The notes under the pieces were generated by a model. That model saw only the letters and a list, made by a program, of their open reading frames with translations. It made no database searches and had not been told where the DNA came from. The translations under genes were made by a program, and so were the position numbers. Source: Coriobacteriaceae bacterium EMTCatB1 (GTDB lineage: Bacteria; Actinomycetota; Coriobacteriia; Anaerosomatales; Anaerosomataceae). Taken from it: a stretch of DNA of 64,000 bases. This document shows, one piece after another, positions 1-64,000 of this stretch (its first letter is position 1; the number at the start of each line of letters is the position of its first letter). The stretch lies in the NCBI GenBank assembly GCA_001950395.1, contig BDLO01000001.1:781979-845978 (forward strand), in the 5' to 3' direction.

Positions 1-2
1 GC

Positions 3-215
3 GCCGTTCACTCGTTCGGCAAGTGCGCACCCGAAACCGACAACACCCGGAACACCGTCGCAGCAGCTTGCTTCCTGTCCAGCTTCTTCAAGGATGTCAC
101 TGCCATCACCACCACATACCGAGACGAGGAGCCACGGAGCACGGCGATTGCATCGGCTTCCATGCTAGTGTCGGCAGTCTCAAGCCAACCCGATTGCGTG
201 TCGCCCGAGCCGTAG
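3..215 (+). CDS. C-terminal fragment of an unrecognised protein
   Basis: An open frame enters from the left edge and ends at TAG 213-215, giving about 70 residues with no start inside the window. Codon third positions are mostly G or C across the first 40 codons, as in the neighbouring real genes, and this supports coding. I recognise no motif. It is convergent with the small gene on the opposite strand that begins its 3' end six bases later. It could be the tail of a gene that borders the Rhs island. Confidence is limited because the frame is short and cut by the window edge. Confidence 0.4.
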   Translation, partial: AVHSFGKCAPETDNTRNTVAAACFLSSFFKDVTAITTTYRDEEPRSTAIASASMLVSAVSSQPDCVSPEP

Positions 216-220
216 TGTGT

Positions 221-574
221 TTAGAGCTGCGACAAGACCCGCTGCGCTCCCTTGCCGCCACGACGGAACGACGTGATGGAGACCATCACCTGCTCCCCGC
301 CTGCCTCGCCTTTCAGCAACACATAGTCGCTTCGACCCAGGTCTGCAGCATCACCGACAGGAAGCCACAACGGCACATGCCAGTAGCGGACCCACCTGCC
401 GGACCAACCCTCGGGCACGGTCAGCGTGACGCCGGAGTCCATGACCAGCGACTGTCCGGCTGAGAGCACCTTCTCGGCGCGGACGCCCGACCACCCGCCC
501 AGCCAAACGTTCGCCCCCACGAGCAGGGCCACAACGGCCGCAGCTAGACCGACCCGCATGACCCACGCCCTCAT
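221..574 (-). CDS. small membrane-anchored protein, possible immunity protein of the orphan Rhs tip
   Basis: This 117-residue protein has one hydrophobic segment at about residues 7-27 (VGLAAAVVALLVGANVWLGG) and then a short soluble domain. It looks like a signal anchor with an extracytoplasmic tail. The ATG at 574 is preceded by GGGAGG at good spacing, so the start is firm. It lies 35 bp downstream of the displaced Rhs C-terminal cassette. In Rhs and WapA systems the gene directly after each toxin tip usually encodes its immunity protein, so that role is proposed by position only. I recognise no family. Confidence 0.6.
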   Translation of the reverse strand: MRAWVMRVGLAAAVVALLVGANVWLGGWSGVRAEKVLSAGQSLVMDSGVTLTVPEGWSGRWVRYWHVPLWLPVGDAADLGRSDYVLLKGEAGGEQVMVSITSFRRGGKGAQRVLSQL

Positions 575-609
575 CGATCCTCCCTACGCCCTCACCTCAG
601 TCGACCGAG

Positions 610-1143
610 TCAGTATGCCACGGAGACACCAAGCACACACAGCTTCCCTGCTTCCTTCACGACCCAACGTTTGTACTCGGGAGCATGGTTCCGAATCGTC
701 CAGACCCGCGTCTCGTCCGGCACGGAATCAAAGGGCAGGTTCCAGCCTCGCGAGTATGTGGAAGCGATCGACTGCAGTTCCAGGTAGTACCTCAGCGTCC
801 CTGGGTCCTGCAGCACATAGGCCTTCCAAATCGCTCTGGCCCTGACCCTCCAGTTGCGCTTCAGATACCGCACGGCTGCGATAAGCCGGTAGGCATCCCT
901 GTAGTCCATGGCTTTGAACGCTGCCTTCGATACCCCGAGAAACCGGTCGTACCAACGATACAGGGTATCTAGCGGAATGCTGCAGAACCACGCCCATAAC
1001 GACTTGTTCCCGCTCGGATCCACCTTCCCCACCGGGTCGCCTCCGCAGTACTGGTACGGGCTCTCTTCGCCGTCTGCCTTGGCGGGGTCCTTGGTGAGGC
1101 GAGCCCCCTGCGGAATCGCAGCAGCGTCCAGCGCACCTGCCCC
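610..1143 (-). CDS. orphan Rhs C-terminal cassette (core end plus variable tip), no N-terminal part
   Basis: The frame is open from just after a TGA at 1144-1146 down to the stop at 610. It begins with about 14 unrelated residues, then LTKDP, then the Rhs core end with GGDPVGKVDPSG, and then a tip of about 135 residues rich in W, Y, R and K that I do not recognise. The core end matches the end of the large Rhs gene, but the upstream Rhs barrel is absent. The only in-frame start is a GTG inside the core motif (1030-1032) and it has no clear ribosome site. This is the layout of the orphan rhs-CT cassettes known downstream of full-length rhs genes, which are thought to be silent toxin tips that recombine into the main gene. 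Activity is unproven. Confidence 0.7.
   Translation of the reverse strand, partial: GAGALDAAAIPQGARLTKDPAKADGEESPYQYCGGDPVGKVDPSGNKSLWAWFCSIPLDTLYRWYDRFLGVSKAAFKAMDYRDAYRLIAAVRYLKRNWRVRARAIWKAYVLQDPGTLRYYLELQSIASTYSRGWNLPFDSVPDETRVWTIRNHAPEYKRWVVKEAGKLCVLGVSVAY
1009..1095. repeat. 87-bp Rhs core-end repeat, copy in the orphan cassette
   Basis: This stretch matches 2334-2420 of the full-length Rhs gene in the same orientation with about four mismatches. It encodes the conserved peptide from LTKDP to DPSG. Identity stops sharply at both ends, so it is a short homology block that could allow exchange of toxin tips. Confidence 0.85.
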
Positions 1144-1150
1144 TCACCGC

Positions 1151-1825
1151 TTACGGCGTCGGGTTCTCGATCAGCGTCGTGATCCGGCCGCCCTGGACGA
1201 CGAGGCGTGCCCCCGCGAAGGCGAGCGAGGCGCGGCGCGGCTCGTCCCGCGCGTACTCGGCTGCGAACTCCTCCGTTGTGAGCGCGCCAAGCGCGGCGGC
1301 AGACGGGCGGCCGAAGCTCGGGACGGTCTCCGGCGGGTACCACAGGACAACGACCGCATCCTCGGCGAAGGGGAGCTCGAGCCTCGCGGCGTCGCGGTTC
1401 CGGACGTACACGCCCTCGTCCTCGTTGAGCCGGCGCCCGTCGCGGGCGGCCGCTGCTGCCGCGCCCGCTCCCGTGTAGTACTCGACCGGGTCGGCCACCA
1501 CTGCGTTCGAGCCGGGATCGACCGACAGGACGAGCGCGAAGAAGCTGCCATCGGAGCACCCGCGCGCGTCGCCTTCGGAGCACGCGGCGTCTCCGAGAAG
1601 CGCGAGGTCTTGAAGCGCCCGCCCGAGCAGGGAGGCGCGGTCCGGTCGGGCCTCCTGCGCCTGGCCGGCGCCGGCGTCGTCTGCCAGCCGCCCGTCGGTC
1701 CTCTCCTGCGTGGAGCAGCCCGCGCAGCCGACCGTCAAGACGCACGAGACGACGAGCACGAACGCCACGCACGACAAGGCCCGCCGCCTGTTTGCGGGAG
1801 AGTAACCATCCGCCACCTCAAGCAC
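1151..1825 (-). CDS. exported protein, possible immunity protein for the NlpC/P60 tip
   Basis: This 224-residue protein begins at GTG 1825, two bases before the end of the Rhs stop codon, with a run of G residues as ribosome site; an in-frame GTG three codons later is an alternative. The N-terminus has an arginine cluster, a hydrophobic stretch and a cysteine-rich site (LTVGCAGC), which suggests a secreted or lipid-anchored protein, although the lipobox is not ideal. The rest is acidic and I recognise no family. It sits directly after the toxin tip of the WapA/Rhs gene, the usual immunity position. An exported inhibitor would fit a tip that acts on the cell wall. The role is inferred from context. 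Confidence 0.65.
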   Translation of the reverse strand: MLEVADGYSPANRRRALSCVAFVLVVSCVLTVGCAGCSTQERTDGRLADDAGAGQAQEARPDRASLLGRALQDLALLGDAACSEGDARGCSDGSFFALVLSVDPGSNAVVADPVEYYTGAGAAAAAARDGRRLNEDEGVYVRNRDAARLELPFAEDAVVVLWYPPETVPSFGRPSAAALGALTTEEFAAEYARDEPRRASLAFAGARLVVQGGRITTLIENPTP

Positions 1826-1829
1826 CCCC

Positions 1830-4800
1830 CTATCGAATCACGTTGTGCGCGACCTTGATGAAGAATCGCAGACTCTCTTGAGGTTTCCATGTCCTGAGGC
1901 GCGCGTTGAGCCTGTGCTTCGTGGGGCCTCTGTAACGGGGTGAGGACTCCGCTATCCATGGATCTGGCCCATCGGAGACCACGATTGCAACATGGCCGAA
2001 CCGCCTCCCCGGAGCCCACAAGATGTCTCCGACCTGATACGGCATCCCCCTGCTTCTGTCAAAGTAGCGCACGCTCGGCTGTCCTTTTCGAGGCGCCATG
2101 CTGCGGATTCTACCAGTGTTCCAGCCGTGCAACGCGGCATGTGGGAAGAGCCCTGCCCGAATCATGACGAACGTCACGAGGCCAGAGCAGTCGATGAAGC
2201 CGTCCGGATTCTTGTAGCCGGGCTCGGGCCCGTATCCCTTGGCGTGACGCAAGACATAGTCGACCGCGCCGAGAATCCTCGCTCTCACGGTGAGCCAAGC
2301 AGAGGTGCTCAGCAGCGCCATGCGCATGGCCTCCCCGCTCGGATCCACCTTGCCCACCGGGTCGCCTCCGCAGTACTGGTACGGGCTTTCCTCGCCGTCT
2401 GCCTTGGCGGGGTCCTTGGTCAGGAACTGCGCGGTGGCCGGGTCGTAGTACCGCTTCGACAGGTAGTACAGGCCCGAGTGCGCGTCGTAGGCGCAGCCCG
2501 CGTAGCGGAGCACGTTCGCGCGCGCGATCGCCTCTGCGAGCGGAGCGGAGATGCGCGCGGTTGCGGCCGTGCTCACCTGCCCGGGGTTGCCGTAGGCGTC
2601 GTAGGAATACAGCGCGAACGGCGCGCCGGAAGAATCGAGGAGCTCGGCCACATCGCCGCGCGCGGTCGTGGCGATGAAGAAGGCCACGGGCGCAGCGGCC
2701 GCGCTGCCTTCGTAGATGCCGGCGAGAGGCGCGCCTGCCGCGTCGTAGAGGTAGGCCACGCTCTCGGTCGTGCCGTCGCTCCTTACGGTCGTCGCGTAAA
2801 GCAGCGAAAGCCCGTCGTAGGCGTAGGTGGTGGTCGTGACGAGCGAGCCTGAGGCCGCCACCGAGCGCAGGCGCTGGCCGTAGGCGTCATACGCATAGCT
2901 CGCAGACACGCCCCGAGAGGCGTCGGAGCAGCCGACAAGCCGGTCCGCGTCGTCGTAGGCGAAGCGGACGGCCTGCGGCGAAGCGGGCGTCCCTTGCGAA
3001 GCGCGCCTGCCGCGGCTGTCGAAGGAAAAGACCGTCTGCGTCGCGCCTTGCGAGACGAGCGCCGCGATGCGGCCCGAGCCTTGCTCGTAGGCAAGCGTCG
3101 CCGTCGGCTCTGCGCCGCGCTTGATGCCGATGAGGTTGCCCGTGCCGGGCTCGTAGGCGTACGAGACGTCCGGCATGCCAGAGATCGACGCGAAGGCGAG
3201 CCTGCCGTCTGCCGTGTAGGCGTAGCTGCGCACGCTGTCGGTGCGCCCGCCGAACGCGAACCGGTACGCCTCGGCCTCGAGCCTGCCCGTGTTGGCGTTG
3301 TAGGAAAGCTCGGCGCCGGGCACGGGAAGGCCGGCCGCGTACCCGTAGCCGGACTCAGAAGAAAGCCGGCCCGCCTGGTCGAAGACGCGCGTCTTGGACC
3401 CGGCGCTTCCCGCGTCGATCGCGCACGGGCGGCCCGCCGCGTCGAAGTCGCCGAAGGACAGGGAAAGGACGCCTGCCGGCGTGGAGGCGACGCGCGACGC
3501 TTCGCGGCCTGCGCCGTCGTAGGCCACCTCCACGCTCACGCCCGCGTAGGAGACCGTCATCGTCGTCGTGGGCGAGCCGGACTCCGGGTACGTGGTGCGG
3601 CTCCATCTGACGGCGCCGCTCACCAGGTCCGTCACGGTCGTCTCGATCGGACGCGACAGCTCGTCGTACGCGCGGCTCGTACGCTTGAGCACCACACCCG
3701 AGGAGCTCTCCTGGGTCTCCTGCACCACGCGCCCGAACGCGTCATGGACGTACCGCGCGGCAGTGCCGTCGGCCTGCCGGGTGAAGACGGCGTTGCCGAG
3801 CGCGTCGTACGCGGTCGTCGACGCCTTGCCGCCGACCGACTCTTCGAGCACGCGCCCGCACGCATCGTACGTCCATGTCTTGACGATGCCGTCGGAATCG
3901 GTCTCAGAGAGCTTCCAGCCCACCGTGTTGTACACGATGACCGTCGGGGTCGCGCCTTCCGAGGCCGCCGAGACCTGCCGTCCGGCCAAGTCGTAGCAGA
4001 ACGTCGTGGTGGCGCCGTCACTCGATGTCTCCGCGATCTTCCGGCCGCCTACATCGTAGCCGAAGGACGTGTCCGTCGTGCCGCCATCTTCGGTCGGCTT
4101 GGTCTCCTTCAGCGTGTTGCCCGCCTGGTCGTAGACGTACTCCGTCCAGCTGCCGTCCGGGTTCGTGACCCTCTTGACCAGGCTGTTCGGGTAGTAGGTG
4201 GTCAGCGTCGCGGAGGTCTCGGCGCCTGGCGCGAGCTCGCGGCACACGCGACCATACGCATCGTACTCCGTGCGCGCGGCTGCCGTGAGCGATGACGTGT
4301 CCGAACCTTCCGGCCACGTCACGGTGGCGTTGCCGCGCGCGTCGTAGCGGGTCAGCGCATAGTCGGCCACCTTGCTGTCGTCGCTCGAGATCTCCCTGCC
4401 CATCTGGTCGTAGGAGTGCGTGACCGTGGCCGCTGCGGACGGCTGGCCGGCGGTATCGGCCAGGTATCTGGTCTCTGTCAGCACGCGCCCTTCGGCGTCG
4501 TACGTCTTCGCGGTCCGGTCGCACCACGAGCCGTCGCGCGCCTGACGCCATGAGAGCGTCTCGTTGCCGAGCAGATCGTACTCGTGATGCGTGACCGTGC
4601 CTGTGGCGTCTTTCGTTTCGAGCACGCGGCCAGCGATGTCGTAGGTGCTGGTCTCGACTTCGGATCCGCATGCGTCAACGCGCTTCACGACATTGCCGAA
4701 CGCATCGTAGAAGGTGTGTTCTATGAGGTCGATGGGCTCTCCGCCCGGCGACAGCCGAACGCTTTTGCGGGTGGTGGTCTGCGCCTGGCCGCACGGGGCG

Positions 4801-7800
4801 AAATCCGAGTACTCTGTCACAGCCCACTCGCTCGCGTTCAGCCGCTGCCGCTCGAGGACGACGGTGCCCGATGCGTTGTACGAGTACTCCACCCGCGAGC
4901 GGTCCGTGCCGGTAAGCTGCTTCTCCTCGGCGATTAGCGGGCCTGCGCCTTCGAAGCCCGTCGACGCGTAGGTACGGTAGGTCGTGCAGCCGCGCGGGTC
5001 GACCTCGCGCACGCACCTGTCGAGCGCGTCGTAGACGTACACGGTGCGGTGGCCTTCTTCGTCGACCTCCTCGATGACGTTGCCGCGTCCGTCGACCGTC
5101 CGCGAGACCTTGGCGCCAGTCGGCGAGAGCTCCTGGACGGCCTCGTTGGCGGCGTTGTACGCGTAGGTCCACGTCGCGGGGGCCGCCCCTTGCTTGTACG
5201 GGTCGGTCTTGGACGCCGTCGTGCCGGTGGGGTTCCACGTATAGGACTGCAGCACGGCGGTGCCTGGCGTGCCCTCGACGGTGCCGAAGCGCGTGATGGT
5301 CGCGCTCGCGCCGGAGTACGCGACGTCGATGCGGCGCAGGCTGTCGGACGCGTACCCGGGAAGCCTGAGGCTGGCGAGCCTGCCGTCGCCGCCGTAGGTG
5401 ACGCTCCACGACGCGGCCACGCCGCCCGGCGCGTAGCCCTCGATGGAGGCCTGGGCCAGCCGGTCGGCAGAGTGCGCAAGGACCGTGGTGCGGGCCGCGT
5501 CGCTCCCGGCGTACGCGGTCACCGCGACCACGCCCCCGCCGCGGTCGGCGTACTCGACGGCGCGCGTGCCGGCCGCGGTGGCATACGTCGCGGACTGCAC
5601 GTGGCCGTCGGCGTCGAAGGAGACCACGATCCTTTGGCCGTTGGCGGCGGTGATCGCAAGCGTCCCTGCGCTGCGCTCATAGGTCACGGCGTTGCCCGCC
5701 TGGTCGTAGTCGGCGAGAAGGCGTCCGGAAGCATCGAAGACGCTCGAGCTCCTGTCGCGCTGGATGAGCCGGTAGCGCAAAGCGCCGCCTACGGTCTCGG
5801 TCGCAAGCCTGGCGTAGCTCCCGTTCGGCGCGTGGTAGACGCCGCCTGCGAGCACGAAGCGGTCGCGCTGCCCGGTCTCGTCGACGTAGGTGACGCTCGT
5901 CGAGGTGATCTCGAGCGCGCGCTCGAAGCTGAAGCGCCACCCCAGAGCGCCATGGAGGAGCGAGGGCGCCGTCGAAGAGGAGCAGTAGCTCCTGGCGATG
6001 CGCGCGGCAGGACCCCATGAGGCGATCTCGAGGTCGGTCGCATCGAGCCTGAGCGCGCCCCTGTCGAGCTCGACTGCCGCGTCCATGAAAGCCACGTCGG
6101 GAAGCTCGGCGGTGGTGTGGCGGGCCTGGTCGGCGACGCGCACCGTGCGGTTGTCGAGGGTAGGCATGTAGGCCGTGCAGTCGAATACGTCGGGCTGTCC
6201 GTAGTCGTTGAACGGGACGATCCTGAACCAGTAGTTCGTATTGTCGTAGTAGTTCGGGATCGAACTCTTGCGATACAGCGGCCGCGGGTCATCGCGCAGA
6301 TCAAGCCCAGGGCCGAGGTAGCGCCGAACCTCGCCTCTGTCCAAAGAGCCGAGCCAGAAGCAGTCGTTGGCCGGGTCGTAGCACCCGTTGATGACGCGGG
6401 TCGTGGCCTGGTTGATGGGCCACTGGTTCGCGATGCGGAAATCCGACAGACGCACCTTGGTCACGTGCGCGGAATCGGTGCTCGCCCACTGGACCAGGTA
6501 CAAGGCAGAGCCGTCGCACAGTACGCCATCGATGTACTCGGACGGCACGGCGATGGTGCGGTCAGCGCCTTGCTTGACGCCGTCCGTGCCGAACACGCGG
6601 ATCGTGTAGCCGTTGTACGTCGAGCCGCCGATGCCGTAGGCGACGTTGTAGATGTACTTCCCGTCGGTCGTGACCAGCACGTCGCTCGACGCACCGGCAA
6701 GCTCCGCGCCGGTGTCCCGGTCGAGCAGCGGCGCGGAGAACGTGATCGTTCTCGACCGGTCCCCGCCTTCTGGCGCGTCCTTCCAGATGCCGCGGATGGC
6801 GTCCTTGGCGACAGCCGCACCGCTGAACAGGAACCCGTCGAGGTAGAACGCGGAGTACGACGATTGCGCGGAGAGATCCGGACCGACCGTGCCGTAGTCC
6901 TTGCCGGCCACGGTCCCGTGGAATCCCGTGCCGACGCGCTTCCACGCAGCGGACCCAGGATAGGTCCCCCACCGCCGCACGAACAGATAGGTGCCGTCCG
7001 TGACCACCAGGCCGGCCCCGCTTTGTCCCTCCACCGTCACGGTGGCGACCTGCGACATCGCTCTGGGGCTCGCGGCACGCGTAAGCGCGTTCCGCGCCGC
7101 CGGCGACCACCCTGCGATCTCAGAGTCTGTCGGGTAGATCCCGCATCCTTGGCTCGTCCACGTCGTGGCGTTCGAGCCGAGAGTGGTGCCGACCTTCTCG
7201 TAAGAGTCCCCGTCCCACTGGTAGATGTTGTATCCCTCAGCGCGCGGGGCGGCAGGCCACGCGAGCTTCACGCCACCGCGGCCTGCGCGCGGAAGGTCGT
7301 TTGGCGTATCCGATATGCCGTCGCCATTGCGATCGACCTCGCGGAACCATTCGTACGCCTCGTGCGTGCACGCCGAGACGTCGGTGACCGGGTCGGGGAT
7401 GACGGTGTAGGTCACGACGAGCTTCGGGCGGAGCGCGCTGTCCGAGTACTCGCGCGAGTAGAACTTCCTCCAGTGCGTCGTGTTCTCGGTCCCGTCCTCT
7501 TTCTGGTAGCACATGAACCCATAGTTCGAGGACGAGTTTGCGACCCAGCCCTGCACCGTCGTCTTGACAGCGGTCTGGGACCAGTTCACCCACACGCCGC
7601 GTCCGGCTATGGACTGGCTGGCGAGGTACGAATACGACGGCTTCGTGTTCCACGTGGTCGCCGTGCCCCATGAGCTGGTGGCCTTCGCGAGGTAGGTCGT
7701 GGTCGCGGTGTTCGTGTAGTAGGTGTGGAACTGGTAGATCGAGAACGTGGCGGAATCGACCCGCGCGATCGACGGGATGGCGGAGAGGTCGAATTTCACG

Positions 7801-8777
7801 AGGGTGCGGTTGTGGCCCGTCGTCGAATCGTAGTAGCCGCACTTGAGCTCGGTGGACGAGTTGTAGTTCGTCGCGGGGTAGGCGCTGGCCACATACGTGT
7901 CGAGCGCAGAGATTGCCGTCAGGCTCGGGTCGATCATCACCGGGAACCGGCGGGACGGCTCGGCGAGCCACTTCTCCGGGACCGTGTACGTGACGTACGC
8001 GCCGCCGTCGACCGGCTCGACCGTCATCGTGGCGTCGGAGCAGTACGCCGGGTCGCCTGCGGCGTTGCGGCTCGAGTCGAACACGCACAGGCCGCCCAGG
8101 CCGAAGACGGGCGCGCCCGTTTCGGGGTCGACGAGCACCCAGCCGCCCGAGCCGTCCTCGCGCACGGAAAGCCCGCCCGCATCGACGAAGAACCGGTAGG
8201 AGCTGGCCGCCTTCGGGGAGGACAGCACGATCGTCTGCTTCATCCCGTCGTCCTGCGCCTCGTAGACGAGGCTCGCTTCCGCCGTTACTCCCACGTAGCA
8301 GGCATGCGAACCCAATGCGAGCGGGCGGCCTTCCGCGGCACCGAGCATGTTCAGGCCCACCGTGCGCCCTGACGCGCTCACCCGCACCGGCGGGCCGCCA
8401 GCGGAGTCGGCGCCGAACGAGCACACCGCTGGCGCCGACTTCGTGCGGACCCTGCCTGTGGCGGGATCGCCCACGAGCGTCGTGTCGATCTCGACCCAGG
8501 CTCCGGACACGTCCCGGTAGTGGACCGGCGCCTCGGAGATCACCGCCCCGATGCGGCCGTCGGGCAGCCGGTACTGCTTGGCGTTCCTCGTGCGAAGCGA
8601 GACATCCTCGACCGCCCCCGGCGGCAGCCCGTCAGGGCTCGCGGCAGCGACGCCGTCTGCCGCGTCTTCCGCGTGCGCGGTCGACGGGAATGCTCCGAGC
8701 ACAGGCGTCGTCGCAAGAGTGAACGCGAGCAGGAAAGAGACGAAGCGTGCGGACCGAGCGCGGATGAACGATCGCAT
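1830..8777 (-). CDS. wapA: secreted WapA/Rhs-type polymorphic toxin with C-terminal NlpC/P60 domain
   Basis: The 2315-residue protein starts at ATG 8777 behind GGAGGGGGAGGGG. It has a signal peptide (cleavage likely after AHA, residue 36), a DNRLRE-like module at about 286-460 (typical of Gram-positive WapA proteins), an FN3-like part with a DRNGDGISDT calcium-type motif near 480, and dozens of YD/RHS repeats at about 950-2090. The conserved core end, DPVGKVDPSG, lies near 2147. The last 168 residues form an NlpC/P60 papain-like domain with DCSG (Cys2197) and GHVAIVV (His2262), a fold that usually cuts peptidoglycan stem peptides. Rhs proteins cage and deliver such tips in contact-dependent competition. 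The target here is inferred. Stop codon is TAG. Confidence 0.92.
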   Translation of the reverse strand: MRSFIRARSARFVSFLLAFTLATTPVLGAFPSTAHAEDAADGVAAASPDGLPPGAVEDVSLRTRNAKQYRLPDGRIGAVISEAPVHYRDVSGAWVEIDTTLVGDPATGRVRTKSAPAVCSFGADSAGGPPVRVSASGRTVGLNMLGAAEGRPLALGSHACYVGVTAEASLVYEAQDDGMKQTIVLSSPKAASSYRFFVDAGGLSVREDGSGGWVLVDPETGAPVFGLGGLCVFDSSRNAAGDPAYCSDATMTVEPVDGGAYVTYTVPEKWLAEPSRRFPVMIDPSLTAISALDTYVASAYPATNYNSSTELKCGYYDSTTGHNRTLVKFDLSAIPSIARVDSATFSIYQFHTYYTNTATTTYLAKATSSWGTATTWNTKPSYSYLASQSIAGRGVWVNWSQTAVKTTVQGWVANSSSNYGFMCYQKEDGTENTTHWRKFYSREYSDSALRPKLVVTYTVIPDPVTDVSACTHEAYEWFREVDRNGDGISDTPNDLPRAGRGGVKLAWPAAPRAEGYNIYQWDGDSYEKVGTTLGSNATTWTSQGCGIYPTDSEIAGWSPAARNALTRAASPRAMSQVATVTVEGQSGAGLVVTDGTYLFVRRWGTYPGSAAWKRVGTGFHGTVAGKDYGTVGPDLSAQSSYSAFYLDGFLFSGAAVAKDAIRGIWKDAPEGGDRSRTITFSAPLLDRDTGAELAGASSDVLVTTDGKYIYNVAYGIGGSTYNGYTIRVFGTDGVKQGADRTIAVPSEYIDGVLCDGSALYLVQWASTDSAHVTKVRLSDFRIANQWPINQATTRVINGCYDPANDCFWLGSLDRGEVRRYLGPGLDLRDDPRPLYRKSSIPNYYDNTNYWFRIVPFNDYGQPDVFDCTAYMPTLDNRTVRVADQARHTTAELPDVAFMDAAVELDRGALRLDATDLEIASWGPAARIARSYCSSSTAPSLLHGALGWRFSFERALEITSTSVTYVDETGQRDRFVLAGGVYHAPNGSYARLATETVGGALRYRLIQRDRSSSVFDASGRLLADYDQAGNAVTYERSAGTLAITAANGQRIVVSFDADGHVQSATYATAAGTRAVEYADRGGGVVAVTAYAGSDAARTTVLAHSADRLAQASIEGYAPGGVAASWSVTYGGDGRLASLRLPGYASDSLRRIDVAYSGASATITRFGTVEGTPGTAVLQSYTWNPTGTTASKTDPYKQGAAPATWTYAYNAANEAVQELSPTGAKVSRTVDGRGNVIEEVDEEGHRTVYVYDALDRCVREVDPRGCTTYRTYASTGFEGAGPLIAEEKQLTGTDRSRVEYSYNASGTVVLERQRLNASEWAVTEYSDFAPCGQAQTTTRKSVRLSPGGEPIDLIEHTFYDAFGNVVKRVDACGSEVETSTYDIAGRVLETKDATGTVTHHEYDLLGNETLSWRQARDGSWCDRTAKTYDAEGRVLTETRYLADTAGQPSAAATVTHSYDQMGREISSDDSKVADYALTRYDARGNATVTWPEGSDTSSLTAAARTEYDAYGRVCRELAPGAETSATLTTYYPNSLVKRVTNPDGSWTEYVYDQAGNTLKETKPTEDGGTTDTSFGYDVGGRKIAETSSDGATTTFCYDLAGRQVSAASEGATPTVIVYNTVGWKLSETDSDGIVKTWTYDACGRVLEESVGGKASTTAYDALGNAVFTRQADGTAARYVHDAFGRVVQETQESSSGVVLKRTSRAYDELSRPIETTVTDLVSGAVRWSRTTYPESGSPTTTMTVSYAGVSVEVAYDGAGREASRVASTPAGVLSLSFGDFDAAGRPCAIDAGSAGSKTRVFDQAGRLSSESGYGYAAGLPVPGAELSYNANTGRLEAEAYRFAFGGRTDSVRSYAYTADGRLAFASISGMPDVSYAYEPGTGNLIGIKRGAEPTATLAYEQGSGRIAALVSQGATQTVFSFDSRGRRASQGTPASPQAVRFAYDDADRLVGCSDASRGVSASYAYDAYGQRLRSVAASGSLVTTTTYAYDGLSLLYATTVRSDGTTESVAYLYDAAGAPLAGIYEGSAAAAPVAFFIATTARGDVAELLDSSGAPFALYSYDAYGNPGQVSTAATARISAPLAEAIARANVLRYAGCAYDAHSGLYYLSKRYYDPATAQFLTKDPAKADGEESPYQYCGGDPVGKVDPSGEAMRMALLSTSAWLTVRARILGAVDYVLRHAKGYGPEPGYKNPDGFIDCSGLVTFVMIRAGLFPHAALHGWNTGRIRSMAPRKGQPSVRYFDRSRGMPYQVGDILWAPGRRFGHVAIVVSDGPDPWIAESSPRYRGPTKHRLNARLRTWKPQESLRFFIKVAHNVIR
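2334..2420. repeat. 87-bp Rhs core-end repeat, copy in the main gene
   Basis: This is the partner of 1009-1095. It codes for the last conserved part of the Rhs core immediately before the variable NlpC/P60 tip, which is where tip switching occurs in other Rhs loci. Confidence 0.85.
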
Positions 8778-8796
8778 GGGACCCCTCCCCCTCCGG

Positions 8797-8832
8797 TGCA
8801 GTGCCTGACAGGACCCCCGGCCTGTCACTGCA
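8797..8832 (-). promoter_or_regulatory. interrupted inverted repeat in the wapA leader
   Basis: TGCAGT and GACAGG pair with CCTGTC and ACTGCA, with a 4-base bulge and a GC-rich loop of 8 bases. It lies between the proposed promoter and the ribosome site of the Rhs gene. It could be an operator or a leader hairpin. No regulator is identified. Confidence 0.4.
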
Positions 8833-8833
8833 G

Positions 8834-8862
8834 AGGGAACCACGGGGGGGTGGAGGTGTCAA
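8834..8862 (-). promoter_or_regulatory. candidate promoter of wapA with a G7 tract in the spacer
   Basis: A perfect -35 TTGACA (8857-8862, minus strand) is followed 17 bases later by a poor -10, TTCCCT (8834-8839). The spacer holds seven G on the plus strand (8844-8850). The weak -10 means it may need an activator or may not be the true site. Confidence 0.35.
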
Positions 8863-8945
8863 GAGCTTCGATCGCTTGCTCGAAGGCAGTCTGCCGCGCA
8901 TACGAGGTCGAGAAGAGCTGCGCCGCTGCCTCTCCCGGCCTCTGC

Positions 8946-11405
8946 CTACTCCCCCGCTGGCTCCTCCAGCGGCAGCCGCACCGTGAAGGTGCTCCCGCGC
9001 CCCACCTCGCTCGCGACCTCGATGCGGCCTCCGTGCGCGCGCACGATCTCGTCGGCGACGAAGAGCCCCACGCCCAGCCCGCCGAACCGCCGCGTCGAGG
9101 ACATGTCGGCCTGCGTGAAGCGGTCGAAGAGCTTCGGCGCGTCCTCGCTGCGGATGCCGACGCCTTGGTCGGACACGGCGATGAACGCCTCGCCGCCCTC
9201 GACGCCCACGCGCACCGTGACCGTGCCGCCTTCAGGCGAGAACTTCACGGCGTTGCTCACGAGGTTCTCGACGACGCGGCCGATGCGCTCGGGGTCGCAC
9301 GGCACGAGCGGCATGTCGGGCATAGCGTCGATGATGAGCAGATGCTCCTTGCCGCGCGGCACGGCCTCCGCGCGCAACCTCACCACCTGCTCCAGGTCGA
9401 CGGGCCGCTTGGCGAGCTTCAGCCCTCCCTCTGCCTGGATGGTCGTCGCTTCGAGGAGCTCTTCTATCAACGCCCGCATCCTCTCCGCGCTCGCCTCGAT
9501 CTTGCGCGCTACCTCGCACGCCTTGTCGGCAAGGTCGCCCGGGTGCATGTTCGAGAGGAGCTCAGCGTACCCGAGGATGCTCGTGAGCGGCGTGCGGAGC
9601 TCGTGCGACACGTTCGCGACGAAGCCGCTTGTAAGCTCATCGAGCATCCGCTCGTCGGTGACGTCGCGCTTCGTCACGATGAACCGGGGGCTGCTCACGC
9701 CGTGCACCGGAGAGACGGACATGCGCTCGTAGTAGCGGCTGCCGTCCTTCCTGAGCCCGATCGCGTCGCCCACCCAGGACTCCGCCACCCCGCCCAGCAC
9801 GAAGAGCCAGCCTTCGGACTCGCTCGCAGCGACGAGCTCGCCGATCTCTTTGCCGCAAAGTTCCGCTTCGTCGTATCCCGTGAGCCGCGCGAGCGCGCGG
9901 TTGCACGACAGGACGACGCCGCGCTCGTCCACGATCGCCACGCCGTCGGTCGCAGAGGCGAGCGCGGCCGACTGCAACGCCTGCTCTTCGCGGCTCTTGG
10001 CCAGCGCGATCGCCGTGGCGAGCGAGGCGGTCAGACGCTCCAGCACGCGTATCGTGGCCTCGTCGAAACCCTGCGGCGAGCGCGTCACGAAGACCGCACC
10101 GCCCGCGACCGACCCCTCGATCGTGATCGGCATCGCCGCGATGCTACGGATGCCCGCTTCGTCAAGCTCGCTTCCGATCTCGAGTCCTGGCTCTTCGGCC
10201 GAGACCAGCACGGTGCGGCCGTCGAGGACGGCGCCCCCACCCGGCACGATGTCCCACGGGACCTCGCGGGCGGTCAACAGCGCCTCGATCTCTGGCGGGC
10301 CGCTTGCGGCACGGGATTCCACTCCCCGGCCGCCGAGCAGACCGATGGCAGCAGCGCAGTGGCGGAACTCGGCGGTCAGCGACGCGCACACGTGCTCGAT
10401 GAGCCCGGAGGCGGGAACGCCGCGCGCCACGTCCGCATTGAGGTCCGCGAGCACGCGATCGAGGGCCTGGGCCCGATGGAGTCCGGTCACGTCCTGTCCG
10501 AACAGGTACCGCTTCTCCTCCCCGGCCGCGATCGTCCACGACACGACGCGCGGCTCGCCCCACGCGGTCTGGATCTCTTCGCGAAGCGAGACGCTCGCGC
10601 CGACCGCGGCAGCCGCGCCCAGCGTGCTCCCCTCCTCGAGCCGAAGCGCTTCGGCCAGCGGACGCCCGACGGCCTCGTCGCTCGTAACGCCGGTGAGCGC
10701 CTCTGCGCCGCGCGAGAACAGCTGCACGCGACCGTCGCCGTCGAGCACGATGATCGCCACGTCGAGAACGTCCACGACGCTGCGCGTGAAGTCGCGCTCT
10801 TCTCGAAGGTCGGCTTCGAGCTTCTTGCGCTTCGCGATGTCTGCGTTGAGCTCGGCGATGAGGTTCGCCTTGACCTCCACCTCTTCGGCGAGCATCCGCA
10901 TGGCGCGCTTGAGCTCGTCGTTGGCACGCTGCAGTTCCGCGGCCTTCTGCTCGACCTTCTGCACGAGACGCGCGTTGTACTCGACCAGCACCTCGTGCTC
11001 GTCTTCGATCTCAGGAGCGCGGACCTGCTCCGGTTCCCTCACCAGACGCGCCACCTCGTCGAGCTTCTTGAGGAGCGTGAGCGGGTCGAGCGGCTTGCGC
11101 CAGAACGCGTCAGCGCCGAGATCGAGGGCGAAGCGCTCGTCCGCGGGATCCGTGTACGACGCTGTGTAGAACACGAACGGCCGCGCCTTGAGCGTCTCGT
11201 GCGACTTCCACGCCCGGCACAGTTGGTAGCCGTCCATCCTCGGCATCAGGATGTCGCTGATCACCACGTCGGGCGGGGCGGCCTCCGCCATCTCCAGCGC
11301 CTCGCGACCATCGACAGCTGCGCGCACCTCGTGACCGCCCGACCGCACGATCGACTCCAGCAGGTAGCGGCTGGACGGATCGTCGTCGACGACCAAGACG
11401 TTCAC
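8946..11405 (-). CDS. hybrid sensor histidine kinase: receiver-coiled coil-PAS-GAF-PAS-HisKA-HATPase
   Basis: The 819-residue protein starts at GTG 11405 with AAGGGAG eight bases upstream. The order is a receiver domain (1-125, acidic DDD near residue 7 and phospho-acceptor Asp in VISDILMP), a long coiled coil (about 150-225), PAS (about 230-340), GAF (about 365-510), PAS (about 520-625), HisKA with SHELRTPL, and an HATPase with NLVSNAVKFSPEGG and GLGVGLFVADEIV. There are no membrane segments, so it senses inside the cell and may itself be controlled through its receiver. No response regulator lies beside it. The first 22 codons of the longer open frame lack a ribosome site and are excluded. 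Signal and target are unknown. Confidence 0.9.
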   Translation of the reverse strand: MNVLVVDDDPSSRYLLESIVRSGGHEVRAAVDGREALEMAEAAPPDVVISDILMPRMDGYQLCRAWKSHETLKARPFVFYTASYTDPADERFALDLGADAFWRKPLDPLTLLKKLDEVARLVREPEQVRAPEIEDEHEVLVEYNARLVQKVEQKAAELQRANDELKRAMRMLAEEVEVKANLIAELNADIAKRKKLEADLREERDFTRSVVDVLDVAIIVLDGDGRVQLFSRGAEALTGVTSDEAVGRPLAEALRLEEGSTLGAAAAVGASVSLREEIQTAWGEPRVVSWTIAAGEEKRYLFGQDVTGLHRAQALDRVLADLNADVARGVPASGLIEHVCASLTAEFRHCAAAIGLLGGRGVESRAASGPPEIEALLTAREVPWDIVPGGGAVLDGRTVLVSAEEPGLEIGSELDEAGIRSIAAMPITIEGSVAGGAVFVTRSPQGFDEATIRVLERLTASLATAIALAKSREEQALQSAALASATDGVAIVDERGVVLSCNRALARLTGYDEAELCGKEIGELVAASESEGWLFVLGGVAESWVGDAIGLRKDGSRYYERMSVSPVHGVSSPRFIVTKRDVTDERMLDELTSGFVANVSHELRTPLTSILGYAELLSNMHPGDLADKACEVARKIEASAERMRALIEELLEATTIQAEGGLKLAKRPVDLEQVVRLRAEAVPRGKEHLLIIDAMPDMPLVPCDPERIGRVVENLVSNAVKFSPEGGTVTVRVGVEGGEAFIAVSDQGVGIRSEDAPKLFDRFTQADMSSTRRFGGLGVGLFVADEIVRAHGGRIEVASEVGRGSTFTVRLPLEEPAGE

Positions 11406-11501
11406 GCGAGGACTCCCTTCGACAGCGCACAGCGACAAGGCATGTATCGGCACGAGCAGCGAGACTCTCAACCGCAGTCGTGTGAGAAGGTACCCGAAAT
11501 C

Positions 11502-11526
11502 GACGAGCGAGCCCGGGCTTCGTCTC
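11502..11526 (-). terminator. weak terminator-like hairpin after rluD
   Basis: GACGA and TCGTC flank the self-complementary AGCCCGGGCT in the gap just past the rluD stop. There is no clear T-run, so termination is only suggested. Confidence 0.25.
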
Positions 11527-12523
11527 AGCGCAGCCCGAGCAGCGGGAGCGCGCGTTCGCCGTCTGCGGTGACGCCCATCGAACGGTCTTGGATCCGCGCG
11601 TACGCGATGCGCAGATCCTCAGGGAGCGGGTCTGTGAACTCGAGATCCTCGCCGGTCGTCGGGTGCGTGAAGCGCAGACGGTACGCGTGCAGGAACTGCC
11701 GCGTCAGCCCCAGGTCGGCCTTGGGATGCCGTCTGCCGTAGAGCGGGTCACCGACGACGGGATGCTTGATGTACTGCATGTGGACCCGGATCTGGTGCGT
11801 GCGACCGGTGTAGAGCTTGCACTCGACGAGCGTGTAGCCGTCGTCGTGCGTCCCGGCCTCGAAGCGCTCGAGCACCGAGAACGTCGTCACCGACTGCTTC
11901 GCCCCCTCGGTGTCGACGACCGCCATGCGCAGCCGGTCTTTCGGGTGCCGACCGATGGGAGCGTCCACGATGCCCGTGTCGGGCGCGATGTACCCGTGGA
12001 CGAGCGCGGCGTACCGCCGCTCGACCGAGCGAACTTTGAGCGCCTCAGAAAGCGCCGCGTGCGCTTCGTCGCGCTTGGCGACCATCATCAGCCCCGAGGT
12101 GTCCTTGTCCAGCCGATGGACGATGCCTGGTCGGTCCTCGCCCGCGAGCGTCCCCAGCTCGTCAGCGTGAGCGAGCAGCGCGTGCACGAGCGTTCCGGAC
12201 GAGTGCCCACGCGCGGGGTGGACGACGAGACCCGCCGGTTTCGACAGCACGATGACGTGATCGTCCTCGTAGCGGACATCGAGCGGGATCTCCTCGGGCT
12301 CCAATCCAGAGGGCTCCGGGTCCGGGATGAACACCTCGATTCGCTCACCTGCACGCACGACGTGGTTCTTCGGCGCGACGCGGCCATTCACGAGCACGTT
12401 GCCATCCGCGATGAGCCGCTGAGCGAACGACCGGCTCACGATCGACTCGTCTGCCGCCAAGAACCGGTCCAGGCGATCGCCTGCGTCGTCAGCGCGCACG
12501 GTGAGCACGAGCCGCTCACCCAT
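11525..12523 (-). CDS. rluD: RluD/RluC-family rRNA pseudouridine synthase
   Basis: This 332-residue enzyme has an N-terminal S4 RNA-binding domain (about 15-80) and the RluA-type catalytic domain with the signature HRLDKDTSGLM, whose aspartate attacks the target uridine. The family changes uridines in 23S rRNA to pseudouridine. The length is normal. The ATG at 12523 lies inside the 3' end of lspA (8-bp overlap), which indicates translational coupling. The lspA–rluD pairing is common in Gram-positive genomes. The exact rRNA position modified cannot be read from sequence. Confidence 0.92.
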   Translation of the reverse strand: MGERLVLTVRADDAGDRLDRFLAADESIVSRSFAQRLIADGNVLVNGRVAPKNHVVRAGERIEVFIPDPEPSGLEPEEIPLDVRYEDDHVIVLSKPAGLVVHPARGHSSGTLVHALLAHADELGTLAGEDRPGIVHRLDKDTSGLMMVAKRDEAHAALSEALKVRSVERRYAALVHGYIAPDTGIVDAPIGRHPKDRLRMAVVDTEGAKQSVTTFSVLERFEAGTHDDGYTLVECKLYTGRTHQIRVHMQYIKHPVVGDPLYGRRHPKADLGLTRQFLHAYRLRFTHPTTGEDLEFTDPLPEDLRIAYARIQDRSMGVTADGERALPLLGLR

Positions 12524-12995
12524 CGCCGGTCTCCTCCTGCTTCTGCTCGCGCGCGAACAGGACGCGCGCCACGACGATCGCCACGCCGACGTCGAGCGCG
12601 ATGTCGGCCACGTTGAAGACCGGCCACACGTGCACGTCGAAGAAGTCCGTCACGCCACCGAGGAACGCGCGGTCGATCAGGTTGCCGGCGGCTCCGCCGG
12701 CGACAAGCCCCAGGGCAATCACCGTCCATCCGTCCTGGGGAGCGTGCCGCCACCACACGAACGCGATGCCCGCCAGCACCACCACGGCAGCGAGCATGAA
12801 CCACCCCATCGCACCCGGGAAGATGCCGAACGCCGCTCCGGTGTTCCTGACGTGCGTCAAGCTGAGCAGGCCGTCGACGACGGGACGCGAGTCGCCGATG
12901 GGCATCCACCTGCGAACGGCCGCCTTGCTCGCCTGGTCTGCAGCGAGGACTGCCCCCGCGGTGAGCACGAGCCGCAGGGCGGGTCGGGGCTGCAC
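12516..12995 (-). CDS. lspA: lipoprotein signal peptidase (signal peptidase II)
   Basis: This 159-residue membrane protease removes signal peptides from prolipoproteins after lipid attachment. It shows four hydrophobic segments, the N-terminal DQASK element, and the two aspartate motifs GGAAGNLIDR and FNVADIAL that form the aspartyl active site. The GTG start overlaps the stop codon of the upstream dksA-like gene (GTAGTG) with GGAGGAG just before it, so the longer upstream extension is not used. Its likely substrates in this window include BmpA, PstS and the DUF4349 protein. Confidence 0.95.
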   Translation of the reverse strand: MQPRPALRLVLTAGAVLAADQASKAAVRRWMPIGDSRPVVDGLLSLTHVRNTGAAFGIFPGAMGWFMLAAVVVLAGIAFVWWRHAPQDGWTVIALGLVAGGAAGNLIDRAFLGGVTDFFDVHVWPVFNVADIALDVGVAIVVARVLFAREQKQEETGDG

Positions 12996-13363
12996 TACAG
13001 CGACTCCTCCTGCGCCTTGCACGTCACGCACAGCTCGGCGTCGGGGACGGCTTTGAGACGCTCGAGCGGGATGTCGGCGCCACATCGGCGGCACACGCCG
13101 TACTCCCCAGACTCGATGCGCGCAAGCGCAGCCTGGACGCGCGCAAGAGACTGCCGCGCATTCTCCTCGAGCGTCTTGTCCAACTCGCGAGCGAAGGTCG
13201 CAGAACCCTGATCGGCCATGTGATCGCGGTAGTTGTTCTCGCCGGAGACGTCAGAGAGCGTCTCTTGTCCCTCACGCTCGTACTCCGCGATCTCCCTTTC
13301 GAGACGCACGCGCTCCGATTCGAGCACGTCCCTGAGCGCTGCGATGTCCTTGTCCGCGAGCAT
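12995..13363 (-). CDS. TraR/DksA-type C4 zinc-finger protein
   Basis: This 122-residue protein has an acidic coiled-coil N-terminal part and a zinc finger with CRRCG and CVTCK near the C-terminus, as in DksA/TraR and YteA proteins. Family members act on RNA polymerase or as sporulation and stress regulators; the exact role here is unknown. ATG 13363 is chosen over ATG 13381 because GGAGG sits five bases before it. It is the first gene of the lspA–rluD operon. Confidence 0.85.
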   Translation of the reverse strand: MLADKDIAALRDVLESERVRLEREIAEYEREGQETLSDVSGENNYRDHMADQGSATFARELDKTLEENARQSLARVQAALARIESGEYGVCRRCGADIPLERLKAVPDAELCVTCKAQEESL

Positions 13364-13397
13364 GCCGCCCTCCGTGGTCATGGCTGCTATCGAAAGA

Positions 13398-13413
13398 CGC
13401 CCCTTCGGGGGCG
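13398..13413 (-). terminator. UUCG-tetraloop hairpin
   Basis: CGCCCC and GGGGCG pair perfectly around TTCG on the plus strand. On the minus strand it lies between the broken kinase and the dksA-like gene, and is followed by a short T-rich stretch. It may end kinase transcription or fold in the leader of the next gene. Confidence 0.4.
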
Positions 13414-13430
13414 CCGTGTCCTCTGGACGC

Positions 13431-13436
13431 AGTATA
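13431..13436 (-). promoter_or_regulatory. candidate -10 of the dksA-lspA-rluD operon
   Basis: TATACT on the minus strand matches the -10 consensus at five of six places, in the 106-bp gap before ATG 13363. No good -35 is seen 16-18 bases upstream. Confidence 0.35.
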
Positions 13437-13469
13437 CCACGCCGCCTGCTTTCGGCGTGTCGTCGCTGC

Positions 13470-14666
13470 TCAGGCGCGGTGCTGCCAGTCGCGCGGCAGC
13501 ACCAGGTCGAAGACCGAGCCGCGCTCTGAGGTCTCCGGCAAGACGACCGAGCCTCCCAGAGAATCGGCAAGCCGTCGCGCGATCGACAGCCCGAGGCCCA
13601 CGCCGTCGGGACGCGACCCGTCCGGCAGCGAACCCTGCATGAACTCCTCGAAGAGCGTGTGGCGGATGTCTTCGCGAACGCCTGGTCCCGTGTCCCGCAC
13701 CCGGAACCGTATTCGGTCCGCCTGTGCTCTCAGCTCGACGGTCACGCCGCCTCGATCGCAGAACTTCACGGCATTGCCGACGAGGTTCATGAGGATCTGC
13801 TTCACCTTCGTGCGGTCGCTGAGCATCAGCACCTGCTCGCTCGGCGTCTCTGCCGCCACGTCGAGACCTTTGCGGTGCGCCTCCGGCAGCAGCATCTCGA
13901 CGACCTCGCGGACGAGCTCGACGGCATCGAACGAGGCGATCTCTATCGGGACCTCTCCCGACTCGATGCCGGCCACCTCGAGCACCTGCTCGACGATCGC
14001 AAGCAAGTGCTCGCCGGCGTCGCGCACCATCGCGACCTGCCGGCGCTGCTCTTCGTTGAGCTCACCGGCGTACCCTCTCAACAAGACATCGCTGAAACCG
14101 ATCACCGAATTGAGCGGCGTCCGGAGCTCGTGGCTGACCGTACGCATGAAGCGGTCCTTCGCCAGGTTCGCCTGCCTGAGCTCGTCGACGACCATCTCCA
14201 GAGTCCGAGCGAGCCCCTCGAGCTCCGCGGTTCGCGCCGCAACCGCGCGCTCGAGTTCGTCCTTGCGCGGCCACCCGGATCTCCGCGAGCTTGCGGTCGG
14301 TCACGTCGGTCATGAAGGTGAAGTTGTAGGGCGTGCCGTCGACGACCACCGGGCTCGTGACGAACTGCGCCCAGATCCGCCGGCCGTCCTTGCGCGTGAT
14401 CTCCAGCTCGACGAACGGAGCGCCCCCTCGATGGCCGCCATCGCGACCTCGATGGCGCGCCGCCGCTCTTCCGGATCCGGATACGCGAGCTCGAACCAGC
14501 CGTGGTCGCGCGCCTCCTGCGCGCTGTAGCCGCTGATGCGCTCCCACGCGGGGTTGTAGAACACGATCTCGCCGTCAGGTCTTCCGATGGAGATGCCGAT
14601 CGGAGCGGCGTCGAGCAGCACCTGCGCCCACTGGTCGTACGCGAAGGCCGACACAGCGAAACCCAC
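13470..14666 (-). pseudogene. PAS-domain sensor histidine kinase broken by two frameshifts
   Basis: Three frames read in turn give one kinase of about 399 residues. A PAS start begins at GTG 14666 behind GGAGG. The PAS end (ITRKDGRRIWAQFV through TDVTDRKLAEIR) lies in a second frame. A third frame holds HisKA (SHELRTPLNSVIGF) and an HATPase (LVGNAVKF, GVGLGLSIARRLAD). The first break is in a run of five C on the plus strand (14423-14427), where one base appears to be missing. The second is near 14264-14272 in a GC repeat, with one base extra or two missing. No membrane segment is seen. Either the gene is decayed or the sequence has small errors; the intact catalytic motifs suggest that any damage is recent. 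Confidence 0.8.
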
Positions 14667-14756
14667 TCGCCACCTCCGGACCGTTCGGCTCCTGTCGAAC
14701 GTCCGAAGCGCCCATGCACGCCTGCTCCGACGCCAGCGCACGCGCACCTCCGATCG

Positions 14757-17534
14757 TCAGCCGCCGATGGCTTCGAGCGCACGCGCGCACCGCTCGCACA
14801 CGTCTGGATGCGAGGGCACGACGCCCAGCTGGCGGTGGTTCCAGCAGCGCGGGCACTTCTCGCCGCGCGCTGGGAGCACCTCCACGGCCACCTCATCGCC
14901 TTCGGCAAGGTCGACTTCCGAGACGATGAAGATCTCGGCCAGCACATCGTGGCCGCGTTCGGCGAGCGCTTCGCGTACAACTGGTGGCGCCGTGACCACC
15001 AGCCTCGCTTCCTGGCTCTTGCCGATGGAGCCTGCGGCGCGCGCCTCCTCGAGCGCCTTCGTGACCGCCTCCCGGACCTCGAGCACTGCTTCATACGCCT
15101 CGCGAAGCGCCTCGGCCTCCTCCGCCGGCACCTCGACGCGCGGCCAGCCCGCCAGCTGAACGCTGTCGATGCCGCCCTTGAGGTGATCCGGCATGAAGCT
15201 CCACACCTCTTCGGTGGTGAAGGTCAGGATCGGCGCCAGCAGCCGGACGAGCGTGCGCAGGATCTCTGCGAGCGCCGTCTGCGCGCTGCGTCGCGAGGTC
15301 CAGCCCGGGGCGTCCGCGTACAGCCGATCCTTCAGCAGGTCGAGGTAGACCGCCGAGAGGTCGGTCACGCAGTACGCGTGCACCGCGTGGAACACCTGGT
15401 GGAACCGCCACTCGTCGTAGGCGGCCGTGACGCGCTCGACCACGTCCGCGAGCTGCACGAGCGCGAAGCGGTCGACCTCGCGCATCTCGCTCCACGGCAC
15501 CGCGTCGTCCGGCCCGAAGTCGTACAGGTTGGACAGCAGGAAGCGGAAGGTGTTGCGGATGCGGCGGTACGCCTCGCTCGTGCGCTGCAAGATCTCGTCG
15601 GACACCGACACGTCTTGCGAGTAGTCGGCTGACGCCACCCACAGCCGCACGATGTCGGCGCCGGAGTGCTTGATGACGTCGAGCGGCGAGATCACGTTGC
15701 CAAGCGACTTCGACATCTTGCGGCCTTCGCCGTCGACGATGAAGCCGTGCGTGAGGACGCGCTTGTACGGCGCCTCCCCGTACGCGCCCACGCTCGTGAG
15801 CAGTGCCGAGTGGAACCACCCGCGGTGCTGGTCGGTTCCCTCCAGGTACAGGTCCGCGGGCCGGCGGAGCTCCTCGCGCGCGTCGAGCACGCTCGTGTGC
15901 GACACGCCGGACTCCCACCACACGTCGAGGATGTCGTCTTCGGGAGCGAGGTCGCCGACGCCCGCGCCGCAGCGCGGGCACGCCGTGTCCGCTGGCAGGT
16001 ACTCCGCTGGCCTTCGGGTGAACCAAGCGTCCGCGCCCTCGCGCTCGAACAGGTCGATCACGGCGTCGAAGGTGGCCTCGGTCGCCACCGTCTCGCCGCA
16101 CTTCGTGCAGGCGAACACCGGGATCGGCACGCCCCACGCGCGCTGCCTGGAGATGCACCAGTCGGGCCGGTCGGCCAGCATGGAGCGGATCCTGTTCACG
16201 CTCCAACCAGGGATCCACTCCACGGTGTCGATCGCCGCGAGCGCCTGGTCGCGCAGGCCCGTCTTGTCCATCGACACGAACCACTGCTCCGTCGCACGGA
16301 AGATGACCGGCTGCTTGCAGCGCCAGCAGTGCGGATAGCTGTGGTCGATGCTGCCCGACGCCACGAGCGTGCCCCGCTCGCGCAGCCACTCGACGATCAC
16401 GGGGTCGGCCTCGCGCACGTTCAGCCCCGCGAACGGCCCGCCGCCCGCGTCGAACGTCCCGTCGTCCGTGACCGGCATCGGCATCGGCAGACCGTGCCGC
16501 ACGCCCATGAGGTAGTCCTCCTCGCCGTGGCCGGGCGCAGTGTGCACCGCGCCGGTGCCGGTCGAGAGGTCGACGTGCTCGCCGGTGACGACGACGCCCT
16601 CGACGCCCTCGTGGATAGGGTGCGCGTACCGGGCGCCAGCAAGCTCGCGCCCCGCGACTGCGGGCCCGACCACCTCCGCGCGGTCCCAGCCGGCCGCGGC
16701 GGCGACGCTGTGCGCCAGCGCCTCAGCGACGACGAGCACGCGCCCGTCGGGCGCTTTTAGCCCGACGTAGCGCGCGTCTTCGGCCAGCGTGACGGCGACG
16801 TTCGCCGGCAACGTCCACGGCGTGGTGGTCCAGATGAGCAGCCAGACCTCGCCTTCGGCGTCCCACGGGGTCTGCCCCAGCATCTTGAACGCCACGTAGA
16901 TCGACGGCGAGCGCTCGTCCGAGTACTCGATCTCGGCTTCTGCGAGTGCGGTGTGGCAGCGGATGCACCAGTGGATCGGCTTCGCACCTTTGTAGACCGC
17001 GCCGTCGAGGTACATCTTCTTGAAGATCCGCACGTTGCCCGCCTCGTACGCGGGGTCGAGCGTCAGGTACGGATCGTCCCAGTCACCGCGCACGCCGAGC
17101 CGCTTGAACTCCTCGCGCTGCGTGTCGACGAACTTGAGCGCGTACTCGCGACACAGCGCACGGAGCTCCGCCTGCGAGATCTCGGCCATGCGCTCGGGCC
17201 CCAAGTTCTTCTCGACCTGGTGCTCGATCGGCTGGCCGTGGCAGTCCCAGCCCGGGACGTACGGCGCGAGGTACCCGCGCATCGACTTGTACTTCACGAC
17301 GAGGTCCTTGAGCACCTTGTTGTAGGCGGTGCCCATGTGGATGTGGCCGTTGGCGTATGGCGGGCCGTCGTGCAGCACGAACAGCTCGCCGTCGGCGTTC
17401 TGCTCGAGCGAGCGGCGGTACACGTCGATGTCCCGCCAGAACTCGAGCCACTGCGGCTCGCGCTGCGCGAGGCTCGCCCGCATGGGGAACTCCGTCTGCG
17501 GCAGGTTCATCGTGTCCTTGTAGTCGTTCGCCAC
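14757..17534 (-). CDS. ileS: isoleucyl-tRNA synthetase
   Basis: This 925-residue class I synthetase charges tRNA-Ile in the cytoplasm. It shows the HIGH-type motif in ANGHIHMGTAYNK, the KMSKS loop in GRKMSKSLGNV, an editing domain between them, and a C-terminal zinc site with CPRCWNHR and CERCA. The GTG at 17534 follows AAGGCGG, while the longer open frame runs into the T-box leader. The bacterial-type length and zinc finger fit the eubacterial form rather than the long mupirocin-resistant form. It closes the division supercluster, as in many Gram-positive genomes. Confidence 0.96.
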   Translation of the reverse strand: MANDYKDTMNLPQTEFPMRASLAQREPQWLEFWRDIDVYRRSLEQNADGELFVLHDGPPYANGHIHMGTAYNKVLKDLVVKYKSMRGYLAPYVPGWDCHGQPIEHQVEKNLGPERMAEISQAELRALCREYALKFVDTQREEFKRLGVRGDWDDPYLTLDPAYEAGNVRIFKKMYLDGAVYKGAKPIHWCIRCHTALAEAEIEYSDERSPSIYVAFKMLGQTPWDAEGEVWLLIWTTTPWTLPANVAVTLAEDARYVGLKAPDGRVLVVAEALAHSVAAAAGWDRAEVVGPAVAGRELAGARYAHPIHEGVEGVVVTGEHVDLSTGTGAVHTAPGHGEEDYLMGVRHGLPMPMPVTDDGTFDAGGGPFAGLNVREADPVIVEWLRERGTLVASGSIDHSYPHCWRCKQPVIFRATEQWFVSMDKTGLRDQALAAIDTVEWIPGWSVNRIRSMLADRPDWCISRQRAWGVPIPVFACTKCGETVATEATFDAVIDLFEREGADAWFTRRPAEYLPADTACPRCGAGVGDLAPEDDILDVWWESGVSHTSVLDAREELRRPADLYLEGTDQHRGWFHSALLTSVGAYGEAPYKRVLTHGFIVDGEGRKMSKSLGNVISPLDVIKHSGADIVRLWVASADYSQDVSVSDEILQRTSEAYRRIRNTFRFLLSNLYDFGPDDAVPWSEMREVDRFALVQLADVVERVTAAYDEWRFHQVFHAVHAYCVTDLSAVYLDLLKDRLYADAPGWTSRRSAQTALAEILRTLVRLLAPILTFTTEEVWSFMPDHLKGGIDSVQLAGWPRVEVPAEEAEALREAYEAVLEVREAVTKALEEARAAGSIGKSQEARLVVTAPPVVREALAERGHDVLAEIFIVSEVDLAEGDEVAVEVLPARGEKCPRCWNHRQLGVVPSHPDVCERCARALEAIGG

Positions 17535-17562
17535 TTGATCCGCCTTTCGATCGCTCGAAACG

Positions 17563-17594
17563 AAAACGCGCTCCGCCCCAGCCGGGACGAAGCG
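17563..17594 (-). terminator. intrinsic terminator of the ileS T-box
   Basis: An 11-bp stem with two G-U pairs (17569-17594) and a GGCT loop is followed by CGTTTTCG. It competes with the antiterminator that includes the T-box sequence. Confidence 0.85.
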
Positions 17595-17846
17595 CGAACA
17601 GACGCTCCGCGGTACCACCCAGCTTGCGCGAGGACCGTTCCCGCGCGCCACTCGGCTGCCTGGTAACGGAGGCTCCCGTCGGCGCCTACTGCGCGTGAAG
17701 CGGTTCGGGCCGAGGCTCGGAGGTGATCTTCGCTGCGCGCTCGCCTGCGGGCTCGCACTGTCCCCGCTCGCTGGAAGGTCTGCTCTCGCAGCTACTCGTC
17801 CTCGTCGCTGCCTGTGTCGGTGTTGCCGGCGCCTGCGCGCCGCGTG
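17563..17846 (-). ncRNA. T-box leader (riboswitch) of ileS
   Basis: The 350-bp gap before ileS holds a T-box. Stem I carries GAGCGGGGACAGTGCGAGCC-type elements and a specifier ATC (plus 17725-17727) in GAAGATCACCTCCGAG, which is an isoleucine codon. The antiterminator box GGTGGTACCGCG lies at 17608-17621, with U at the position facing the tRNA discriminator A. A terminator stem follows. Uncharged tRNA-Ile would bind the specifier and the T-box and allow read-through into ileS. Confidence 0.92.
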
Positions 17847-17852
17847 GTGCCG

Positions 17853-17882
17853 ATGCTAGCGCAGCGCAGCTCGCACGGTCAA
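17853..17882 (-). promoter_or_regulatory. candidate promoter of the ileS T-box transcript
   Basis: TTGACC (17877-17882) and TAGCAT (17853-17858) are 18 bases apart on the minus strand, between the DUF167 gene stop and the T-box stem I. A start near 17846 would give a leader of about 310 bases. Confidence 0.5.
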
Positions 17883-17888
17883 CGCGCC

Positions 17889-18170
17889 CTACAGGAGCGG
17901 CGTGGGCCGCGGCCCGAACGCACGCTCCAGGTCGGGCTCGTCCACGCCGTCGACCTCGACGAGCTTGTGCCGTGACGTGTGCCCGCGCACGACGCGCACC
18001 GACGACTTCGGAACCCCGAGAGCATCGGCGATGACAGCGCACACCGCGGCGTTCGCCTGCCCCCGGTCAGGAGCGGCGGTGACGCGGACAGCGAGCTCAG
18101 CGCCCGACCAGCCGTCGCAGCCGTTCGAGCGCGCCTTCGGCGTCACTTTGACGCCGAACACGACGCCCAT
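17889..18170 (-). CDS. DUF167 / YggU family protein
   Basis: This 93-residue protein has the family features KVTPKARSN near the start and DRGQANAAVCAVIADALGV in the middle, followed by GHTSRHKLVEV. The family is widespread and often sits after yggT or divIVA; its biochemical role is unknown. The ATG at 18170 is four bases past the divIVA stop and fits the normal family length, so the longer upstream frame, which overlaps divIVA, is rejected. Confidence 0.88.
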   Translation of the reverse strand: MGVVFGVKVTPKARSNGCDGWSGAELAVRVTAAPDRGQANAAVCAVIADALGVPKSSVRVVRGHTSRHKLVEVDGVDEPDLERAFGPRPTPLL

Positions 18171-18174
18171 GGCG

Positions 18175-18990
18175 CTAATCGATCTCCTCGATGTCGAGGT
18201 CGTCGTCCGTCGCGCCCGCCGCGCGGAAGTCCAGCTTGAACTCAGGGACCTCGAAGCGCGGCTCCTCCTCGGTGATGTCGGGCGCCGCCACCTCGCCGAG
18301 CTGGATGCCCTGCACGAAACCGGGAGCCGGCGGCTCGCCGACCGGGGCGGCCGGCTTCTCCGCCGCAGCCTCGGCGGCCGGCTCAGCAGGAGCCGCCGCA
18401 CCTCGGATCTGCGCCTCCAACGCTTCGCGGTAGGAGCGCTGGGCGCTCGTCTCCTCTGCCGGAGCAGGGGCCTGCGCTGCAGCGACCTCGACCTCGCCGA
18501 CGACCTCGCCGCCGACCTCAGCGGCGAGGACCTTCACGTCCTCGGGCAGCGGGATCTCGGCCACCGAACGCAGGTGCGACTCGAGAAGCGCCCGGAACTG
18601 GGCCCGGAACGCCTCTTCGGCCTGCTTGATGCGCACGAGGTCGGCCTGCGCCTTCTGCTTCTGCTGGAGCGCGTTGTGGATGATCTCCTTCGCCTTGACC
18701 TCGGCGTCTTTCAGCACCACCTCGGCCTCGTGCTTCGCCTTGGCGATGATGTCGTCGGCGGACTTCTGCGCGGCGAGCAGCGTGTTGTTGAGCGTCCGTT
18801 CCATCTCCTGGTACGCACGCACCTTCTCCTCGGCCGCCTCGATGCGCTCGGAAAGCTCGATGTTCTCTTTGAAGAGGCGTTCGAGCTCGTCGGCTACCTG
18901 ATCGAGGAACTCGTCGACCTCGACCTCGTTGTAGCCGCGCAACGACTTGCTGAACTCCTTGTGGTGGATGTCGAGCGGGGTGAGTTTCAT
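18175..18990 (-). CDS. divIVA: DivIVA-family polar/septal scaffold protein
   Basis: This 271-residue protein begins with the conserved lipid-binding N-terminus (TPLDIHHKEFSKSLRGYNEVE), then a coiled coil with many E, K and Q residues to about residue 145, and a variable acidic tail rich in A, P and E. DivIVA (Wag31 in mycobacteria) recognises curved membrane and organises pole growth and septum placement. Its place between yggT and ileS is typical. The A/P/E-rich tail after residue 165 is poorly conserved in the family. Stop is TAG. Confidence 0.93.
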   Translation of the reverse strand: MKLTPLDIHHKEFSKSLRGYNEVEVDEFLDQVADELERLFKENIELSERIEAAEEKVRAYQEMERTLNNTLLAAQKSADDIIAKAKHEAEVVLKDAEVKAKEIIHNALQQKQKAQADLVRIKQAEEAFRAQFRALLESHLRSVAEIPLPEDVKVLAAEVGGEVVGEVEVAAAQAPAPAEETSAQRSYREALEAQIRGAAAPAEPAAEAAAEKPAAPVGEPPAPGFVQGIQLGEVAAPDITEEEPRFEVPEFKLDFRAAGATDDDLDIEEID

Positions 18991-19014
18991 CGGTCCGGTC
19001 CTCCCTGACCGTCG

Positions 19015-19281
19015 CTACGAGACCTGCAGGACCAGTCTAACCAATATCGGCCGGATGAGGTACTGCAGCGTGAGCAGCGCAACAAACGGCGAGAAGTCGA
19101 TGGAGCCGACGGGCGGCACGATCCGGCGGAAGACGCCGATGTACGGCTCGCACAGCTGTCCGAGCACGCGGTAGACGTCGTAGAACACCCCCGTCGGCCG
19201 GAACCAGGACATCAAGACGTACACGATGATGAGCGTCGAGTAGAAGCTCACGAGCGAATCGACGATCCCGAGCACCGTCAC
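19015..19281 (-). CDS. yggT: YggT-family membrane protein
   Basis: This 88-residue protein has two hydrophobic segments (about 5-25 and 60-85) separated by the family hallmark CEPYIGVFRRIVPPVGSIDFSP. YggT proteins are found beside sepF, proC and divIVA in most Gram-positive bacteria and are linked to division and osmotic stress, but have no settled activity. It is six bases from proC, in the same operon. Confidence 0.92.
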   Translation of the reverse strand: MTVLGIVDSLVSFYSTLIIVYVLMSWFRPTGVFYDVYRVLGQLCEPYIGVFRRIVPPVGSIDFSPFVALLTLQYLIRPILVRLVLQVS

Positions 19282-19287
19282 GACGCC

Positions 19288-20088
19288 TCAGAGCTCCCGC
19301 GCACGGCGCACCGCAGCCGCCACCGCTTCGCCGAACGCCGCGCGCACCGCACGCTCCTCGAGCACCTGCACAGCCGCGATCGTCGTCCCGCCCGGGCTCG
19401 CCACCGCGTCGATGAGCGCCTCGGGGTGCGATCCTGTCCGTTCGATGAGCTCGGCCGTCCCCTTGATCGTCTGCAACGCGAGCGCGAGCGCGACGTCCTT
19501 GGACAGCCCTTGCGCGACGCCCGCACGCGCGAGCGCGTCGGCGACGAGCGCGACGTACGCCGGCCCCGACCCTGAGATCGCGGTGGCGACGTCGAAGTAG
19601 CGTTCGTCAAGCACAGTGGCCGTACCGAGGGCCTCGAACAGCGACCGCACCGTCTCGACCGCCTGGTCGCTCGCGGCAGCGCCGCCGCACACCACGCTCA
19701 TGCCAGCGCCGACCATGGCGGGCGTGTTCGGCATCACGCGCACCACCGCGACGCCGGCCGGCAGCAGCGCCTCGATCCGGCGGGTCTCCACGCCCGCTGC
19801 GATGGAGACCACGATCGCCTCCCGAGGGACCTCGTCTGCAAGGTGTGCGAGCACCGCGTCGATGACCTGCGGCTTGACGGCGAGAATCACGATGTCTGCG
19901 TCTCGCACGATCTCGTGACCGTCCGGGACGGCCACGACCCCGTGCGACTCGAAGACCGTCCTGCGGTCTTCGTTCGGCTCAGCGACCGAGATCTCTTCTG
20001 GGCGAGCAGCGCCCGAGGCGAGCAGGCCAGCGACGATCGCTTCCCCCATGCGGCCACCGCCGATGATGGCGATACGTCCGAAACCCAC
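19288..20088 (-). CDS. proC: pyrroline-5-carboxylate reductase
   Basis: This 266-residue enzyme makes proline from 1-pyrroline-5-carboxylate with NAD(P)H. The N-terminal Rossmann fold has IAIIGGGRMGEAI, and the C-terminal dimer domain has SGSGPAYVALVADAL and SPGGTTIAAVQVLE. Length is normal. It lies two bases after the sepF stop. Its presence in a division cluster is conserved, although the reason is not known. Confidence 0.95.
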   Translation of the reverse strand: MGFGRIAIIGGGRMGEAIVAGLLASGAARPEEISVAEPNEDRRTVFESHGVVAVPDGHEIVRDADIVILAVKPQVIDAVLAHLADEVPREAIVVSIAAGVETRRIEALLPAGVAVVRVMPNTPAMVGAGMSVVCGGAAASDQAVETVRSLFEALGTATVLDERYFDVATAISGSGPAYVALVADALARAGVAQGLSKDVALALALQTIKGTAELIERTGSHPEALIDAVASPGGTTIAAVQVLEERAVRAAFGEAVAAAVRRAREL

Positions 20089-20090
20089 CG

Positions 20091-20630
20091 CTACACCCCC
20101 GAGTCGAACAGGCCGCGATCGCGCAGTTCCTTGCGCTGCGCAGCCGAGACGTCCACGTTCGCGGGCGTGAGCATGAAGACCTTCTCCGAGACCTTCTGCA
20201 GGCCGCCGTTCAGGCCGTACGTGAGACCGCTCGCGAAGTCGATGAGGCGCCGAGCGAGCTCCGGCTCGGCCATCGTGAGGTTCATGATCACGGGCTGGCC
20301 GCTCTTGAACTTGTCCGCGATGGACTGCGCCTCAGAGAAGGAGCGCGGCTCGACGATCTGCATCTTGACCTGCGGCACCGCCCGCACGCTCGTCGTCGGC
20401 AGGGGCTCGACCGACGCGGTCCGCGCACCGTAGCCGCGGGCGCGGTCCAGGTCCGGCTCGCGCTGCAACCGGCGCACGCCGGTGCGAGCCTCGGCCTCGT
20501 ACGGGCTGCGCACCGCCGGCACGTCGAGGCCGTCGGCCTCTTCGTCTTCGTCCTCGGCGTAGTAGTCGTCGTAGTACTCGTCTTCATCGCCGCGGCCCAG
20601 CCGGGCCTTTATCGAATCCCAGAGTCCCAC
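20091..20630 (-). CDS. sepF: SepF cell-division protein
   Basis: This 179-residue protein has a short N-terminal amphipathic helix (GLWDSIKARLG) for membrane binding, an acidic D/E/Y-rich linker, and a C-terminal SepF domain (about 90-165) with VIMNLT and a glycine-rich GLTYGLNGGLQKV segment. It tethers FtsZ to the membrane and is essential where FtsA is absent, as in this dcw cluster. GTG 20630 with GAAGGGA upstream is chosen because the helix should be N-terminal. Confidence 0.93.
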   Translation of the reverse strand: MGLWDSIKARLGRGDEDEYYDDYYAEDEDEEADGLDVPAVRSPYEAEARTGVRRLQREPDLDRARGYGARTASVEPLPTTSVRAVPQVKMQIVEPRSFSEAQSIADKFKSGQPVIMNLTMAEPELARRLIDFASGLTYGLNGGLQKVSEKVFMLTPANVDVSAAQRKELRDRGLFDSGV

Positions 20631-20655
20631 GGCTGCATCCCTTCTCGACACGCGC

Positions 20656-21333
20656 TCACTTGCCGAATATGGCCCTGCCGACACGGACGATGGTCGCGCC
20701 TTCTTCGATCGCGACGCGGAAGTCGTTGGTCATCCCCATCGACAGCTCGTGCATCTCGGTGCCATTGAACCGCAACGCGGACAGAGAGGCAAAGAGGTCC
20801 GCGAGCCCGCGGAACACCCAGCGCACCTGTTCCGGTCGAGCGAGCGGCGCGATGGTCATGAGCCCGTCCACCCGAACGGAGCCCATCTCCGCGGCGGCCT
20901 TGAGCGCGTCTTCGACCTCTTCGGGCGCAAACCCGTGTTTCGTCGCTTCGCCGGAGACGTTCACCTGAAGGAGCACCGGCTGCACCACACCACGTTCGGA
21001 GGCGATACGGTCGATGCGCGCGAGCAGGTCCACCGAGTCCACGGAGTGGATGAGGACGGCACGTCCGACGACATCTTTGACCTTGTTCGACTGCAGCGTG
21101 CCGATGAAGTGCCACCGGACGTCGGGGAACAGCCCGTACTTGCCCAAGAACTCCTGGACGCGGTTCTCCCCGAAGTCCCGGATGCCGGCCGCGATGGCCT
21201 GCCTGATCTCCGCGACGCCGACGTTCTTCGTGACGGCGACGATCGTGATGTCGTCGGGGTCCCTCCCCGCCGCATCAGCAGCGTCAGCCACGGCCCTCCG
21301 GACCGCTCGGTATCGCTCGGCTATCACGCTCAC
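20656..21333 (-). CDS. yggS: YggS/PROSC pyridoxal-phosphate homeostasis protein
   Basis: This 225-residue protein folds as an alanine-racemase-like barrel without the second domain. The lysine that binds pyridoxal phosphate is in VAVTKNV, and the phosphate site includes the GENRVQE, HFIGTLQSNK and LSMGMTNDF motifs. It buffers free PLP and affects amino-acid pools. It sits between phoU and sepF; in most relatives it follows pgeF directly. Confidence 0.94.
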   Translation of the reverse strand: MSVIAERYRAVRRAVADAADAAGRDPDDITIVAVTKNVGVAEIRQAIAAGIRDFGENRVQEFLGKYGLFPDVRWHFIGTLQSNKVKDVVGRAVLIHSVDSVDLLARIDRIASERGVVQPVLLQVNVSGEATKHGFAPEEVEDALKAAAEMGSVRVDGLMTIAPLARPEQVRWVFRGLADLFASLSALRFNGTEMHELSMGMTNDFRVAIEEGATIVRVGRAIFGK

Positions 21334-21339
21334 TGAGCA

Positions 21340-22002
21340 TCAGGCCTCGTCGTCTTCGCATGACGCGAAGTGGCCGGTCACCATGTACGTGATGCGCTCG
21401 CCGATGTCCACGGCGTGGTCGGCGATCCGCTCGAGGTAGCGCGACGCCAGCACCATCGACGAGCCCCATTCGATGTCTTCCTCGTCCTGCAACCGCGCCA
21501 ACTCCCGGAAGAACTGCTTGAAGAGATGATCGATCGGCTCGTCGAGGTCCTGGAGCTTGCGCGACATCTCCAGGTCGTTCTTCTCCAGCGCCTCGAGCAT
21601 CGCCTGGAGCACGCGCTGGACGAGGTTGCCCTGCGCCTGGATCAGGTCGTACAGCGTCTGCGGCCCCTGACGGCCGGCCGTCCGGCGCGCCGCCTTCGCG
21701 ATGTTCACCGCGAGGTCTGCCATGCGCTCGAAGTGCATCGCGATGTACGCCAGCGAGTGGAGCAGGCGCAGGTCGCGCGCCACGGGGAACTGCGTCGCGA
21801 TGATCTCGAGCGAGCGCTCTTCGATCCCGAGGCACCGCGCATCGATGTCGCTGTCGCCATCGATGACGCGCTGCGCGAGCTCGACGTCGCCCTCCACGAG
21901 CGCCCGGACCGCGTCGCGCGTCACGTCCACGATGTCGTGGCCGATGGCGATGACGCTGGCCTTCAGGTCCTTCAGCTCTTTGCGGAATCCTTCTCGCATC
22001 AT
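21340..22002 (-). CDS. phoU: PhoU phosphate-signalling protein
   Basis: This 220-residue, all-helical protein contains two PhoU repeats with ERMADLAVNIAKAA and ERIADHAVDIGERI, the metal-binding motifs of the family. PhoU links the PstSCAB transporter to the PhoR sensor kinase and represses uptake when phosphate is plentiful. Two adjacent ATGs (22002 and 21999) follow GGAAGG; the first is used here. No phoR or phoB is in the window. Confidence 0.95.
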   Translation of the reverse strand: MMREGFRKELKDLKASVIAIGHDIVDVTRDAVRALVEGDVELAQRVIDGDSDIDARCLGIEERSLEIIATQFPVARDLRLLHSLAYIAMHFERMADLAVNIAKAARRTAGRQGPQTLYDLIQAQGNLVQRVLQAMLEALEKNDLEMSRKLQDLDEPIDHLFKQFFRELARLQDEEDIEWGSSMVLASRYLERIADHAVDIGERITYMVTGHFASCEDDEA

Positions 22003-22030
22003 CGGCCCTTCCTCGATCGCATCTGCCTCT

Positions 22031-22048
22031 GCACGGATTATACCGTGC
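22031..22048 (-). promoter_or_regulatory. candidate phoU promoter: TATAAT inside an inverted repeat
   Basis: On the minus strand GCACGG, TATAAT and CCGTGC are contiguous: a consensus -10 (22037-22042) is flanked by a perfect 6-bp inverted repeat. A start near 22030 would give a leader of about 28 bases to phoU. No -35 match is seen at 16-18 bases, so a regulator may be needed. Confidence 0.45.
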
Positions 22049-22100
22049 CGGAAGCCCGACGGCGCCTCGGCCGAGCCGCGAGACGGCAACGGGGCGGCGC

Positions 22101-22925
22101 TTATCCGAAGCGGCCGGTGATGTAGTCCTCAGTCCGCTTGTCCTTGGGGCTGGTGAAGATGTCGGCCGTCCTGCCGAACTCGACCAGCACCGCCGGCTCT
22201 CCCGAGCGTTCCTGCAAGAAGAACGCCGTCTCATCGCTCGTGCGCGCCGCCTGCTGCATGTTGTGCGTGACGATGATGATGGTGACGGACGACTTGAGCT
22301 CCGCCATCAGGTCCTCGATCTTCTGGACGCTCGTGGGGTCGATCGCGGAGCACGGCTCGTCCATGAGGAGCACGTCTGGCTGCACGGCGAGCACGCGGGC
22401 GATGCACAGCCGCTGCTGCTGGCCGCCGGAGAGGGTGAGCCCGCCGCGGTCGAGGATGTCTTTGACTTCCTTCCAGAGGTTGGCGCGTTCCAGCGAGTCT
22501 CGCACGATGTCGTCGAGCTCGGACTTCTTCTTGACTCCGTGCAGCCGAGGCCCGTACGCGACGTTGTCGTAGATGCTCATCGGGAACGGGTTGGGCTGCT
22601 GGAAGATCATCCCCACCCTGCGCCTCAAATCGACGGGATCCACGCCCGGGCCGTAGATGTCCTGGCCGTCGAGCAGGACGGTGCCGTCGACACGCGTCCC
22701 TGGGATGAGGTCGTTCATGCGGTTCAGGCAGCGCAGGAACGTCGACTTGCCGCAGCCAGAAGGCCCGATGAACGCAGTCACCGAACGCGCCTTGATGTCG
22801 CACGAGATGCCCGTGAGCGCGTGGAAGTCCCCGTAGTAGAAGTCGAGGTCGCGAACGGTGATCTTGACCTCAGGGGCGGCCCCCTCGACCGCAGGCGAAG
22901 CCGCACAATCGAGCGTGTCGCTCAT
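22101..22925 (-). CDS. pstB: phosphate ABC transporter ATP-binding protein
   Basis: This 274-residue ATPase powers phosphate import. It shows Walker [10 protein letters not shown], the signature LSGGQQQR, Walker [13 protein letters not shown] and the switch histidine in [11 protein letters not shown] 22925 overlaps the pstA stop by four bases. The longer open frame that continues through pstA is out of frame with it and is not part of the protein. Confidence 0.97.
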
Positions 22926-23761
22926 CCTTGCATCCTCCTGTTCCTGCGCAGCAGCCACCGCGCGGAGAGATTGAACGCGAGCACCATCGCCATCAGGAGC
23001 AGCGCCGTGCCGAAGGCGGCAGGCATGTTGATGCCCTCCATGGAAAGCTGGTACAGGTGGACGGTCATCGACCGCCCGGGGTCGGTCGGCAGGATCGGCG
23101 TGTTGATCATCGTCCCCATGGTGAAGATCACGACGGCGGTCTCGCCGACCGCCCGCCCGGCGGCGAGGATGATGCCGGTGATGATCCGGGACGCCGCCGC
23201 AGGCAGCACCACGCGGCTCACCGTCTGCCACTTGCTCGCGCCTAGCCCGTACGAGCCCCACCGGATGTACTTCGGCACGGCACGGATGGCCTCTTCGGTG
23301 GTGCGCATCACGATCGGCAGCATCAGGAACGAGAGCGCCAAAGCGCCCGAGATCACGGAGAACCCGAGCCCCATCGACTCGACGAACAACGCGAGGCCGA
23401 ACAGACCCATGACGATGGACGGCACGCTCGCGAGCGTGTCTGCCGCGAACCGGATCGTCCGCACGAGCCTGCCCTGCACCGCGTACTCCGCGAGGTAGAC
23501 CGCCGCGAGCACGGCGACCGGGGTCACGAGCAGCATCGCAAGACCGGTCACGTACAGCGTCGCGACGATCGTCGGCCAGACGCCGCCTTCGGCATTCACG
23601 CCGTGCGGGTTCGTGAAGATGAACTCGGGGCTTATCTGCCTCGCTCCGTTGATGAACACGTAGCCGATCACGGCGAACAGCACGACGACGGTCGTGATGC
23701 CAGCGACCCAGAACGCCGCGAGGGCGAGCGTGTTCGTGAGGTTCTTCGCGTCGCGCTTCAT
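22922..23761 (-). CDS. pstA: phosphate ABC transporter permease PstA
   Basis: This 279-residue protein has six hydrophobic segments and the EAA-type loop ([26 protein letters not shown]) that docks on PstB. It pairs with PstC as the membrane channel. It overlaps both neighbours by ATGA-type junctions, so the four transporter subunits are made in balance. Confidence 0.96.
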
Positions 23762-24669
23762 CGCGTCCCCTCACGCAGCCGGGAAAGCCCGCGCACCAGA
23801 CCCACCAGCCCCATCGAGATGAGGAACAGGATGATCGCGAGACCGAACAAGGCGGTGCGATGGACGCCTGAAGCGTACGGCATGTCCATGACGATCTGGC
23901 TCGTCAGCGTCGAGACCGGCTTGCCGATGCCCCGGAAGAAGACGGGCGCATTGCCCACGACCATGAGCACCGCCATCGTCTCGCCGATGGCCCGCCCCAT
24001 GCCGAGGATCACCGCATCGATGATGCCGATCTTTGCAGCAGGCAAAAGCACTCGCCAGATGGTCTGCCACGTCGTCGCGCCCATGGCGTAGCTCGCCTCG
24101 CGGATCCCGTCCGGCACCGACCCGAGCGCGTCTTCGGTCAGGGTGGCGATGGTCGGCACGATCATGATGGCGAGGATGAGCCACGCCGTGAGCGGCCCGA
24201 ATCCGAGCCCTCCGGTGAGGTCAGCGACGATCGGCCGCACCACGAGCAGCCCGAAGAAGCCGAACACCACCGAGGGAACGCCGGCAAGCAGCTCGACCGC
24301 CGGACGCACCACAGACCGCACGCGCGGAGGCGCGATCTCCGAGAGGAAGACCGCCGTGCCGACCGCGAGCGGGGCCCCAAGGGCGAGCGCGCCCAGCGTC
24401 ACCACGAGCGAGCCCACGAGCAGCGGCAGGATGCCGAACAGGCCCTGGGTCGGCAGCCACTCGGACCCGCCAAGGAAGCCCTTCAGCCCGACTTCGCTGA
24501 AGACCGGCCACCCGCGCCATCCGACGAACAGGAAGATGAGCACGACACCCGCGACAGCCATGGTGGCGCACAGCATGAACAGGTTCTTGAGGGCCGCTTC
24601 TTTGAGGTAGGTCGACCTCGACATGAGCTTGAGCTCGCGCGGCGCTGAGCTTGTCTGCGTCTCGCTCAC
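23758..24669 (-). CDS. pstC: phosphate ABC transporter permease PstC
   Basis: This 303-residue polytopic protein has a cytoplasmic N-terminus of about 30 residues, then six hydrophobic segments, and the docking loop in [20 protein letters not shown]. It forms the translocation path with PstA. The ATG at 24669 overlaps the pstS stop by four bases. Confidence 0.96.
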
Positions 24670-25493
24670 TGGTGTGCGTCCTTCGCGGTCACCGGGATGA
24701 AGCCTGCATCGCGAACCACGTCTTCCTGCACCTCGGGTGAGAGCACGTAGTCGATGAACTCTTTCACGAGCCCTGTCGGCTCGCCACGGGTGAGGAAGTG
24801 CAGCACGCGGCTGATCGGGTAGCGTCCGTTCACGACCGCCTCCTCGGACGGTTCGACGCCGTCGATCGCGAGCGCCTTGACCTCTGGGGTCACGAATCCG
24901 AGCGAGATGTACCCGATAGCGCTCGGAGCCTGCGCGACCACCGAGCGCACCTGCCCGGTGCCCGGCAGCACCACGGCCGTCGGATCGAACCGCTCCTTGT
25001 CCAGCACGATCTTGAAGAACGCCTCCCGCGTCCCGGACGCTTCGTCACGGTTCACGAGCCCGATCTCCATATCTGGCCCGCCCACCTGCTTCCAGTTGGT
25101 GATCCTGCCCTCGAAGATGGCTTTGACCTGCGCCTTCGTCAGACCGTCCACCGGATTCGACGGGTTGACGATGACGGCGATCGCGTCGTAGGCGATCGGC
25201 GTGTCCACGAGCCCCGCGTGAAGCTCGTCACCTTTGAGGTCGCGCGACGAGGTGCCGATGTCCGCGGTCCCAGCGATGACGTTCTCGATGCCTGCCGATG
25301 AGCCTACGCCGCTCACGAGGATGCGCACGCCAGGATGCGCCCGCTCGAATCCCTCCTTGGCGACTTCCGCGATGGGCTGGATGGTGGTCGAACCGGTCAC
25401 GATCACCTGGTCGGACGCGTGGCTCCCGTTCGAGCAGCCCGCAAGCGAGACCGTAAGCGCGCTCGCCACGATCAGTGCGACGGCACGATGCAC
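24666..25493 (-). CDS. pstS: phosphate-binding lipoprotein PstS
   Basis: This 275-residue binding protein has a lipoprotein signal (VSLAGC) followed by the PstS fold with GSTTIQPIAEV, GTADIGTSSRDLK, TNWKQVGG and NRDEASGTREAF, the phosphate-contacting region. The best start is GTG 25493, inside the last 22 bases of pgeF, with no strong ribosome site, so translation may depend on ribosomes ending on pgeF. The longer open frame reaching 25583 would remove the signal peptide from the N-terminus. Confidence 0.93.
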   Translation of the reverse strand: MHRAVALIVASALTVSLAGCSNGSHASDQVIVTGSTTIQPIAEVAKEGFERAHPGVRILVSGVGSSAGIENVIAGTADIGTSSRDLKGDELHAGLVDTPIAYDAIAVIVNPSNPVDGLTKAQVKAIFEGRITNWKQVGGPDMEIGLVNRDEASGTREAFFKIVLDKERFDPTAVVLPGTGQVRSVVAQAPSAIGYISLGFVTPEVKALAIDGVEPSEEAVVNGRYPISRVLHFLTRGEPTGLVKEFIDYVLSPEVQEDVVRDAGFIPVTAKDAHQ

Positions 25494-26290
25494 GCGAGTG
25501 CGGCGTGGCGCCCGGTGCGCCCCTCGGCCCGGTAGGAGTAGAAGCGATCCGTATTGTGCGCGGTGCATATGCCGAGGTGACACTGGCGCTCTTCCGGGAC
25601 TCCTGAAGACGCGAGCTCTTCTGTGACCGCCGCCCGCAAGTCCAGCGTGGCGGAAGCCCGGCGTATCGTAACAAACTTGTGAGCGAAATGCGAAACGAGC
25701 TCGTCGCCGACCTCGTAGCAGCAGGCCCCGATGTGCGGACCGACGTACGCCGCGAGAGGCTCGGCCGGTCCCACGAGGTCGCGCAGCGCCGTCACCGCGT
25801 TCGCCACCACGCCGCCCAGAAGGCCACGCCAGCCAGCATGCGCCACCGCGATCGCCCGCGCGCGCTCGGCCACGAGGACGACCGGCACGCAGTCGGCGAA
25901 CAGGAGCATGAGCGGGGCCCCCTCGTGCTCAGTCGCGAGCGCGTCGGCGCCTGCTACCGGCGGCACACCTCCCGCTGCCCTGCCGCCTGAGCCGGCCTGA
26001 GAGGGCCAGACCGTCTGGACGCGGACGCCGTGAACCTGCTCCGCGCAGGTGAGCCGATCGCGATGCTCGCCTAGTCCGAGCGCGTCGAGGAACCGCCGCC
26101 TGTTCTCATCGACGGCGTCCGGCGCATCGCCGGTGTGCGCTGCCAGATCGAGGGATTCGAACGGCGCCTCGCTCACCCCGCCCGTGCGCTCGCTGAACGC
26201 GACGACGATGCCGCTCCGCTCGCGAAGCGCGACGTCTTCGTGCCACGCGATCTCGCCGACGGTACACCTGCTGAGGCTCGGCGCAGGCAT
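25472..26290 (-). CDS. pgeF: PgeF/YfiH multicopper-oxidase-fold purine nucleoside phosphorylase family
   Basis: This 272-residue protein has the zinc-site motifs of the family: AEQVHG, LLFADCVPV, VAHAGWRGLLGGV and GPHIGACCYEVG, with the catalytic Cys and His residues in place. Related enzymes act on purine nucleosides and some edit peptidoglycan precursors. The ATG at 26290 follows GAGG. It normally follows ftsZ in Gram-positive dcw clusters, and does so here apart from one inserted plus-strand gene. Confidence 0.92.
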   Translation of the reverse strand: MPAPSLSRCTVGEIAWHEDVALRERSGIVVAFSERTGGVSEAPFESLDLAAHTGDAPDAVDENRRRFLDALGLGEHRDRLTCAEQVHGVRVQTVWPSQAGSGGRAAGGVPPVAGADALATEHEGAPLMLLFADCVPVVLVAERARAIAVAHAGWRGLLGGVVANAVTALRDLVGPAEPLAAYVGPHIGACCYEVGDELVSHFAHKFVTIRRASATLDLRAAVTEELASSGVPEERQCHLGICTAHNTDRFYSYRAEGRTGRHAALACIVPSH

Positions 26291-26438
26291 CGACCTCGCG
26301 TGCTCAGAGCTTCCCGTGCTGGTTTTTCTCCTCCCGCTCATACAGACACAGTAGCCGATATCGCCCCTCATGGTGCAGAATGGAAGCGCAAGCACGAGAT
26401 CGCTCGGGCTTGCGACTGCGGTGAAAGGGGGTGATCGC

Positions 26439-26986
26439 ATGAAGCAGTCTGTCAAACGCGTCGCCCCTGTCCTCGTCGCCGCCGGCACGCTCCTTCCCGC
26501 CGCGCAGGCGTTCGCGCAGTACGAGAGCACGGACGACAACGCGGCGCTTGGCGCGGTCTGAGGATCTACGCGTGCCTCGGCATCTTCGGGCTCCTGTCGC
26601 TCGTCTTCTGGATCTGGATGCTCGTCGACTTGATCCAACGCCAGGAGTACGAGTTCCCGAACTCGAACGGGAAGAGCAAGACCATGTGGATCATCATCAT
26701 GGCCGTGTCGTGGTTCTTCGGAGCAGCGCTCATCCCCGCGATCGTGTACTACTTCATGGTCTACAAGAAGACCAAGCGTGGGACCGTGGCAGCGTCCGGT
26801 CAGGTCGGCGGGTACGCGCCGCCGCCACCAGCGCCTCCCGCACCGCCGGCGCCACCAGCGGCTCCACCTGCGCCGCCAGCGCCCCCCGCGCCACCAGCAC
26901 CTCCAGCGCCACCCGCGCCACCCGCGGCGCCCGAGCCTCCGGCACCGCCAGCACCTCCGGCACCGCCGGAGACCCCGGCCGAGTAA
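26439..26986 (+). pseudogene. PLDc_N-type membrane protein with Pro/Ala tail, apparently frameshifted
   Basis: The first frame gives a signal peptide (MKQSVKRVAPVLVAAG ... AQAFAQ) behind AAAGGGGGTGA and stops at TGA 26559-26561. The adjacent frame then opens with a membrane segment (ACLGIFGLLSLVFWIWMLVDL), a charged loop, a second segment (MWIIIMAVSWFFGAALIPAI), and a tail of P, A and E repeats. Joined by adding one base (GTC-CTG instead of GTCTG), the parts match the layout of PLDc_N-domain proteins: signal peptide, two membrane helices, KK-rich end and a Pro-rich tail. It is the only plus-strand gene in the dcw region. It may be a true pseudogene, a base error or a frameshifting gene. Function is unknown. 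Confidence 0.7.
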
Positions 26987-27000
26987 CGGTCGCACGACGC

Positions 27001-27041
27001 CGAGCGGGCCGCGCCCTCCTTGCGAGAGTGCGGCCCGCTCG
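27001..27041. terminator. bidirectional terminator-like hairpin between convergent genes
   Basis: A perfect 12-bp inverted repeat (CGAGCGGGCCGC at 27001-27012 and its complement at 27030-27041) separates the 3' ends of the plus-strand membrane gene and ftsZ. T-runs are absent on both sides. Confidence 0.6.
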
Positions 27042-27065
27042 AATCGTTCGCGCGGTGAACGCGCA

Positions 27066-28145
27066 TCACCTGCGCTTGAGGAACTCCGGGATGTCGTACT
27101 CGTCTTCCTCGAACGCGCTTCTCACCGGCTCGAACGTCGGGATCGCCGGACCGGCTTCCGCGGCCTGCTCGAACTGCATCGCTTCCTGCTTGCGCTTGGC
27201 GCCGAAACCGGTCGCGATGACCGTCACACGGATCTGGTCCATCATCGAGTCATCGATCACCGCGCCGAAGATGATGTTGGCGTCGGGAGCCGCTGCAGCC
27301 TGCACGACCTCCGCGGCCTCGTTCACCTCGAACAGGCCGAGGTCGCTGCCGCCCGCGATGCTGAGCAAGACGCCCTGGGCGCCCTCGATGCTGCTTTCCA
27401 GCAGCGGGCTCGAGATGGCTGCCTTCGCCGCGTCGTGCGCACGGTTCTCTCCGCTCGCAAGGCCGATGCCCATGAGCGCCGACCCGGCGTCTTTCATGAT
27501 CGTCCGCACGTCCGCGAAGTCGAGGTTGATGAGTCCTGGCACCGTGATGAGGTCCGTGATGCCCTGCGTGCCCTGGCGAAGCACGTCGTCTGCGATCCGG
27601 AAGGCATCGAGGATCGTCGTCTTCCGCTCGGCCACCTGCAGCAGCCGGTCGTTCGGGATGACGATGAGCGTATCGACGTGCTCCTTCAGGCGCTTGATGC
27701 CCTCTTCGGCCTGCAGCGCGCGCTTCCGTCCCTCGAACGCGAACGGCCGGGTCACGACGGCGACGGTCAAAGCTCCGATCTCTTCTTTGGCGATCTGCGC
27801 GATGACAGGCGCTGCACCCGTGCCTGTTCCGCCGCCCTCGCCGGCCGTAATGAACACCATGTCGGCACCCTGCAGCGCCTCTTTGATCTCCGCGCGGCTC
27901 TCCTCGGCTGCTTGCAAGCCGACATCAGGATCCGCGCCGGCGCCGAGACCTTTCGTCAGCCCTACGCCGATGTGCACCTTGTAGTCGGCATCAGACATCA
28001 ACAGCGCCTGCGCATCGGTGTTGATGGCGATGAACTCGACGCCTTTGACGCCTGCCTCCACCATGCGGTTGACGGCGTTCGTTCCGCCTCCGCCCACACC
28101 GACGACCTTGATGACCGCCAGGTAGTTCGCCCCCGTCTCTAGCAT
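27066..28145 (-). CDS. ftsZ: cell-division GTPase FtsZ
   Basis: This 359-residue tubulin homologue has [13 protein letters not shown] near the N-terminus, the GTP signature [12 protein letters not shown], the T7-loop region [11 protein letters not shown], a short variable linker and a C-terminal peptide ([10 protein letters not shown]) of the kind that binds SepF. It forms the Z ring. GGGAGG lies five bases before ATG 28145. It is read from its own promoter region and also possibly from the dcw transcript. Confidence 0.97.
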
Positions 28146-28177
28146 TTCTACCTCCCGCTGCCGGGACCGCCGACAAC

Positions 28178-28196
28178 CATCAACCTCAAGTTGATG
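28178..28196 (-). promoter_or_regulatory. perfect inverted repeat in the ftsZ leader
   Basis: CATCAAC and GTTGATG pair around CTCAA, between the ftsZ ribosome site and the nearer candidate promoter, touching its -10. It could be an operator or a small RNA hairpin. Confidence 0.45.
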
Positions 28197-28221
28197 TATA
28201 TATGAGTGCCAGAACGGTCAA
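28193..28221 (-). promoter_or_regulatory. candidate proximal promoter of ftsZ
   Basis: TTGACC (28216-28221) is followed by TACATC at 17 bases or TATACA at 15 bases on the minus strand. The region is markedly AT-richer than its surroundings. Confidence 0.4.
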
Positions 28222-28232
28222 TCTTTGCATGA

Positions 28233-28261
28233 ACTCTACCCTATCGTCGCAAGGTGTGCAA
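28233..28261 (-). promoter_or_regulatory. candidate distal promoter of ftsZ
   Basis: TTGCAC (28256-28261) and TAGAGT (28233-28238) are 17 bases apart on the minus strand, just past the ftsQ stop. With the proximal site this suggests two starts for ftsZ. Confidence 0.4.
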
Positions 28262-28276
28262 GTACTTGCGAATACG

Positions 28277-29248
28277 TCATTCGCTCAGACCTCGCGACAC
28301 GGGTCGATCCGGGTTGCGGACGTCGATGAACACGACCGCTGCGCCCTGTTCTTGCATGATGCGCCGAGCGACTTCGTCCTTTTTTGGGACGTCCGCCGCC
28401 TCGCCCATCATGATCTCGACGTTGTTCGTCGTGATGAGCGAGGTCTCGTCGATCGTCGGTGCGCTCACCGCCCTGACGCTCGAGTACGATTCCGGTGCGA
28501 TGCCTGCGAGGATCTGCAGGGCGTTGTGGAGCACCTCGGAGGTTGCTTTTCGCCCCGGCTTCAGGTCGAGGCCAGGCACGTCCCGCACGACTGGAAGCGT
28601 GGAGCTGGCTTCCGCCGAGTCCTCACCGAGAACCATCCCGTTCGCGTCCACGATCCATATCGACTGCCCCGTATCCACTCTGGCGAATGGCACGCGTTCC
28701 ACGATGCGGATGCGCAGCGTGTGGGGATAGTCTCGCGTGATGTGCACCTCCGCCACCCAGGGGTCCGCAATGATGCGCTCTGCAATCGCGCGTTTCGGGA
28801 ATCGCAGCAACGTCGCTCCAGCAGGGACGGCCGCCTTCCGCACGACTTCGTCGACGGGCACGTGCTGAGCCCCCACGACGTCGACGTGCCGTATCTCGAA
28901 GAGCGAGGACCGTGCGATGGCGCTCGTCCCGAAGACGATCGCAGCCGCAAGCGCGACCGCCGCCGCCAGGCGGACCTGGTTGCGACGCCTGCGCTGCTGC
29001 CGCCTGCGCTCGCGCTCCAAGCGCTTGGATTTCGCGATCCTGTCGCCGATTCCGGGCTCGCGAGGCTCGTGCCGCACGCCGCTCGCTCGTTTCGCTCGCT
29101 TCTGGCTCACGGGGTCGCGGAGGCGGTCGCCCGTCACCGAGTGGGTCTTGTCCGGGCGATCGTGGCTTCTGCGGTTCGCTCCGCGACCTGGCTCACGGCC
29201 TGGTGAAGTCCCCGAGGAACCTGATCTCCGGTCGTAGCTCGACGCCAT
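28277..29248 (-). CDS. ftsQ: division protein FtsQ/DivIB
   Basis: This 323-residue protein has a long basic cytoplasmic tail (about 1-90), one membrane helix (VRLAAAVALAAAIVFGTSAI), and an extracytoplasmic POTRA domain (FEIRHVDVVGAQHVPVDEV) followed by the FtsQ domain. It joins FtsL and a DivIC-type partner to control septal synthesis. The ATG at 29248, with AAGGA upstream, overlaps murB by 56 bp; later in-frame GTG codons could also serve. Confidence 0.92.
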   Translation of the reverse strand: MASSYDRRSGSSGTSPGREPGRGANRRSHDRPDKTHSVTGDRLRDPVSQKRAKRASGVRHEPREPGIGDRIAKSKRLERERRRQQRRRRNQVRLAAAVALAAAIVFGTSAIARSSLFEIRHVDVVGAQHVPVDEVVRKAAVPAGATLLRFPKRAIAERIIADPWVAEVHITRDYPHTLRIRIVERVPFARVDTGQSIWIVDANGMVLGEDSAEASSTLPVVRDVPGLDLKPGRKATSEVLHNALQILAGIAPESYSSVRAVSAPTIDETSLITTNNVEIMMGEAADVPKKDEVARRIMQEQGAAVVFIDVRNPDRPVSRGLSE

Positions 29249-30116
29249 GGGTTTCCTTCACGATGAGCTTGATCTTCCGTATGAGTCCCAGCACGTCTGC
29301 GGCTGTCGCGCCGCCGTCGTTGACGATGAAGTTGGCGTGGATCTCCGAGACCCTCGCCCCGCCGAGGCGGGTGTTCTTCAGCCCTGCCTGCTCGATAAGT
29401 CGCCCAGCAGACTCCCCTTCGGGGTTCACGAACACGCTTCCGGCACACGGCTTGCCGATCGGCTGCGTCTGCTTTCGCCGAGCGAGCGATCGCTCCATCT
29501 CGTGCCGTATCCGCGCTGGCTCTCCTTCCCGGAGCTTGAGTTCGGCCTCGACTATGATACCCCGAGCGTCCAAGCCGCTTCGACGATAGCCCCACTCCAC
29601 CTCGGAGCCGTGCACGAGCTCGAGCCCGCGTCCGGGCATGAAGAGCGTGACGGTCTCCACGACCGAGGACATCCACACGTCTCTGCTGCCCGCGTTCATT
29701 GCCAGCGCACCGCCGAGCGTGCCCGGTATGCCGACGGCGAACTCGAGACCGGCCAGTCCATAGTGGAACGCGTCTTGCACCAGATGCGCCAGAACGGCGC
29801 CTGCGCCCGCGCGGATCGCCTGGCCCTCGCGCACGCGCGTCCTGAACTCGCGTCCGAGCAGCAGGACCGCACCGCGGTACCCCTCGTCGGACACCAACAG
29901 GTTGGTGCCCTTGCCGATGACGACCCACGGGACCTGCTCTTCGCCCAAGACCTCTGTCGCGAGAGCAAGGTCCGAGACCGTATCGCACATCACGAGCAGG
30001 TCGGCCGGCCCTCCGATGCGGAACGAGGTGAAGCGGCTCATGGGCTCGTTTGCGCGGATCTCGCCCTCGATCCGCCCGGCAAGCCGCTCGCGCGCGCGCT
30101 CGATGGCCTCTCGCAT
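29193..30116 (-). CDS. murB: UDP-N-acetylenolpyruvoylglucosamine reductase
   Basis: This 307-residue flavoenzyme reduces UDP-GlcNAc-enolpyruvate to UDP-MurNAc. It shows the FAD-binding part (TSFRIGGPADLL, VVIGKGTNLLVSDEG), GIPGTLGGALAMNAG, the serine-containing motif PCAGSVFVNPEG and the C-terminal SEIHANFIVNDGGATA. Its place between murC and ftsQ is the usual actinobacterial order. Confidence 0.96.
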   Translation of the reverse strand: MREAIERARERLAGRIEGEIRANEPMSRFTSFRIGGPADLLVMCDTVSDLALATEVLGEEQVPWVVIGKGTNLLVSDEGYRGAVLLLGREFRTRVREGQAIRAGAGAVLAHLVQDAFHYGLAGLEFAVGIPGTLGGALAMNAGSRDVWMSSVVETVTLFMPGRGLELVHGSEVEWGYRRSGLDARGIIVEAELKLREGEPARIRHEMERSLARRKQTQPIGKPCAGSVFVNPEGESAGRLIEQAGLKNTRLGGARVSEIHANFIVNDGGATAADVLGLIRKIKLIVKETHGVELRPEIRFLGDFTRP

Positions 30117-30121
30117 GCGGC

Positions 30122-31504
30122 TCAGCCCTCTTCCCCGCGCAAGACGCGCACCACGTCGCGCGCCAGCACCGTCACGTCGCCAGCGCCGAGCGTCATCACC
30201 AAGTCGCCAGGTCGAGCCCGCTTCGCTACGTACGGCGCGATGTCTGCGCGATGCGGGAAGTACGCGACCTCAGCATGAGCGTCGTGCTCCAAGACTGCGT
30301 CGAGGATGCTCTTCCCCGACACGCCCGGGATCGGCGCCTCTCCAGCGGCGTAGACGTCCATGAGCACCACCTTGTCAGCGTCACCGAACGCTTCGCCGAA
30401 CTCTCGCGCCAACGCCGCTGTCCTCGTGTAGCGGTGCGGCTGGAAAATCGCGAAGATGCGACGCGCGCCAGCCGCCTGCCGCGCTGCACGGAGCGTGGCG
30501 CGGATCTCCGTGGGATGATGGGCGTAGTCGTCCACCACGACGATCCCGTCGACCTCCGCGACGCGCTCGAAGCGCCTCCGGACCCCGCTGAAGCCAGCGA
30601 GCGCCGCCGCAGCGCCGCTGACGTCGAGGCCGAGCGCCCACATGGCCGCGAGCACCGCCGTGGCGTTCGAGACGTTGTGCAACCCGGGGACGGACGTGAC
30701 GCACCGAACGGCGTTCCCATCAGGGAACGTCGCCTCGAACGACCACCCGAGCCCTTGCTGTTCGAGCGGCTGGAAGCGGACGTCGACGCCCTCCGAGGCG
30801 CCGTACGTGATCACTCGCGCGCGCGCCCGCTGCCGGGCCACGGCCGCCAGACGTTCGTCCTCTCCGCAGACGACGACTGCGCCGTTCGGCGAAGCCTTGG
30901 CGATGAAGTCGCCGAACGCAGCGACGACTTCGTCGAGAGAGCCGTAGTGGTCGAGGTGGTCCGCCTCGATGTTCGTCACGACTGCGACGAAGGGGTCCAG
31001 TCTCACGAAGGACCCGTCGCTCTCGTCGGCCTCGACGACGTAGAACTCGCCGGCGCCGGACCGCGCGTTCGACCCCATGTCGTTGAGCTCGCCGCCGATG
31101 AGGAACGTCGGATCGCACCCGAGGCTCGAAAGCGCGGTCGCAAGCATCGAGGAGGTCGTCGTCTTGCCGTGCGTGCCTGCGACTGCAAGCGTCTTCAGCC
31201 CTCGGCCGAGGTGCGCGAGCATCTCGGCGCGCGACCACACCGGCAGGCCTCGGCGACGCGCTTCCACAAGCTCTGGGTTCGTGTCCGGTATCGCGGAGGA
31301 GACGACGACCACCTCGGGATCGCCGAGGTTCTCGGCCGCATGACCGAACGCCACGGGGACGCCGAGATCGACGAGCGCTTGCGCGTACCGCGACTCCTTG
31401 AGATCGGACCCGGATATCGGCACGCCGCGCTCGACGAGCACGCGAGCCAAGGCGCTCATGCCAGCGCCGCCGATCCCGATGAAGTGAGCGTAGACCTTGC
31501 TCAC
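30122..31504 (-). CDS. murC: UDP-N-acetylmuramate–L-alanine ligase
   Basis: This 460-residue Mur ligase adds the first amino acid of the stem peptide. It shows GIGGAGMSALARVL at the UDP site, the ATP loop AGTHGKTTTSSML, NIEADHLDHYG and DDYAHHPTEIRATL. It overlaps the murG stop by four bases at its start. Confidence 0.97.
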   Translation of the reverse strand: MSKVYAHFIGIGGAGMSALARVLVERGVPISGSDLKESRYAQALVDLGVPVAFGHAAENLGDPEVVVVSSAIPDTNPELVEARRRGLPVWSRAEMLAHLGRGLKTLAVAGTHGKTTTSSMLATALSSLGCDPTFLIGGELNDMGSNARSGAGEFYVVEADESDGSFVRLDPFVAVVTNIEADHLDHYGSLDEVVAAFGDFIAKASPNGAVVVCGEDERLAAVARQRARARVITYGASEGVDVRFQPLEQQGLGWSFEATFPDGNAVRCVTSVPGLHNVSNATAVLAAMWALGLDVSGAAAALAGFSGVRRRFERVAEVDGIVVVDDYAHHPTEIRATLRAARQAAGARRIFAIFQPHRYTRTAALAREFGEAFGDADKVVLMDVYAAGEAPIPGVSGKSILDAVLEHDAHAEVAYFPHRADIAPYVAKRARPGDLVMTLGAGDVTVLARDVVRVLRGEEG

Positions 31505-32625
31505 GGCCTCTCCTCGCCACGCGCTTCTTGGGCCGCCTCACGAACGAGCGCAGCCACTCTCTCTCCAGCGTCAGGTCGACCGAGCCCCGCCGACGCCGCG
31601 GCCATCTCATCGCACAGCGCTCGGTCCGAGATCAGCCGCATCACCGCGTGCGGGAACGCGTCACCGTCGAGCTCGGCGTCGGGCACCACGATCGCAGCCC
31701 CTGCGGCCGCGACTGCCCGAGCGTTCAGAGTCTGGTGGTCATCGGTCGCATACGGGTACGGAACCAGAACCGCCGCTCGCCCGATCGCCGTGATCTCCGC
31801 AAGCGACGTCGCTCCGGCCCTGCTCACGATCACGTCGGCCGCCGCGATCGCGCTTCCCATGTCCTCGATGTACTCGTGGAGCTGATACCGCCCGTCGCTC
31901 GCCGCGAGAGCGTCGGCCATCGCTTCGGCCACGGAAGCGGCCTCGATCCTACCGGCGACGTGGACCACCTGCAAGCGATCGACAGATGCGAGAAGCGGCC
32001 AGATCCGCACGAGCGCCTGGTTGATGTGACGCGCTCCCCTGCTGCCCCCGAACACGAGGAGGACCGTCGCGTCGTCGTCGAGTCCCAGCATCCTCCTGCC
32101 ACGTGCTCGATCCGCAGTCCGGATCTGCTCTCGCACGGGGTTGCCCGTGACCACCGCTCGATCCGGACGCCGCAAATGCTTGATTGAGCCAGGATACGTC
32201 ACGCCGACCGCTTTCGCGAAGCGCGACAGCAGCCGATTCGCGAGCCCCGGCACGGAGTTCTGCTCGTGGAGCACGAGCGGCGTGCCAGCGAGCACAGCGG
32301 CAATCCCCACCGGCAGCGACACATATCCCCCGAAGCCGACCACGACATCCGGACGCTCCCGCCGGATGAGCGTCGCTGCCCGCGCCACTGAAGCGAGCAC
32401 GCGAGCCCCGGACGTCACGAGCGTGAGCGGCCGGCCTCTGTCGAATCCCGCAGCGGGAACGCCGACGAATCGAATGCCCGCCTCACCGACGAGACGGGCC
32501 TCGAGGGAGTCGGGCGTCCCTACGAAGACGACCTCGTCATGCTCGCCCTGCTCGAGGATGTGCGCGACGGTCAGCGCGGGGTAGATGTGCCCCGCGGTCC
32601 CTCCGCCGCTCAACAGGAATCTCAC
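31501..32625 (-). CDS. murG: lipid II synthase, UDP-GlcNAc transferase MurG
   Basis: This 374-residue GT28 enzyme adds GlcNAc to lipid I at the membrane. Seen motifs are SGGGTAGHIYPAL, HEQNSVPGLANRLL, FGGSRGARHINQAL and VSRAGATSLAEI. GTG 32625 with AAAGGACA upstream places the glycine loop correctly at the N-terminus; the longer frame starts with unrelated residues. The ftsW reading frame extends 89 bp into this gene. Confidence 0.95.
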   Translation of the reverse strand: MRFLLSGGGTAGHIYPALTVAHILEQGEHDEVVFVGTPDSLEARLVGEAGIRFVGVPAAGFDRGRPLTLVTSGARVLASVARAATLIRRERPDVVVGFGGYVSLPVGIAAVLAGTPLVLHEQNSVPGLANRLLSRFAKAVGVTYPGSIKHLRRPDRAVVTGNPVREQIRTADRARGRRMLGLDDDATVLLVFGGSRGARHINQALVRIWPLLASVDRLQVVHVAGRIEAASVAEAMADALAASDGRYQLHEYIEDMGSAIAAADVIVSRAGATSLAEITAIGRAAVLVPYPYATDDHQTLNARAVAAAGAAIVVPDAELDGDAFPHAVMRLISDRALCDEMAAASAGLGRPDAGERVAALVREAAQEARGEERP

Positions 32626-33853
32626 GCAACTGTCCTTTCCGTGACAAACGCGACGCGTCGCGGGGCGCTGCAACCGTTCGCGGTTGCTGGGGCGCACGAC
32701 GTGCCCGCACCGCCGTCGGAGAGCGCTCCGCTCGCCGGGCGACTCCCAGCACGAGGCCGACGCAGCCGAGAGTCAACATGAGCGAGGAGCCCCCGTAGCT
32801 CACGAACGGCAACGGGATGCCCGTGACTGGCATGAGCCCCGTAGCCGCGCACATGTTGATGATGGCCTGCGTCCCGATGAGTCCGGTGACGCCGCCCGCA
32901 AGCAATCTATCGTACTCGCTCGCAGAGCCGATGGCCACCATGAAACCGCCCACGACGAATGTCGCAAACACGAGGACTACCGCCAGCGACCCGATGAGCC
33001 CAAGCTCCTCGCCGACGATGGCGAAGATGAAGTCCGTGTGCGCCATCGGCAGATACGAGAACTTCTGGCGCGACAGGCCCAGACCGACTCCGCGGATGCC
33101 CCCTGAGCCGAACGCAAGCAACGACTGAACGATCTGATACCCCTTGTCGCTCGGGTCGCTCCAGGGATCGATGAAGGCCATGAGGCGGTCCATCCGGTAC
33201 TGCTCGACGAAGACGAGAAGGACGCCTGCCAGACCGCCGGCACCGGCCACACCTGCTAGAAGCCAGCCGTTCACCTCCGCTAACACGAGGAGGATGAACA
33301 CGCCGATGGCTATCGAGACCGCAGTGCCCATGTCCGGCTGGAAGATGACGAGCGCGAAGACGAGGCCAGTCATCCACCCGACTTGCGCGACCGCTTGCCA
33401 TCCGCCAAGCTCGCCGCGCTTCCACTTCGCGAGCAACGCAGCCACCAAGAGGACGCACCCGAGCTTGGCGAACTCAGATGGCTGCAGACCGACTCCACCG
33501 AGCTCAAGCCAGCGCTTCGCCCCATACCGCTCGACGCCCGCTGCCAACACGGCCACGAGACCCGCCACCGAGAGCCCCCACGCCGCGAACCCTACCGCGA
33601 CCGCATCGCGGTGCAGGGGCAGGCTCCTTGAGCTCAAGCGGAGGTCGAGCCTTGATGCGAAGAGCATCGCGAGCAATCCCACGACCAGCCACTGCGCTTG
33701 CTTCGCGAGGTGGTACGCGCTGTTCCCGAGGACCTGGTAGTCCTTGACTGACGATGCGGAGTACACCATGACCAGGCCGAAACCGCTCAGTGCGAGCACG
33801 CTGATGAGCACGAGCGCCCGTCCGGTGCGAACCGTTGAGCGCCGAGCCCTCAC
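32537..33853 (-). CDS. ftsW: septal peptidoglycan polymerase FtsW (SEDS family)
   Basis: This 438-residue protein has about ten hydrophobic segments and the SEDS motifs: GVGLQPSEFAKL, MGTAVSIAIGVF, GYQIVQSLLAFGSGG, LPMAHTDFIFAIVGEE and GIPLPFVSYGGSSL. It makes septal glycan strands with FtsI. The GTG start overlaps the murD stop (GTGA). The basic tail of about 70 residues runs into murG; the adjacent frame would instead end at TGA 32622, giving the usual 4-bp overlap, so the exact 3' end is uncertain. Confidence 0.93.
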   Translation of the reverse strand: MRARRSTVRTGRALVLISVLALSGFGLVMVYSASSVKDYQVLGNSAYHLAKQAQWLVVGLLAMLFASRLDLRLSSRSLPLHRDAVAVGFAAWGLSVAGLVAVLAAGVERYGAKRWLELGGVGLQPSEFAKLGCVLLVAALLAKWKRGELGGWQAVAQVGWMTGLVFALVIFQPDMGTAVSIAIGVFILLVLAEVNGWLLAGVAGAGGLAGVLLVFVEQYRMDRLMAFIDPWSDPSDKGYQIVQSLLAFGSGGIRGVGLGLSRQKFSYLPMAHTDFIFAIVGEELGLIGSLAVVLVFATFVVGGFMVAIGSASEYDRLLAGGVTGLIGTQAIINMCAATGLMPVTGIPLPFVSYGGSSLMLTLGCVGLVLGVARRAERSPTAVRARRAPQQPRTVAAPRDASRLSRKGQLREIPVERRRDRGAHLPRADRRAHPRAGRA

Positions 33854-35241
33854 CTCGACCGCCCCGCATCCTGCACCATGCGGCGGAACTCCGAGCCGCG
33901 GTGGTCGTAGCCCATGAACTCGTCGAAGGAGGCGCACCCGGGCGAAAGCAGGACTGCGTCTCCTGGCTCCGCTACCGATCGTGCGGCCTCGAACGCACCA
34001 GCGAGCCCTGGAGCGCGCAGCAGACGAAAACCGTCGAATCCATCGAATGCGGCCGCGATCTCGTCCGCCGCCTCGCCGAACACGACGACCGCCTTGGTCC
34101 GCTGCGACGCCGCCTCAGCCACAGGCACGAAGCTCGACCCTTTGTTCCTGCCTCCGAGCAGCAGCACGAGCGGACGGTCGTCGAACGCGGTCAGCGCCTT
34201 CAAGACGCTGTCTGGATTCGTCGCCTTCGAGTCGTTGAAGTACTCGACGCCGTCGACGACCCCCACGGGCTCGAGCCGATGCGGGAGTGGCTCGAACGTG
34301 CGAAGACCTTCTCGAACACCCGCCGGATCTGCGCCCGCCGCGAGAGCTGCCGCCGCCGCTGCAAGCGCGTTGCTCACGTTGTGCGAGCCCTTGATCCGGA
34401 GCTCGTCACGCGGCACGAGCTCGACTGGGCCTTGCCCAAGATCGACCACGAGCAGACCGTCTCTCAGGTACGCGCCTGGCGCCCACGGCTGCCGCGCGCT
34501 CACGCGGACCACTGAGACGCCAGCCCCCTCTGCCACTGGCGCGTACACGGCCGACCCCTCATCGTCGACGTCGATGACCGCCGTGTCCCCAGGACCTTGC
34601 TGGGCGAATATGCGGGCCTTGTCTGCCGCGTACGCTTCGAACGAGCCGTGGTAGTCGATGTGGTCAGGGGTGATGTTGAGAAGGACCGACACCCGTGGCC
34701 GAAACATAAAGCTCGACTTGAGCTGAAAGCTTGATACCTCCGCGACGAGCACCGTGGCTGGCCCTGCGTCCTCGACGACCGAGATGGCGGGACGCCCGAT
34801 GTTCCCCACCACCTCGCACGCCACTCCCGCACAGTCGAGGAGGTGGCCGACGAGCGCGGTCGTCGTGGTCTTGCCGTTCGTCCCTGTGATGGCGACCCAC
34901 GGCGAGCGCGAGGCGCGGTACGCGAGCTCGATCTCGCTGATGACCTCAGCAGCGGTCGACAGCGCGGACTGCATGAGCGCGCTGTCCGGCCGGACGCCGG
35001 GGCTCGCGACGACGATCTTGGCTGGGGCCGTCACGGCATCAGCTCCGAGCACGCACTCGACGCCGAGCTCCGCAAGCCCCTTCGCGCGTTCACGCAGCTC
35101 CGGGGTGTCTGCGGCGTCGTACGCGACCACGCGGTCAACACCGGCCCCGATCCGTTTCGCGAGAAAACGGCACACCGCCTCACCCGAGCTTCCAAGCCCG
35201 AGGACCGCATAGGAACCGGATGGTATGGACCGCTCGTTCAT
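33850..35241 (-). CDS. murD: UDP-MurNAc-L-Ala–D-glutamate ligase
   Basis: This 463-residue Mur ligase adds D-glutamate. Motifs include VLGLGSSGEAVCRFL, the ATP loop ITGTNGKTTTTAL, NITPDHIDYHGSFEAY, YFNDSKATNPDS and LSPGCASFDEF. ATG 35241 overlaps the mraY stop (ATGA), so the 35 extra residues of the longer frame are not used. Confidence 0.96.
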   Translation of the reverse strand: MNERSIPSGSYAVLGLGSSGEAVCRFLAKRIGAGVDRVVAYDAADTPELRERAKGLAELGVECVLGADAVTAPAKIVVASPGVRPDSALMQSALSTAAEVISEIELAYRASRSPWVAITGTNGKTTTTALVGHLLDCAGVACEVVGNIGRPAISVVEDAGPATVLVAEVSSFQLKSSFMFRPRVSVLLNITPDHIDYHGSFEAYAADKARIFAQQGPGDTAVIDVDDEGSAVYAPVAEGAGVSVVRVSARQPWAPGAYLRDGLLVVDLGQGPVELVPRDELRIKGSHNVSNALAAAAAALAAGADPAGVREGLRTFEPLPHRLEPVGVVDGVEYFNDSKATNPDSVLKALTAFDDRPLVLLLGGRNKGSSFVPVAEAASQRTKAVVVFGEAADEIAAAFDGFDGFRLLRAPGLAGAFEAARSVAEPGDAVLLSPGCASFDEFMGYDHRGSEFRRMVQDAGRSR

Positions 35242-36299
35242 GCTTGCTTCCACAGAGCCGTCGACACGAAGTAGAGCGCGAATCCCGCACCTGCCATGAT
35301 ACCGGTGATGATCCAGAATCTCACCATCACCTTCGTCTCGCTCCATCCCAGCATCTCGAAGTGGTGGTGAAGCGGCGCCATCCTGAAGATCCGCTTCCCC
35401 GTCAGCTTGAAGGAAGCCACCTGAAGGACCACCGAGAGCGTCTCCAGCAGGTACACGCCGCCAATCAGCAGGAGCAGAAGCTCGGTCTTCGTCACGATGG
35501 CCATCGCCGCGATGGCCGCCCCTAGCCCGAGCGAGCCGGTGTCCCCCATGAAGATGTCCGCGGGATGGCTGTTATACCAGAGGAACCCCACGCACGCGCC
35601 CGCCACCGTCGACGCCAGCAGCGACACAGGCAGGGAGTCCTGGCGGAAGGCGATCGCCGCGTACGACAGCATCACGAGCGTTATCGTGCCCGCCGCCAGC
35701 CCATCTAGGCCGTCCGTGAGATTCACGGCATTGCTCTCGCCGACCACCATGAACCACACGAGCATGAGGTACAGCCACGGCACCCGGACGGCGAGGTCGC
35801 CTACACGCACGATGCTCGACAGGGTGCCGAGGTCCACGTACCCGACTGGCGGCGTCAGCACCTTCGTGGAGATGTGCGCCCAGTTCACCGCAGCAAGCGC
35901 CACCAGGATCGCGACGACGGCCTGACCGGCGATCTTCGCACGCGGGCGCAAGCCGAGCGACCGCTCGTGGACCACCTTCGCGTAGTCGTCGATGAAACCC
36001 AGAAGCCCGCACGCCAGCATCGCCATGAGCACGATCAGACCCTTTCGGTCGATCTCGCCCCCGCCGAGGTACACGACTGCGACGACGAGCAGGATGAGCA
36101 CGCCGCCCATGGTCGGCGTGCCCTGCTTGACGAGGTGTCCCTGGGGACCGTCGGCGCGCACCTGCTGACCGATGTTGCGATACCTCAGGATCCGTATCCA
36201 CAACGGGAACAGCGCGCCCGCGAGCGACATCGCAACCACGGCCGCAAGGAGGACCTGGTAGGTCGGGTAGCGAGCTATCTCAGGTATGACGCTAAACAT
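35238..36299 (-). CDS. mraY: phospho-MurNAc-pentapeptide transferase
   Basis: This 353-residue enzyme with about ten membrane segments makes lipid I from UDP-MurNAc-pentapeptide and undecaprenyl phosphate. It shows GTPTMGGVLIL, the DD pair in GFIDDYAKV, NAVNLTDGLDGLA, MGDTGSLGLG and the HHHFE motif. All catalytic residues are present, which contrasts with the second MraY-like protein at 54.6 kb. Confidence 0.97.
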   Translation of the reverse strand: MFSVIPEIARYPTYQVLLAAVVAMSLAGALFPLWIRILRYRNIGQQVRADGPQGHLVKQGTPTMGGVLILLVVAVVYLGGGEIDRKGLIVLMAMLACGLLGFIDDYAKVVHERSLGLRPRAKIAGQAVVAILVALAAVNWAHISTKVLTPPVGYVDLGTLSSIVRVGDLAVRVPWLYLMLVWFMVVGESNAVNLTDGLDGLAAGTITLVMLSYAAIAFRQDSLPVSLLASTVAGACVGFLWYNSHPADIFMGDTGSLGLGAAIAAMAIVTKTELLLLLIGGVYLLETLSVVLQVASFKLTGKRIFRMAPLHHHFEMLGWSETKVMVRFWIITGIMAGAGFALYFVSTALWKQA

Positions 36300-37704
36300 G
36301 AGGTCTGATGATCCCCTCGACCACGCGCTCCAAACCCATCACCCGCGACGCCTTCACCAGCACGACGTCCCCGGCCTCGAGGAGGTCGTCGAGCACTTCG
36401 CTCGCCTCCTCGGGCGTCGCGCACGGGCGCACCGCATCGGGGCCCATGCCCTCCGCTCTCGCGCCCTCTGCGATGCGACGGGCGAGCGTCCCGACGGTCA
36501 CGAGCACGTCGATCCCGGAGCGCCCGACCTCCTCTCCCAGCTGGAAGTGCGCCAGCTCTGCAAGCGAGCCAAGCTCGGCCATGTCGCCGAGCACCGCTAT
36601 CCGCTTACCAGCCGCTCTCGTGTCCATCAACGCGCTGATCGCAGCGCGCATCGACACGGGGTTCGCGTTGTACGCGTCGTTGATGACCGTGACGCCAGAC
36701 GCCGACTCGAACACGTCCATCCGCATCCCGCTCATCCGGGCCTCAGCGAGCCCGTTTACGACGCGTTCGAGCTCGACGCCGAGATCGAGCGCGACTGCGG
36801 CTGCTGCGAGCGCGTTGTAGACGTTGTGCTTGCCGAGGACGGGCAGCTTCACCGAAGCACGAGCGTCGCCGGCCACCAGTGTGAAGACCGGCAGCCCATC
36901 CTCGTCGACGGCGATCTCTTCGGCCCGGACGTCGCACTCTTCGCTCGTCCCGTACGTGACGACGCGTGCGCGCGCCCTCTCGCGGAGACGCGCAGTCCAT
37001 GCGTCGTCGCCGTTGAGGAACACGGCGCCGCTCTCCGGTATCGCCTCGACGAGCTCCCCTTTCGCCTCCGCGATGGCTTCCTGGCTCCCGAGCACTCCCA
37101 CGTGGCTCAAGCCGACGTTCGTCACGAGACCGTGCGTCGGACGCGCGATCGCGGCGAGCTCCGCGATCTGGCCGGGGCCGCGCATGGCCATCTCGACGAC
37201 GAGCGCGCCGGTATCCGCTCCCGCTTCGAAGATGGTGAGCGGGACGCCCAGCTGGTTGTTCCGGTTGCCCTCGCTCGCCACCACCTTGAAGGTCGTGGCC
37301 AGCGCGGCCCGCATGAAGTCCTTCGTCGTCGTCTTGCCCGTGGAGCCGGTAACGCCCACAACGGGGCACGTGAGCCGCGACCGATGGTACGCGGCCATCG
37401 CTTGGATGGCGGCGACGGCGTCTGCCACGAGCACGACCGCCGCTTCTGGATGGCGTGAGCCAGCGACCGCCTCGAGCACCGGCTCGTCAGCGCGCGTGAC
37501 GATGACCACGCGCGCGCCAGCATCCACGGCTGCTCGCACGAAGTCGTGCCCGTCTGCGTGCTCGCCGACGAGCGCCACGAACGCGTTTCCGGGCTGCACC
37601 TCACGCGAGTCGATGGAAAGCCCGTTCGCCATCACCGATCCGTCGCCAGCGACGAGCTGACCTTGCGTGGCTTCTGCGATGCGCTCCGCGCTCATCCTCA
37701 ACAC
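36292..37704 (-). CDS. murF: UDP-MurNAc-tripeptide–D-Ala-D-Ala ligase
   Basis: This 470-residue Mur ligase finishes the pentapeptide precursor. It shows the ATP loop GVTGSTGKTTTKDF, RNNQLGVPLT, GLSHVGVLGSQ and YNANPVSMRAA. It overlaps murE by 7 bp and mraY by 8 bp at its two ends. Confidence 0.96.
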   Translation of the reverse strand: MLRMSAERIAEATQGQLVAGDGSVMANGLSIDSREVQPGNAFVALVGEHADGHDFVRAAVDAGARVVIVTRADEPVLEAVAGSRHPEAAVVLVADAVAAIQAMAAYHRSRLTCPVVGVTGSTGKTTTKDFMRAALATTFKVVASEGNRNNQLGVPLTIFEAGADTGALVVEMAMRGPGQIAELAAIARPTHGLVTNVGLSHVGVLGSQEAIAEAKGELVEAIPESGAVFLNGDDAWTARLRERARARVVTYGTSEECDVRAEEIAVDEDGLPVFTLVAGDARASVKLPVLGKHNVYNALAAAAVALDLGVELERVVNGLAEARMSGMRMDVFESASGVTVINDAYNANPVSMRAAISALMDTRAAGKRIAVLGDMAELGSLAELAHFQLGEEVGRSGIDVLVTVGTLARRIAEGARAEGMGPDAVRPCATPEEASEVLDDLLEAGDVVLVKASRVMGLERVVEGIIRPHV

Positions 37705-39158
37705 AGCCGCCTCAGCTCCTCTCGCGCGACCTCTCGGTCGTCGAAGTGGATCGTGCGGTCCGAAAAGATCTGGTAGTCCTCGTGCCCCTTGCCCGCGATC
37801 AGGACGGCGTCTCCGGGCTGCGCCTGCTCGATGGCTGCCCGTATGGCAGCCCGCCGATCGACCTCCACCTGGTAGCGGGCATCGGTCCCCCGCAGCCCGT
37901 CTTCGATCTGCAGGATGATGCCGACAGGATCCTCGCTCCGCGGGTTATCGCTCGTCACGATGACGACGTCGGCCCGAGCGCCCGCCGCGGCGCCCATCAG
38001 CGGCCGCTTCTCTCGGTCCCGGTCGCCGCCGCATCCGAACACGACGATGACGCGGCCGCTTGTCACCTCGCGGACCGCCTCGATCGCCTTGGCGAGCGAA
38101 TCCGGAGTGTGTGCGTAGTCGACGAGCACCGAGAACGGCTGCCCCTCGTCGATGCGTTCCAGGCGTCCGGGTACTTGTGGGCACGCCTCCAGGCCCGCGA
38201 CGATCGCGTCGGCGTCCACGCCGAGCGCAAGGGCGCAGCCGACCGCGACGAGCGCGTTCTCGACGTTGTGCGCCCCCGGCAGCGGCAACCGCACGCGGCG
38301 ACGCCACGAGGGCGTCACGAGCTCGAACTCGGTGCCGTCCGCTCGGTGCGTCTCGTCGATCGCTCGCACACGCGCACCCTCAGAACGTCCGACCGTGATG
38401 ACGTCCGGCAGCCCTGAGGCCAGCTCGGCTCCGGCCGCGTCGTCGATGTTCGCGACGCGAACCCCGACGTCGTGCTCGGTGAACAGCCGCTTCTTGACCG
38501 ACCAGTACTCCTCGAGCGTCTTGTGGTAGTCCAGGTGGTCCTGGGTGAGGTTGGTGAAGGCAGCCACCGCGAACCGGATGCCGACCACCCGCTTGAGGTC
38601 GATCGCATGCGACGAGACCTCCATGGCCACTCGCTCGACGCCAGCAGCCCGCATCTTCGCGAGCAGCTCTTGAAGGTCCCTGGACTCCGGGGTCGTGCGG
38701 CCGGACGGCACGCGCTCGCCGCCGATGCGGACCTCGACGGTCCCGATGATGCCCGTCTCGTCTCCGGAGGCGCGCATGATGGAATCGACGATGTACGTCG
38801 TCGTCGTCTTCCCGTTCGTCCCCGTCACGCCGATGACAGACAGCGTCTGGCTCGGATCGCCGAGGAAGCGCGCTGATGCCAGCGCTAGCGCCTCGCGGGC
38901 GTCCCGAACGACCGCCACCGGCACCGAATGTGCGATGACCGGCAGCGGGCGCTCCGCAACGACCGCTCGCGCGCCACGCGCAACCGCGTCAGCAGCGAAG
39001 TCGTGCCCGTCGTGAGCGAATCCGGGTATGCAGAAGAACGCGTCCCCTTCTGAGACGCGATCGGAACGATACGCGATGCCGCTCACAGAAACGAGCTCTC
39101 CGGGCATGCTCACGACGCCCGCGCCCGCCAACAAGTCGTCAAGCCTCACGTCACCCAT
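37698..39158 (-). CDS. murE: UDP-MurNAc-tripeptide synthetase (meso-DAP adding)
   Basis: This 486-residue ligase adds the third amino acid of the stem peptide. It has GVTGTNGKTTTTYIV, SSHAIDLKRV, NLTQDHLDYHKT and YAHTPDSLAKAI. The substrate motif SDNPRSEDP is the DNPR form found in enzymes that add meso-diaminopimelate, which predicts a DAP-type wall. A 58-bp gap separates it from ftsI. Confidence 0.95.
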   Translation of the reverse strand: MGDVRLDDLLAGAGVVSMPGELVSVSGIAYRSDRVSEGDAFFCIPGFAHDGHDFAADAVARGARAVVAERPLPVIAHSVPVAVVRDAREALALASARFLGDPSQTLSVIGVTGTNGKTTTTYIVDSIMRASGDETGIIGTVEVRIGGERVPSGRTTPESRDLQELLAKMRAAGVERVAMEVSSHAIDLKRVVGIRFAVAAFTNLTQDHLDYHKTLEEYWSVKKRLFTEHDVGVRVANIDDAAGAELASGLPDVITVGRSEGARVRAIDETHRADGTEFELVTPSWRRRVRLPLPGAHNVENALVAVGCALALGVDADAIVAGLEACPQVPGRLERIDEGQPFSVLVDYAHTPDSLAKAIEAVREVTSGRVIVVFGCGGDRDREKRPLMGAAAGARADVVIVTSDNPRSEDPVGIILQIEDGLRGTDARYQVEVDRRAAIRAAIEQAQPGDAVLIAGKGHEDYQIFSDRTIHFDDREVAREELRRLC

Positions 39159-39216
39159 CGCACTGCCTGTCTCGTCGTCAGCCGACGCATCGTATCACAG
39201 CGCATCAGCATCCAGC

Positions 39217-41019
39217 TTACCTGCCCGTATCCTGTGACGAAGCCGTTGCGGTCGTGGCTGAGCTCTCGTTCGAGCTGGTGGCCTCCCCGACCGTCGGCAT
39301 CCGCGGCGGGATCCCCAGGTGAGCCATGCAGAACGCGCCTATGCGCGAGAACGCCGGCGCCGCGACCGTGCCGCCGTAGATCGCGCCCTGCGGCTCGTCC
39401 ACGGTCACGACGATCACGACGGCGGGGTCGTCAGCCGGCAGGAACCCAGAGAACGATGCGACGTACTTGCCCTTCGCGTAGCCCCGCACCCCGTCCGTGC
39501 GCGCCTTCTGAGCCGTGCCCGTCTTGCCCGCGACCGTGTACCCCTGGACGGCCGCGCCCTTGCCCGTCCCTTCCGTCACCACGGCCTTGAGCACCTCGCG
39601 CATCTGGGCTGCAGTCTTCTCTGAGATCGCGCGCCTCGTGGGCCACTCGAGCTTCGTGGTCGGTGAGTCAGGCAGCTCCTGCAGCACGTGAGGCGTCACG
39701 AGGTAGCCGCCGTTGCCGATGGCCGCGATGGCGCGGGCGAGCTGCAACGGAGTCACCGCGAGCCCCTGCCCGAACGGGATGTTCCCGATGCTGGTCGCCG
39801 ACCAGTCCTTCGGCTTCGGGACGCTCGGCATCGCCTCCCCAGGGAAGTCGACTGCGGATCGCTCGGTCAGCCCGAACTTGTCGAGGTACTCGTACATGCC
39901 CTGAGGCCCAAGCAGCATCCCGAGCTTCACCGCTCCGACGTTGGAGGAGTTCGTCACGATCTCGGTGAGCGTCCAATCGACCGTCCCACGAGGGTGCGCC
40001 TCGTGAATCGTTCGATCCCCGATCTTCAGCGTCGGTGGAAGCCGGAACACCGTGTCGGGCTTTGCGAGCCCCTTCTCGATGGTTGCTGCCGCCGTCACTG
40101 CCTTGACAGTGGAGCCAGGCTCGTAGCGGTCCGTGATGGGGCGGCAGCGGAGCGCCTGCGGATCGGCTTCCCAGTACCGGTTGGGGTCGAAGTCAGGGAC
40201 GCTGGCGAGCGCAAGGATCGCACCCGTCCTCGCGTCCATGACGACCACCGAGCCGCTCTTGGCCTTCCACCGCTCGACGGTCTCGGCGAGAGCGACCTGC
40301 GCCTGGTACTGGACGTCGGCGTCGATGGTCAAGACGACGTTCTGCCCGTCCGTCGGCTCCTCTCTGAAGGTCACGCCCCCTGGTATCGGGACGCCGCTCA
40401 GCCCCTTCTCGCAGATGAGCTTGCCGGGCTTCCCCGCGAGCAGCTCGTCGTACTGCTTCTCGACGCCTGAGAGCCCCTCGCCGTCCACGCCGACGAACCC
40501 GAGCAGTTGGCACGCGAGGCTGCTCCCCGGGTAGACGCGGCGAGTGTCGTCCTGGAAGTAAATGCCTTTCAGAGCGAGATTCTCGAGCGCCTGGGCCTGC
40601 TCAAGCGGGACCCTGCGGGCAAGGTAGACGAAGTTCGACTTCCGCTCGAGCCTCGTGCGGTACTTCTCCTCGCTGCCGCCGAGGGTCTCGGCGAGCGCCC
40701 GAGCGGTGCCCGCCTTGTCCGCGACCTCACGGGGAACCGCGTATACCGTCTTTGCGGCAGTCGTCACGGCAAGCGGCTTGCCCTCACGGTCGTAGATCGA
40801 GCCCCGCTGCGCCGGCAGCTCGAGCTCGAGGTCTCGTTGCTCCTTGGCCATCGCGGCGTAGGCCCGACCTTCGACAGCTTGGATTTGGACGAGCCGCACA
40901 GCCACTCCGGCGAACGCCACGAGGAGCGCAGCCAGCACGAACGCGTGCCGCCCGGATCGCCGCACCCGGCCTCGCTTCGCCCTCATCGTCGTCCCTCTCT
41001 GCCGAGCGCGTCCGCTCAT
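39217..41019 (-). CDS. ftsI: septal transpeptidase FtsI (class B PBP)
   Basis: This 600-residue protein has a basic N-terminus, one membrane helix (AFVLAALLVAFAGVAVRLVQI), a pedestal domain (GSIYDREGKPLAV), and a transpeptidase domain with the active serine in EPGSTVK, SSN in TNSSNVG and KTGT in VAGKTGTAQ. It crosslinks septal peptidoglycan with FtsW. No PASTA domain follows; the tail is rich in S, T and A. ATG overlaps ftsL by four bases. Confidence 0.96.
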   Translation of the reverse strand: MSGRARQRGTTMRAKRGRVRRSGRHAFVLAALLVAFAGVAVRLVQIQAVEGRAYAAMAKEQRDLELELPAQRGSIYDREGKPLAVTTAAKTVYAVPREVADKAGTARALAETLGGSEEKYRTRLERKSNFVYLARRVPLEQAQALENLALKGIYFQDDTRRVYPGSSLACQLLGFVGVDGEGLSGVEKQYDELLAGKPGKLICEKGLSGVPIPGGVTFREEPTDGQNVVLTIDADVQYQAQVALAETVERWKAKSGSVVVMDARTGAILALASVPDFDPNRYWEADPQALRCRPITDRYEPGSTVKAVTAAATIEKGLAKPDTVFRLPPTLKIGDRTIHEAHPRGTVDWTLTEIVTNSSNVGAVKLGMLLGPQGMYEYLDKFGLTERSAVDFPGEAMPSVPKPKDWSATSIGNIPFGQGLAVTPLQLARAIAAIGNGGYLVTPHVLQELPDSPTTKLEWPTRRAISEKTAAQMREVLKAVVTEGTGKGAAVQGYTVAGKTGTAQKARTDGVRGYAKGKYVASFSGFLPADDPAVVIVVTVDEPQGAIYGGTVAAPAFSRIGAFCMAHLGIPPRMPTVGEATSSNESSATTATASSQDTGR

Positions 41020-41543
41020 CTGCTCGACGCGAGGCCGACGTCTCCCACGAGCAGCGCCTGCGCCTCGCTCGCCACCAGCTCCTCCACGAGAGCGGCAAGC
41101 CCGCTCGTGCGCGTCGCGCCCGCGTCCTTACGGGCAGCCGCGTCACGCGAGCGTTCGGGCTTCTCGTCGGCCGGAGGCACGCAGATGTACTTCGGCGGCG
41201 AGGTCGTGCGCATGTTGAGGGCGCTTGCTGCAAGGGTTCCGATGCGCGACGGGGCCTCGAGCGCGCTGCAGTCCGCTTCCAGCTTCCGGCTCTGCAGCAG
41301 CTCGGTGCGGATCGACCGCTCGAGCCTGTGCGCGTCGATCGCGGCCTCCGCCGCACGCACCGCGACTGCGACGCGGGCAACACCAGCGAACGCTAGGAGC
41401 GCGATCGCCAGTATCGAGACCTGCGTGATGAGGGTCGACGCATGACGGGTCTTGCGCCTCGCAGCGGCAGACGAGCGCGGACGAGCGCCCGATCGCTTGA
41501 TCGGCCGCTCCTCGTACTCAATCTTCCGCGCTGGAAGACCCAT
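41016..41543 (-). CDS. ftsL: FtsL-like division protein with a long C-terminal tail
   Basis: This 175-residue bitopic protein has a basic cytoplasmic tail, one membrane helix (about 39-60, STLITQVSILAIALLAFAGV), and a short coiled coil with RAAEAAIDAHRLERSI. This matches FtsL in topology and position between rsmH and ftsI. It is longer than most FtsL proteins: after the coiled coil about 60 residues follow, with a PPKYICVPP segment of unknown role. Sequence similarity within this family is weak, so the name rests mainly on context. Confidence 0.8.
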   Translation of the reverse strand: MGLPARKIEYEERPIKRSGARPRSSAAARRKTRHASTLITQVSILAIALLAFAGVARVAVAVRAAEAAIDAHRLERSIRTELLQSRKLEADCSALEAPSRIGTLAASALNMRTTSPPKYICVPPADEKPERSRDAAARKDAGATRTSGLAALVEELVASEAQALLVGDVGLASSR

Positions 41544-41554
41544 CGCTCACCTTC

Positions 41555-42508
41555 TCACGCTATCGCTTCTGCAACCTTCTCGGCCACCCGCAGCTTCGCG
41601 CTGCGCGCCCGCGGGTTGGCCTCGACTTCCTCGGCTCGCGGAACGACCGGCCGCTTCGTGACGATCCGGAGCACCGGCACCCTGCCGCACCTGCACTCCG
41701 GGAGGCCAGGCGGGCAGACGCACCCCTGCGACGCTTGCGCGAAGACCCGCTTCACGATGCGGTCTTCGAGCGAGTGGTACGAGATCACCGCGATCCGTCC
41801 GCCAGGCACGAGCCACCGGATTGCCGCCTCAAGGCCGCGCTCCACGGACCTCAGCTCCTGATTGACCTCGATGCGGAGCGCCTGGAACGTCCGCTTCGCG
41901 GGATGGCCGCCGGCACGTCGGGCCGCGGCAGGGATCGCCGCCTTGACGACGTCGACGAGCTCACCGGTGGTCGTGATCGGATGGCGGGCCCGCGCGGCGA
42001 CGATGAAAGCTGCGATGCGCGAGGCCCACCGCTCCTCCCCGTACTCGTGGATGATCCGGGCGAGATCCTCCTCGCTGTAGCTGTTGACGATGTCGGCCGC
42101 GGTCGGCTGCGATGATGCGGCGTCCATCCGCATGTCGAGCGGCGCGTCGCGGTGGTACGAGAAACCGCGGCCGGCTTCGTCAAGCTGGAAGGAGGAGACC
42201 CCGAGGTCGAAGATGAACGCGTCGACGTACGGGATCCTCGCCTCGACGAGCAGGTCGTCGAGGTCCCCGTAGTCACCCTTGAGCAGGATGATCGTCTGCT
42301 GGCCGAGGGGTAGTGCGTCGTGTGCTGCGGCAAGTGCGGCGTCGTCTTTGTCGATTCCCACGAGGATCCCCGTGGGCGCGATAAGCTGTGCAGCCCGTTT
42401 CGCGTGTCCTGCCCCGCCCAAGGTACAGTCGACAACGATCGAACCGTCGTGCAGTGAGAGGTGCTGCGTCACCTCGGCCAGCAAAACTGGGGTGTGCCGG
42501 TATTCCAT
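41555..42508 (-). CDS. rsmH: 16S rRNA (cytosine-1402-N4)-methyltransferase
   Basis: This 317-residue SAM-dependent enzyme methylates C1402 of 16S rRNA. Motifs include HTPVLLAEV, DCTLGGAGH, DLGVSSFQLDEAGRGFS, KRTFQALRIEVNQEL and SYHSLEDRIVK. ATG 42508 is preferred over a TTG two codons upstream. It is the second gene of the dcw cluster in nearly all bacteria. Confidence 0.96.
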   Translation of the reverse strand: MEYRHTPVLLAEVTQHLSLHDGSIVVDCTLGGAGHAKRAAQLIAPTGILVGIDKDDAALAAAHDALPLGQQTIILLKGDYGDLDDLLVEARIPYVDAFIFDLGVSSFQLDEAGRGFSYHRDAPLDMRMDAASSQPTAADIVNSYSEEDLARIIHEYGEERWASRIAAFIVAARARHPITTTGELVDVVKAAIPAAARRAGGHPAKRTFQALRIEVNQELRSVERGLEAAIRWLVPGGRIAVISYHSLEDRIVKRVFAQASQGCVCPPGLPECRCGRVPVLRIVTKRPVVPRAEEVEANPRARSAKLRVAEKVAEAIA

Positions 42509-42518
42509 TCTCAAGGCC

Positions 42519-42953
42519 CTAGAGGATGCCGAGCTCAGCGAGTTCCCGTGCGACGTCCTCGATGCGCTCAGCAGTCTCGCCGTTGTATGCGGCCCAGCGA
42601 GCCGCGTCCCACAGCTCGATGCGGTTGCCGTTGCCGATCACCGCGACCTCCTTCTCGAGGTGCGCGTGCTCCCGCAGGTTCGCCGGAAGCGAGATGCGGC
42701 CGGCTGAGTCGAGCTCGGTCTCGATGGCGCCAGAGGTGAAGAACCGCCGTACCTGGCGGAACCGCGGATCGAAGTCGTCTTGCTCCATAAGCCGACGGAT
42801 GAAGGCCCGGTACTCCTCGGCGGAGTACACGTACAGGCACTCCCCGAGACCCTTGGCGACGACCAGCTTGCCCGTCATCTCCGCCCGGTACTTCACAGGC
42901 AAAGACAGGCGCCCCTTGGCGTCCAGCACGTGCTGGTACTCGCCGAGAAACAT
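42519..42953 (-). CDS. mraZ: MraZ transcription regulator
   Basis: This 144-residue protein has two SpoVT/AbrB-like halves (YQHVLDAKGRLSLPVKYR and ETELDSAGRISLPANLRE). MraZ forms rings, binds direct repeats before its own gene and controls the dcw operon. GGAGGG precedes ATG 42953 and such repeats lie in the promoter upstream. Confidence 0.96.
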   Translation of the reverse strand: MFLGEYQHVLDAKGRLSLPVKYRAEMTGKLVVAKGLGECLYVYSAEEYRAFIRRLMEQDDFDPRFRQVRRFFTSGAIETELDSAGRISLPANLREHAHLEKEVAVIGNGNRIELWDAARWAAYNGETAERIEDVARELAELGIL

Positions 42954-43012
42954 CCCGTCCCTCCTGGCTCCTCCGGGACACCTTCCGAGGCGTACGGCGC
43001 CTCGCTGCCACT

Positions 43013-43041
43013 ACGATATTCCACTGCGTCCCACTTTGCAA
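43013..43041 (-). promoter_or_regulatory. mraZ (dcw) promoter with MraZ-type boxes
   Basis: TTGCAA (43036-43041) and TATCGT (43013-43018) lie exactly 17 bases apart on the minus strand. The spacer and flanks hold TGGGA-CGCAG-TGGAA repeats at a 10-bp period, plus an upstream TGGGA-AAT-TGGGT pair near 43056-43068. Such TGGGN repeats are the known MraZ sites, so the site is probably autoregulated. Confidence 0.65.
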
Positions 43042-43211
43042 CACTTTTTCACCCAATTTCCCACGAAACCACCCGAGACGCCACGTGTCCACCACCCCAA
43101 GGTGCGATCCGCCACCTGACGCGAACCTTGACGACACGCCAGGCGTCAAACGGGGTGCAGGCAGGAATCGGGCCTTGACAGCGGAATGAAGGAAGCGACG
43201 GCTCGTCCCAG

Positions 43212-43241
43212 TTGCCCACGACTGGCGCTGAGGGATAGAAT
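43212..43241 (+). promoter_or_regulatory. candidate promoter of the 49-residue membrane protein
   Basis: TTGCCC (43212-43217) and TAGAAT (43236-43241) are 18 bases apart. A start near 43248 would give a leader of about 33 bases to ATG 43281. The 170 bp between this and the mraZ promoter show nothing else clear. Confidence 0.5.
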
Positions 43242-43280
43242 CAGCGCGTACCCGCGGGCGCGATGGAGGTGAACACCCCT

Positions 43281-43430
43281 ATGGGAGATTTCGCACCACT
43301 GGGCTTCAACGTCGCGAGCATCGTGTTCAACATGCTCGTCGTCGCTTTCTTCGCCGTGGTGGCGATCGGGATCGGTTTCCTCGCCTACGCTGCCAAGCAG
43401 CTGAAGGCGCGCGAAGACCAGGTCTCGTAG
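43281..43430 (+). CDS. small single-pass membrane protein
   Basis: This 49-residue frame starts MGDFAPLGFNVASIVFN behind GGAGGTG, has one hydrophobic helix (LVVAFFAVVAIGIGFLAY) and ends with charged residues (KQLKAREDQVS) and TAG. Codon third positions are nearly all G or C. It has its own promoter and a strong terminator, so it is a separate expressed unit. An in-frame ATG six codons earlier overlaps the ribosome site and is less likely. I recognise no family. Confidence 0.75.
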   Translation: MGDFAPLGFNVASIVFNMLVVAFFAVVAIGIGFLAYAAKQLKAREDQVS

Positions 43431-43457
43431 CGCCCGCACGCGACACAACCGCTGGCT

Positions 43458-43499
43458 CGACGCCCTGTTCCGCCTGACGCACGAGGCGGCAGGGCGTCG
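43458..43499 (+). terminator. strong intrinsic terminator after the small membrane gene
   Basis: CGACGCCCTG and CCGCCT pair with AGGCGG and CAGGGCGTCG, with a 2-base bulge and an 8-base loop. TCGTTTG follows. It separates the small gene from the DUF4349 gene. Confidence 0.8.
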
Positions 43500-43531
43500 T
43501 CGTTTGGGCCCACGAGATGGAGGTCTGAGAG

Positions 43532-44539
43532 ATGAAGCGGGATGTGCGCAGGATCGGCGTGGCCATATCGGCCGTCGTGCTGACGTTCGTGCTCCTCGCG
43601 TCGACGGGATGCTCCGGCGTCCAGGAGCTGTCAGACGTGCTCGGCTCCGCTCGAACGTCGGCAACCGCCACGTCGCGAGACGTGGCGCTCGAGAAGGGCG
43701 TCGCTGAGCAAGCCCCATACGGGTCCAGCGGCGCTGCTCCGGCGGAGGGCGTTGCCGACCAGGGCGTCTCGGCTCCCACGATCGCAGGACCGCTCGTCAT
43801 CAAGAACAAGACCATGCGGATCGAAGTCAAGGCCGTGCAGAAGGCCGTCGAGGAGATCCGCGCCTTGGCGACCGAGCACGGCGGCTCGATCACGGCGCTG
43901 AACGTGGCGACGGACGACGAGCAGCCGATCTACCGGCCGGAGGCGGTCGACTACGGAGACGGAGCTGCTCTGCGAGGCTGGGTCACGGTGCGAGTGCCCG
44001 TCGACAAGTTCGAGGCGTTCGTAGCCGACGTCTCGGGAATCGGCACCGTCAAGAACCAGTCCGAGTCGGCAGAAGACGTCACTCAGCAGCACGTGGACCT
44101 CAAAGCGCGGCTGGACAACCTGCGAGCCGAAGAGAAGCGGCTCCGCGACTTCTTCGCAGCCGCGAAGAACGTGAACGAGATGCTCGCGGTGGAGCGCGAG
44201 CTTGCACGGGTCCGTGGCGAGATCGAGAGCCTCGACGCCCAAGTGCAGTACCTGGAGCGCCAGGCAGCCATGGCAACGGTCACCGTGGAGCTCACAGAGC
44301 CGAAGCCGGTCATCAGGCCGCAGGGCGAGAGCTGGGGCTTCCTCGACGCGATCACCACCGGTTTCCGAGGCGCCGCAGCCACGATCAAGATCCTAATCGT
44401 GCTCGCGCTCACGCTCCTGCCGCTCGTGGTTCTGGGAGCTGCTCTGTACTACCTGGTGCGGAGCATCATCAGGCGCCGTCGCGCGCGCAAGGCCCAAGCA
44501 GCCTCAGCGTCGGACGCGTCGGCTGGCAGCGTCAGGTAG
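43532..44539 (+). CDS. DUF4349 lipoprotein with C-terminal membrane helix
   Basis: This 335-residue protein has a lipoprotein signal (LLASTGC), a low-complexity linker, a DUF4349 domain (about 95-275) with a coiled coil (LKARLDNLRAEEKRLRDFF ... VERELARVRGEIESL), and one membrane helix near the C-terminus followed by RRRRARK. Such proteins are common in Gram-positive bacteria and have no known function; the double anchoring places the domain outside the cell. GGAGG precedes ATG 43532. Its last 8 bases overlap the convergent gene. Confidence 0.88.
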   Translation: MKRDVRRIGVAISAVVLTFVLLASTGCSGVQELSDVLGSARTSATATSRDVALEKGVAEQAPYGSSGAAPAEGVADQGVSAPTIAGPLVIKNKTMRIEVKAVQKAVEEIRALATEHGGSITALNVATDDEQPIYRPEAVDYGDGAALRGWVTVRVPVDKFEAFVADVSGIGTVKNQSESAEDVTQQHVDLKARLDNLRAEEKRLRDFFAAAKNVNEMLAVERELARVRGEIESLDAQVQYLERQAAMATVTVELTEPKPVIRPQGESWGFLDAITTGFRGAAATIKILIVLALTLLPLVVLGAALYYLVRSIIRRRRARKAQAASASDASAGSVR

Positions 44540-44810
44540 CGCCGCCATATCCCGACCGACGGCCGCGCACGAGTCCCGCCGCGAGCGCTAGGAGCACGTG
44601 CGCGGCCGTCATCACGCATCCCGCCACAAGAGGCGCCACGACCAGGTCGCGGACTTCCAGCGAGGAGGCGCCGGGGGCGCCCTGGGTTCCCGTGTAGGTC
44701 AGCAGCGCACCACCGAGCACCCCGAGAAAGACGCCAACGCCCCACGCAAGCGCGTAGGCAAGCTCACGCCCGAGACGCCAGTCACGGCCGTCGCCGGCAA
44801 CGAGCCGCAC
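44532..44810 (-). CDS. small membrane protein at the end of the Bmp transporter operon
   Basis: This 92-residue protein starts at GTG 44810, four bases past the permease stop, and has two hydrophobic segments (about 18-38 and 57-80) with a basic C-terminus. I recognise no family. Its position suggests cotranscription with the nucleoside-type transporter, and a role in it is only inferred. Confidence 0.65.
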   Translation of the reverse strand: MRLVAGDGRDWRLGRELAYALAWGVGVFLGVLGGALLTYTGTQGAPGASSLEVRDLVVAPLVAGCVMTAAHVLLALAAGLVRGRRSGYGGAT

Positions 44811-44814
44811 GGGC

Positions 44815-45768
44815 CTACCCCTTCTCGTACGGCTGCCCGACCGCCGCAGGCCCGACGGCGCGACCGATGACGCCAGCCAGGACGATGACGGTGAGCACGT
44901 AGGGCAGCATGAGGAAGAACTGCGGCGGGATGTCGATCTGCCCTCGGAACATCTGAAGCTTGATCTGCAGCGCGTCGGCGAACCCGAACAGGAGCGATGC
45001 CAGGTACGACCCCGCCGGCGTCCAGCGACCGAAGATGTTCGCGGCGAGCGCGATGAAGCCTCGGCCGTTCGTCATGTTCTCGGTGAAGCTGCCGACCTGC
45101 TCGATGACCAGGTTCGCCCCGGCAAGACCCGCGAGAGCGCCGCTCATGAGCACTGCCGCCCACCTGCCGCGATACACGCTGATGCCGACGGTGTCCGCGG
45201 CCTTCGGGTGCTCGCCAAGCGCACGGAGCCGCAAACCCCAGCGCGTCTTGTACATGGCCCACTGCGCGACCACGGCGATCACGATGGCCGCATACACGAT
45301 CGGCGTGTGCGACAAGAAGACGCCTTCCACCCAGCGCAGCACCTCGCCCACGAAGCCTTCCGGCGGCTTAGGCAGCGAGAAGAGCGGGCGGATCATCTTC
45401 ACCGGGTCGGTCGTGCCGGGATGCCCGTACAGCCGCTCCATCAAGAACCCCGTGAGGCCGAGCGCGAGGATGTTCAGCCCCGTGCCTGAGACCACCTGGT
45501 CGGCCCTGAGGTTGATCGAGGCGAACGCGTGGATCGCCGCGATCGCGACTCCAGCGAGCACTGCCGCAAGCACGCCCACCCACGGGTTGCCGGTAGCAAG
45601 CGTGATCGCGGCCCCGGCGAACGCGCCGGTGAGCATGATGCCCTCAAGGGCGATGTTCACCACGCCAGAGCGCTCGCATATCGTCCCGCCGATCGCCGCC
45701 AGCGCAAGCGGCGTCGCCATCCTGAGCGCCGAGGCGAACAGGTCCGGTGTGATGATGTCACCGAGCAC
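44815..45768 (-). CDS. BmpA-type ABC transporter permease 2 (YufQ/NupQ-like)
   Basis: This 317-residue protein has about eight hydrophobic segments and the branched-chain/nucleoside permease family features, including GIMLTGAFAGA, LRADQVVSGTGLNILALGLTGF and RGRWAAVLMSGALAGLAG. With the upstream permease it forms the channel of a Bmp-family importer, usually for nucleosides. It overlaps its partner by 11 bp. Confidence 0.92.
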   Translation of the reverse strand: MLGDIITPDLFASALRMATPLALAAIGGTICERSGVVNIALEGIMLTGAFAGAAITLATGNPWVGVLAAVLAGVAIAAIHAFASINLRADQVVSGTGLNILALGLTGFLMERLYGHPGTTDPVKMIRPLFSLPKPPEGFVGEVLRWVEGVFLSHTPIVYAAIVIAVVAQWAMYKTRWGLRLRALGEHPKAADTVGISVYRGRWAAVLMSGALAGLAGANLVIEQVGSFTENMTNGRGFIALAANIFGRWTPAGSYLASLLFGFADALQIKLQMFRGQIDIPPQFFLMLPYVLTVIVLAGVIGRAVGPAAVGQPYEKG

Positions 45769-46885
45769 GAGCGAGCGCCTCCTTCTGCCGCTTCTGGATG
45801 AACCACTGCACCACAGACTCAGCCGCGATGAGGAATATCACGAGCGCCTGGATGATGAGCACGATCTTCTGCGGCACGTCCGCCTCGAGCTGCATCGTCC
45901 CGGAGCCCGCCGACATCGCGCCGAACAGGAGCGCCGCCGGGATCACCCCCAGCGGGTGGTTCTTCGCCACCAGCGCGACGGCGATGCCCGTGAAGCCGAA
46001 ACCCGAGGAGAACTGGTCGAAGATGCGGTGATGGACGCCCATCACCTCGACCGCTCCCGCAAGACCGGCGAGCGCCCCAGAGATGCACAGGGACTTGATG
46101 ATGGTCGCGGGGACCGAGATGCCGGCGTTCTCGGACGCCCACGGGTTGTACCCGACCGCCCTGTTCTCGTAGCCGAGCGTCGTGTACTTCAAGACGAGCC
46201 ACACTGCCACCGCGAAGAACAGTGCGACGAAAATGCCCATGTGCCCCCTCCCGAGCCTCAGGAAGGGAAGCGCCTCAAGCGTCGCGTCTGAGAAGAGCGA
46301 TTGGATGCGCGGCAGCTGCGCCGAAACGCCGATCATGTTGGTCTGCGGTATCTGCCCCGGTGCCTTCAGAGGCCCCACCACCAGCCAAGAGACGATGTAC
46401 TTCGCGATGTAGGTGAACATCATGGTCGTGATGACCTCATGAGCGCCGATCCGCGCCTTGAGCAGCGCAGGCACGAACGCCCACGCGGCCCCGGCCGCCA
46501 TCGCTCCGAGGAGCAACGCCGGCAACGCGAGCGCAGGCGGCCAGCCGGCGAGCGCTACGCCGAGGTACGCAGCCGCAAGACCGCCCATGAACAGCTGGCC
46601 TTCGGCGCCGATGTTGAACAGGCCCGCTCGAAAGCCGTACGCGACCGCAAGACCGGTGAACATGAGCGGCGTCGCCCTGAGCAACGTGTCCCCGAGCGCC
46701 TTGGGGCTCCCGAGCGAGCCCTTGAACAGCGCTGCGAACGCGGCCATCGCATCGTAGCCAGATACCCACATGATGACCGAGCCGATGCCGATCGCGACGA
46801 GCACGGACACGACCGGCGCGCCGGCCCTTTGAACGAGGGTCATCCACGGCTTCTGCTCCGGCAAGGCCTCGTGGGTCTCGCTCAT
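45758..46885 (-). CDS. BmpA-type ABC transporter permease 1 (YufP/NupP-like)
   Basis: This 375-residue polytopic protein has a short cytoplasmic N-terminus, then about nine hydrophobic segments and the family stretch FNIGAEGQLFMGGLAAAYLG near residue 95. It also has NPWASENAGISVPATIIKS and GFGFTGIAVALVAKNHPLG. ATG overlaps the ATPase stop by four bases. Confidence 0.92.
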   Translation of the reverse strand: MSETHEALPEQKPWMTLVQRAGAPVVSVLVAIGIGSVIMWVSGYDAMAAFAALFKGSLGSPKALGDTLLRATPLMFTGLAVAYGFRAGLFNIGAEGQLFMGGLAAAYLGVALAGWPPALALPALLLGAMAAGAAWAFVPALLKARIGAHEVITTMMFTYIAKYIVSWLVVGPLKAPGQIPQTNMIGVSAQLPRIQSLFSDATLEALPFLRLGRGHMGIFVALFFAVAVWLVLKYTTLGYENRAVGYNPWASENAGISVPATIIKSLCISGALAGLAGAVEVMGVHHRIFDQFSSGFGFTGIAVALVAKNHPLGVIPAALLFGAMSAGSGTMQLEADVPQKIVLIIQALVIFLIAAESVVQWFIQKRQKEALARAR

Positions 46886-48438
46886 CGCTCCCCTCCAGTC
46901 TCAGCGGCTGCAGCCGCCGCAGGCTCGAGCTTCGAGCCGCCACCACCGGTCATGTAGTAGCCGAGCGTCTGATCGTCCGCTTCGCCAGCAGCGAACTCGC
47001 GCACGATCCTGCCCTCGTAGATGACTAGGATGCGGTCCGCCAGAGCCATCACTTCCTCCAGCTCGAAGCTCACGAGCAGCACCGCCTTGCCCGCGTCTCG
47101 CTGCGCGATAATCTGGCGGTGCACGAACTCGATCGCCCCGACGTCGAGTCCGCGCGTCGGCTGCGCTGCCACGAGGAGTTCCGGTCCTCGACCGATCTCG
47201 CGCGCCACGACGACTTTCTGCTGGTTGCCTCCCGAAAGCGCTGAGGCGAGCACGCGCTCGCTCGGCGTCCGCACGTCGTAGGCGCTGATGCGCTCGCGCG
47301 CCATCTCGGCGATGACGGACGGCCGCATCACTCCCCGCTTCGCGTACGGCTCCTCCCGGTGGTCTCCGAGGACGAGGTTCTCGGCGATCGTGAAGTCCAA
47401 GACGAGACCCCGACGGTGCCGGTCCTCGGGGATGTGCGAGATCTTCGCCTCGATGGCCTCTCGGGCCGTCGCGTGCGTCACATCTCGCCCCTTCGTGCGT
47501 ATCGCGCCGCCCTGGGGCCGCCTGAGCCCCACGATCGCTTCGACGAGCTCGCGCTGGCCGTTCCCGTCAACGCCTGCGATCGCCACGACCTCTCCGCCGC
47601 ACACGGTGAACGTGACGCCGCGAACCGCCTCGAGGCGGCGGTCATCGAGCACGTGGAGGTCCTCGACCTCGAGGACCGGCTCGCCGCAGACCGACGCTCC
47701 CTTCTCGATGCGCAGCACGACGTCGCGGCCGACCATCATGCGCGCAAGCCCCACCATGTCGGTCTCCGCTGGCTTCGTCTCGCCGACCACCCGTCCGTCG
47801 CGCATGACGACGATGCGGTCGGCGACCGCGATCACCTCTTCCAACTTGTGGGTGATGAACACCACGGACAGCCCTTCCTCGACGAGCGAGCGCACGACCG
47901 AGAACAGCTCGTGCACCTCTTGCGGTGTGAGCACGGCCGTCGGCTCGTCCAAGATGAGCACGCGAGCGCCCTGGTACAGCGCCTTGAGGATCTCGACGCG
48001 CTGCTGCATGCCCACCGAGAGGTCTTGGATCTTGGCGTCCGGGTCGACCTTCAGCCCATACTGCTCCGAGAGAGCGCGCACGCGCTCACGCGCAGCGGCG
48101 AAGTCGATCACTCCCCACCGCCCCGGCTCACGTCCCAGCACGATGTTCTCGGTGACCGTGAGCGGCTCGACCAGCATGAAGTGCTGGTGGACCATACCGA
48201 TGCCGTGATCGATCGCGTCCCGAGGGGACTTGATCCTCGCAGGCTTGCCGTCGACGAGGACTTCACCGCCGTCAGCGGACAGCAGCCCGTACACGACGTT
48301 CATGAGCGTGGTCTTGCCCGCGCCGTTCTCGCCGAGGAGCGCGACGATCTCTCCGGAATCGAGCGTGAGCGAAACGTCGTCATTCGCCACGACTCCTGGG
48401 AAGATCTTCGTGATGCCACGAAGCTCGAGGACCGGCAT
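46882..48438 (-). CDS. BmpA-type ABC transporter duplicated ATPase (YufO/NupO-like)
   Basis: This 518-residue protein holds two ATPase halves. The first has LLGENGAGKTTLMNV, LSVGMQQRVEI and LILDEPTAVLTP. The second has AGVDGNGQRELVEAI and LSGGNQQKVVVARE with AAQPTRGLDVGA, a degenerate Walker region of the kind seen in the second half of sugar and nucleoside ABC ATPases. The ATG at 48438 is preceded by GGAGG. The longer frame reading through the hairpins is rejected. Confidence 0.93.
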   Translation of the reverse strand: MPVLELRGITKIFPGVVANDDVSLTLDSGEIVALLGENGAGKTTLMNVVYGLLSADGGEVLVDGKPARIKSPRDAIDHGIGMVHQHFMLVEPLTVTENIVLGREPGRWGVIDFAAARERVRALSEQYGLKVDPDAKIQDLSVGMQQRVEILKALYQGARVLILDEPTAVLTPQEVHELFSVVRSLVEEGLSVVFITHKLEEVIAVADRIVVMRDGRVVGETKPAETDMVGLARMMVGRDVVLRIEKGASVCGEPVLEVEDLHVLDDRRLEAVRGVTFTVCGGEVVAIAGVDGNGQRELVEAIVGLRRPQGGAIRTKGRDVTHATAREAIEAKISHIPEDRHRRGLVLDFTIAENLVLGDHREEPYAKRGVMRPSVIAEMARERISAYDVRTPSERVLASALSGGNQQKVVVAREIGRGPELLVAAQPTRGLDVGAIEFVHRQIIAQRDAGKAVLLVSFELEEVMALADRILVIYEGRIVREFAAGEADDQTLGYYMTGGGGSKLEPAAAAAAETGGER

Positions 48439-48474
48439 CAGCGCCTCCGTCCCTGCTCTCGATCGTCCACACGA

Positions 48475-48508
48475 GAAGGGCGGTCGGGATGATGCCCGGC
48501 CGCCCTTC
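48475..48508 (-). terminator. hairpin between bmpA and the ATPase gene
   Basis: GAAGGGCGG and CCGCCCTTC pair (9 bp), with an inner CGGG/CCCG stem and an ATGATG loop. There is no long T-run, so it may stop only part of the transcripts, leaving bmpA more abundant than the transporter. Confidence 0.5.
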
Positions 48509-48520
48509 CAGTCTACATCA

Positions 48521-48544
48521 CGAGCGCCGCGCAAGGCGCGCTCG
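48521..48544 (-). terminator. second hairpin after bmpA
   Basis: CGAGCGC and GCGCTCG pair around a 10-base loop, directly after the bmpA stop. It may work with the next hairpin as an attenuator or 3'-end stabiliser. Confidence 0.4.
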
Positions 48545-48555
48545 ATGCGGCCCTG

Positions 48556-49629
48556 CTACAGCTTGTCAGGGACCTGGATGGTGCCGTCGATGATGCCCTG
48601 GCGCGCCTTGGCGACGGCGTCCTTTATCGACTGGGGCACCTTGTTCTCGAAGTCGTGGAACGGCGCGAGATCGACGCCGCCCTCCTTAAGGCCGAACTCC
48701 TTGATCGTGCCACCCGGGAAGTTGCCGTCGACGGCCGCCTTGATGGTCTCGAAGACCGCAACGTCGACGCGCTTCATCATCGAGGTGAGCATGACGTCGC
48801 CGCTGCCCGGGACCGTCAAGTACTGGTCCGCGTCCACGCCGATGAACAGAGCGCCCTTCTCCTTGCACGCCTCGATCGTGCCGAGGCCGACGGCGCCGGC
48901 CGCAGCGTAGATGACGTCAGCGCCCTGCTCGATGAGCGAGTAGCCGAGCTCCTTGCCCTTGGCTTGGTCAGTGAAGTTGCCCGCGTACAGCGAGATCACC
49001 TTGACGTCGGGGTTGACCGACTTGGCGCCAGCGATGAAGCCGGCCTCGAACTTCTTGATCAGCGGAACATCCATGCCGCCCACGAAGCCGATCACGTTCG
49101 CGTCGTTGATCTTGTCAGACAGCGCCTTCTCCTTCGTCGCCAGACCCGCGACGACGCCAGCCAGGTAGCTGCCCTCATGCTCTTTGAAAGTGAGGCCGAC
49201 GACGTTCGCAGGAACCGGGTCGAAGAACTCGTCCACGCCGCCGAACTGCGTGTCCGGATACTGCGGCGCAAGCTTGGCGACGGTGTCGGTCATGAGGAAG
49301 CCGACCGCGAAGATGGGGCTGTAGCCAGCGTTCGCGAGCTGATCGATGTTGGACTCGTAGTCGGTGATCTCCTTCGACTCGAGCACCTTGATCTCGACGC
49401 CGAGCTCCTTCTCGGCACGCTTCAGGCCCTCGTACGACAGGTCGTTGAACGACTTGTCGCCCAGACCGCCGACGTCGGTGACCATCGCAGCCTTGACCGT
49501 GGTCTTCGGCTCCTCGGTCCCACCGCCCGTGCCCTCGTCTGTGGTCTTCTTGGCGCACCCGGGTACGAACGCCACGAGCAGCGTCAGCGCAAGAGCCACG
49601 GCGAGGATCCTGCTCCACTTCGTGTTCAC
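48556..49629 (-). CDS. bmpA: BmpA-family substrate-binding lipoprotein
   Basis: This 357-residue protein has a lipoprotein signal (LVAFVPGC), a T/G/E-rich linker, and the Bmp fold with DVGGLGDKSFNDLSYEGL, FAVGFLMTDTVAKLAP, IGFVGGMDVPLIKKFEAGF and VIYAAAGAVGLGTIEA. PnrA/BmpA proteins bind purine nucleosides. The GTG at 49629 has GGAGG eleven bases upstream. Confidence 0.95.
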   Translation of the reverse strand: MNTKWSRILAVALALTLLVAFVPGCAKKTTDEGTGGGTEEPKTTVKAAMVTDVGGLGDKSFNDLSYEGLKRAEKELGVEIKVLESKEITDYESNIDQLANAGYSPIFAVGFLMTDTVAKLAPQYPDTQFGGVDEFFDPVPANVVGLTFKEHEGSYLAGVVAGLATKEKALSDKINDANVIGFVGGMDVPLIKKFEAGFIAGAKSVNPDVKVISLYAGNFTDQAKGKELGYSLIEQGADVIYAAAGAVGLGTIEACKEKGALFIGVDADQYLTVPGSGDVMLTSMMKRVDVAVFETIKAAVDGNFPGGTIKEFGLKEGGVDLAPFHDFENKVPQSIKDAVAKARQGIIDGTIQVPDKL

Positions 49630-49673
49630 GCTACAACCGCCTCCTTCTATACCGGAACCGGCAAACCTTATTC

Positions 49674-49679
49674 ATCATA
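49674..49679 (-). promoter_or_regulatory. candidate -10 of the bmpA operon
   Basis: TATGAT on the minus strand matches five of six consensus positions in an AT-rich 107-bp gap, about 45 bases before the bmpA start. No convincing -35 is seen 16-18 bases upstream. Confidence 0.4.
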
Positions 49680-49736
49680 CCCCTCTGCTTGCAACGTCTA
49701 CCAGATGCGCTGAGCAGGGATTTCTCGTTCGTTGGT

Positions 49737-50642
49737 CTACCGCATCCGTGCGCGAGGATGCGTGCTGAGATACTCCTCCACCAGGTGGCTCCGGTCGACG
49801 TGCGTGTAGATCTGCGTCGTGGCGATGTCGGCGTGGCCGAGCATCTCCTGCAGCGACCGCAGATCGGCGCCACCTTGAAGCATGTGCGTCGCAAACGAGT
49901 GCCGCAGCGTGTGCGGGTGGATGTCGATCCCGGCACGCGCACCGTAGCGCTTGACGATGGCGAACACGGCCTGCCGCGTGAGCCGCCCGCCGCGCTGGTT
50001 CACGAACAGCGCGGAGCGGTCCTTCTGAGCAGATGAGCGCTTCGCGCGAAGGAACGGCCTACCGTGGTCGAGGTACTCCGCGACGGCTCGAGCGGCATAG
50101 CCCGCGATCGGCACCACCCGCTCTTTCGAGCCCTTCCCGAACACGCGCACGAGACCTTCGGCGAGGTCGACGTCTGCCACGTCCAACCCCACGAGCTCGC
50201 TCACACGCACGCCACAGCCGTACAGGACTTCGAGGATGGCCCGGTCGCGCAGACCCGCCGGACCTTCCGGGAACGGCTGCGACAGCAGCCGCTCTGCCTC
50301 CTCCACCGAGATGGCGTCCGGCAGCCGGACTGGCACCTTCGGGAGCGGCAGTCCCCGCGTCGGGTCGAGCTCGGCCAGCCCTTCTCGCACGCAGAACCGA
50401 TGGAACGAGCGCACGGCCGCCATGTTCCGCTCCACGGTGCTCGGCGCGAATCCAGCCGCGACGAGACGCCGCTGATGCTCGACGACGTCCTCGCGACGTG
50501 CGAGAGGCGGCGCAGTCACGCCGCGGTCGGCGAGCGTCTCTTCGTACCGCACGAGGTCCCTGCGGTACGCGTCGAGCGTGTGCGCGGAAGCTCCGCGCTC
50601 GACGGCGAGGTGGCCCAAGAAGTCTCGGATGCTCGGATCCAT
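49737..50642 (-). CDS. xerD: site-specific tyrosine recombinase XerD
   Basis: This 301-residue enzyme resolves chromosome dimers at dif with XerC. The N-terminal SAM-like domain is followed by the catalytic domain with Arg in GCGVRVSELVGLD, HTLRHSFATHML, the GHADIATTQIYTHV block and its nucleophilic Tyr. Length and tail are those of XerD rather than a phage integrase. It ends the pyrG–xerD series, as in mycobacteria. Confidence 0.93.
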   Translation of the reverse strand: MDPSIRDFLGHLAVERGASAHTLDAYRRDLVRYEETLADRGVTAPPLARREDVVEHQRRLVAAGFAPSTVERNMAAVRSFHRFCVREGLAELDPTRGLPLPKVPVRLPDAISVEEAERLLSQPFPEGPAGLRDRAILEVLYGCGVRVSELVGLDVADVDLAEGLVRVFGKGSKERVVPIAGYAARAVAEYLDHGRPFLRAKRSSAQKDRSALFVNQRGGRLTRQAVFAIVKRYGARAGIDIHPHTLRHSFATHMLQGGADLRSLQEMLGHADIATTQIYTHVDRSHLVEEYLSTHPRARMR

Positions 50643-50654
50643 GCCTGCATTGTA

Positions 50655-50684
50655 CGCGAGCCCCGGATCGCTCCGGGGCTCGCG
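50655..50684 (-). terminator. terminator-like hairpin between ald and xerD
   Basis: A perfect 13-bp stem, CGCGAGCCCCGGA with its complement, closes a TCGC loop. No T-run follows on the minus strand. Confidence 0.55.
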
Positions 50685-50709
50685 TCAAAGCGGATGACCG
50701 CACGCTCCT

Positions 50710-51822
50710 CTAAAGGAGCTTCTCGAGCGGCGTGTAGTTCATGCCGTGCGCGTCGGCGACTGGCTTGTAGGTGATGTTGCCGTCCAGCACGTTCACGCCC
50801 TTGGCCAGCGCCGGATCGTCGAGGACGGCTTGCCTCCAGCCCTTGTCGGCTATGGCGAGCCCGTACTTGAGCGTTGCGTTCGTGAGCGCAAGCGTGGACG
50901 TGTTCGGCACCGCGCCTGGCATGTTCGCCACGCCGTAGTGCAGCACGCCGTCCACGACGAACGTCGGATCCGCGTGCGTGGTGGGATGCGTGGTCTCGAT
51001 GCATCCGCCCTGGTCGACCGAGACGTCCACCACGACGGCGCCGCGCTTCATGTGGGGCAGCATCTCGCGCGTCACCAGCCACGGCGTCTTGGCGCCCGGG
51101 AGCAGGACCGCGCCGATGACGAGGTCGGCCTGGTAGACGGCTTCCTCGATGTTGTGCTTGCTCGAGTACAGCGTCCGGATGCGGTTGCCCCAGATCTCGT
51201 CGAGGTAGCGCAATCGGTCGATGTTGATGTCCATGACCGTGACGTCGGCGCCCATGCCCATGGCGACGTACGCCGCGTTGGTGCCGACGACGCCCGCACC
51301 CAGCACGACGACCTTCGCCGGCAGCACGCCGGGAACGCCGCCCATGAGGACGCCCCTGCCTCCGAACGGCTTCTGGAGGTACGTCGCCCCGACCTGGGCG
51401 GCCATGCGGCCAGCGACCTCCGACATGGGTGCAAGCAGGGGCAGCGTGCCGTTCGGCAGCTACACCGTCTCGTAGGCGATGCACACGGCGCCGGACTTGA
51501 TGAGGCCCTGCGTCTGCGGCAGGTCCGGCGCGAGGTGGAGGTACGTGAAGAGGATCTGGCCAGGCCGCAGCATCTCGATCTCGACCGCTTGCGGCTCTTT
51601 CACCTTCACGATCATCTCGGCGCGCGCGAAGACCTCTTCGGCGGTGTCCACGAGCTCAGCGCCAGCAGCGGCGTACGCCTCGTCCGGGAACGAGGATCCC
51701 TCCCCTGCCGAGCGCTCGACCAGGACGGTGTGGCCGTGATGCACGAACTCCCGCACGCCTCCGGGCGTCATGCCGACGCGGTACTCGTTGTTCTTGATCT
51801 CCTTAGGAACCCCGACGATCAT
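50710..51822 (-). pseudogene. ald: alanine dehydrogenase interrupted by an in-frame amber codon
   Basis: The frame from ATG 51822 ([17 protein letters not shown]) to 50710 would give a normal 370-residue alanine dehydrogenase, which interconverts L-alanine and pyruvate with NAD. It shows AYETV, then TAG at 51460-51462, then [42 protein letters not shown] and [17 protein letters not shown]. Relatives usually have glutamine or a similar residue at the stop position, so CAG to TAG is the simplest change. Both sides are otherwise intact and in the same frame. TAG ends many normal genes here, so coded read-through is unlikely. Confidence 0.88.
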
Positions 51823-51919
51823 CGCTGGTCCTTTCCCCGTGCACTTGACCGAACCTGTCCTGCATCGCTCTGACGCGCCGCAAGCGGCAAACACGCTCGA
51901 CGCCGCATCAGTGTATCAC

Positions 51920-52999
51920 CTAAGCAGAGCCACCGGGCTTCTGATGTATGAGCGTCGCAGCGACGCGTCCCGCCGCCGCTGCCGCGAGGAAGAACGCCGG
52001 GTCGTCTTCAGGCGTCCGTCCCATCGACACGAGCGGCACCCCACGCGTGTCGGGGATCCGCGCGTCCACGACCACGCGCTCGTGCCGCTCCCAGATGCCG
52101 GCTGACTCCAGCGCGCGATCGATATGCTCGCTTTGCTGGGCGTCCAAGACCGGCACAGCCACCAGCGCGGGCGCCAACGCCACGCGCCCAAGCGCGACGA
52201 GCGAGTGGTGGCTCACGCCGCGGTGCCGTTCCCGCGCATCCGCGAACGACACCCGAAGCGCCGCGACGGGACGGCCGCCGAGCGCGGCCGCCGCGTTGAT
52301 GGCTTCGCCTGCAGCGACGCCTCCGTGGCCGAACCTGCTCGCCGTGCCCGGAATGCCCGGTCCGATCGCCGTGACGACGACATCTGCGGACAAAACGCGC
52401 GCGGCGGCGAGCAGCGCCGAATGCAGGGTCACGGCCTCCAGGTCGCCTCCGAACGCGTGTCCGGCCGTGACCGTCCCATCCACGAGGCCGACGCGCCGCA
52501 TGTCGGCCACGGCGTCGGATATCGCGAGCGGAAGCGCCGCCTCGTCCGTCATCACGTACGCGACGCGAGCGTCCGGCGCGGCCTCTTTGACCGCCGCTGC
52601 GACCGGCAGGACGTGGGAGTGCAGCGGACAGCAGACGACGGGAACGCCGCCGAGGTCGTCGGCGTCGCGAAGCTCGGCAGCGTGCTCGCTCGCGGCCTCT
52701 TCCACGGCGAGGACGTCCCGCTGCAGAGGCGTGTAGCGGAGCTTCATGATGTGCCCGCCAGATGCGTCCGAGAATCCTCGGCCGTCCCCACGCGCGACCA
52801 CGAAGTGGGCGCCGCCGGTGCCGAGGCCGAGGTCGACCGCGGTGGTATTCAGCAGCACCGGCTCGCCGGCTGCGCACGCGCCGGCAAGCGACGTCAGGCA
52901 CAGCGCGAGCGCCGTCCCACCGTCGACTCGGACGCTGAGCCGCTGGAGCCCCGGCCGCTCTTCGACGATCTCGATGACCTCGCCCCAGACCAGCCGCAT
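51920..52999 (-). CDS. DUF3866 family protein
   Basis: This 359-residue protein has the family features: an N-terminal RLVWGEVIEIVEERPGLQRL, GLGTGGAHFV, GHIMKLRYTPLQRDVLAVEE, GIPGTASRFGHGGVAAGEA and SHHSLVALGRVAL. DUF3866 is restricted mostly to actinobacteria and some firmicutes and has no known activity; it is often close to xerD and nadK-region genes. ATG 52999 after AGAGG is chosen over the long upstream frame that overlaps pyrG. Confidence 0.9.
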   Translation of the reverse strand: MRLVWGEVIEIVEERPGLQRLSVRVDGGTALALCLTSLAGACAAGEPVLLNTTAVDLGLGTGGAHFVVARGDGRGFSDASGGHIMKLRYTPLQRDVLAVEEAASEHAAELRDADDLGGVPVVCCPLHSHVLPVAAAVKEAAPDARVAYVMTDEAALPLAISDAVADMRRVGLVDGTVTAGHAFGGDLEAVTLHSALLAAARVLSADVVVTAIGPGIPGTASRFGHGGVAAGEAINAAAALGGRPVAALRVSFADARERHRGVSHHSLVALGRVALAPALVAVPVLDAQQSEHIDRALESAGIWERHERVVVDARIPDTRGVPLVSMGRTPEDDPAFFLAAAAAGRVAATLIHQKPGGSA

Positions 53000-53018
53000 G
53001 GCCTCTTCTCCGCTCGTT

Positions 53019-54632
53019 CTACGGGCGCTCTGCTCGCCTGCGCACGGCTGCCCCGACGAAGTCGCGGAAGAGCGGGGCAGGTCTGGTCGGGCGGCTCTTG
53101 AATTCGGGATGCCCCTGGTTGCCGACGAACCACGGGTGGTCGGGAAGCTCGACCATCTCGACGAGACGCCCATCTGGGGAGACGCCGCTGATCACGAGAC
53201 CAGCGTCGACGAGGGTTTGCCGGTACGCGTTGTTCACCTCGTAGCGGTGCCGGTGGCGCTCGTAGATGACCTCCTCGCCGTACGCCTCCCATGCCTTCGT
53301 GCCCGGCGTCACCTTGCAGGGATAGGCGCCGAGCCGCATCGTGCCGCCCATGTCGCGCACGTTCTCCTGCTCGCGCATCAAGTCGATGACGGGGTGCTCG
53401 GTCACCGGATCGAACTCGCTGGAGTTCGCGCCCTCAAGTCCTGCCACATTGCGAGCGAACTCGCACACCGCGACCTGCATGCCGAGGCAGATGCCCAGGT
53501 ACGGGACCTTGTGCTCGCGAGCGTACTGGGCGGCCCTGATCTTGCCTTCGATGCCCCGGATGCCGAAGCCGCCGGGGACGAGGATGCCGTCGTAGGGCTT
53601 GAGAGCCTCCTCGACCTCATCGGGAGTCAGGCGCTCGGCGTCGACCCAGTGCACGTTCACCTTGTGGTCGTGGAAGATGCCGGCGTGCTGGAGCGCCTCG
53701 GTCACCGACAGGTACGCGTCAGGCAGCTGCACGTACTTGCCGACGAGCGCGATGTCGACTTCCTTGGTGAGCGCTTTGCGATGCGCGACGAACGACTCCC
53801 ACTCCGCGAGGTCCGCGTCCCCGCAGTCCAGGCCAAGCCGCTCGATCACCATCGCGTCGAGCCCCTGCTCCTTGAGGGTGAGCGGCACCTCGTAGATGCT
53901 CTCGGCGTCCACCGCCGAGATCACCGCCTGGGGCTCGACGTCGCAGAACAGCGCGATCTTGCGGCGGATGCCGGCGTCGATCGGCCGGTCGGAGCGGCAG
54001 ACGATGAAGTCGGGCAGGATGCCGATGCTGCGGAGCTCCTGCACCGAGTGCTGCGTGGGCTTCGTCTTCAGCTCGCCCGAGGCGGCGATGTACGGCACGA
54101 GCGTGACGTGGATGTAGCACACGTTGTCGCGACCGCGGTCCTTGCGCAGCTGGCGGATCGCTTCGAGGAACGGGAGCGACTCGATGTCGCCGACGGTGCC
54201 GCCGACTTCGGTGATGATGACGTCCGGCTGCGTCTGCTCTGCCAGCCGCACGATGCGGCCCTTGATCTCGTTCGTGACGTGCGGGATGACCTGCACCGTG
54301 CCGCCGAGGAAATCGCCGCGTCGCTCCTTGGCGATGAGGGATTGGTAGACGGAGCCCGCAGTCACGTTGCACTCGCGCGAGAGCGACTCGTCGATGAACC
54401 GCTCGTAGTGGCCGAGGTCGAGGTCGGTCTCGCCGCCGTCGTCCGTGACGAAGACCTCGCCGTGCTGGAACGGGCTCATCGTCCCCGGATCGACGTTCAG
54501 GTACGGATCGAGCTTCTGGATGGTGACCTTCAGTCCACGAGACTTGAGGAGCCGACCGAGCGACGCTGCAGTGATGCCCTTGCCCAACGATGAGACCACG
54601 CCGCCCGTCACGAAGATGTGCTTCGTCGCCAT
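53019..54632 (-). CDS. pyrG: CTP synthase
   Basis: This 537-residue enzyme makes CTP from UTP, ATP and glutamine. The synthetase domain has [20 protein letters not shown] and the UTP site; the C-terminal glutamine amidotransferase has the active Cys in LGICLGMQ and the His-Glu pair in NQGHPEF. Length is normal. Only 8 bases separate it from the MraY-like gene upstream. Confidence 0.97.
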
Positions 54633-54640
54633 CCGGATGC

Positions 54641-55633
54641 TCAGACCTCCAAAGAACCGTCGCCAGCGCTGCCGTTGCCATCATAGCGCGAAGCGCCGTC
54701 GTCGTGGGGTCCCGTCGGGCTGTCTGGCGAGCGTGGCCGCCCCAGACCGTCAAGCCACGCGAGGATCCGGACGCGCTCGATGACCGCGCTGAACGACACG
54801 CGCTCCGAGAGCAGGTTGAGGGCGAGCGCCACGGCCCCGAAGGCGACGACGCCAGCCAGCGGCAGAGCGGAGACGATCGCTAATCCGGCGACCGCGCCCA
54901 TCGCGTTGGCGCCGGCGTCGCCCAGCATCGCCCGCTCCCCGAGGTCGTAGCGCCAGCACGCCACCGCCGGGCCGAGGAGCGCGACGCCGATGAGGGCTGC
55001 GACAGGGACGAAGCTGCCGCCAGCCACGCGGGCGGCCGACAAGCCGACGAGCACGGCTCCCGCAAGCGCCAGAACGACGTACGCCTTGAGCGCCCGCCCT
55101 GGACGCAGGTCGAGCAAGTTCACGAGATTGGCGGACAGCGCGACCGAGGCTCCCGCCGCGAGCACGCCGATCGGAGACTCGCCCCACTCCGCGAAGCCTG
55201 CGACCGCCCGTGCCGCAGCGACGCTCGCGACGCCGATGCCGACGAGCTTCAATCCGCCCGTCGTCAGACGTCCTCGAACGAGCGCTGTCAGGTGGCCCTT
55301 GAATCCGCGCGCGTCCCCGGTCCCGTACGCGTCGTCGACGAGCCCGAACGCGCTCGCCGCGACCGCCAGCACGCCGGCCGTGCCGAGCACAGCTGCCACG
55401 CTCGACGGAGACCCAAGGTCTTCGAGCAGCCACGCCGAGATCAGAGCGCTTCCTCCCCACGCCATCCAGACTATGCCGAGCCCGAGCATGACCTCCGAAC
55501 CTCGCCAGTTGACCGCTCGTGCGCCAGGAGACGCCTCCAGCGCCGGAAGGAGCAGGCACGCAACGGCCCACGGCAACCCCGCGCACAACACGACGACGCC
55601 GGCAAGTGCGATCGCGAACGATGCAAGCGGCAT
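54641..55633 (-). CDS. atypical MraY/WecA-family membrane protein
   Basis: This 330-residue protein has nine or ten hydrophobic segments. It keeps the aspartate pair ([12 protein letters not shown]) and [10 protein letters not shown] of phospho-sugar transferases. The usual NLTDGLDGLA motif reads [15 protein letters not shown], and the HHH motif of MraY is absent. It is therefore either a transferase with altered chemistry or a non-enzymatic relative. The true MraY is at 35-36 kb. It is one base from the polytopic gene upstream and 8 bases from pyrG. Confidence 0.8.
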
Positions 55634-55634
55634 C

Positions 55635-57323
55635 TCATGCCTCCTTCAAAGACGCATCCGCTGTTGCCGCACTGAGAGCAACGCCCGCAAAGAGTGCAAG
55701 CAGCGCCATCACCACGACACTCGAGTCTTCGGTAAGCGACGAGACCACGCCGCCTGCAAGCGCAGCGGTGAGGGCAGAGCGCACCGCAGGACGGTCGGCC
55801 AGCACCGTTCCCATCTTCGCGGGCGGCCGCAGCCTCACCGCAGCCGACACGAGCCACGCCGCGAACCCCACGAGAGCTGCTGGATGCTCGACGTACGCGC
55901 GCAGCACCGCTGTCAGCCGCTCGAGCACGATACCGATGGCTCCCCCGGTCCTGCCGGCCTCGCGCACAGCGAGCCCTACGTGCGTGCCCGCTCCGGCGAG
56001 ACGCTCGACGCCGACGACGACGGCGACGGCGACCACCGCGGCGATCGCGATGAGCCCGACGTCGCGCCACGCTAGACGCCCGCGGGGGGTCTCTGCGAGG
56101 AAGACGCCCGCGACAACGGCCCCCCAGACAGCGACGACGGAGTTCGCGCCGAGCACAGGCAAGCTGCAGATGGATACCGCGAGGATGCCGGATGCGAGCG
56201 TCACGCGCCTCCACGCGGGCTCGGGGAGCCACCCGCCTTTGAGCGCGCACGCCGTCAACCACGAGCCGACGAGGATGGCAGCGCCTTCGTTCCCGATTCC
56301 GTAGAAGCGGAAACCCGCCAAGGGAGCATAGGAGAACGCCGTTCCTGGGGCAAGCGGGGCCCCGAGAAGCTGGTCGGCGGAAGCGACTGCGGCGGCGAAA
56401 GCACACACCGCCGCGACCGCCGCCGACACCCCGCGACGTTCCATCACCGCCATCGCCACGATCCACAGCACGCCAGCGGCTCCGACGGTCAGCGTCAGCA
56501 GCCGAGGCGCAGTCGCCGGGTACCGCTCGAGCACGCGCGCGAGCAGCGTGGCGGGCGGCACGCACAGCGACAGCAGCAGCGTCCGTGAGAGCACGACCGT
56601 CCAGTACCTGCGAGCCGCCTCTCGGAGCCGTGAGAGCGGGAGGCCCCACAGCGCGAGCACGGAGACGCACGCCAGCACGCCGAACGCGACGACGATCGGC
56701 GCTTGCGCGGCGCGCGCGGCATCGAAGTACGCCTCCTGGCGCGCGAGGGACTCGGGCGCTTCGCGCTCAGGAACGACCGAGAGGACCGGGCGAGCGCCCG
56801 GACCGTGCTCGCCCGCAAGCTCCCGCACTAGGGCGGCGACGTCCTCGGCTGCGATCAACCCGGCACGATGCGTGTTCGCGCTCGCGAGCAGCCCTGCTGG
56901 GATTCCCTCGCCCGCCACGCAGACGAACCCATGCGCGAAGCCAGAAGGCTCGCTCACGACGACGACGGCCTCCCCTTCGGCTTCTCCCTGCGCCTGCGCG
57001 ATCGCTCGGTCGACCGCAGCCGCCTGAGAAGCCGCGTCTCCAGCGTCGACGATCTTAGCCGCTGAACCCATCGCCGCCTGTTGCAGCGGCGGCACCTCCC
57101 GAGGCGAACTCGCCACGAGCGCCATCGCCCCGCGCTCGGCGAGGGACTGGAGCGCGGGCATGCTCCCGTCGACGGCTTGCTTCGCGCTAAGCGAGGTGCA
57201 CGCGACGACTGTCACGCGTCTGGCAGCGGACAGCGGCTCGTGCTCCGCGGCGCAGCCGGCCGCCGACGCGAAGAGCAGCGCGGCGGCGAACGAGACCAGC
57301 ACCTTGTGAGCACGACGACGCAC
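55635..57323 (-). CDS. polytopic membrane protein with alkaline-phosphatase-like N-terminal head
   Basis: The protein is 562 residues if translation starts at GTG 57323 (AGGGAG upstream); GTG 57347 is an alternative. It begins with an export or lipoprotein signal (LLFASAAGC). A head of about 180 residues follows, with SMPALQSLAERGAMAL and ANTHRAGLIAAEDVAALV, the pattern that starts and ends alkaline-phosphatase/sulfatase-like folds, but obvious metal ligands are missing. About ten membrane segments follow, with FRFYGIGNEGAAILVGSW in the first third. The type is seen beside murJ and steA/steB in other Gram-positive genomes. Function is unknown. It diverges from murJ. Confidence 0.75.
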   Translation of the reverse strand: MRRRAHKVLVSFAAALLFASAAGCAAEHEPLSAARRVTVVACTSLSAKQAVDGSMPALQSLAERGAMALVASSPREVPPLQQAAMGSAAKIVDAGDAASQAAAVDRAIAQAQGEAEGEAVVVVSEPSGFAHGFVCVAGEGIPAGLLASANTHRAGLIAAEDVAALVRELAGEHGPGARPVLSVVPEREAPESLARQEAYFDAARAAQAPIVVAFGVLACVSVLALWGLPLSRLREAARRYWTVVLSRTLLLSLCVPPATLLARVLERYPATAPRLLTLTVGAAGVLWIVAMAVMERRGVSAAVAAVCAFAAAVASADQLLGAPLAPGTAFSYAPLAGFRFYGIGNEGAAILVGSWLTACALKGGWLPEPAWRRVTLASGILAVSICSLPVLGANSVVAVWGAVVAGVFLAETPRGRLAWRDVGLIAIAAVVAVAVVVGVERLAGAGTHVGLAVREAGRTGGAIGIVLERLTAVLRAYVEHPAALVGFAAWLVSAAVRLRPPAKMGTVLADRPAVRSALTAALAGGVVSSLTEDSSVVVMALLALFAGVALSAATADASLKEA

Positions 57324-57444
57324 GGGCAGCTCCCTGCGAAGAGTCACCGTCCTGCCGGCCCCTCCGGCCGGCGGGGCTCGCTTGCAGTGTATACCGAAGG
57401 CAACGGCTGCGTCTCGGCGACGCGCACGGCCCGCCCGCCTCGGA

Positions 57445-57450
57445 TACAAT
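57445..57450 (+). promoter_or_regulatory. candidate -10 of the murJ operon
   Basis: TACAAT matches the -10 consensus at five of six positions, about 36 bases before the proposed murJ ribosome start. No good -35 is seen. Confidence 0.45.
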
Positions 57451-57485
57451 CGTGCAGTCATGCCGCTCGACCACGGGAGCCACCC

Positions 57486-59090
57486 ATCGACAAGAAGCCG
57501 TCCATAGCGCGATCGACCGCCACGATGTCGGTGGCGACCACGCTCTCGCGCATCACCGGTTTCGCGCGCACCTGGGCGATGGCCTACGCCCTCGGCGTGA
57601 CGGTGCTCTCGGCCTCGTACCAGGTCGCGAACAACATCCCGAACATGATCTACGAGCTCGTCGCCGGCGGCACGCTCTCGTCGGTGTTCATCCCGCTGTT
57701 CATCGAGCGCATGCAGCGCGACGGCAAGGACGAGGCGTGGCGCTTCGCGAGCACCGTGCTCAACATCACCGTGCTCGCGCTCGGGCTCGTCGCGCTCGCG
57801 GGCACGCTAGTCCCCGAGCCGTTCGTGCGCACGCAGACCTTCCGCATCTCGCCGGAGAAGGCGGCCCTCGCGGTGCACCTGTTCCGGTTCTTCGCGGTGC
57901 AGGTCGTCTTCTACGGCGCGCTCGCCATCTGGACGGGCGTCTTGCACTCGCACCGCAAGTTCTTGACACCCGCTGTCGCGCCCATCTTCAACAACGTCGT
58001 CGTCATCGTGACGATGCTCTTCGTGTACCTGCCGCTCAAGGACACGCACCCTCAGGCCGCGATCGACGGGCTTGCGATCGGCACCACCTTGGGCGTCGCC
58101 GCGATGGCGCTCGTGCAGGTGCCGGCGCTCATCCGCATCGGTGCCAAGTTCCACCTCTCGATCGACTGGCGCCACCCTGGCTTGAAGAAGCTCGCCGCCA
58201 AGATGGCGCCGATGGTCGTGTACACCATCATCAACCTGGTCTGCATCTCGTTCCGCAACGCCTACGCCTTCCAGACGAGCGAGACCGGACCCGCCGTGCT
58301 CGCGTACGCGTGGAACTTCTACCAATTGCCGTACGGCATCTTCGCCATCGCGCTTTCCACCGCCATCTTCCCCGAGATCGCCTCGCTCGCGGACGCGCGC
58401 GACTGGGACGGCTTCAAGCGCATGTTCGTGCGCGGGCTGAGATCGCTGTCGGTCATCATGCTGCCGCTCGCGGCCATGCTCATCGCGCTCGCGACCCCCG
58501 TGATCCGCCTGTACCGCGCGGGCAACTTCACCGCATCCGACGTGCCGGTGGTGGCCGAGGTGCTCGTGTGGTGGGCTGCCGGGCTTTTGTTCATGGCCGC
58601 GAACATGTACGTGCTCCGCACCTTCTACGCGCTGCAGGACACCAAGACCCCGATGGTCACCAACTTCTTCGGAAGCATCCTGCAGGTCTCGCTCTACGCG
58701 CTGCTCACGAGCGGCATCGGCTCGTGGAAAGGCATCGGGCTCGCGGGCATCCCCGTCGCGGACGGCGTGTTCTTCGCGCTGCACCTCTCCGCGCTCCTCG
58801 TCATCCTGCGCCGCAAGGTCGGGCCGTACGGGCTTGGCGGCATCGTCTCCACGGTCGCCAAGACCGCGCTCTCCTCGCTTGCAGGCGCCATCGCGGCAGC
58901 CGGCTTCGTGCGCGCGACGCCGGGGCTCTCGGGTCCTGGCGTGTTCGTGGCGCAGCTCGTGGCCGCAGGCATCATCGGGCTCGGCGTCAGCTACGGTGTC
59001 GCCGCGCTCCTCGGCGTGAGCGAGGTCTCATCCGGCGTGCGGCGCGCACGGCAGATGGTCTCGTCGCGGTTCGCGAGGGGACGACGATGA
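57486..59090 (+). CDS. murJ: lipid II flippase MurJ
   Basis: This protein of about 534 residues has fourteen hydrophobic segments and the MurJ pattern: SVATTLSRITGFARTWAMA at the start, ANNIPNMIYELVAGGTLSSVFIPL, PNF-like FYQLPYGIFAIALSTAIFPEIA, and TFYALQDTKTPM. It flips lipid II across the membrane. The frame has no ATG or GTG at the expected place: GGGAG at 57475-57479 is followed at six bases by ATC (57486). The first ATG, at 57525, has no ribosome site and would drop 13 residues. Stop overlaps the next start by four bases. Confidence 0.92.
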   Translation: MDKKPSIARSTATMSVATTLSRITGFARTWAMAYALGVTVLSASYQVANNIPNMIYELVAGGTLSSVFIPLFIERMQRDGKDEAWRFASTVLNITVLALGLVALAGTLVPEPFVRTQTFRISPEKAALAVHLFRFFAVQVVFYGALAIWTGVLHSHRKFLTPAVAPIFNNVVVIVTMLFVYLPLKDTHPQAAIDGLAIGTTLGVAAMALVQVPALIRIGAKFHLSIDWRHPGLKKLAAKMAPMVVYTIINLVCISFRNAYAFQTSETGPAVLAYAWNFYQLPYGIFAIALSTAIFPEIASLADARDWDGFKRMFVRGLRSLSVIMLPLAAMLIALATPVIRLYRAGNFTASDVPVVAEVLVWWAAGLLFMAANMYVLRTFYALQDTKTPMVTNFFGSILQVSLYALLTSGIGSWKGIGLAGIPVADGVFFALHLSALLVILRRKVGPYGLGGIVSTVAKTALSSLAGAIAAAGFVRATPGLSGPGVFVAQLVAAGIIGLGVSYGVAALLGVSEVSSGVRRARQMVSSRFARGRR

Positions 59091-59776
59091 GAGCGGCGGT
59101 TGTGATCCCTGCGTACAACGCGGAGGACACGATCGGCGCGACTGTTCGAGCCGCCGCCGCGATCGAGGGCGTGGCGCAGGTCATCGTGGTCGACGACGGC
59201 TCGACAGACGCCACAGCCCGGCCGGCCGAGGAGGCAGGAGCGTCTGTGATCCGCCTCGACCGCAACAGCGGCAAAGGCGCCGCTCTCAACGAAGGCATCC
59301 GCCGCTTGGATCCAAAGACCGAAGCCGTGGTCTTGTTGGACGCCGACCTCGGCGAGACTGCCGTCGAGGCCGCAAAGCTGCTCCGCCCGCTCGTCGACGC
59401 CACGGCAGACCTCGCCATAGCCGTGCTCCCCGCTCCCACGCGCTCAGGCGGCATCGGGCTCGTGAAGCGCACGGCGCGCTGGGGCATACGCCGGCTGTCG
59501 GGATACGACGCGACAGCGCCGCTCTCAGGCCAGCGGGCTCTGACCCGGCAGGCGCTTGACGTCGTGACGCCGTTCGCACCTGGATTCGGCGTCGAGGTCG
59601 CCATGACCGTCCGTGCTGCGTGGGCCGGTCTGCAGATCGTGGAAGTGCCCGTCGCCATGAGCCACAGCGCCACCGGCCGCGACCTTGCTGGATTCGTCCA
59701 CAGGGGAAGGCAGTTCGTCGACGTGGTGCGAACGCTCATGGCGCTCGCAGCATCACGATCCGCGCGCAAGCGCTGA
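59087..59776 (+). CDS. family 2 glycosyltransferase
   Basis: This 229-residue cytoplasmic enzyme has the GT2 nucleotide-sugar fold: VVIPAYNAEDTIGATV, VVDDGSTDATA, NSGKGAALNEGI and the DXD-type LLDADLGE. There is no long membrane tail, so it resembles dolichol-phosphate-sugar synthases in size. It is coupled to murJ by ATGA. Its product is probably an envelope sugar-lipid, but the substrate is unknown. Confidence 0.88.
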   Translation: MRAAVVIPAYNAEDTIGATVRAAAAIEGVAQVIVVDDGSTDATARPAEEAGASVIRLDRNSGKGAALNEGIRRLDPKTEAVVLLDADLGETAVEAAKLLRPLVDATADLAIAVLPAPTRSGGIGLVKRTARWGIRRLSGYDATAPLSGQRALTRQALDVVTPFAPGFGVEVAMTVRAAWAGLQIVEVPVAMSHSATGRDLAGFVHRGRQFVDVVRTLMALAASRSARKR

Positions 59777-59787
59777 GGGCAGGCCCG

Positions 59788-60612
59788 TCACAGGTCGGGG
59801 AACGGCTTGCTCGCGCCCTTCTTGACTCCGAACCACCCCTCGGCTCGGCCCGCCAGGCACCACACCAAGGAGCAGGCGCCGGCTGGAGCGTCCACGTCGT
59901 CGACCGCCGAAAGACCCGCCCGCGACGCCGCTGCCGCGACTCCCGTGTCTCGGCCCATCGCTTCCGCTCCGACGCACGCAATCCCGCGATTCTTGAGCGC
60001 GGCTGCCAAGGCGATGCCGAACTCGTCCGGCTCGTCACCCGCCGTCGCTATCACGACGCACGCATCGACCGGTCCATCGAGATTGCGAGACGAGACCGCT
60101 CCGGCAGATCGCAGCGCATCGAGCACAGGCCGCGGACCAGCGGTGGTGAGCTCAGACGACAGGGCTTCCGCTGCTTTCGCGTACGCTTCGGACCCGGTGG
60201 CCACGTCGCTCCCCAACGCTCTCGGCACCGCCACGTCGAGATCCGCTCGCGGCCTTTCGAGCATGAGGACCGCCACTTCCCCGCCTGCTTGCTCCACTGC
60301 GGTCCGGACGGCGTCCAATCCGTCCGCGCGACCAGCGTTCGTCACCACGAGAACCCGACGCCCGTCGAGCGCGCCTCGCACCAGCGCCTGGGCGGCCGCC
60401 TGCCCGAAGGCGCGCTCGGCCTCGAAAGAGCGCTTCAAGCTGGTGTTCTCTTGCTGCAGCGTGTCGAAACGCGACTGCAACTGTTGGACGAGCGATTCGA
60501 CGCGACCGCTCACCGAGCCGCGCTCAGCGACGACACCCCCGAGCACGAGGCCCACAGCGAGCGCCAAGAACACGGCGACGAGAGACACGACGTGGTACCG
60601 CAGGTTGTACAT
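59788..60612 (-). CDS. steB: MctB/SteB-family membrane protein
   Basis: This 274-residue protein begins with MYNLRYHVVSLVAVFLALAVG, a single membrane helix, then a coiled coil (about 35-70) and an extracytoplasmic domain. It belongs to the family of mycobacterial MctB (Rv1698) and corynebacterial SteB, which works with SteA in daughter-cell separation; earlier work called it a copper-transport channel. It follows steA by 24 bases and faces the GT2 gene tail to tail. Confidence 0.88.
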   Translation of the reverse strand: MYNLRYHVVSLVAVFLALAVGLVLGGVVAERGSVSGRVESLVQQLQSRFDTLQQENTSLKRSFEAERAFGQAAAQALVRGALDGRRVLVVTNAGRADGLDAVRTAVEQAGGEVAVLMLERPRADLDVAVPRALGSDVATGSEAYAKAAEALSSELTTAGPRPVLDALRSAGAVSSRNLDGPVDACVVIATAGDEPDEFGIALAAALKNRGIACVGAEAMGRDTGVAAAASRAGLSAVDDVDAPAGACSLVWCLAGRAEGWFGVKKGASKPFPDL

Positions 60613-60636
60613 GTCAGATGCTCCTCACCGAGCCGT

Positions 60637-61758
60637 TCAGATCCCGAGAGCCGACCGGACGCGCAGCACCACCAAGCGGACGAGCGTCCGCGCACCCGGC
60701 GAGATCAGCACCGCCGCAGCGATCACGCCGATGGCAGCCAGCGCCAGCGCCACCATCTCGCCGGCTCCGGCAGACGCCTTGTACAAGCGGCTCACGCCCT
60801 TCGCGTCCACGAGCTTCGAGCCCACCTTGAGACGCACGAGGAACGTCGAGGCGGCCCCTTTGCGTCCCTTGTCGAGCTGCTCTATCAGGTTGGTGTGCGT
60901 CCCCACCGCCACGATGAGCTCCGCGCCGCACTCGTACGCGAGCAGCAACGCGAGGTCCTCGCTGGTTCCGGGCATCGCCCACTCGACCCCAGCCAGGCCG
61001 AGCGATTCGAGGCGTTCGCGCCCGGGGCAGCGACCGTCCGGATAGGCGTGCACCACGAGCTCCGCGCCGCTTCGGAGCGCCTCGTCGCTCACCGAATCCA
61101 TGTCCCCCACGACGACATCGGGCCGAAGCCCGAGCTCCATGAGCGCGTCCGCGCCCCCGTCCACGCCGACGAGCACCGGACGCACTTCGCGGATGTACGG
61201 CAGCAGAGCCCGGAGGTCCTCCTTGTAGTCGTAGCCGCGCACGACGACGAGCACGTCCCTGCCCGCCATCTGCGTCCTGATCGCCGGCACGGAGACGCCC
61301 TTCGTGACCAGCTCTCTCTCTTTGAGCATGTGCTCGATGGTGTTGCGAGCGAACTGCTCGAGCTGTTGATCCAACCCGTCCTTCGCCGCCTCCATCGCAC
61401 GCTCGACCGCGTCGACCGAAAGCGGCGTGCCCGAAGCGACGACTTCTCCGTCCTTGAGGACCTCCCCGCCGTCGATCTCGATCTGGTCGCCGTCAGACAG
61501 CCGCTCGAAGATCTCCTGACCGACGTCGTCGATGAGCCGGACACCGCCACGCACGAGCACGAGCGGCCCCAGATTGGGATATGCGCCGGATATCGACCGC
61601 GAGGCGTTGACGACGGCCTCCACGCCGGTCTCCAGAAGCGCTTCCGCGCTCACGCGGTCCATGTCGACGTGGTCGACGATCGCGATGTCGTTGCGACCGA
61701 GACGCTTCACGAGGTCTTTCGTGCGGCGCCCGAGACGCGCTGTGCCGACGATGCGCAT
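60637..61758 (-). CDS. steA: SteA-family cytokinetic ring protein
   Basis: This 373-residue protein has a cytoplasmic part with a thiamine-pyrophosphokinase-like fold (ALMELGLRPDVVVGDMDSVSD), an earlier domain with ARLGRRTKDLVKRL and DIAIVDHVDMDRVSAE, and one membrane helix near the C-terminus (about 340-362). SteA of Corynebacterium localises to the division ring with SteB and affects peptidoglycan hydrolysis by RipA. The pairing with steB supports the same role. Confidence 0.88.
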   Translation of the reverse strand: MRIVGTARLGRRTKDLVKRLGRNDIAIVDHVDMDRVSAEALLETGVEAVVNASRSISGAYPNLGPLVLVRGGVRLIDDVGQEIFERLSDGDQIEIDGGEVLKDGEVVASGTPLSVDAVERAMEAAKDGLDQQLEQFARNTIEHMLKERELVTKGVSVPAIRTQMAGRDVLVVVRGYDYKEDLRALLPYIREVRPVLVGVDGGADALMELGLRPDVVVGDMDSVSDEALRSGAELVVHAYPDGRCPGRERLESLGLAGVEWAMPGTSEDLALLLAYECGAELIVAVGTHTNLIEQLDKGRKGAASTFLVRLKVGSKLVDAKGVSRLYKASAGAGEMVALALAAIGVIAAAVLISPGARTLVRLVVLRVRSALGI

Positions 61759-61812
61759 AGATGCCTTTCACACGACGACGACCAAGTCTAGCAGACCTCG
61801 CGAAGCGGCTGG

Positions 61813-63438
61813 TCACGCGGACGCAGTCGCCAACAGCTCGCGCGCGTGCTCGACGCTGACGGCGCTCGTCGCGCCAGACAGCATGCGCGCGATCTCTGTG
61901 ACGCGCGCTTCCCCAACGACCTCGACCGCGTGCGTCGCCTCGCGCCCCCCGTCTCCATCGCGCTTCTCGACCACGACGTGGCGATCGGCGTATGCGGCGA
62001 CCTGCGCGAGATGCGTCACGACCAGCACCTGGTGGGAGGCCGAGAGCTCTTTCAGACGGCGACCCACGGCGAGCGCAGTCGCGCCGCCGATCCCTGCGTC
62101 GACTTCGTCGAACACCAGCACCGGCGTGCGGTCGGCAGCGCCGAGGATGCTCTTGAGCGCCAGCATCACGCGCGACATCTCGCCACCCGAGGCGATCTTC
62201 GCCAAAGGCCGCGGGCGCTCGACCTCCGAGGACGCGAATAGGAACTCGACGCGGTGCGGGCCCTCGCGTGTCCAACGCTCGAACGGAAGGTCCTCGAACG
62301 CGACGTCGAAGACCGCTTTCGGGAGCGCCAGGTCTGCGGCCGCATCGCGAAGCGCGCGCGCGAACCGAGACGCCCCCTCGCGCCTGACCGACGCGAACGC
62401 CGCGCCCGCCTCCTCGAGCGTCTTCGTCGCCTCCTCGACACGTCGCTCGGCCTCAGCCAGGTCGGCCTCGACAGAGTCGAGCCGATCGAGCTCCGCTTGC
62501 GCTGCGGCTGCCGCCTCCAACGCTGACACGAGCGTCCCGCCGTATCGGCGCGCGAGCTGCCGAAGGGCCGCGTGGCGTTCCTCCAAGCGCTCCAGCGCCG
62601 CCGGGTCGTGCTCGAGCGCGGCCTCGTAGGACTTGAGCTCGAGACCGATGTCGTTCACCCGCTCGGCGATCGAGCGCACCTCTTCCGCGAGCGCTCCGAG
62701 CGAGGGGTCGAGCTGCGCCGCGGAGGCGAGCGAGCGTTCGGCCTGGCCGAGAAGGTCGAGGGCCTGGCCGTCGCCCTTCAGCGCGCTCCACGCCTCCTCC
62801 GCAGCGGTGGCGAGCCGGTCGGCGTGCCGCAGACGGGAGAGGCGCTCCTCCAGCTCGGCATCCTCGCCCGGCTTCGGGTCGAGCGCCGTCACTTCGTCCA
62901 CCAGGAAGCGCAGCTCCGTCGTGCGCGACTCGCGCACTGCCGCGGCGGCTTTCAGCTCCTCGAGCGCACGCTCGGCCGCTCTTCGCTCGTCGAAAGCGCG
63001 CTGGTACGCGGCGAGGGCAGCTTCGGCTTGCTCGCCCAAGTAACGGTCGAGGAACGCCGCGTGGCGTGCGGGTGAGAGCAGGGACTGGTGCTCGTGCTGG
63101 CCGTGAAGGTCGACCGTCTCGCCGAGCAGCTCGGCGAGCGCACCGACAGTGGCCATCTCGCCGTCGATCTGACAGCGCGAACGCCCGTCGCGCCCGATGC
63201 GCCGTTTCACGACGTGCTCCTCGCCGTCCACGAGGAACCTGCCTTCGACGAGCGCTTCGGCAGCGCCCTCCCTGACTGCAGACGGGTCCGCTCTCTCCCC
63301 GAGAAGCAGCTTGAGCGCCCCGACGAGCACGGTCTTGCCAGCACCGGTCTCGCCGGTGAGCGCGGTCATCCCTGGCCCGAACTCCAGCCAGACCTCCTCC
63401 ACGAGCGCCAGGTCTTTGACGTGCAGCTCGAGCAGCAC
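61813..63438 (-). CDS. recN: DNA repair protein RecN
   Basis: This 541-residue SMC-like ATPase aids double-strand break repair. It shows Walker A GETGAGKTVLVGAL, a central coiled coil (about 150-370), the signature ASGGEMSRVMLALK, and Walker B VLVFDEVDAGIGG. The GTG start is one base from the nadK stop. RecN beside nadK is a widely kept pairing. Confidence 0.95.
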   Translation of the reverse strand: MLLELHVKDLALVEEVWLEFGPGMTALTGETGAGKTVLVGALKLLLGERADPSAVREGAAEALVEGRFLVDGEEHVVKRRIGRDGRSRCQIDGEMATVGALAELLGETVDLHGQHEHQSLLSPARHAAFLDRYLGEQAEAALAAYQRAFDERRAAERALEELKAAAAVRESRTTELRFLVDEVTALDPKPGEDAELEERLSRLRHADRLATAAEEAWSALKGDGQALDLLGQAERSLASAAQLDPSLGALAEEVRSIAERVNDIGLELKSYEAALEHDPAALERLEERHAALRQLARRYGGTLVSALEAAAAAQAELDRLDSVEADLAEAERRVEEATKTLEEAGAAFASVRREGASRFARALRDAAADLALPKAVFDVAFEDLPFERWTREGPHRVEFLFASSEVERPRPLAKIASGGEMSRVMLALKSILGAADRTPVLVFDEVDAGIGGATALAVGRRLKELSASHQVLVVTHLAQVAAYADRHVVVEKRDGDGGREATHAVEVVGEARVTEIARMLSGATSAVSVEHARELLATASA

Positions 63439-63439
63439 C

Positions 63440-64000
63440 TCAGCGCTCCAGCAGTTTGGACGCGAGCACCCGATAGAAGTCCTCGCCCTCGATCTTCAGC
63501 AGCGCGGCCTCGCGCGATCCGCTCGTGACGGTGACGCGCTCGAGGTTGCGCCTGCACGGTATCTCGTCTCCATCCACGGTCACGCACGCCTCCGAGCGCG
63601 CGGAGTTCGGGCACGAGACCTCCACCACGTCGCTGGGGCCGGCCACGATCGGCCGAGCCGAGAGCGCATGGGGCGCCACGGGGACGATGAGGATGCCCCG
63701 CACGTCAGGTGAAACGATCGGCCCGCCTGCCGAGAGCGCGTACGCCGTCGAGCCCGTCGGTGTGGCGAGCACGACCCCGTCGCAGATGAAGCGCCACAGC
63801 GCCACGCCGTTTACCGCCACCTCCAGCTCCACGGCGCGCGAGCCGCCGCTCCGACCCACGAAGACCTCGTTCAGCGCGTGGAACGTGCCTGCCTCGCGTC
63901 CGCCCACGACGACAGAGGCTTTGAGCACGCCTCGGCGCTCGACACGGGCCTCGCCCGCAAGAGCCGCTTCGAGCGCTTGCTCGAGGTGTCCGGACTCGGC
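63440..64000 (-). CDS. nadK: NAD kinase, C-terminal part
   Basis: The frame continues past the right edge, so the N-terminal third is missing. The visible 186 residues include ALNEVFVGR, DGVVLATPTGSTAYALSAGGPI and a VTVDGDEI strand, which are NADP/ATP-site motifs of the family. The enzyme makes NADP from NAD. It is the first gene visible of the recN-steA-steB series. Confidence 0.93.
   Translation of the reverse strand, partial: AESGHLEQALEAALAGEARVERRGVLKASVVVGGREAGTFHALNEVFVGRSGGSRAVELEVAVNGVALWRFICDGVVLATPTGSTAYALSAGGPIVSPDVRGILIVPVAPHALSARPIVAGPSDVVEVSCPNSARSEACVTVDGDEIPCRRNLERVTVTSGSREAALLKIEGEDFYRVLASKLLER

What the first reader, a model, noticed from the sequence alone, without database searches (positions are those of the whole stretch)
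1151..2340. WapA protein with an NlpC/P60 tip followed by an exported neighbour
The tip keeps the catalytic Cys (DCSG) and His (GHVAIVV), so it is probably an active wall peptidase. The next gene encodes a secreted or lipid-anchored protein of unknown family, which is the expected site of action for an inhibitor of an extracellular wall hydrolase.
Basis: partly seen in the sequence, partly recalled or inferred. Interest (0 to 1): 0.6.

Follow-up and report, generated by a model that had tools for sequence, protein, structure and literature searches.

The report
WapA wall-hydrolase tip with lipoprotein partner
A subsurface actinobacterium carries a giant surface toxin whose interchangeable tip looks like a cell-wall-cutting enzyme, followed by a lipoprotein that probably protects the cell from it, and behind them a row of eleven spare tip-plus-protector sets; this is a well-preserved example of a known kind of bacterial weapon.

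Summary
Window 8843-1830 (-) encodes a 2337-aa DNRLRE/RHS (WapA-type) protein. Its last 167 residues form an NlpC/P60-superfamily tip, closest to CHAP, with conserved Cys, His and Glu. An exported, probably lipid-anchored 224-aa protein starts 4 nt (or 13 nt) after the stop.

Downstream lie 11 displaced cassettes, each a fragment of wapA core end, a new tip and a small gene. In 11 of 12 cassettes that gene scores as exported or membrane-bound.

Tip relatives occur in four genera of the order, each time followed at once by a lipoprotein. A relative of this particular lipoprotein sits beside the tip in two other genera, one with a degraded tip. In a sister species one tip was replaced by a new tip plus new membrane gene while the old partner gene was kept, which is how immunity genes behave.

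Best reading: a polymorphic WapA toxin with a wall-peptidase tip and surface-anchored immunity lipoprotein. Contact, inhibition and toxicity are untested; both structure models were unusable. The lipoprotein is a branch of a broader exported family found without tips, and exported partners are also common for other actinobacterial Rhs proteins. New member of a known kind.

The parts
1830..8843 (-). Full-length wapA/rhs gene, 2337 aa; Sec signal probably from the internal ATG at 8774 (MRSFIRARSARFVSFLLAFTLATTPVLGAFPSTAHA, read by eye)
   Evidence: DNRLRE E 5e-34, RHS/YD repeats, Rhs_assc_core E 2e-19
1833..2333 (-). C-terminal tip, 167 aa, NlpC/P60-CHAP superfamily
2187..2189 (-). Codon of predicted nucleophile Cys2219 (DCSG)
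1992..1994 (-). Codon of predicted His2284 (GHVAIV)
1947..1949 (-). Codon of conserved Glu2299 (IAES), likely third catalytic residue of CHAP type
   Evidence: the role is inferred
1151..1825 (-). Candidate immunity lipoprotein, 224 aa (221 aa from the second GTG at 1816)
1009..1101 (-). Core-end fragment of the first displaced cassette (C1), 97% identical to the wapA core end over 31 aa
613..1008 (-). Displaced tip of C1, 132 aa, no Pfam match
   Evidence: (ORF 610-1032)
221..574 (-). Exported/N-anchored neighbour of C1, 117 aa; ten more cassettes follow outside the window, down to about genome 767.7 kb

Best explanation
This is a polymorphic toxin system of WapA/Rhs type. WapA is exported by its signal peptide and displayed on the cell surface. 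Its C-terminal tip is a cysteine peptidase of the NlpC/P60-CHAP kind that cuts peptidoglycan of a neighbouring cell. The lipoprotein encoded directly behind it is anchored on the outer face of the membrane of the producer and its kin, and binds and blocks the tip there. The 11 cassettes downstream are former or spare tips with their own immunity genes; each starts with a stretch of wapA core end through which recombination can put it onto the full-length gene. Shown by sequence: the gene order, the superfamily and conserved residues, the export signals, the pairing in other genera, the cassette structure and one natural tip replacement with the old partner gene kept. Inferred: wall cleavage, toxicity, lipid anchoring, binding and inhibition, and recombination as the route.
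For: Tip class and residues. Tip family: in 69 genomes of the order it is found in 5 genomes of 4 genera; the copies lie at the end of an Rhs protein (own, G085, G095) or at a contig edge that cuts the tip or the core (G055, G003), and each is followed by a lipoprotein starting at +4/+13 (own), +10 (G055), -1 (G085) and -1 nt (G095). Pair conservation: in G055 the tip (40% identity) and the partner homologue (30%, E 1e-8) are adjacent; in G022 the partner homologue follows a degraded tip end that scores 24.5 bits against 9.4 for the best of 2000 shuffles. Array: 16 core-end sites in the genome, 12 in this array counting the full-length gene; core stretches of the displaced cassettes 76-1204 bp long and 82-96% identical to wapA (ten of eleven measured; C1 lay outside the piece searched). 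Partner genes exported/membrane in 11 of 12. Tip and partner travel together: 7 of 47 homologous tip pairs also have homologous partners, against 5 of 1606 other pairs (pairs are not independent). Natural replacement in G003 at the last cassette: homology breaks at the core end and resumes at the tip's stop codon; between lie a new tip and a new membrane gene, and the old partner is kept.
Against: The CHAP match is below Pfam's cut-off and no confident fold was obtained. The partner shares a domain with exported proteins that have no tip nearby, and one close copy in G055 also has none. The partners in G085 and G095 were not found by the window partner's profile, so the partner is not constant across the tip family. 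The G003 copy of the pair is a 3084-bp contig 100% identical to the window and is not independent. The lipobox is not of the strict form. Exported partners also follow 15 of 23 scored Rhs tips elsewhere in the phylum, so localisation alone is weak evidence.
Confidence: 0.75

Rival explanations
1. The tip is a housekeeping wall enzyme that lets WapA pass or anchor in the producer's own wall, and the lipoprotein is its regulator or anchor; no antagonism.
For: NlpC/P60 and CHAP enzymes are common in cell separation (established knowledge); the partner belongs to a wider exported family without tips.
Against: The tip is one of many unrelated tips on the same core, is absent from two of four genomes of the genus (G005 and G089), and sister species carry other tips at the same kind of site. 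A housekeeping enzyme would be conserved.
Confidence: 0.1
2. The lipoprotein is an accessory for export or folding of the tip, not an inhibitor.
For: Tight coupling (gap -1 to +13 nt) fits either; accessory proteins of Rhs effectors are known (search listing of PMC4524185).
Against: In G003 an old partner gene persists without its tip and in G055 a close partner copy stands alone. A tip-specific export helper would be useless without the tip; an immunity gene would not.
Confidence: 0.1
3. Co-location is coincidental; the lipoprotein is an ordinary gene.
For: Broader exported family exists without tips.
Against: Adjacency to the tip or its remnant in three genera and the cassette pattern of the array.
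Confidence: 0.04

Closest known systems
Bacillus subtilis / Streptococcus suis WapA polymorphic toxins
   Same: Sec-exported Gram-positive Rhs protein with variable C-terminal toxin, adjacent immunity gene and truncated downstream duplications (passages of PMC12704120).
   Different: Those described in the passages seen are tRNases or other toxins tested in the cytoplasm; here the tip is of a wall-peptidase superfamily and its partner is exported; 11 displaced cassettes.
Tox-NLPC/P60 of polymorphic toxins (Zhang et al. 2012)
   Same: NlpC/P60-clade toxin domain on RHS proteins, predicted to degrade target walls (passages of PMC3482391).
   Different: The table passage lists Bacteroidetes and deltaproteobacteria, T6SS/PVC/TcdB-TcaC delivery and no immunity protein; here Coriobacteriia, Sec-exported WapA, CHAP-like Cys-His-Glu, and a lipoprotein partner.
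Imm65 lipoprotein immunity and exported immunity of L,D-peptidase toxins
   Same: Extracytoplasmic immunity; Imm65 was the only lipoprotein immunity in that collection (section read).
   Different: Imm65 pairs with Tox-JAB-1; the window partner matches no Pfam or NCBIfam family.
Orphan cdiA-CT/cdiI and rhs arrays
   Same: Displaced toxin ends that keep a stretch of core homology, each followed by an immunity gene (passages of PMC3150448).
   Different: Proteobacterial contact-inhibition systems.
Vibrio cholerae T6SS immunity arrays
   Same: Effector replaced by a new effector-immunity module while the old immunity gene stays (abstract of PMC5361080), the same pattern as in G003.
   Different: T6SS effectors, Gram-negative.

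Membership tests
WapA/Rhs polymorphic toxin | RHS/YD repeats ending in a conserved Rhs-associated core, then a variable tip | tested here: met
   (RHS repeats, Rhs_assc_core); tips differ after DPSG
WapA/Rhs polymorphic toxin | Small partner gene directly downstream of the tip, varying with it | tested here: met
WapA/Rhs polymorphic toxin | Displaced toxin cassettes with core homology | tested here: met
WapA/Rhs polymorphic toxin | Toxicity of tip and neutralisation by partner | not testable with these tools
   needs expression assays
NlpC/P60-CHAP peptidase superfamily | Family profile match | tested here: inconclusive
   Window tip CHAP 23.2 bits vs cut-off 26; G095 relative NLPC_P60 22.8 vs 23; profile to PDB NlpC/P60 E 1e-3
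NlpC/P60-CHAP peptidase superfamily | Catalytic Cys and His with a third polar residue | tested here: met
NlpC/P60-CHAP peptidase superfamily | Papain-like fold | tested here: inconclusive
   model pLDDT 38
Lipoprotein | Signal peptide with lipobox Cys | tested here: inconclusive
   Heuristic positive but the -3 residue is Thr in TVGC; G055, G022, G085 and G095 partners have VAGC, VSGC, VASC, AAAC
Imm65 | Sequence membership | not tested
   No Pfam hit of the partner was reported, but Imm65's presence in the library was not checked

The most novel reading that the evidence does not exclude
In this lineage WapA tips mostly do not enter the target's cytoplasm at all: they are wall cutters, L,D-transpeptidase-like enzymes, phospholipase-like enzymes and hydrophobic membrane-active peptides that work from outside, each matched by a surface lipoprotein or membrane immunity protein. 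The array would then be a store of outside-acting toxins, and the question of how a Gram-positive WapA tip crosses the target membrane would not arise for them.
Probability: 0.35. Interest if true: 0.65.

Novelty: new member of a known kind. Interest (0 to 1): 0.45.

Why it matters
It gives a well-bounded toxin/immunity pair with a clear predicted target (peptidoglycan) in Coriobacteriia, where a search of the held papers for Rhs, Coriobacteriia and immunity protein together found none. Lipoprotein immunity was reported once in the 2012 survey. The 12-cassette array, with a visible tip swap between sister species, lets tip exchange and retention of old immunity be studied in an actinobacterial lineage.

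Tried and rejected
Structure prediction of the tip alone (pLDDT 38) and of the partner with one relative (pLDDT 46): too poor, so no fold search was made. Profile comparison of the tip with the clear CHAP tip of G005 found nothing, so these are not shown to be one subfamily. The tip profile found no relative in viral contigs. PDB search with the broad exported family gave nothing convincing. Promoter and terminator scans of the array were at chance level. The idea that exported partners are special to this family was tested and weakened: 48 of 58 scored cassettes of the family against 15 of 23 scored elsewhere in the phylum, p 0.08 under the same longest-ORF rule (29 control loci examined, 6 dropped: 5 without an ORF under the rule, 1 with an open tip; 60 family tips examined, 2 dropped). 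The orphan gene at genome 782065-781481 and the second G055 lipoprotein looked related to partner genes by eye but gave no match.

Topology calls are my own hydropathy and lipobox heuristic, not a trained predictor. It called one partner cytosolic (L106 1394-1795) that looks like a membrane protein by eye; I left it as called.

Full report
WHAT IS THERE. The window is genome position 781979-845978 of a 1.84-Mb single-contig genome. A contig of the same family in a named collection is titled Anaerosomatales bacterium (L124; contig length 20494, equal to that of G025's contig C5), so the organism is most likely in Anaerosomatales, class Coriobacteriia. On the minus strand, 8843-1830 encodes a 2337-aa protein with a DNRLRE domain, RHS/YD repeats and an Rhs-associated core, i.e. 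a WapA-type protein. After the core end (..GDPVGKVDPSG) come 167 residues of tip, then, 4 nt after the stop, a 224-aa ORF with an N-terminal signal.

THE TIP. Pfam gives CHAP at E 1e-4, under its cut-off. A profile of the four known tips finds NlpC/P60 endopeptidase structures (8idc E 1e-3 and four weaker), and two of the relatives match NLPC_P60 or endolysin-like models weakly. His and Glu are invariant in all four, and Cys is present in the three that cover it. The Cys-His-Glu order is that of CHAP enzymes (recalled, not from a call). The tip family is narrow: 5 of 69 genomes of the order, 4 of 40 genera, and no genome other than the own one and its sister among 296 sampled across the phylum.

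THE PARTNER. It matches no Pfam or NCBIfam family. With single-sequence and profile searches of 246 genomes of the class it has five strong loci: the window, an identical contig in G003, G055 (C60), G022 and G055 (C21). The first three lie directly behind the tip, the fourth behind a degraded tip end (24.5 bits; best of 2000 shuffles 9.4), the fifth behind an unrelated gene. Sixteen weaker relatives have no tip or core end nearby. Profile comparison ties the partner's central 70 residues to a family of single-anchor exported proteins (probability 88%, E 3e-6). So the partner looks like a branch of a general extracytoplasmic family taken into the toxin locus. In the more distant tip carriers G085 and G095 the gene behind the tip is again a lipoprotein, overlapping the stop by 1 nt, but of another sequence (not found by the partner profile).

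THE ARRAY. The core end occurs 16 times in the genome. Twelve belong to this locus: the full-length gene and eleven displaced cassettes running to about 767.7 kb, where pyrR, pyrB and pyrC begin (names recognised by eye from the translations). Each cassette has a stretch of core (76-1204 bp, 82-96% identical, ten of eleven measured), a different tip, and a small gene. My heuristic calls that gene exported or membrane in 11 of 12, the exception being the 255-aa gene behind the tip at genome 776759. Among 36 long window genes it is 17. In the family as a whole, 64 core ends gave 60 tips of 60 aa or more and 58 scored partners, 51 of them exported or membrane; these include near-copies in sister species. 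A phylum control under a simpler rule gave 15 of 23, against 48 of 58 for the family and 10 of 12 for the own array under that rule. The bias is therefore strong here but not special to this family.

TIP VARIETY. Of 57 tips scanned, three match CHAP, two NLPC_P60, two Zn-dependent phospholipase C, two Ntox44, one YkuD and one DUF6973 (E up to 0.05; some matches are below Pfam's cut-offs, and one tip can match two families). The G005 tip is a clear CHAP domain (E 6e-12) followed by a lipoprotein, the G022 tip a YkuD domain followed by a lipoprotein, and two phospholipase-like tips of G025 are followed by five- and six-helix membrane proteins. The displaced tips of the own array (10 of 11, the eleventh) match nothing above a cut-off.

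CASSETTE BEHAVIOUR. Homologous tips tend to have homologous partners: 7 of 47 tip pairs against 5 of 1606 others. Of the seven, three are between species of the own genus, one lies within the own genome and three are between genera. The clearest case is a comparison of G000 and G003 at the last cassette: 94% identity up to the core end, then no similarity, then 90% identity from the tip's stop codon on. In between G003 has a new 127-aa tip and a new membrane gene, and it still has the old partner gene. This is the displacement pattern described for T6SS immunity arrays (abstract of PMC5361080).

HOW IT PROBABLY WORKS. The surface WapA presents a wall-cutting tip to neighbours; the lipoprotein shields the producer. 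Everything after 'exported' is inference. The rivals (own-wall enzyme, export helper, coincidence) are weaker because the tip is not conserved in the genus and old partner genes outlive their tips.

COMPARISON. Wall-acting NlpC/P60 toxins and exported immunity were foreseen in the 2012 survey, which also states that nearly all immunity proteins known then were cytoplasmic and only one a lipoprotein. Displaced cassettes are known from CDI/Rhs systems and from S. suis WapA. The system is therefore a new member of a known kind, with an uncatalogued partner family.

Noticed in passing
L020 4343-6559 (genome about 740-743 kb) and L021 7082-9159 (about 1.339-1.341 Mb): Two further Rhs loci in the same genome with a different core end; their tips start with an AI..D leader (related tips in the family read AVVDVDGDG, EF-hand-like in two of 57 scanned), contain glycine-rich hydrophobic stretches, and are followed by membrane genes.
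   Followed up: partly
L055 (G003:C5, 3084 bp): A sister-species contig 100% identical to the window's pair and next cassette, although other parts of the array differ by 3-11%: recent transfer, or a contig binned into the wrong genome.
   Followed up: partly
L092 100-1800: The G003 array appears interrupted by a transposase-like gene inside the copy of the cassette at genome 773716 (the tip diverges from its G000 copy after about 85 residues).
   Followed up: no
L105 6304-5305 (G022): Displaced Rhs tip with a YkuD L,D-transpeptidase domain followed by a lipoprotein: a second kind of wall-acting tip with a surface partner.
   Followed up: partly
L104 7703-10425 (G025): Two Rhs tips resembling zinc-dependent phospholipase C, followed by five- and six-helix membrane proteins.
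   Followed up: partly
L053 4476-5916 (G043): Two tandem exported proteins of the broad family related to the partner (motif LTGxxAxxAA..YYIxNxNxKLR in the first), no tip found in the locus; the first has no significant Pfam match.
   Followed up: partly

Follow-up and report, generated by a model that had tools for sequence, protein, structure and literature searches.

An ancient gene set links SteA and SteB with a glycosyltransferase, an MraY-like protein and a polytopic membrane protein in Actinomycetota and Bacillota

The genes for SteA, SteB, a small glycosyltransferase (GT2), a divergent protein with the fold of the polyprenyl-phosphate sugar-1-phosphate transferases (PNPT superfamily; mraYL) and a polytopic membrane protein with an alkaline-phosphatase-fold (AlkP-fold) head (memX) form an ancient, co-inherited unit that is common to Actinomycetota and Bacillota, a conclusion well supported by their distribution, linkage, loss and fusion. 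The gene set is real, conserved and built from known as well as orphan families, and it is apparently undescribed. We found no paper describing the SteA-SteB-GT2-mraYL-memX set, in agreement with a sequence-only reading of this DNA that knew of no pathway with these parts; SteAB papers retrieved by term searches made no mention of GT2, PNPT or memX partners, and a literature search for the C. difficile genes by locus tag returned no paper. The envelope-assembly role proposed in that reading is plausible, and we lean towards a pathway for a lipid-linked glycan that is coupled to SteAB and of which the mycobacterial type has lost most, with both the glycan itself and a septal role of the unit being putative.

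The window, i.e., the whole 64,000-nucleotide stretch of DNA analysed, comes from a complete genome of 1.84 Mb and holds between steB and pyrG all of the parts that had been named there, as recognised by curated models or, for the two orphan proteins, by fold and profile (Table 1). The minus strand carries recN, steA, steB, memX, mraYL and pyrG in this order, with murJ and GT2 on the plus strand between steB and memX and the start of GT2 overlapping the stop of murJ. Since MurJ and GT2 are encoded on the strand opposite to the other genes, the locus is not one operon here. The block nadK-recN-steA-steB-memX-mraYL-pyrG, with GT2 and murJ inserted in opposite orientation after steB, was intact in 20 out of 20 order relatives mapped, all of which had been picked for holding memX; conservation in these relatives includes nadK-recN on one side and pyrG-DUF3866-xerD on the other.

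Table 1. Features of the SteAB locus and the canonical mraY in the window
Feature	Position	Strand	Evidence and reading
steA	60637..61758	(-)	NF040608, PF12555, PF04263; putative cytokinetic ring protein, TPK-like cytoplasmic domain
steB / mctB	59788..60612	(-)	PF11382 E 9.4e-39; single-pass partner of SteA
GT2	59087..59776	(+)	PF00535 E 8.5e-22; small GT-A glycosyltransferase
murJ	57525..59090	(+)	PF03023 E 2e-92; TIGR01695 over cut-off
memX	55635..57461	(-)	608-codon frame; alignments A1/A4 and a relative's model; AlkP-fold head and C-terminal polytopic domain
mraYL	54641..55633	(-)	330 aa; profile and fold; divergent polyprenyl-phosphate sugar-1-phosphate transferase fold (PNPT superfamily)
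pyrG	53019..54632	(-)	NF003792 880.7 bits; conserved right-hand flank
recN	61813..63438	(-)	TIGR00634 465.7 bits; conserved left-hand flank
canonical mraY	35241-36338		dcw cluster; PLHHHFE motif, 309 bits

In corynebacteria and mycobacteria, cell separation, the integrity of the envelope and tolerance to drugs are under the control of SteA and SteB. In the window, SteA scores 488.8 bits against NF040608 (cut-off 150) over residues 3-369, and SteB, 24 bases away from steA, covers the MctB profile at full length (1-306 of 306). Daughter cells of steAB mutants fail to separate (PMC6705760, PMC12977500), and in mycobacteria SteA (TapA) activates MtrB without SteB (PMC12338722). UDP or GDP stabilises the SteA of C. 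glutamicum (CgSteA), an effect that ADP and triphosphates do not have; the study, which left the ligand unnamed, suggests that SteA is a sensor of cell-wall status (PMC12977500). Stabilisation by UDP and GDP fits a SteAB-coupled glycan pathway. The same study places steAB beside spo0A in a restricted subset of Bacillota, a position that might indicate sporulation as an alternative role, and describes SteAB as confined for the most part to Actinobacteria (PMC12977500, 2026); its presence in our clostridial sample was much wider than that.

Co-occurrence was counted in 149 genomes of the clostridial phylum and 149 genomes of Actinomycetota, with SteA counted over its cut-off. The clostridial genomes comprised 101 with SteA, 100 with mraYL and 102 with memX; SteA and mraYL were found together in 99, singly in 2 and 1, respectively, and neither in 47 (Fisher 4e-35, kinship ignored), while the raw counts for SteA and memX, likewise ignoring kinship, were 100 both, 1 and 2 single and 46 neither. 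Among the Actinomycetota, SteA was present in 69, mraYL in 66 and memX in 60 genomes, with raw counts (both, SteA alone, partner alone, neither; kinship ignored) of 64, 5, 2 and 78 for mraYL and 58, 11, 2 and 78 for memX. In both phyla, SteA, mraYL and memX thus reside in nearly the same genomes. Absences recur within families f5, f15, f29 and f33, which argues for repeated joint loss.

The genes are also tightly linked in relatives, without which the idea of a linked SteAB set would not have held: besides the 20 intact blocks, all 99 clostridial SteA-mraYL pairs lie on one contig at a distance of 1.4-3.5 kb, and 58 of the 64 actinobacterial pairs lie within 10 kb. A scan of mraYL-bearing genomes (80 loci) revealed a co-directional steA-steB-GT2-mraYL operon in Peptostreptococcaceae (including Clostridioides), Syntrophomonadaceae, Thermoanaerobacterales, Halanaerobiales, Tumebacillus and others, and a steA-steB-mraYL-murJ-pyrG arrangement in Micrococcales. 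In one actinobacterium from a metagenome assembly (L232, a single case), GT2 and mraYL appear fused in one continuous 523-codon frame beside steB. At two loci of relatives from different families (L268 in genome G028 and L269 in G033) the order is nadK-recN-murJ-pyrG, with steA, steB, GT2, memX and mraYL all gone and murJ remaining; memX and mraYL were found nowhere in these two genomes, the absence of steA there referring to the locus. This loss of five genes with retention of murJ sets the five-gene unit apart from MurJ. The conserved flanks on both sides would also be expected if unrelated genes had merely stayed adjacent because this conserved region rearranges slowly. However, memX follows the distribution of SteA and mraYL though it is often far from steA, gene order and strand differ between the two phyla, the five genes are jointly gone from a locus that kept its flanks, and GT2 and mraYL can be fused; co-occurrence and block loss effectively refute plain synteny, to which we give next to no credence.

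The trees of SteA, SteB, GT2 and mraYL part the two phyla at a purity of 95-99%, which is what largely vertical inheritance would produce. Correlations of distances between the trees mostly reflect species history, and no evidence of function was drawn from them. The genes had previously been regarded as an insert relative to the mycobacterial neighbourhood, a notion that we dropped in view of the trees and the two-phylum span; with the set found in deep Actinomycetota as well as in Bacillota, it is more likely that the mycobacterial arrangement was reduced than that the others arose by insertion. SteA occurs without either mraYL or memX in five actinobacterial genomes, all from one family with genomes of 5-7.5 Mb (f45), which is probably the mycobacterial family, and six more of the sampled genomes have SteA but no memX.

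The mraYL frame (55633-54641, minus strand) has by its own sequence no significant match in Pfam, NCBIfam or PDB, and weak PDB sequence matches of the orphan proteins (a thioesterase, a reductase) were set aside as chance. A profile of 46 mraYL relatives, 24 of which match PF00953 singly, nevertheless aligned with MraY structures (E 4e-9) across the DD, NxxNLxD and GDxG motifs, and the predicted structure (pLDDT 92.4) has the PNPT fold, with Z of about 21 to MraY (21.2 for the top match), 16.6-19.5 to other PNPT structures including DPAGT1 and 5.1 to the next unrelated fold. Invariant in the 46 sequences are D100 D101, N169 N172 D175, G238 D239 G241 and a Lys, and the family has signatures of its own, NLxDLRPGRAxK and SExxSF. 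The MraY His motif (HHH) is missing: there is no TIGR00445 match and no invariant C-terminal His among the 46 sequences. Of the earlier description as a degenerate phospho-sugar transferase, the MraY-like fold was confirmed by structure prediction, and "degenerate" is not apt for the core, since its motifs are invariant in both phyla. Judged from sequence and model, mraYL is a putative sugar-1-phosphate transferase to polyprenyl phosphate; lacking the MraY His motif, it could instead serve in binding or regulation. It is not the cell's own MraY, as the window also contains the canonical mraY, which belongs to a dcw cluster with mraZ, an FtsI-type PBP, murD, ftsW, murG, murC and ftsZ.

GT2 is a GT-A enzyme with D37, the DxD motif D85xD87, H193 and H205-R206 invariant in 30 homologues. 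Its closest solved relatives are GpgS and dolichol-phosphate mannose synthase, and it remained under the NCBIfam equivalog cut-offs of AglJ (92.6 of 325 bits), GpgS (69.1 of 262) and PpgS (53.9 of 370). Loci of the Micrococcales type, L233 among them, yielded no GT2, and in several further families of actinobacteria a GT4 takes its place. In Clostridia memX usually adjoins a GT4, and a number of actinobacterial families carry a member of the same GT4 subfamily between murJ and memX. This shared association with memX in both phyla makes it probable that the wider pathway includes a second glycosyltransferase; a GT4 of the memX-adjoining type was found neither in the window nor in the mapped order loci.

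The memX frame (57461-55635, minus strand) likewise has by its own sequence no significant Pfam, NCBIfam or PDB match, and its true start is probably nearer 57302-57323. Its relatives are about 770 residues long, and the model of one of them (L056, pLDDT 90.5) shows an N-terminal AlkP-fold head (Z 22.0 over 279 residues to AlkP-superfamily structures) followed by a polytopic domain. The structure prediction thus bears out the AlkP-like head of what had been described as a ten-pass protein, with the qualifications that the head is full in relatives and much shortened in the memX of the window and its family, and that the membrane part of a modelled relative has about 11-12 helices rather than ten. 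All five residues that are invariant in 47 homologues (R528, G531, G586, H644 and D731) are located in the membrane domain. The two-metal site of alkaline phosphatases (Asp, nucleophile, Asp-x3-His, Asp-His) was not recovered, with no Asp-His pair in the rows examined and the first Asp of the site kept in part of the family only. The outer head of memX would by these residues be a pseudo-phosphatase, and an active phosphatase or sulfatase is unsupported. YejM/PbgA, a regulatory example of an AlkP head without metal motifs, is among the structural matches.

MurJ had been taken for a member of the set. It is over the TIGR01695 cut-off and the sole MurJ match in the window's genome, and 29 of 31 searched genomes have one MurJ over cut-off and 2 have none. 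If MurJ were the dedicated flippase of the pathway, its presence at the locus in all 20 mapped order relatives would be accounted for, as would the several other families where it lies co-directionally after steB and before memX; yet a dedicated role is very improbable for the only MurJ found in the genome, which stays at the locus where the other five genes are missing and is absent from the clostridial steA-steB-GT2-mraYL operons. On these grounds we dropped MurJ from the unit, and it is most likely a housekeeping lipid II flippase that neighbours the unit.

In the pathway towards which we lean, mraYL would use a nucleotide sugar to charge polyprenyl phosphate with a sugar-1-phosphate, and GT2 (GT4 in other lineages) would extend the lipid-linked sugar on the cytoplasmic face. 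Next, memX, with its putative pseudo-phosphatase head outside and a membrane domain that contains the invariant Arg, His and Asp, would handle the lipid-linked sugar on the outer face. SteA would sense the state of nucleotides or nucleotide sugars and, by way of SteB, pass a signal on to hydrolases of the wall, by which daughter-cell separation would be tied to synthesis of the glycan. MurJ would be a housekeeping neighbour, and mycobacterial SteAB a reduced descendant in which the regulators were kept and mraYL and memX lost. Against this pathway count the five-gene unit having no dedicated flippase or glycan polymerase, the Micrococcales-type loci in which GT2 was not detected, and the f45 genomes that have SteA without mraYL and memX.

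Alternatively, the unit could make a lipid-linked sugar or glycolipid chiefly for sporulation or general envelope chemistry and not for septal separation, with SteAB regulating or scaffolding the enzymes in place of a hydrolase and the mycobacterial line alone having redeployed SteAB to control RipA. The operon is general in Clostridia, which speaks for this, but the unit is also present in deep Actinomycetota, for which we know of no sporulation of the clostridial kind. The position of steAB downstream of spo0A in Clostridia (PMC12977500) and the plastic role of SteA, which acts without SteB through MtrAB in mycobacteria (PMC12338722), add to its appeal; the best-studied SteAB phenotypes, however, are separation defects (PMC6705760, PMC12977500), and we consider it rather unlikely. 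Still more doubtful is a unit in which mraYL is a non-catalytic sensor of the carrier lipid or of a lipid intermediate in peptidoglycan synthesis that reports to SteAB, and in which lipid II, in place of a separate glycan, is what GT2 and memX modify or monitor. The lost MraY His motif, the frequent actinobacterial neighbour MurJ as probable lipid II flippase, and a memX head devoid of the usual AlkP metal motifs, as in YejM/PbgA, would agree with such a sensor; a dead enzyme would be unusual in keeping DD, NxxNLxD, GDxG and Lys invariant in 46 diverse members, and GT2 retains all its catalytic residues.

Extending the glycan pathway, we tentatively suggest, as a possibility falling short of the probable, that an undescribed pathway for a lipid-linked glycan, with SteAB as its regulatory half, already existed in the stock from which Bacillota and Actinomycetota descend and couples nucleotide-sugar or glycan supply to separation, with SteAB-RipA as a stripped remnant and a nucleotide sugar, or a nucleotide product of mraYL or GT2, as the SteA ligand. 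The set gives a first functional setting to a PNPT-fold protein and a putative pseudo-phosphatase membrane protein, which accompany most sampled SteA carriers outside one probably mycobacterial family. It points to nucleotide sugars as candidate SteA ligands, and the glycan pathway predicts that roughly two thirds of the sampled clostridia make an undescribed glycan.

Several known systems come close to the unit or its parts. The polyprenyl-phosphate N-acetylhexosamine-1-phosphate transferases MraY and DPAGT1 share with mraYL the fold (Z 16.6-21) and the core DD/NxxNLxD/GDxG motifs, whereas mraYL lacks the MraY His motif, has its own signatures and reaches MraY with a profile E of just 4e-9. 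YejM/PbgA and the LtaS-type membrane AlkP proteins, like memX, combine an AlkP-fold outer domain with a polytopic membrane protein, and we count the metal motifs missing from the memX rows examined as a likeness to this group; memX differs by its N-terminal head and a longer C-terminal membrane domain bearing the invariant residues. Teichoic acid, secondary wall polymer and O-antigen pathways also comprise a PNPT-fold enzyme, GT2 and GT4 glycosyltransferases and a membrane protein with an outer domain, whereas the unit has no dedicated flippase or polymerase, is tied to SteAB and includes a membrane protein with a putative pseudo-phosphatase head. The SteAB-RipA system of C. glutamicum and M. 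tuberculosis (PMC6705760, PMC12977500) has adjacent orthologues of SteA and SteB and the recN and pyrG flanks in common with the locus; in contrast to that system, SteAB is accompanied by mraYL, usually with a glycosyltransferase, and by memX here and in most sampled non-mycobacterial SteA carriers.

The uncharacterised DUF3866 gene, a conserved neighbour of the SteA-SteB-GT2-mraYL-memX unit in the window, lies next to mraYL, the gene for the MraY-fold protein, in many Clostridia. In most of the clostridial loci read (L248-L267), memX, encoding the AlkP-fold head with its polytopic membrane domain, is adjoined by a GT4 glycosyltransferase, and a GT4 of the same subfamily adjoins memX in several actinobacterial families; the Peptostreptococcaceae among these clostridial loci have an alternative arrangement, in which memX has alaS on one side and a yqgF-like gene on the other. 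Among the 80 named loci, the clearest case of mraYL without steAB that is not due to a contig end is that on an Armatimonadetes MAG contig (L181), where neither steA nor steB occurs nearby.

Gene content varies further: mraYL has a memX copy on either side in L133, and the loci of family f39 (L120-L122) carry a second GT2, separated from memX in L120 by a PMT_2-type (PF13231) membrane glycosyltransferase.

The SteAB locus lies near a division cluster, since a complete-looking dcw cluster and a DivIVA/Wag31-like gene share its window. Short-headed memX proteins of the window's family (the window, L040, L042, L044 and L047) have a lipobox-like N-terminus (LAGC, LTGC, AAGC), which suggests that the head in its shortened form may act as an anchor of lipoprotein type.

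Features of the window around the SteAB locus
Feature	Position	Remark
dcw cluster	within 18178-43010	mraZ, FtsI-type PBP, mraY, murD, ftsW, murG, murC, ftsZ
DivIVA/Wag31-like gene	within 18178-43010	
DUF3866	51920-53005	uncharacterised neighbour of the unit
memX N-terminus	57302-57461	lipobox-like
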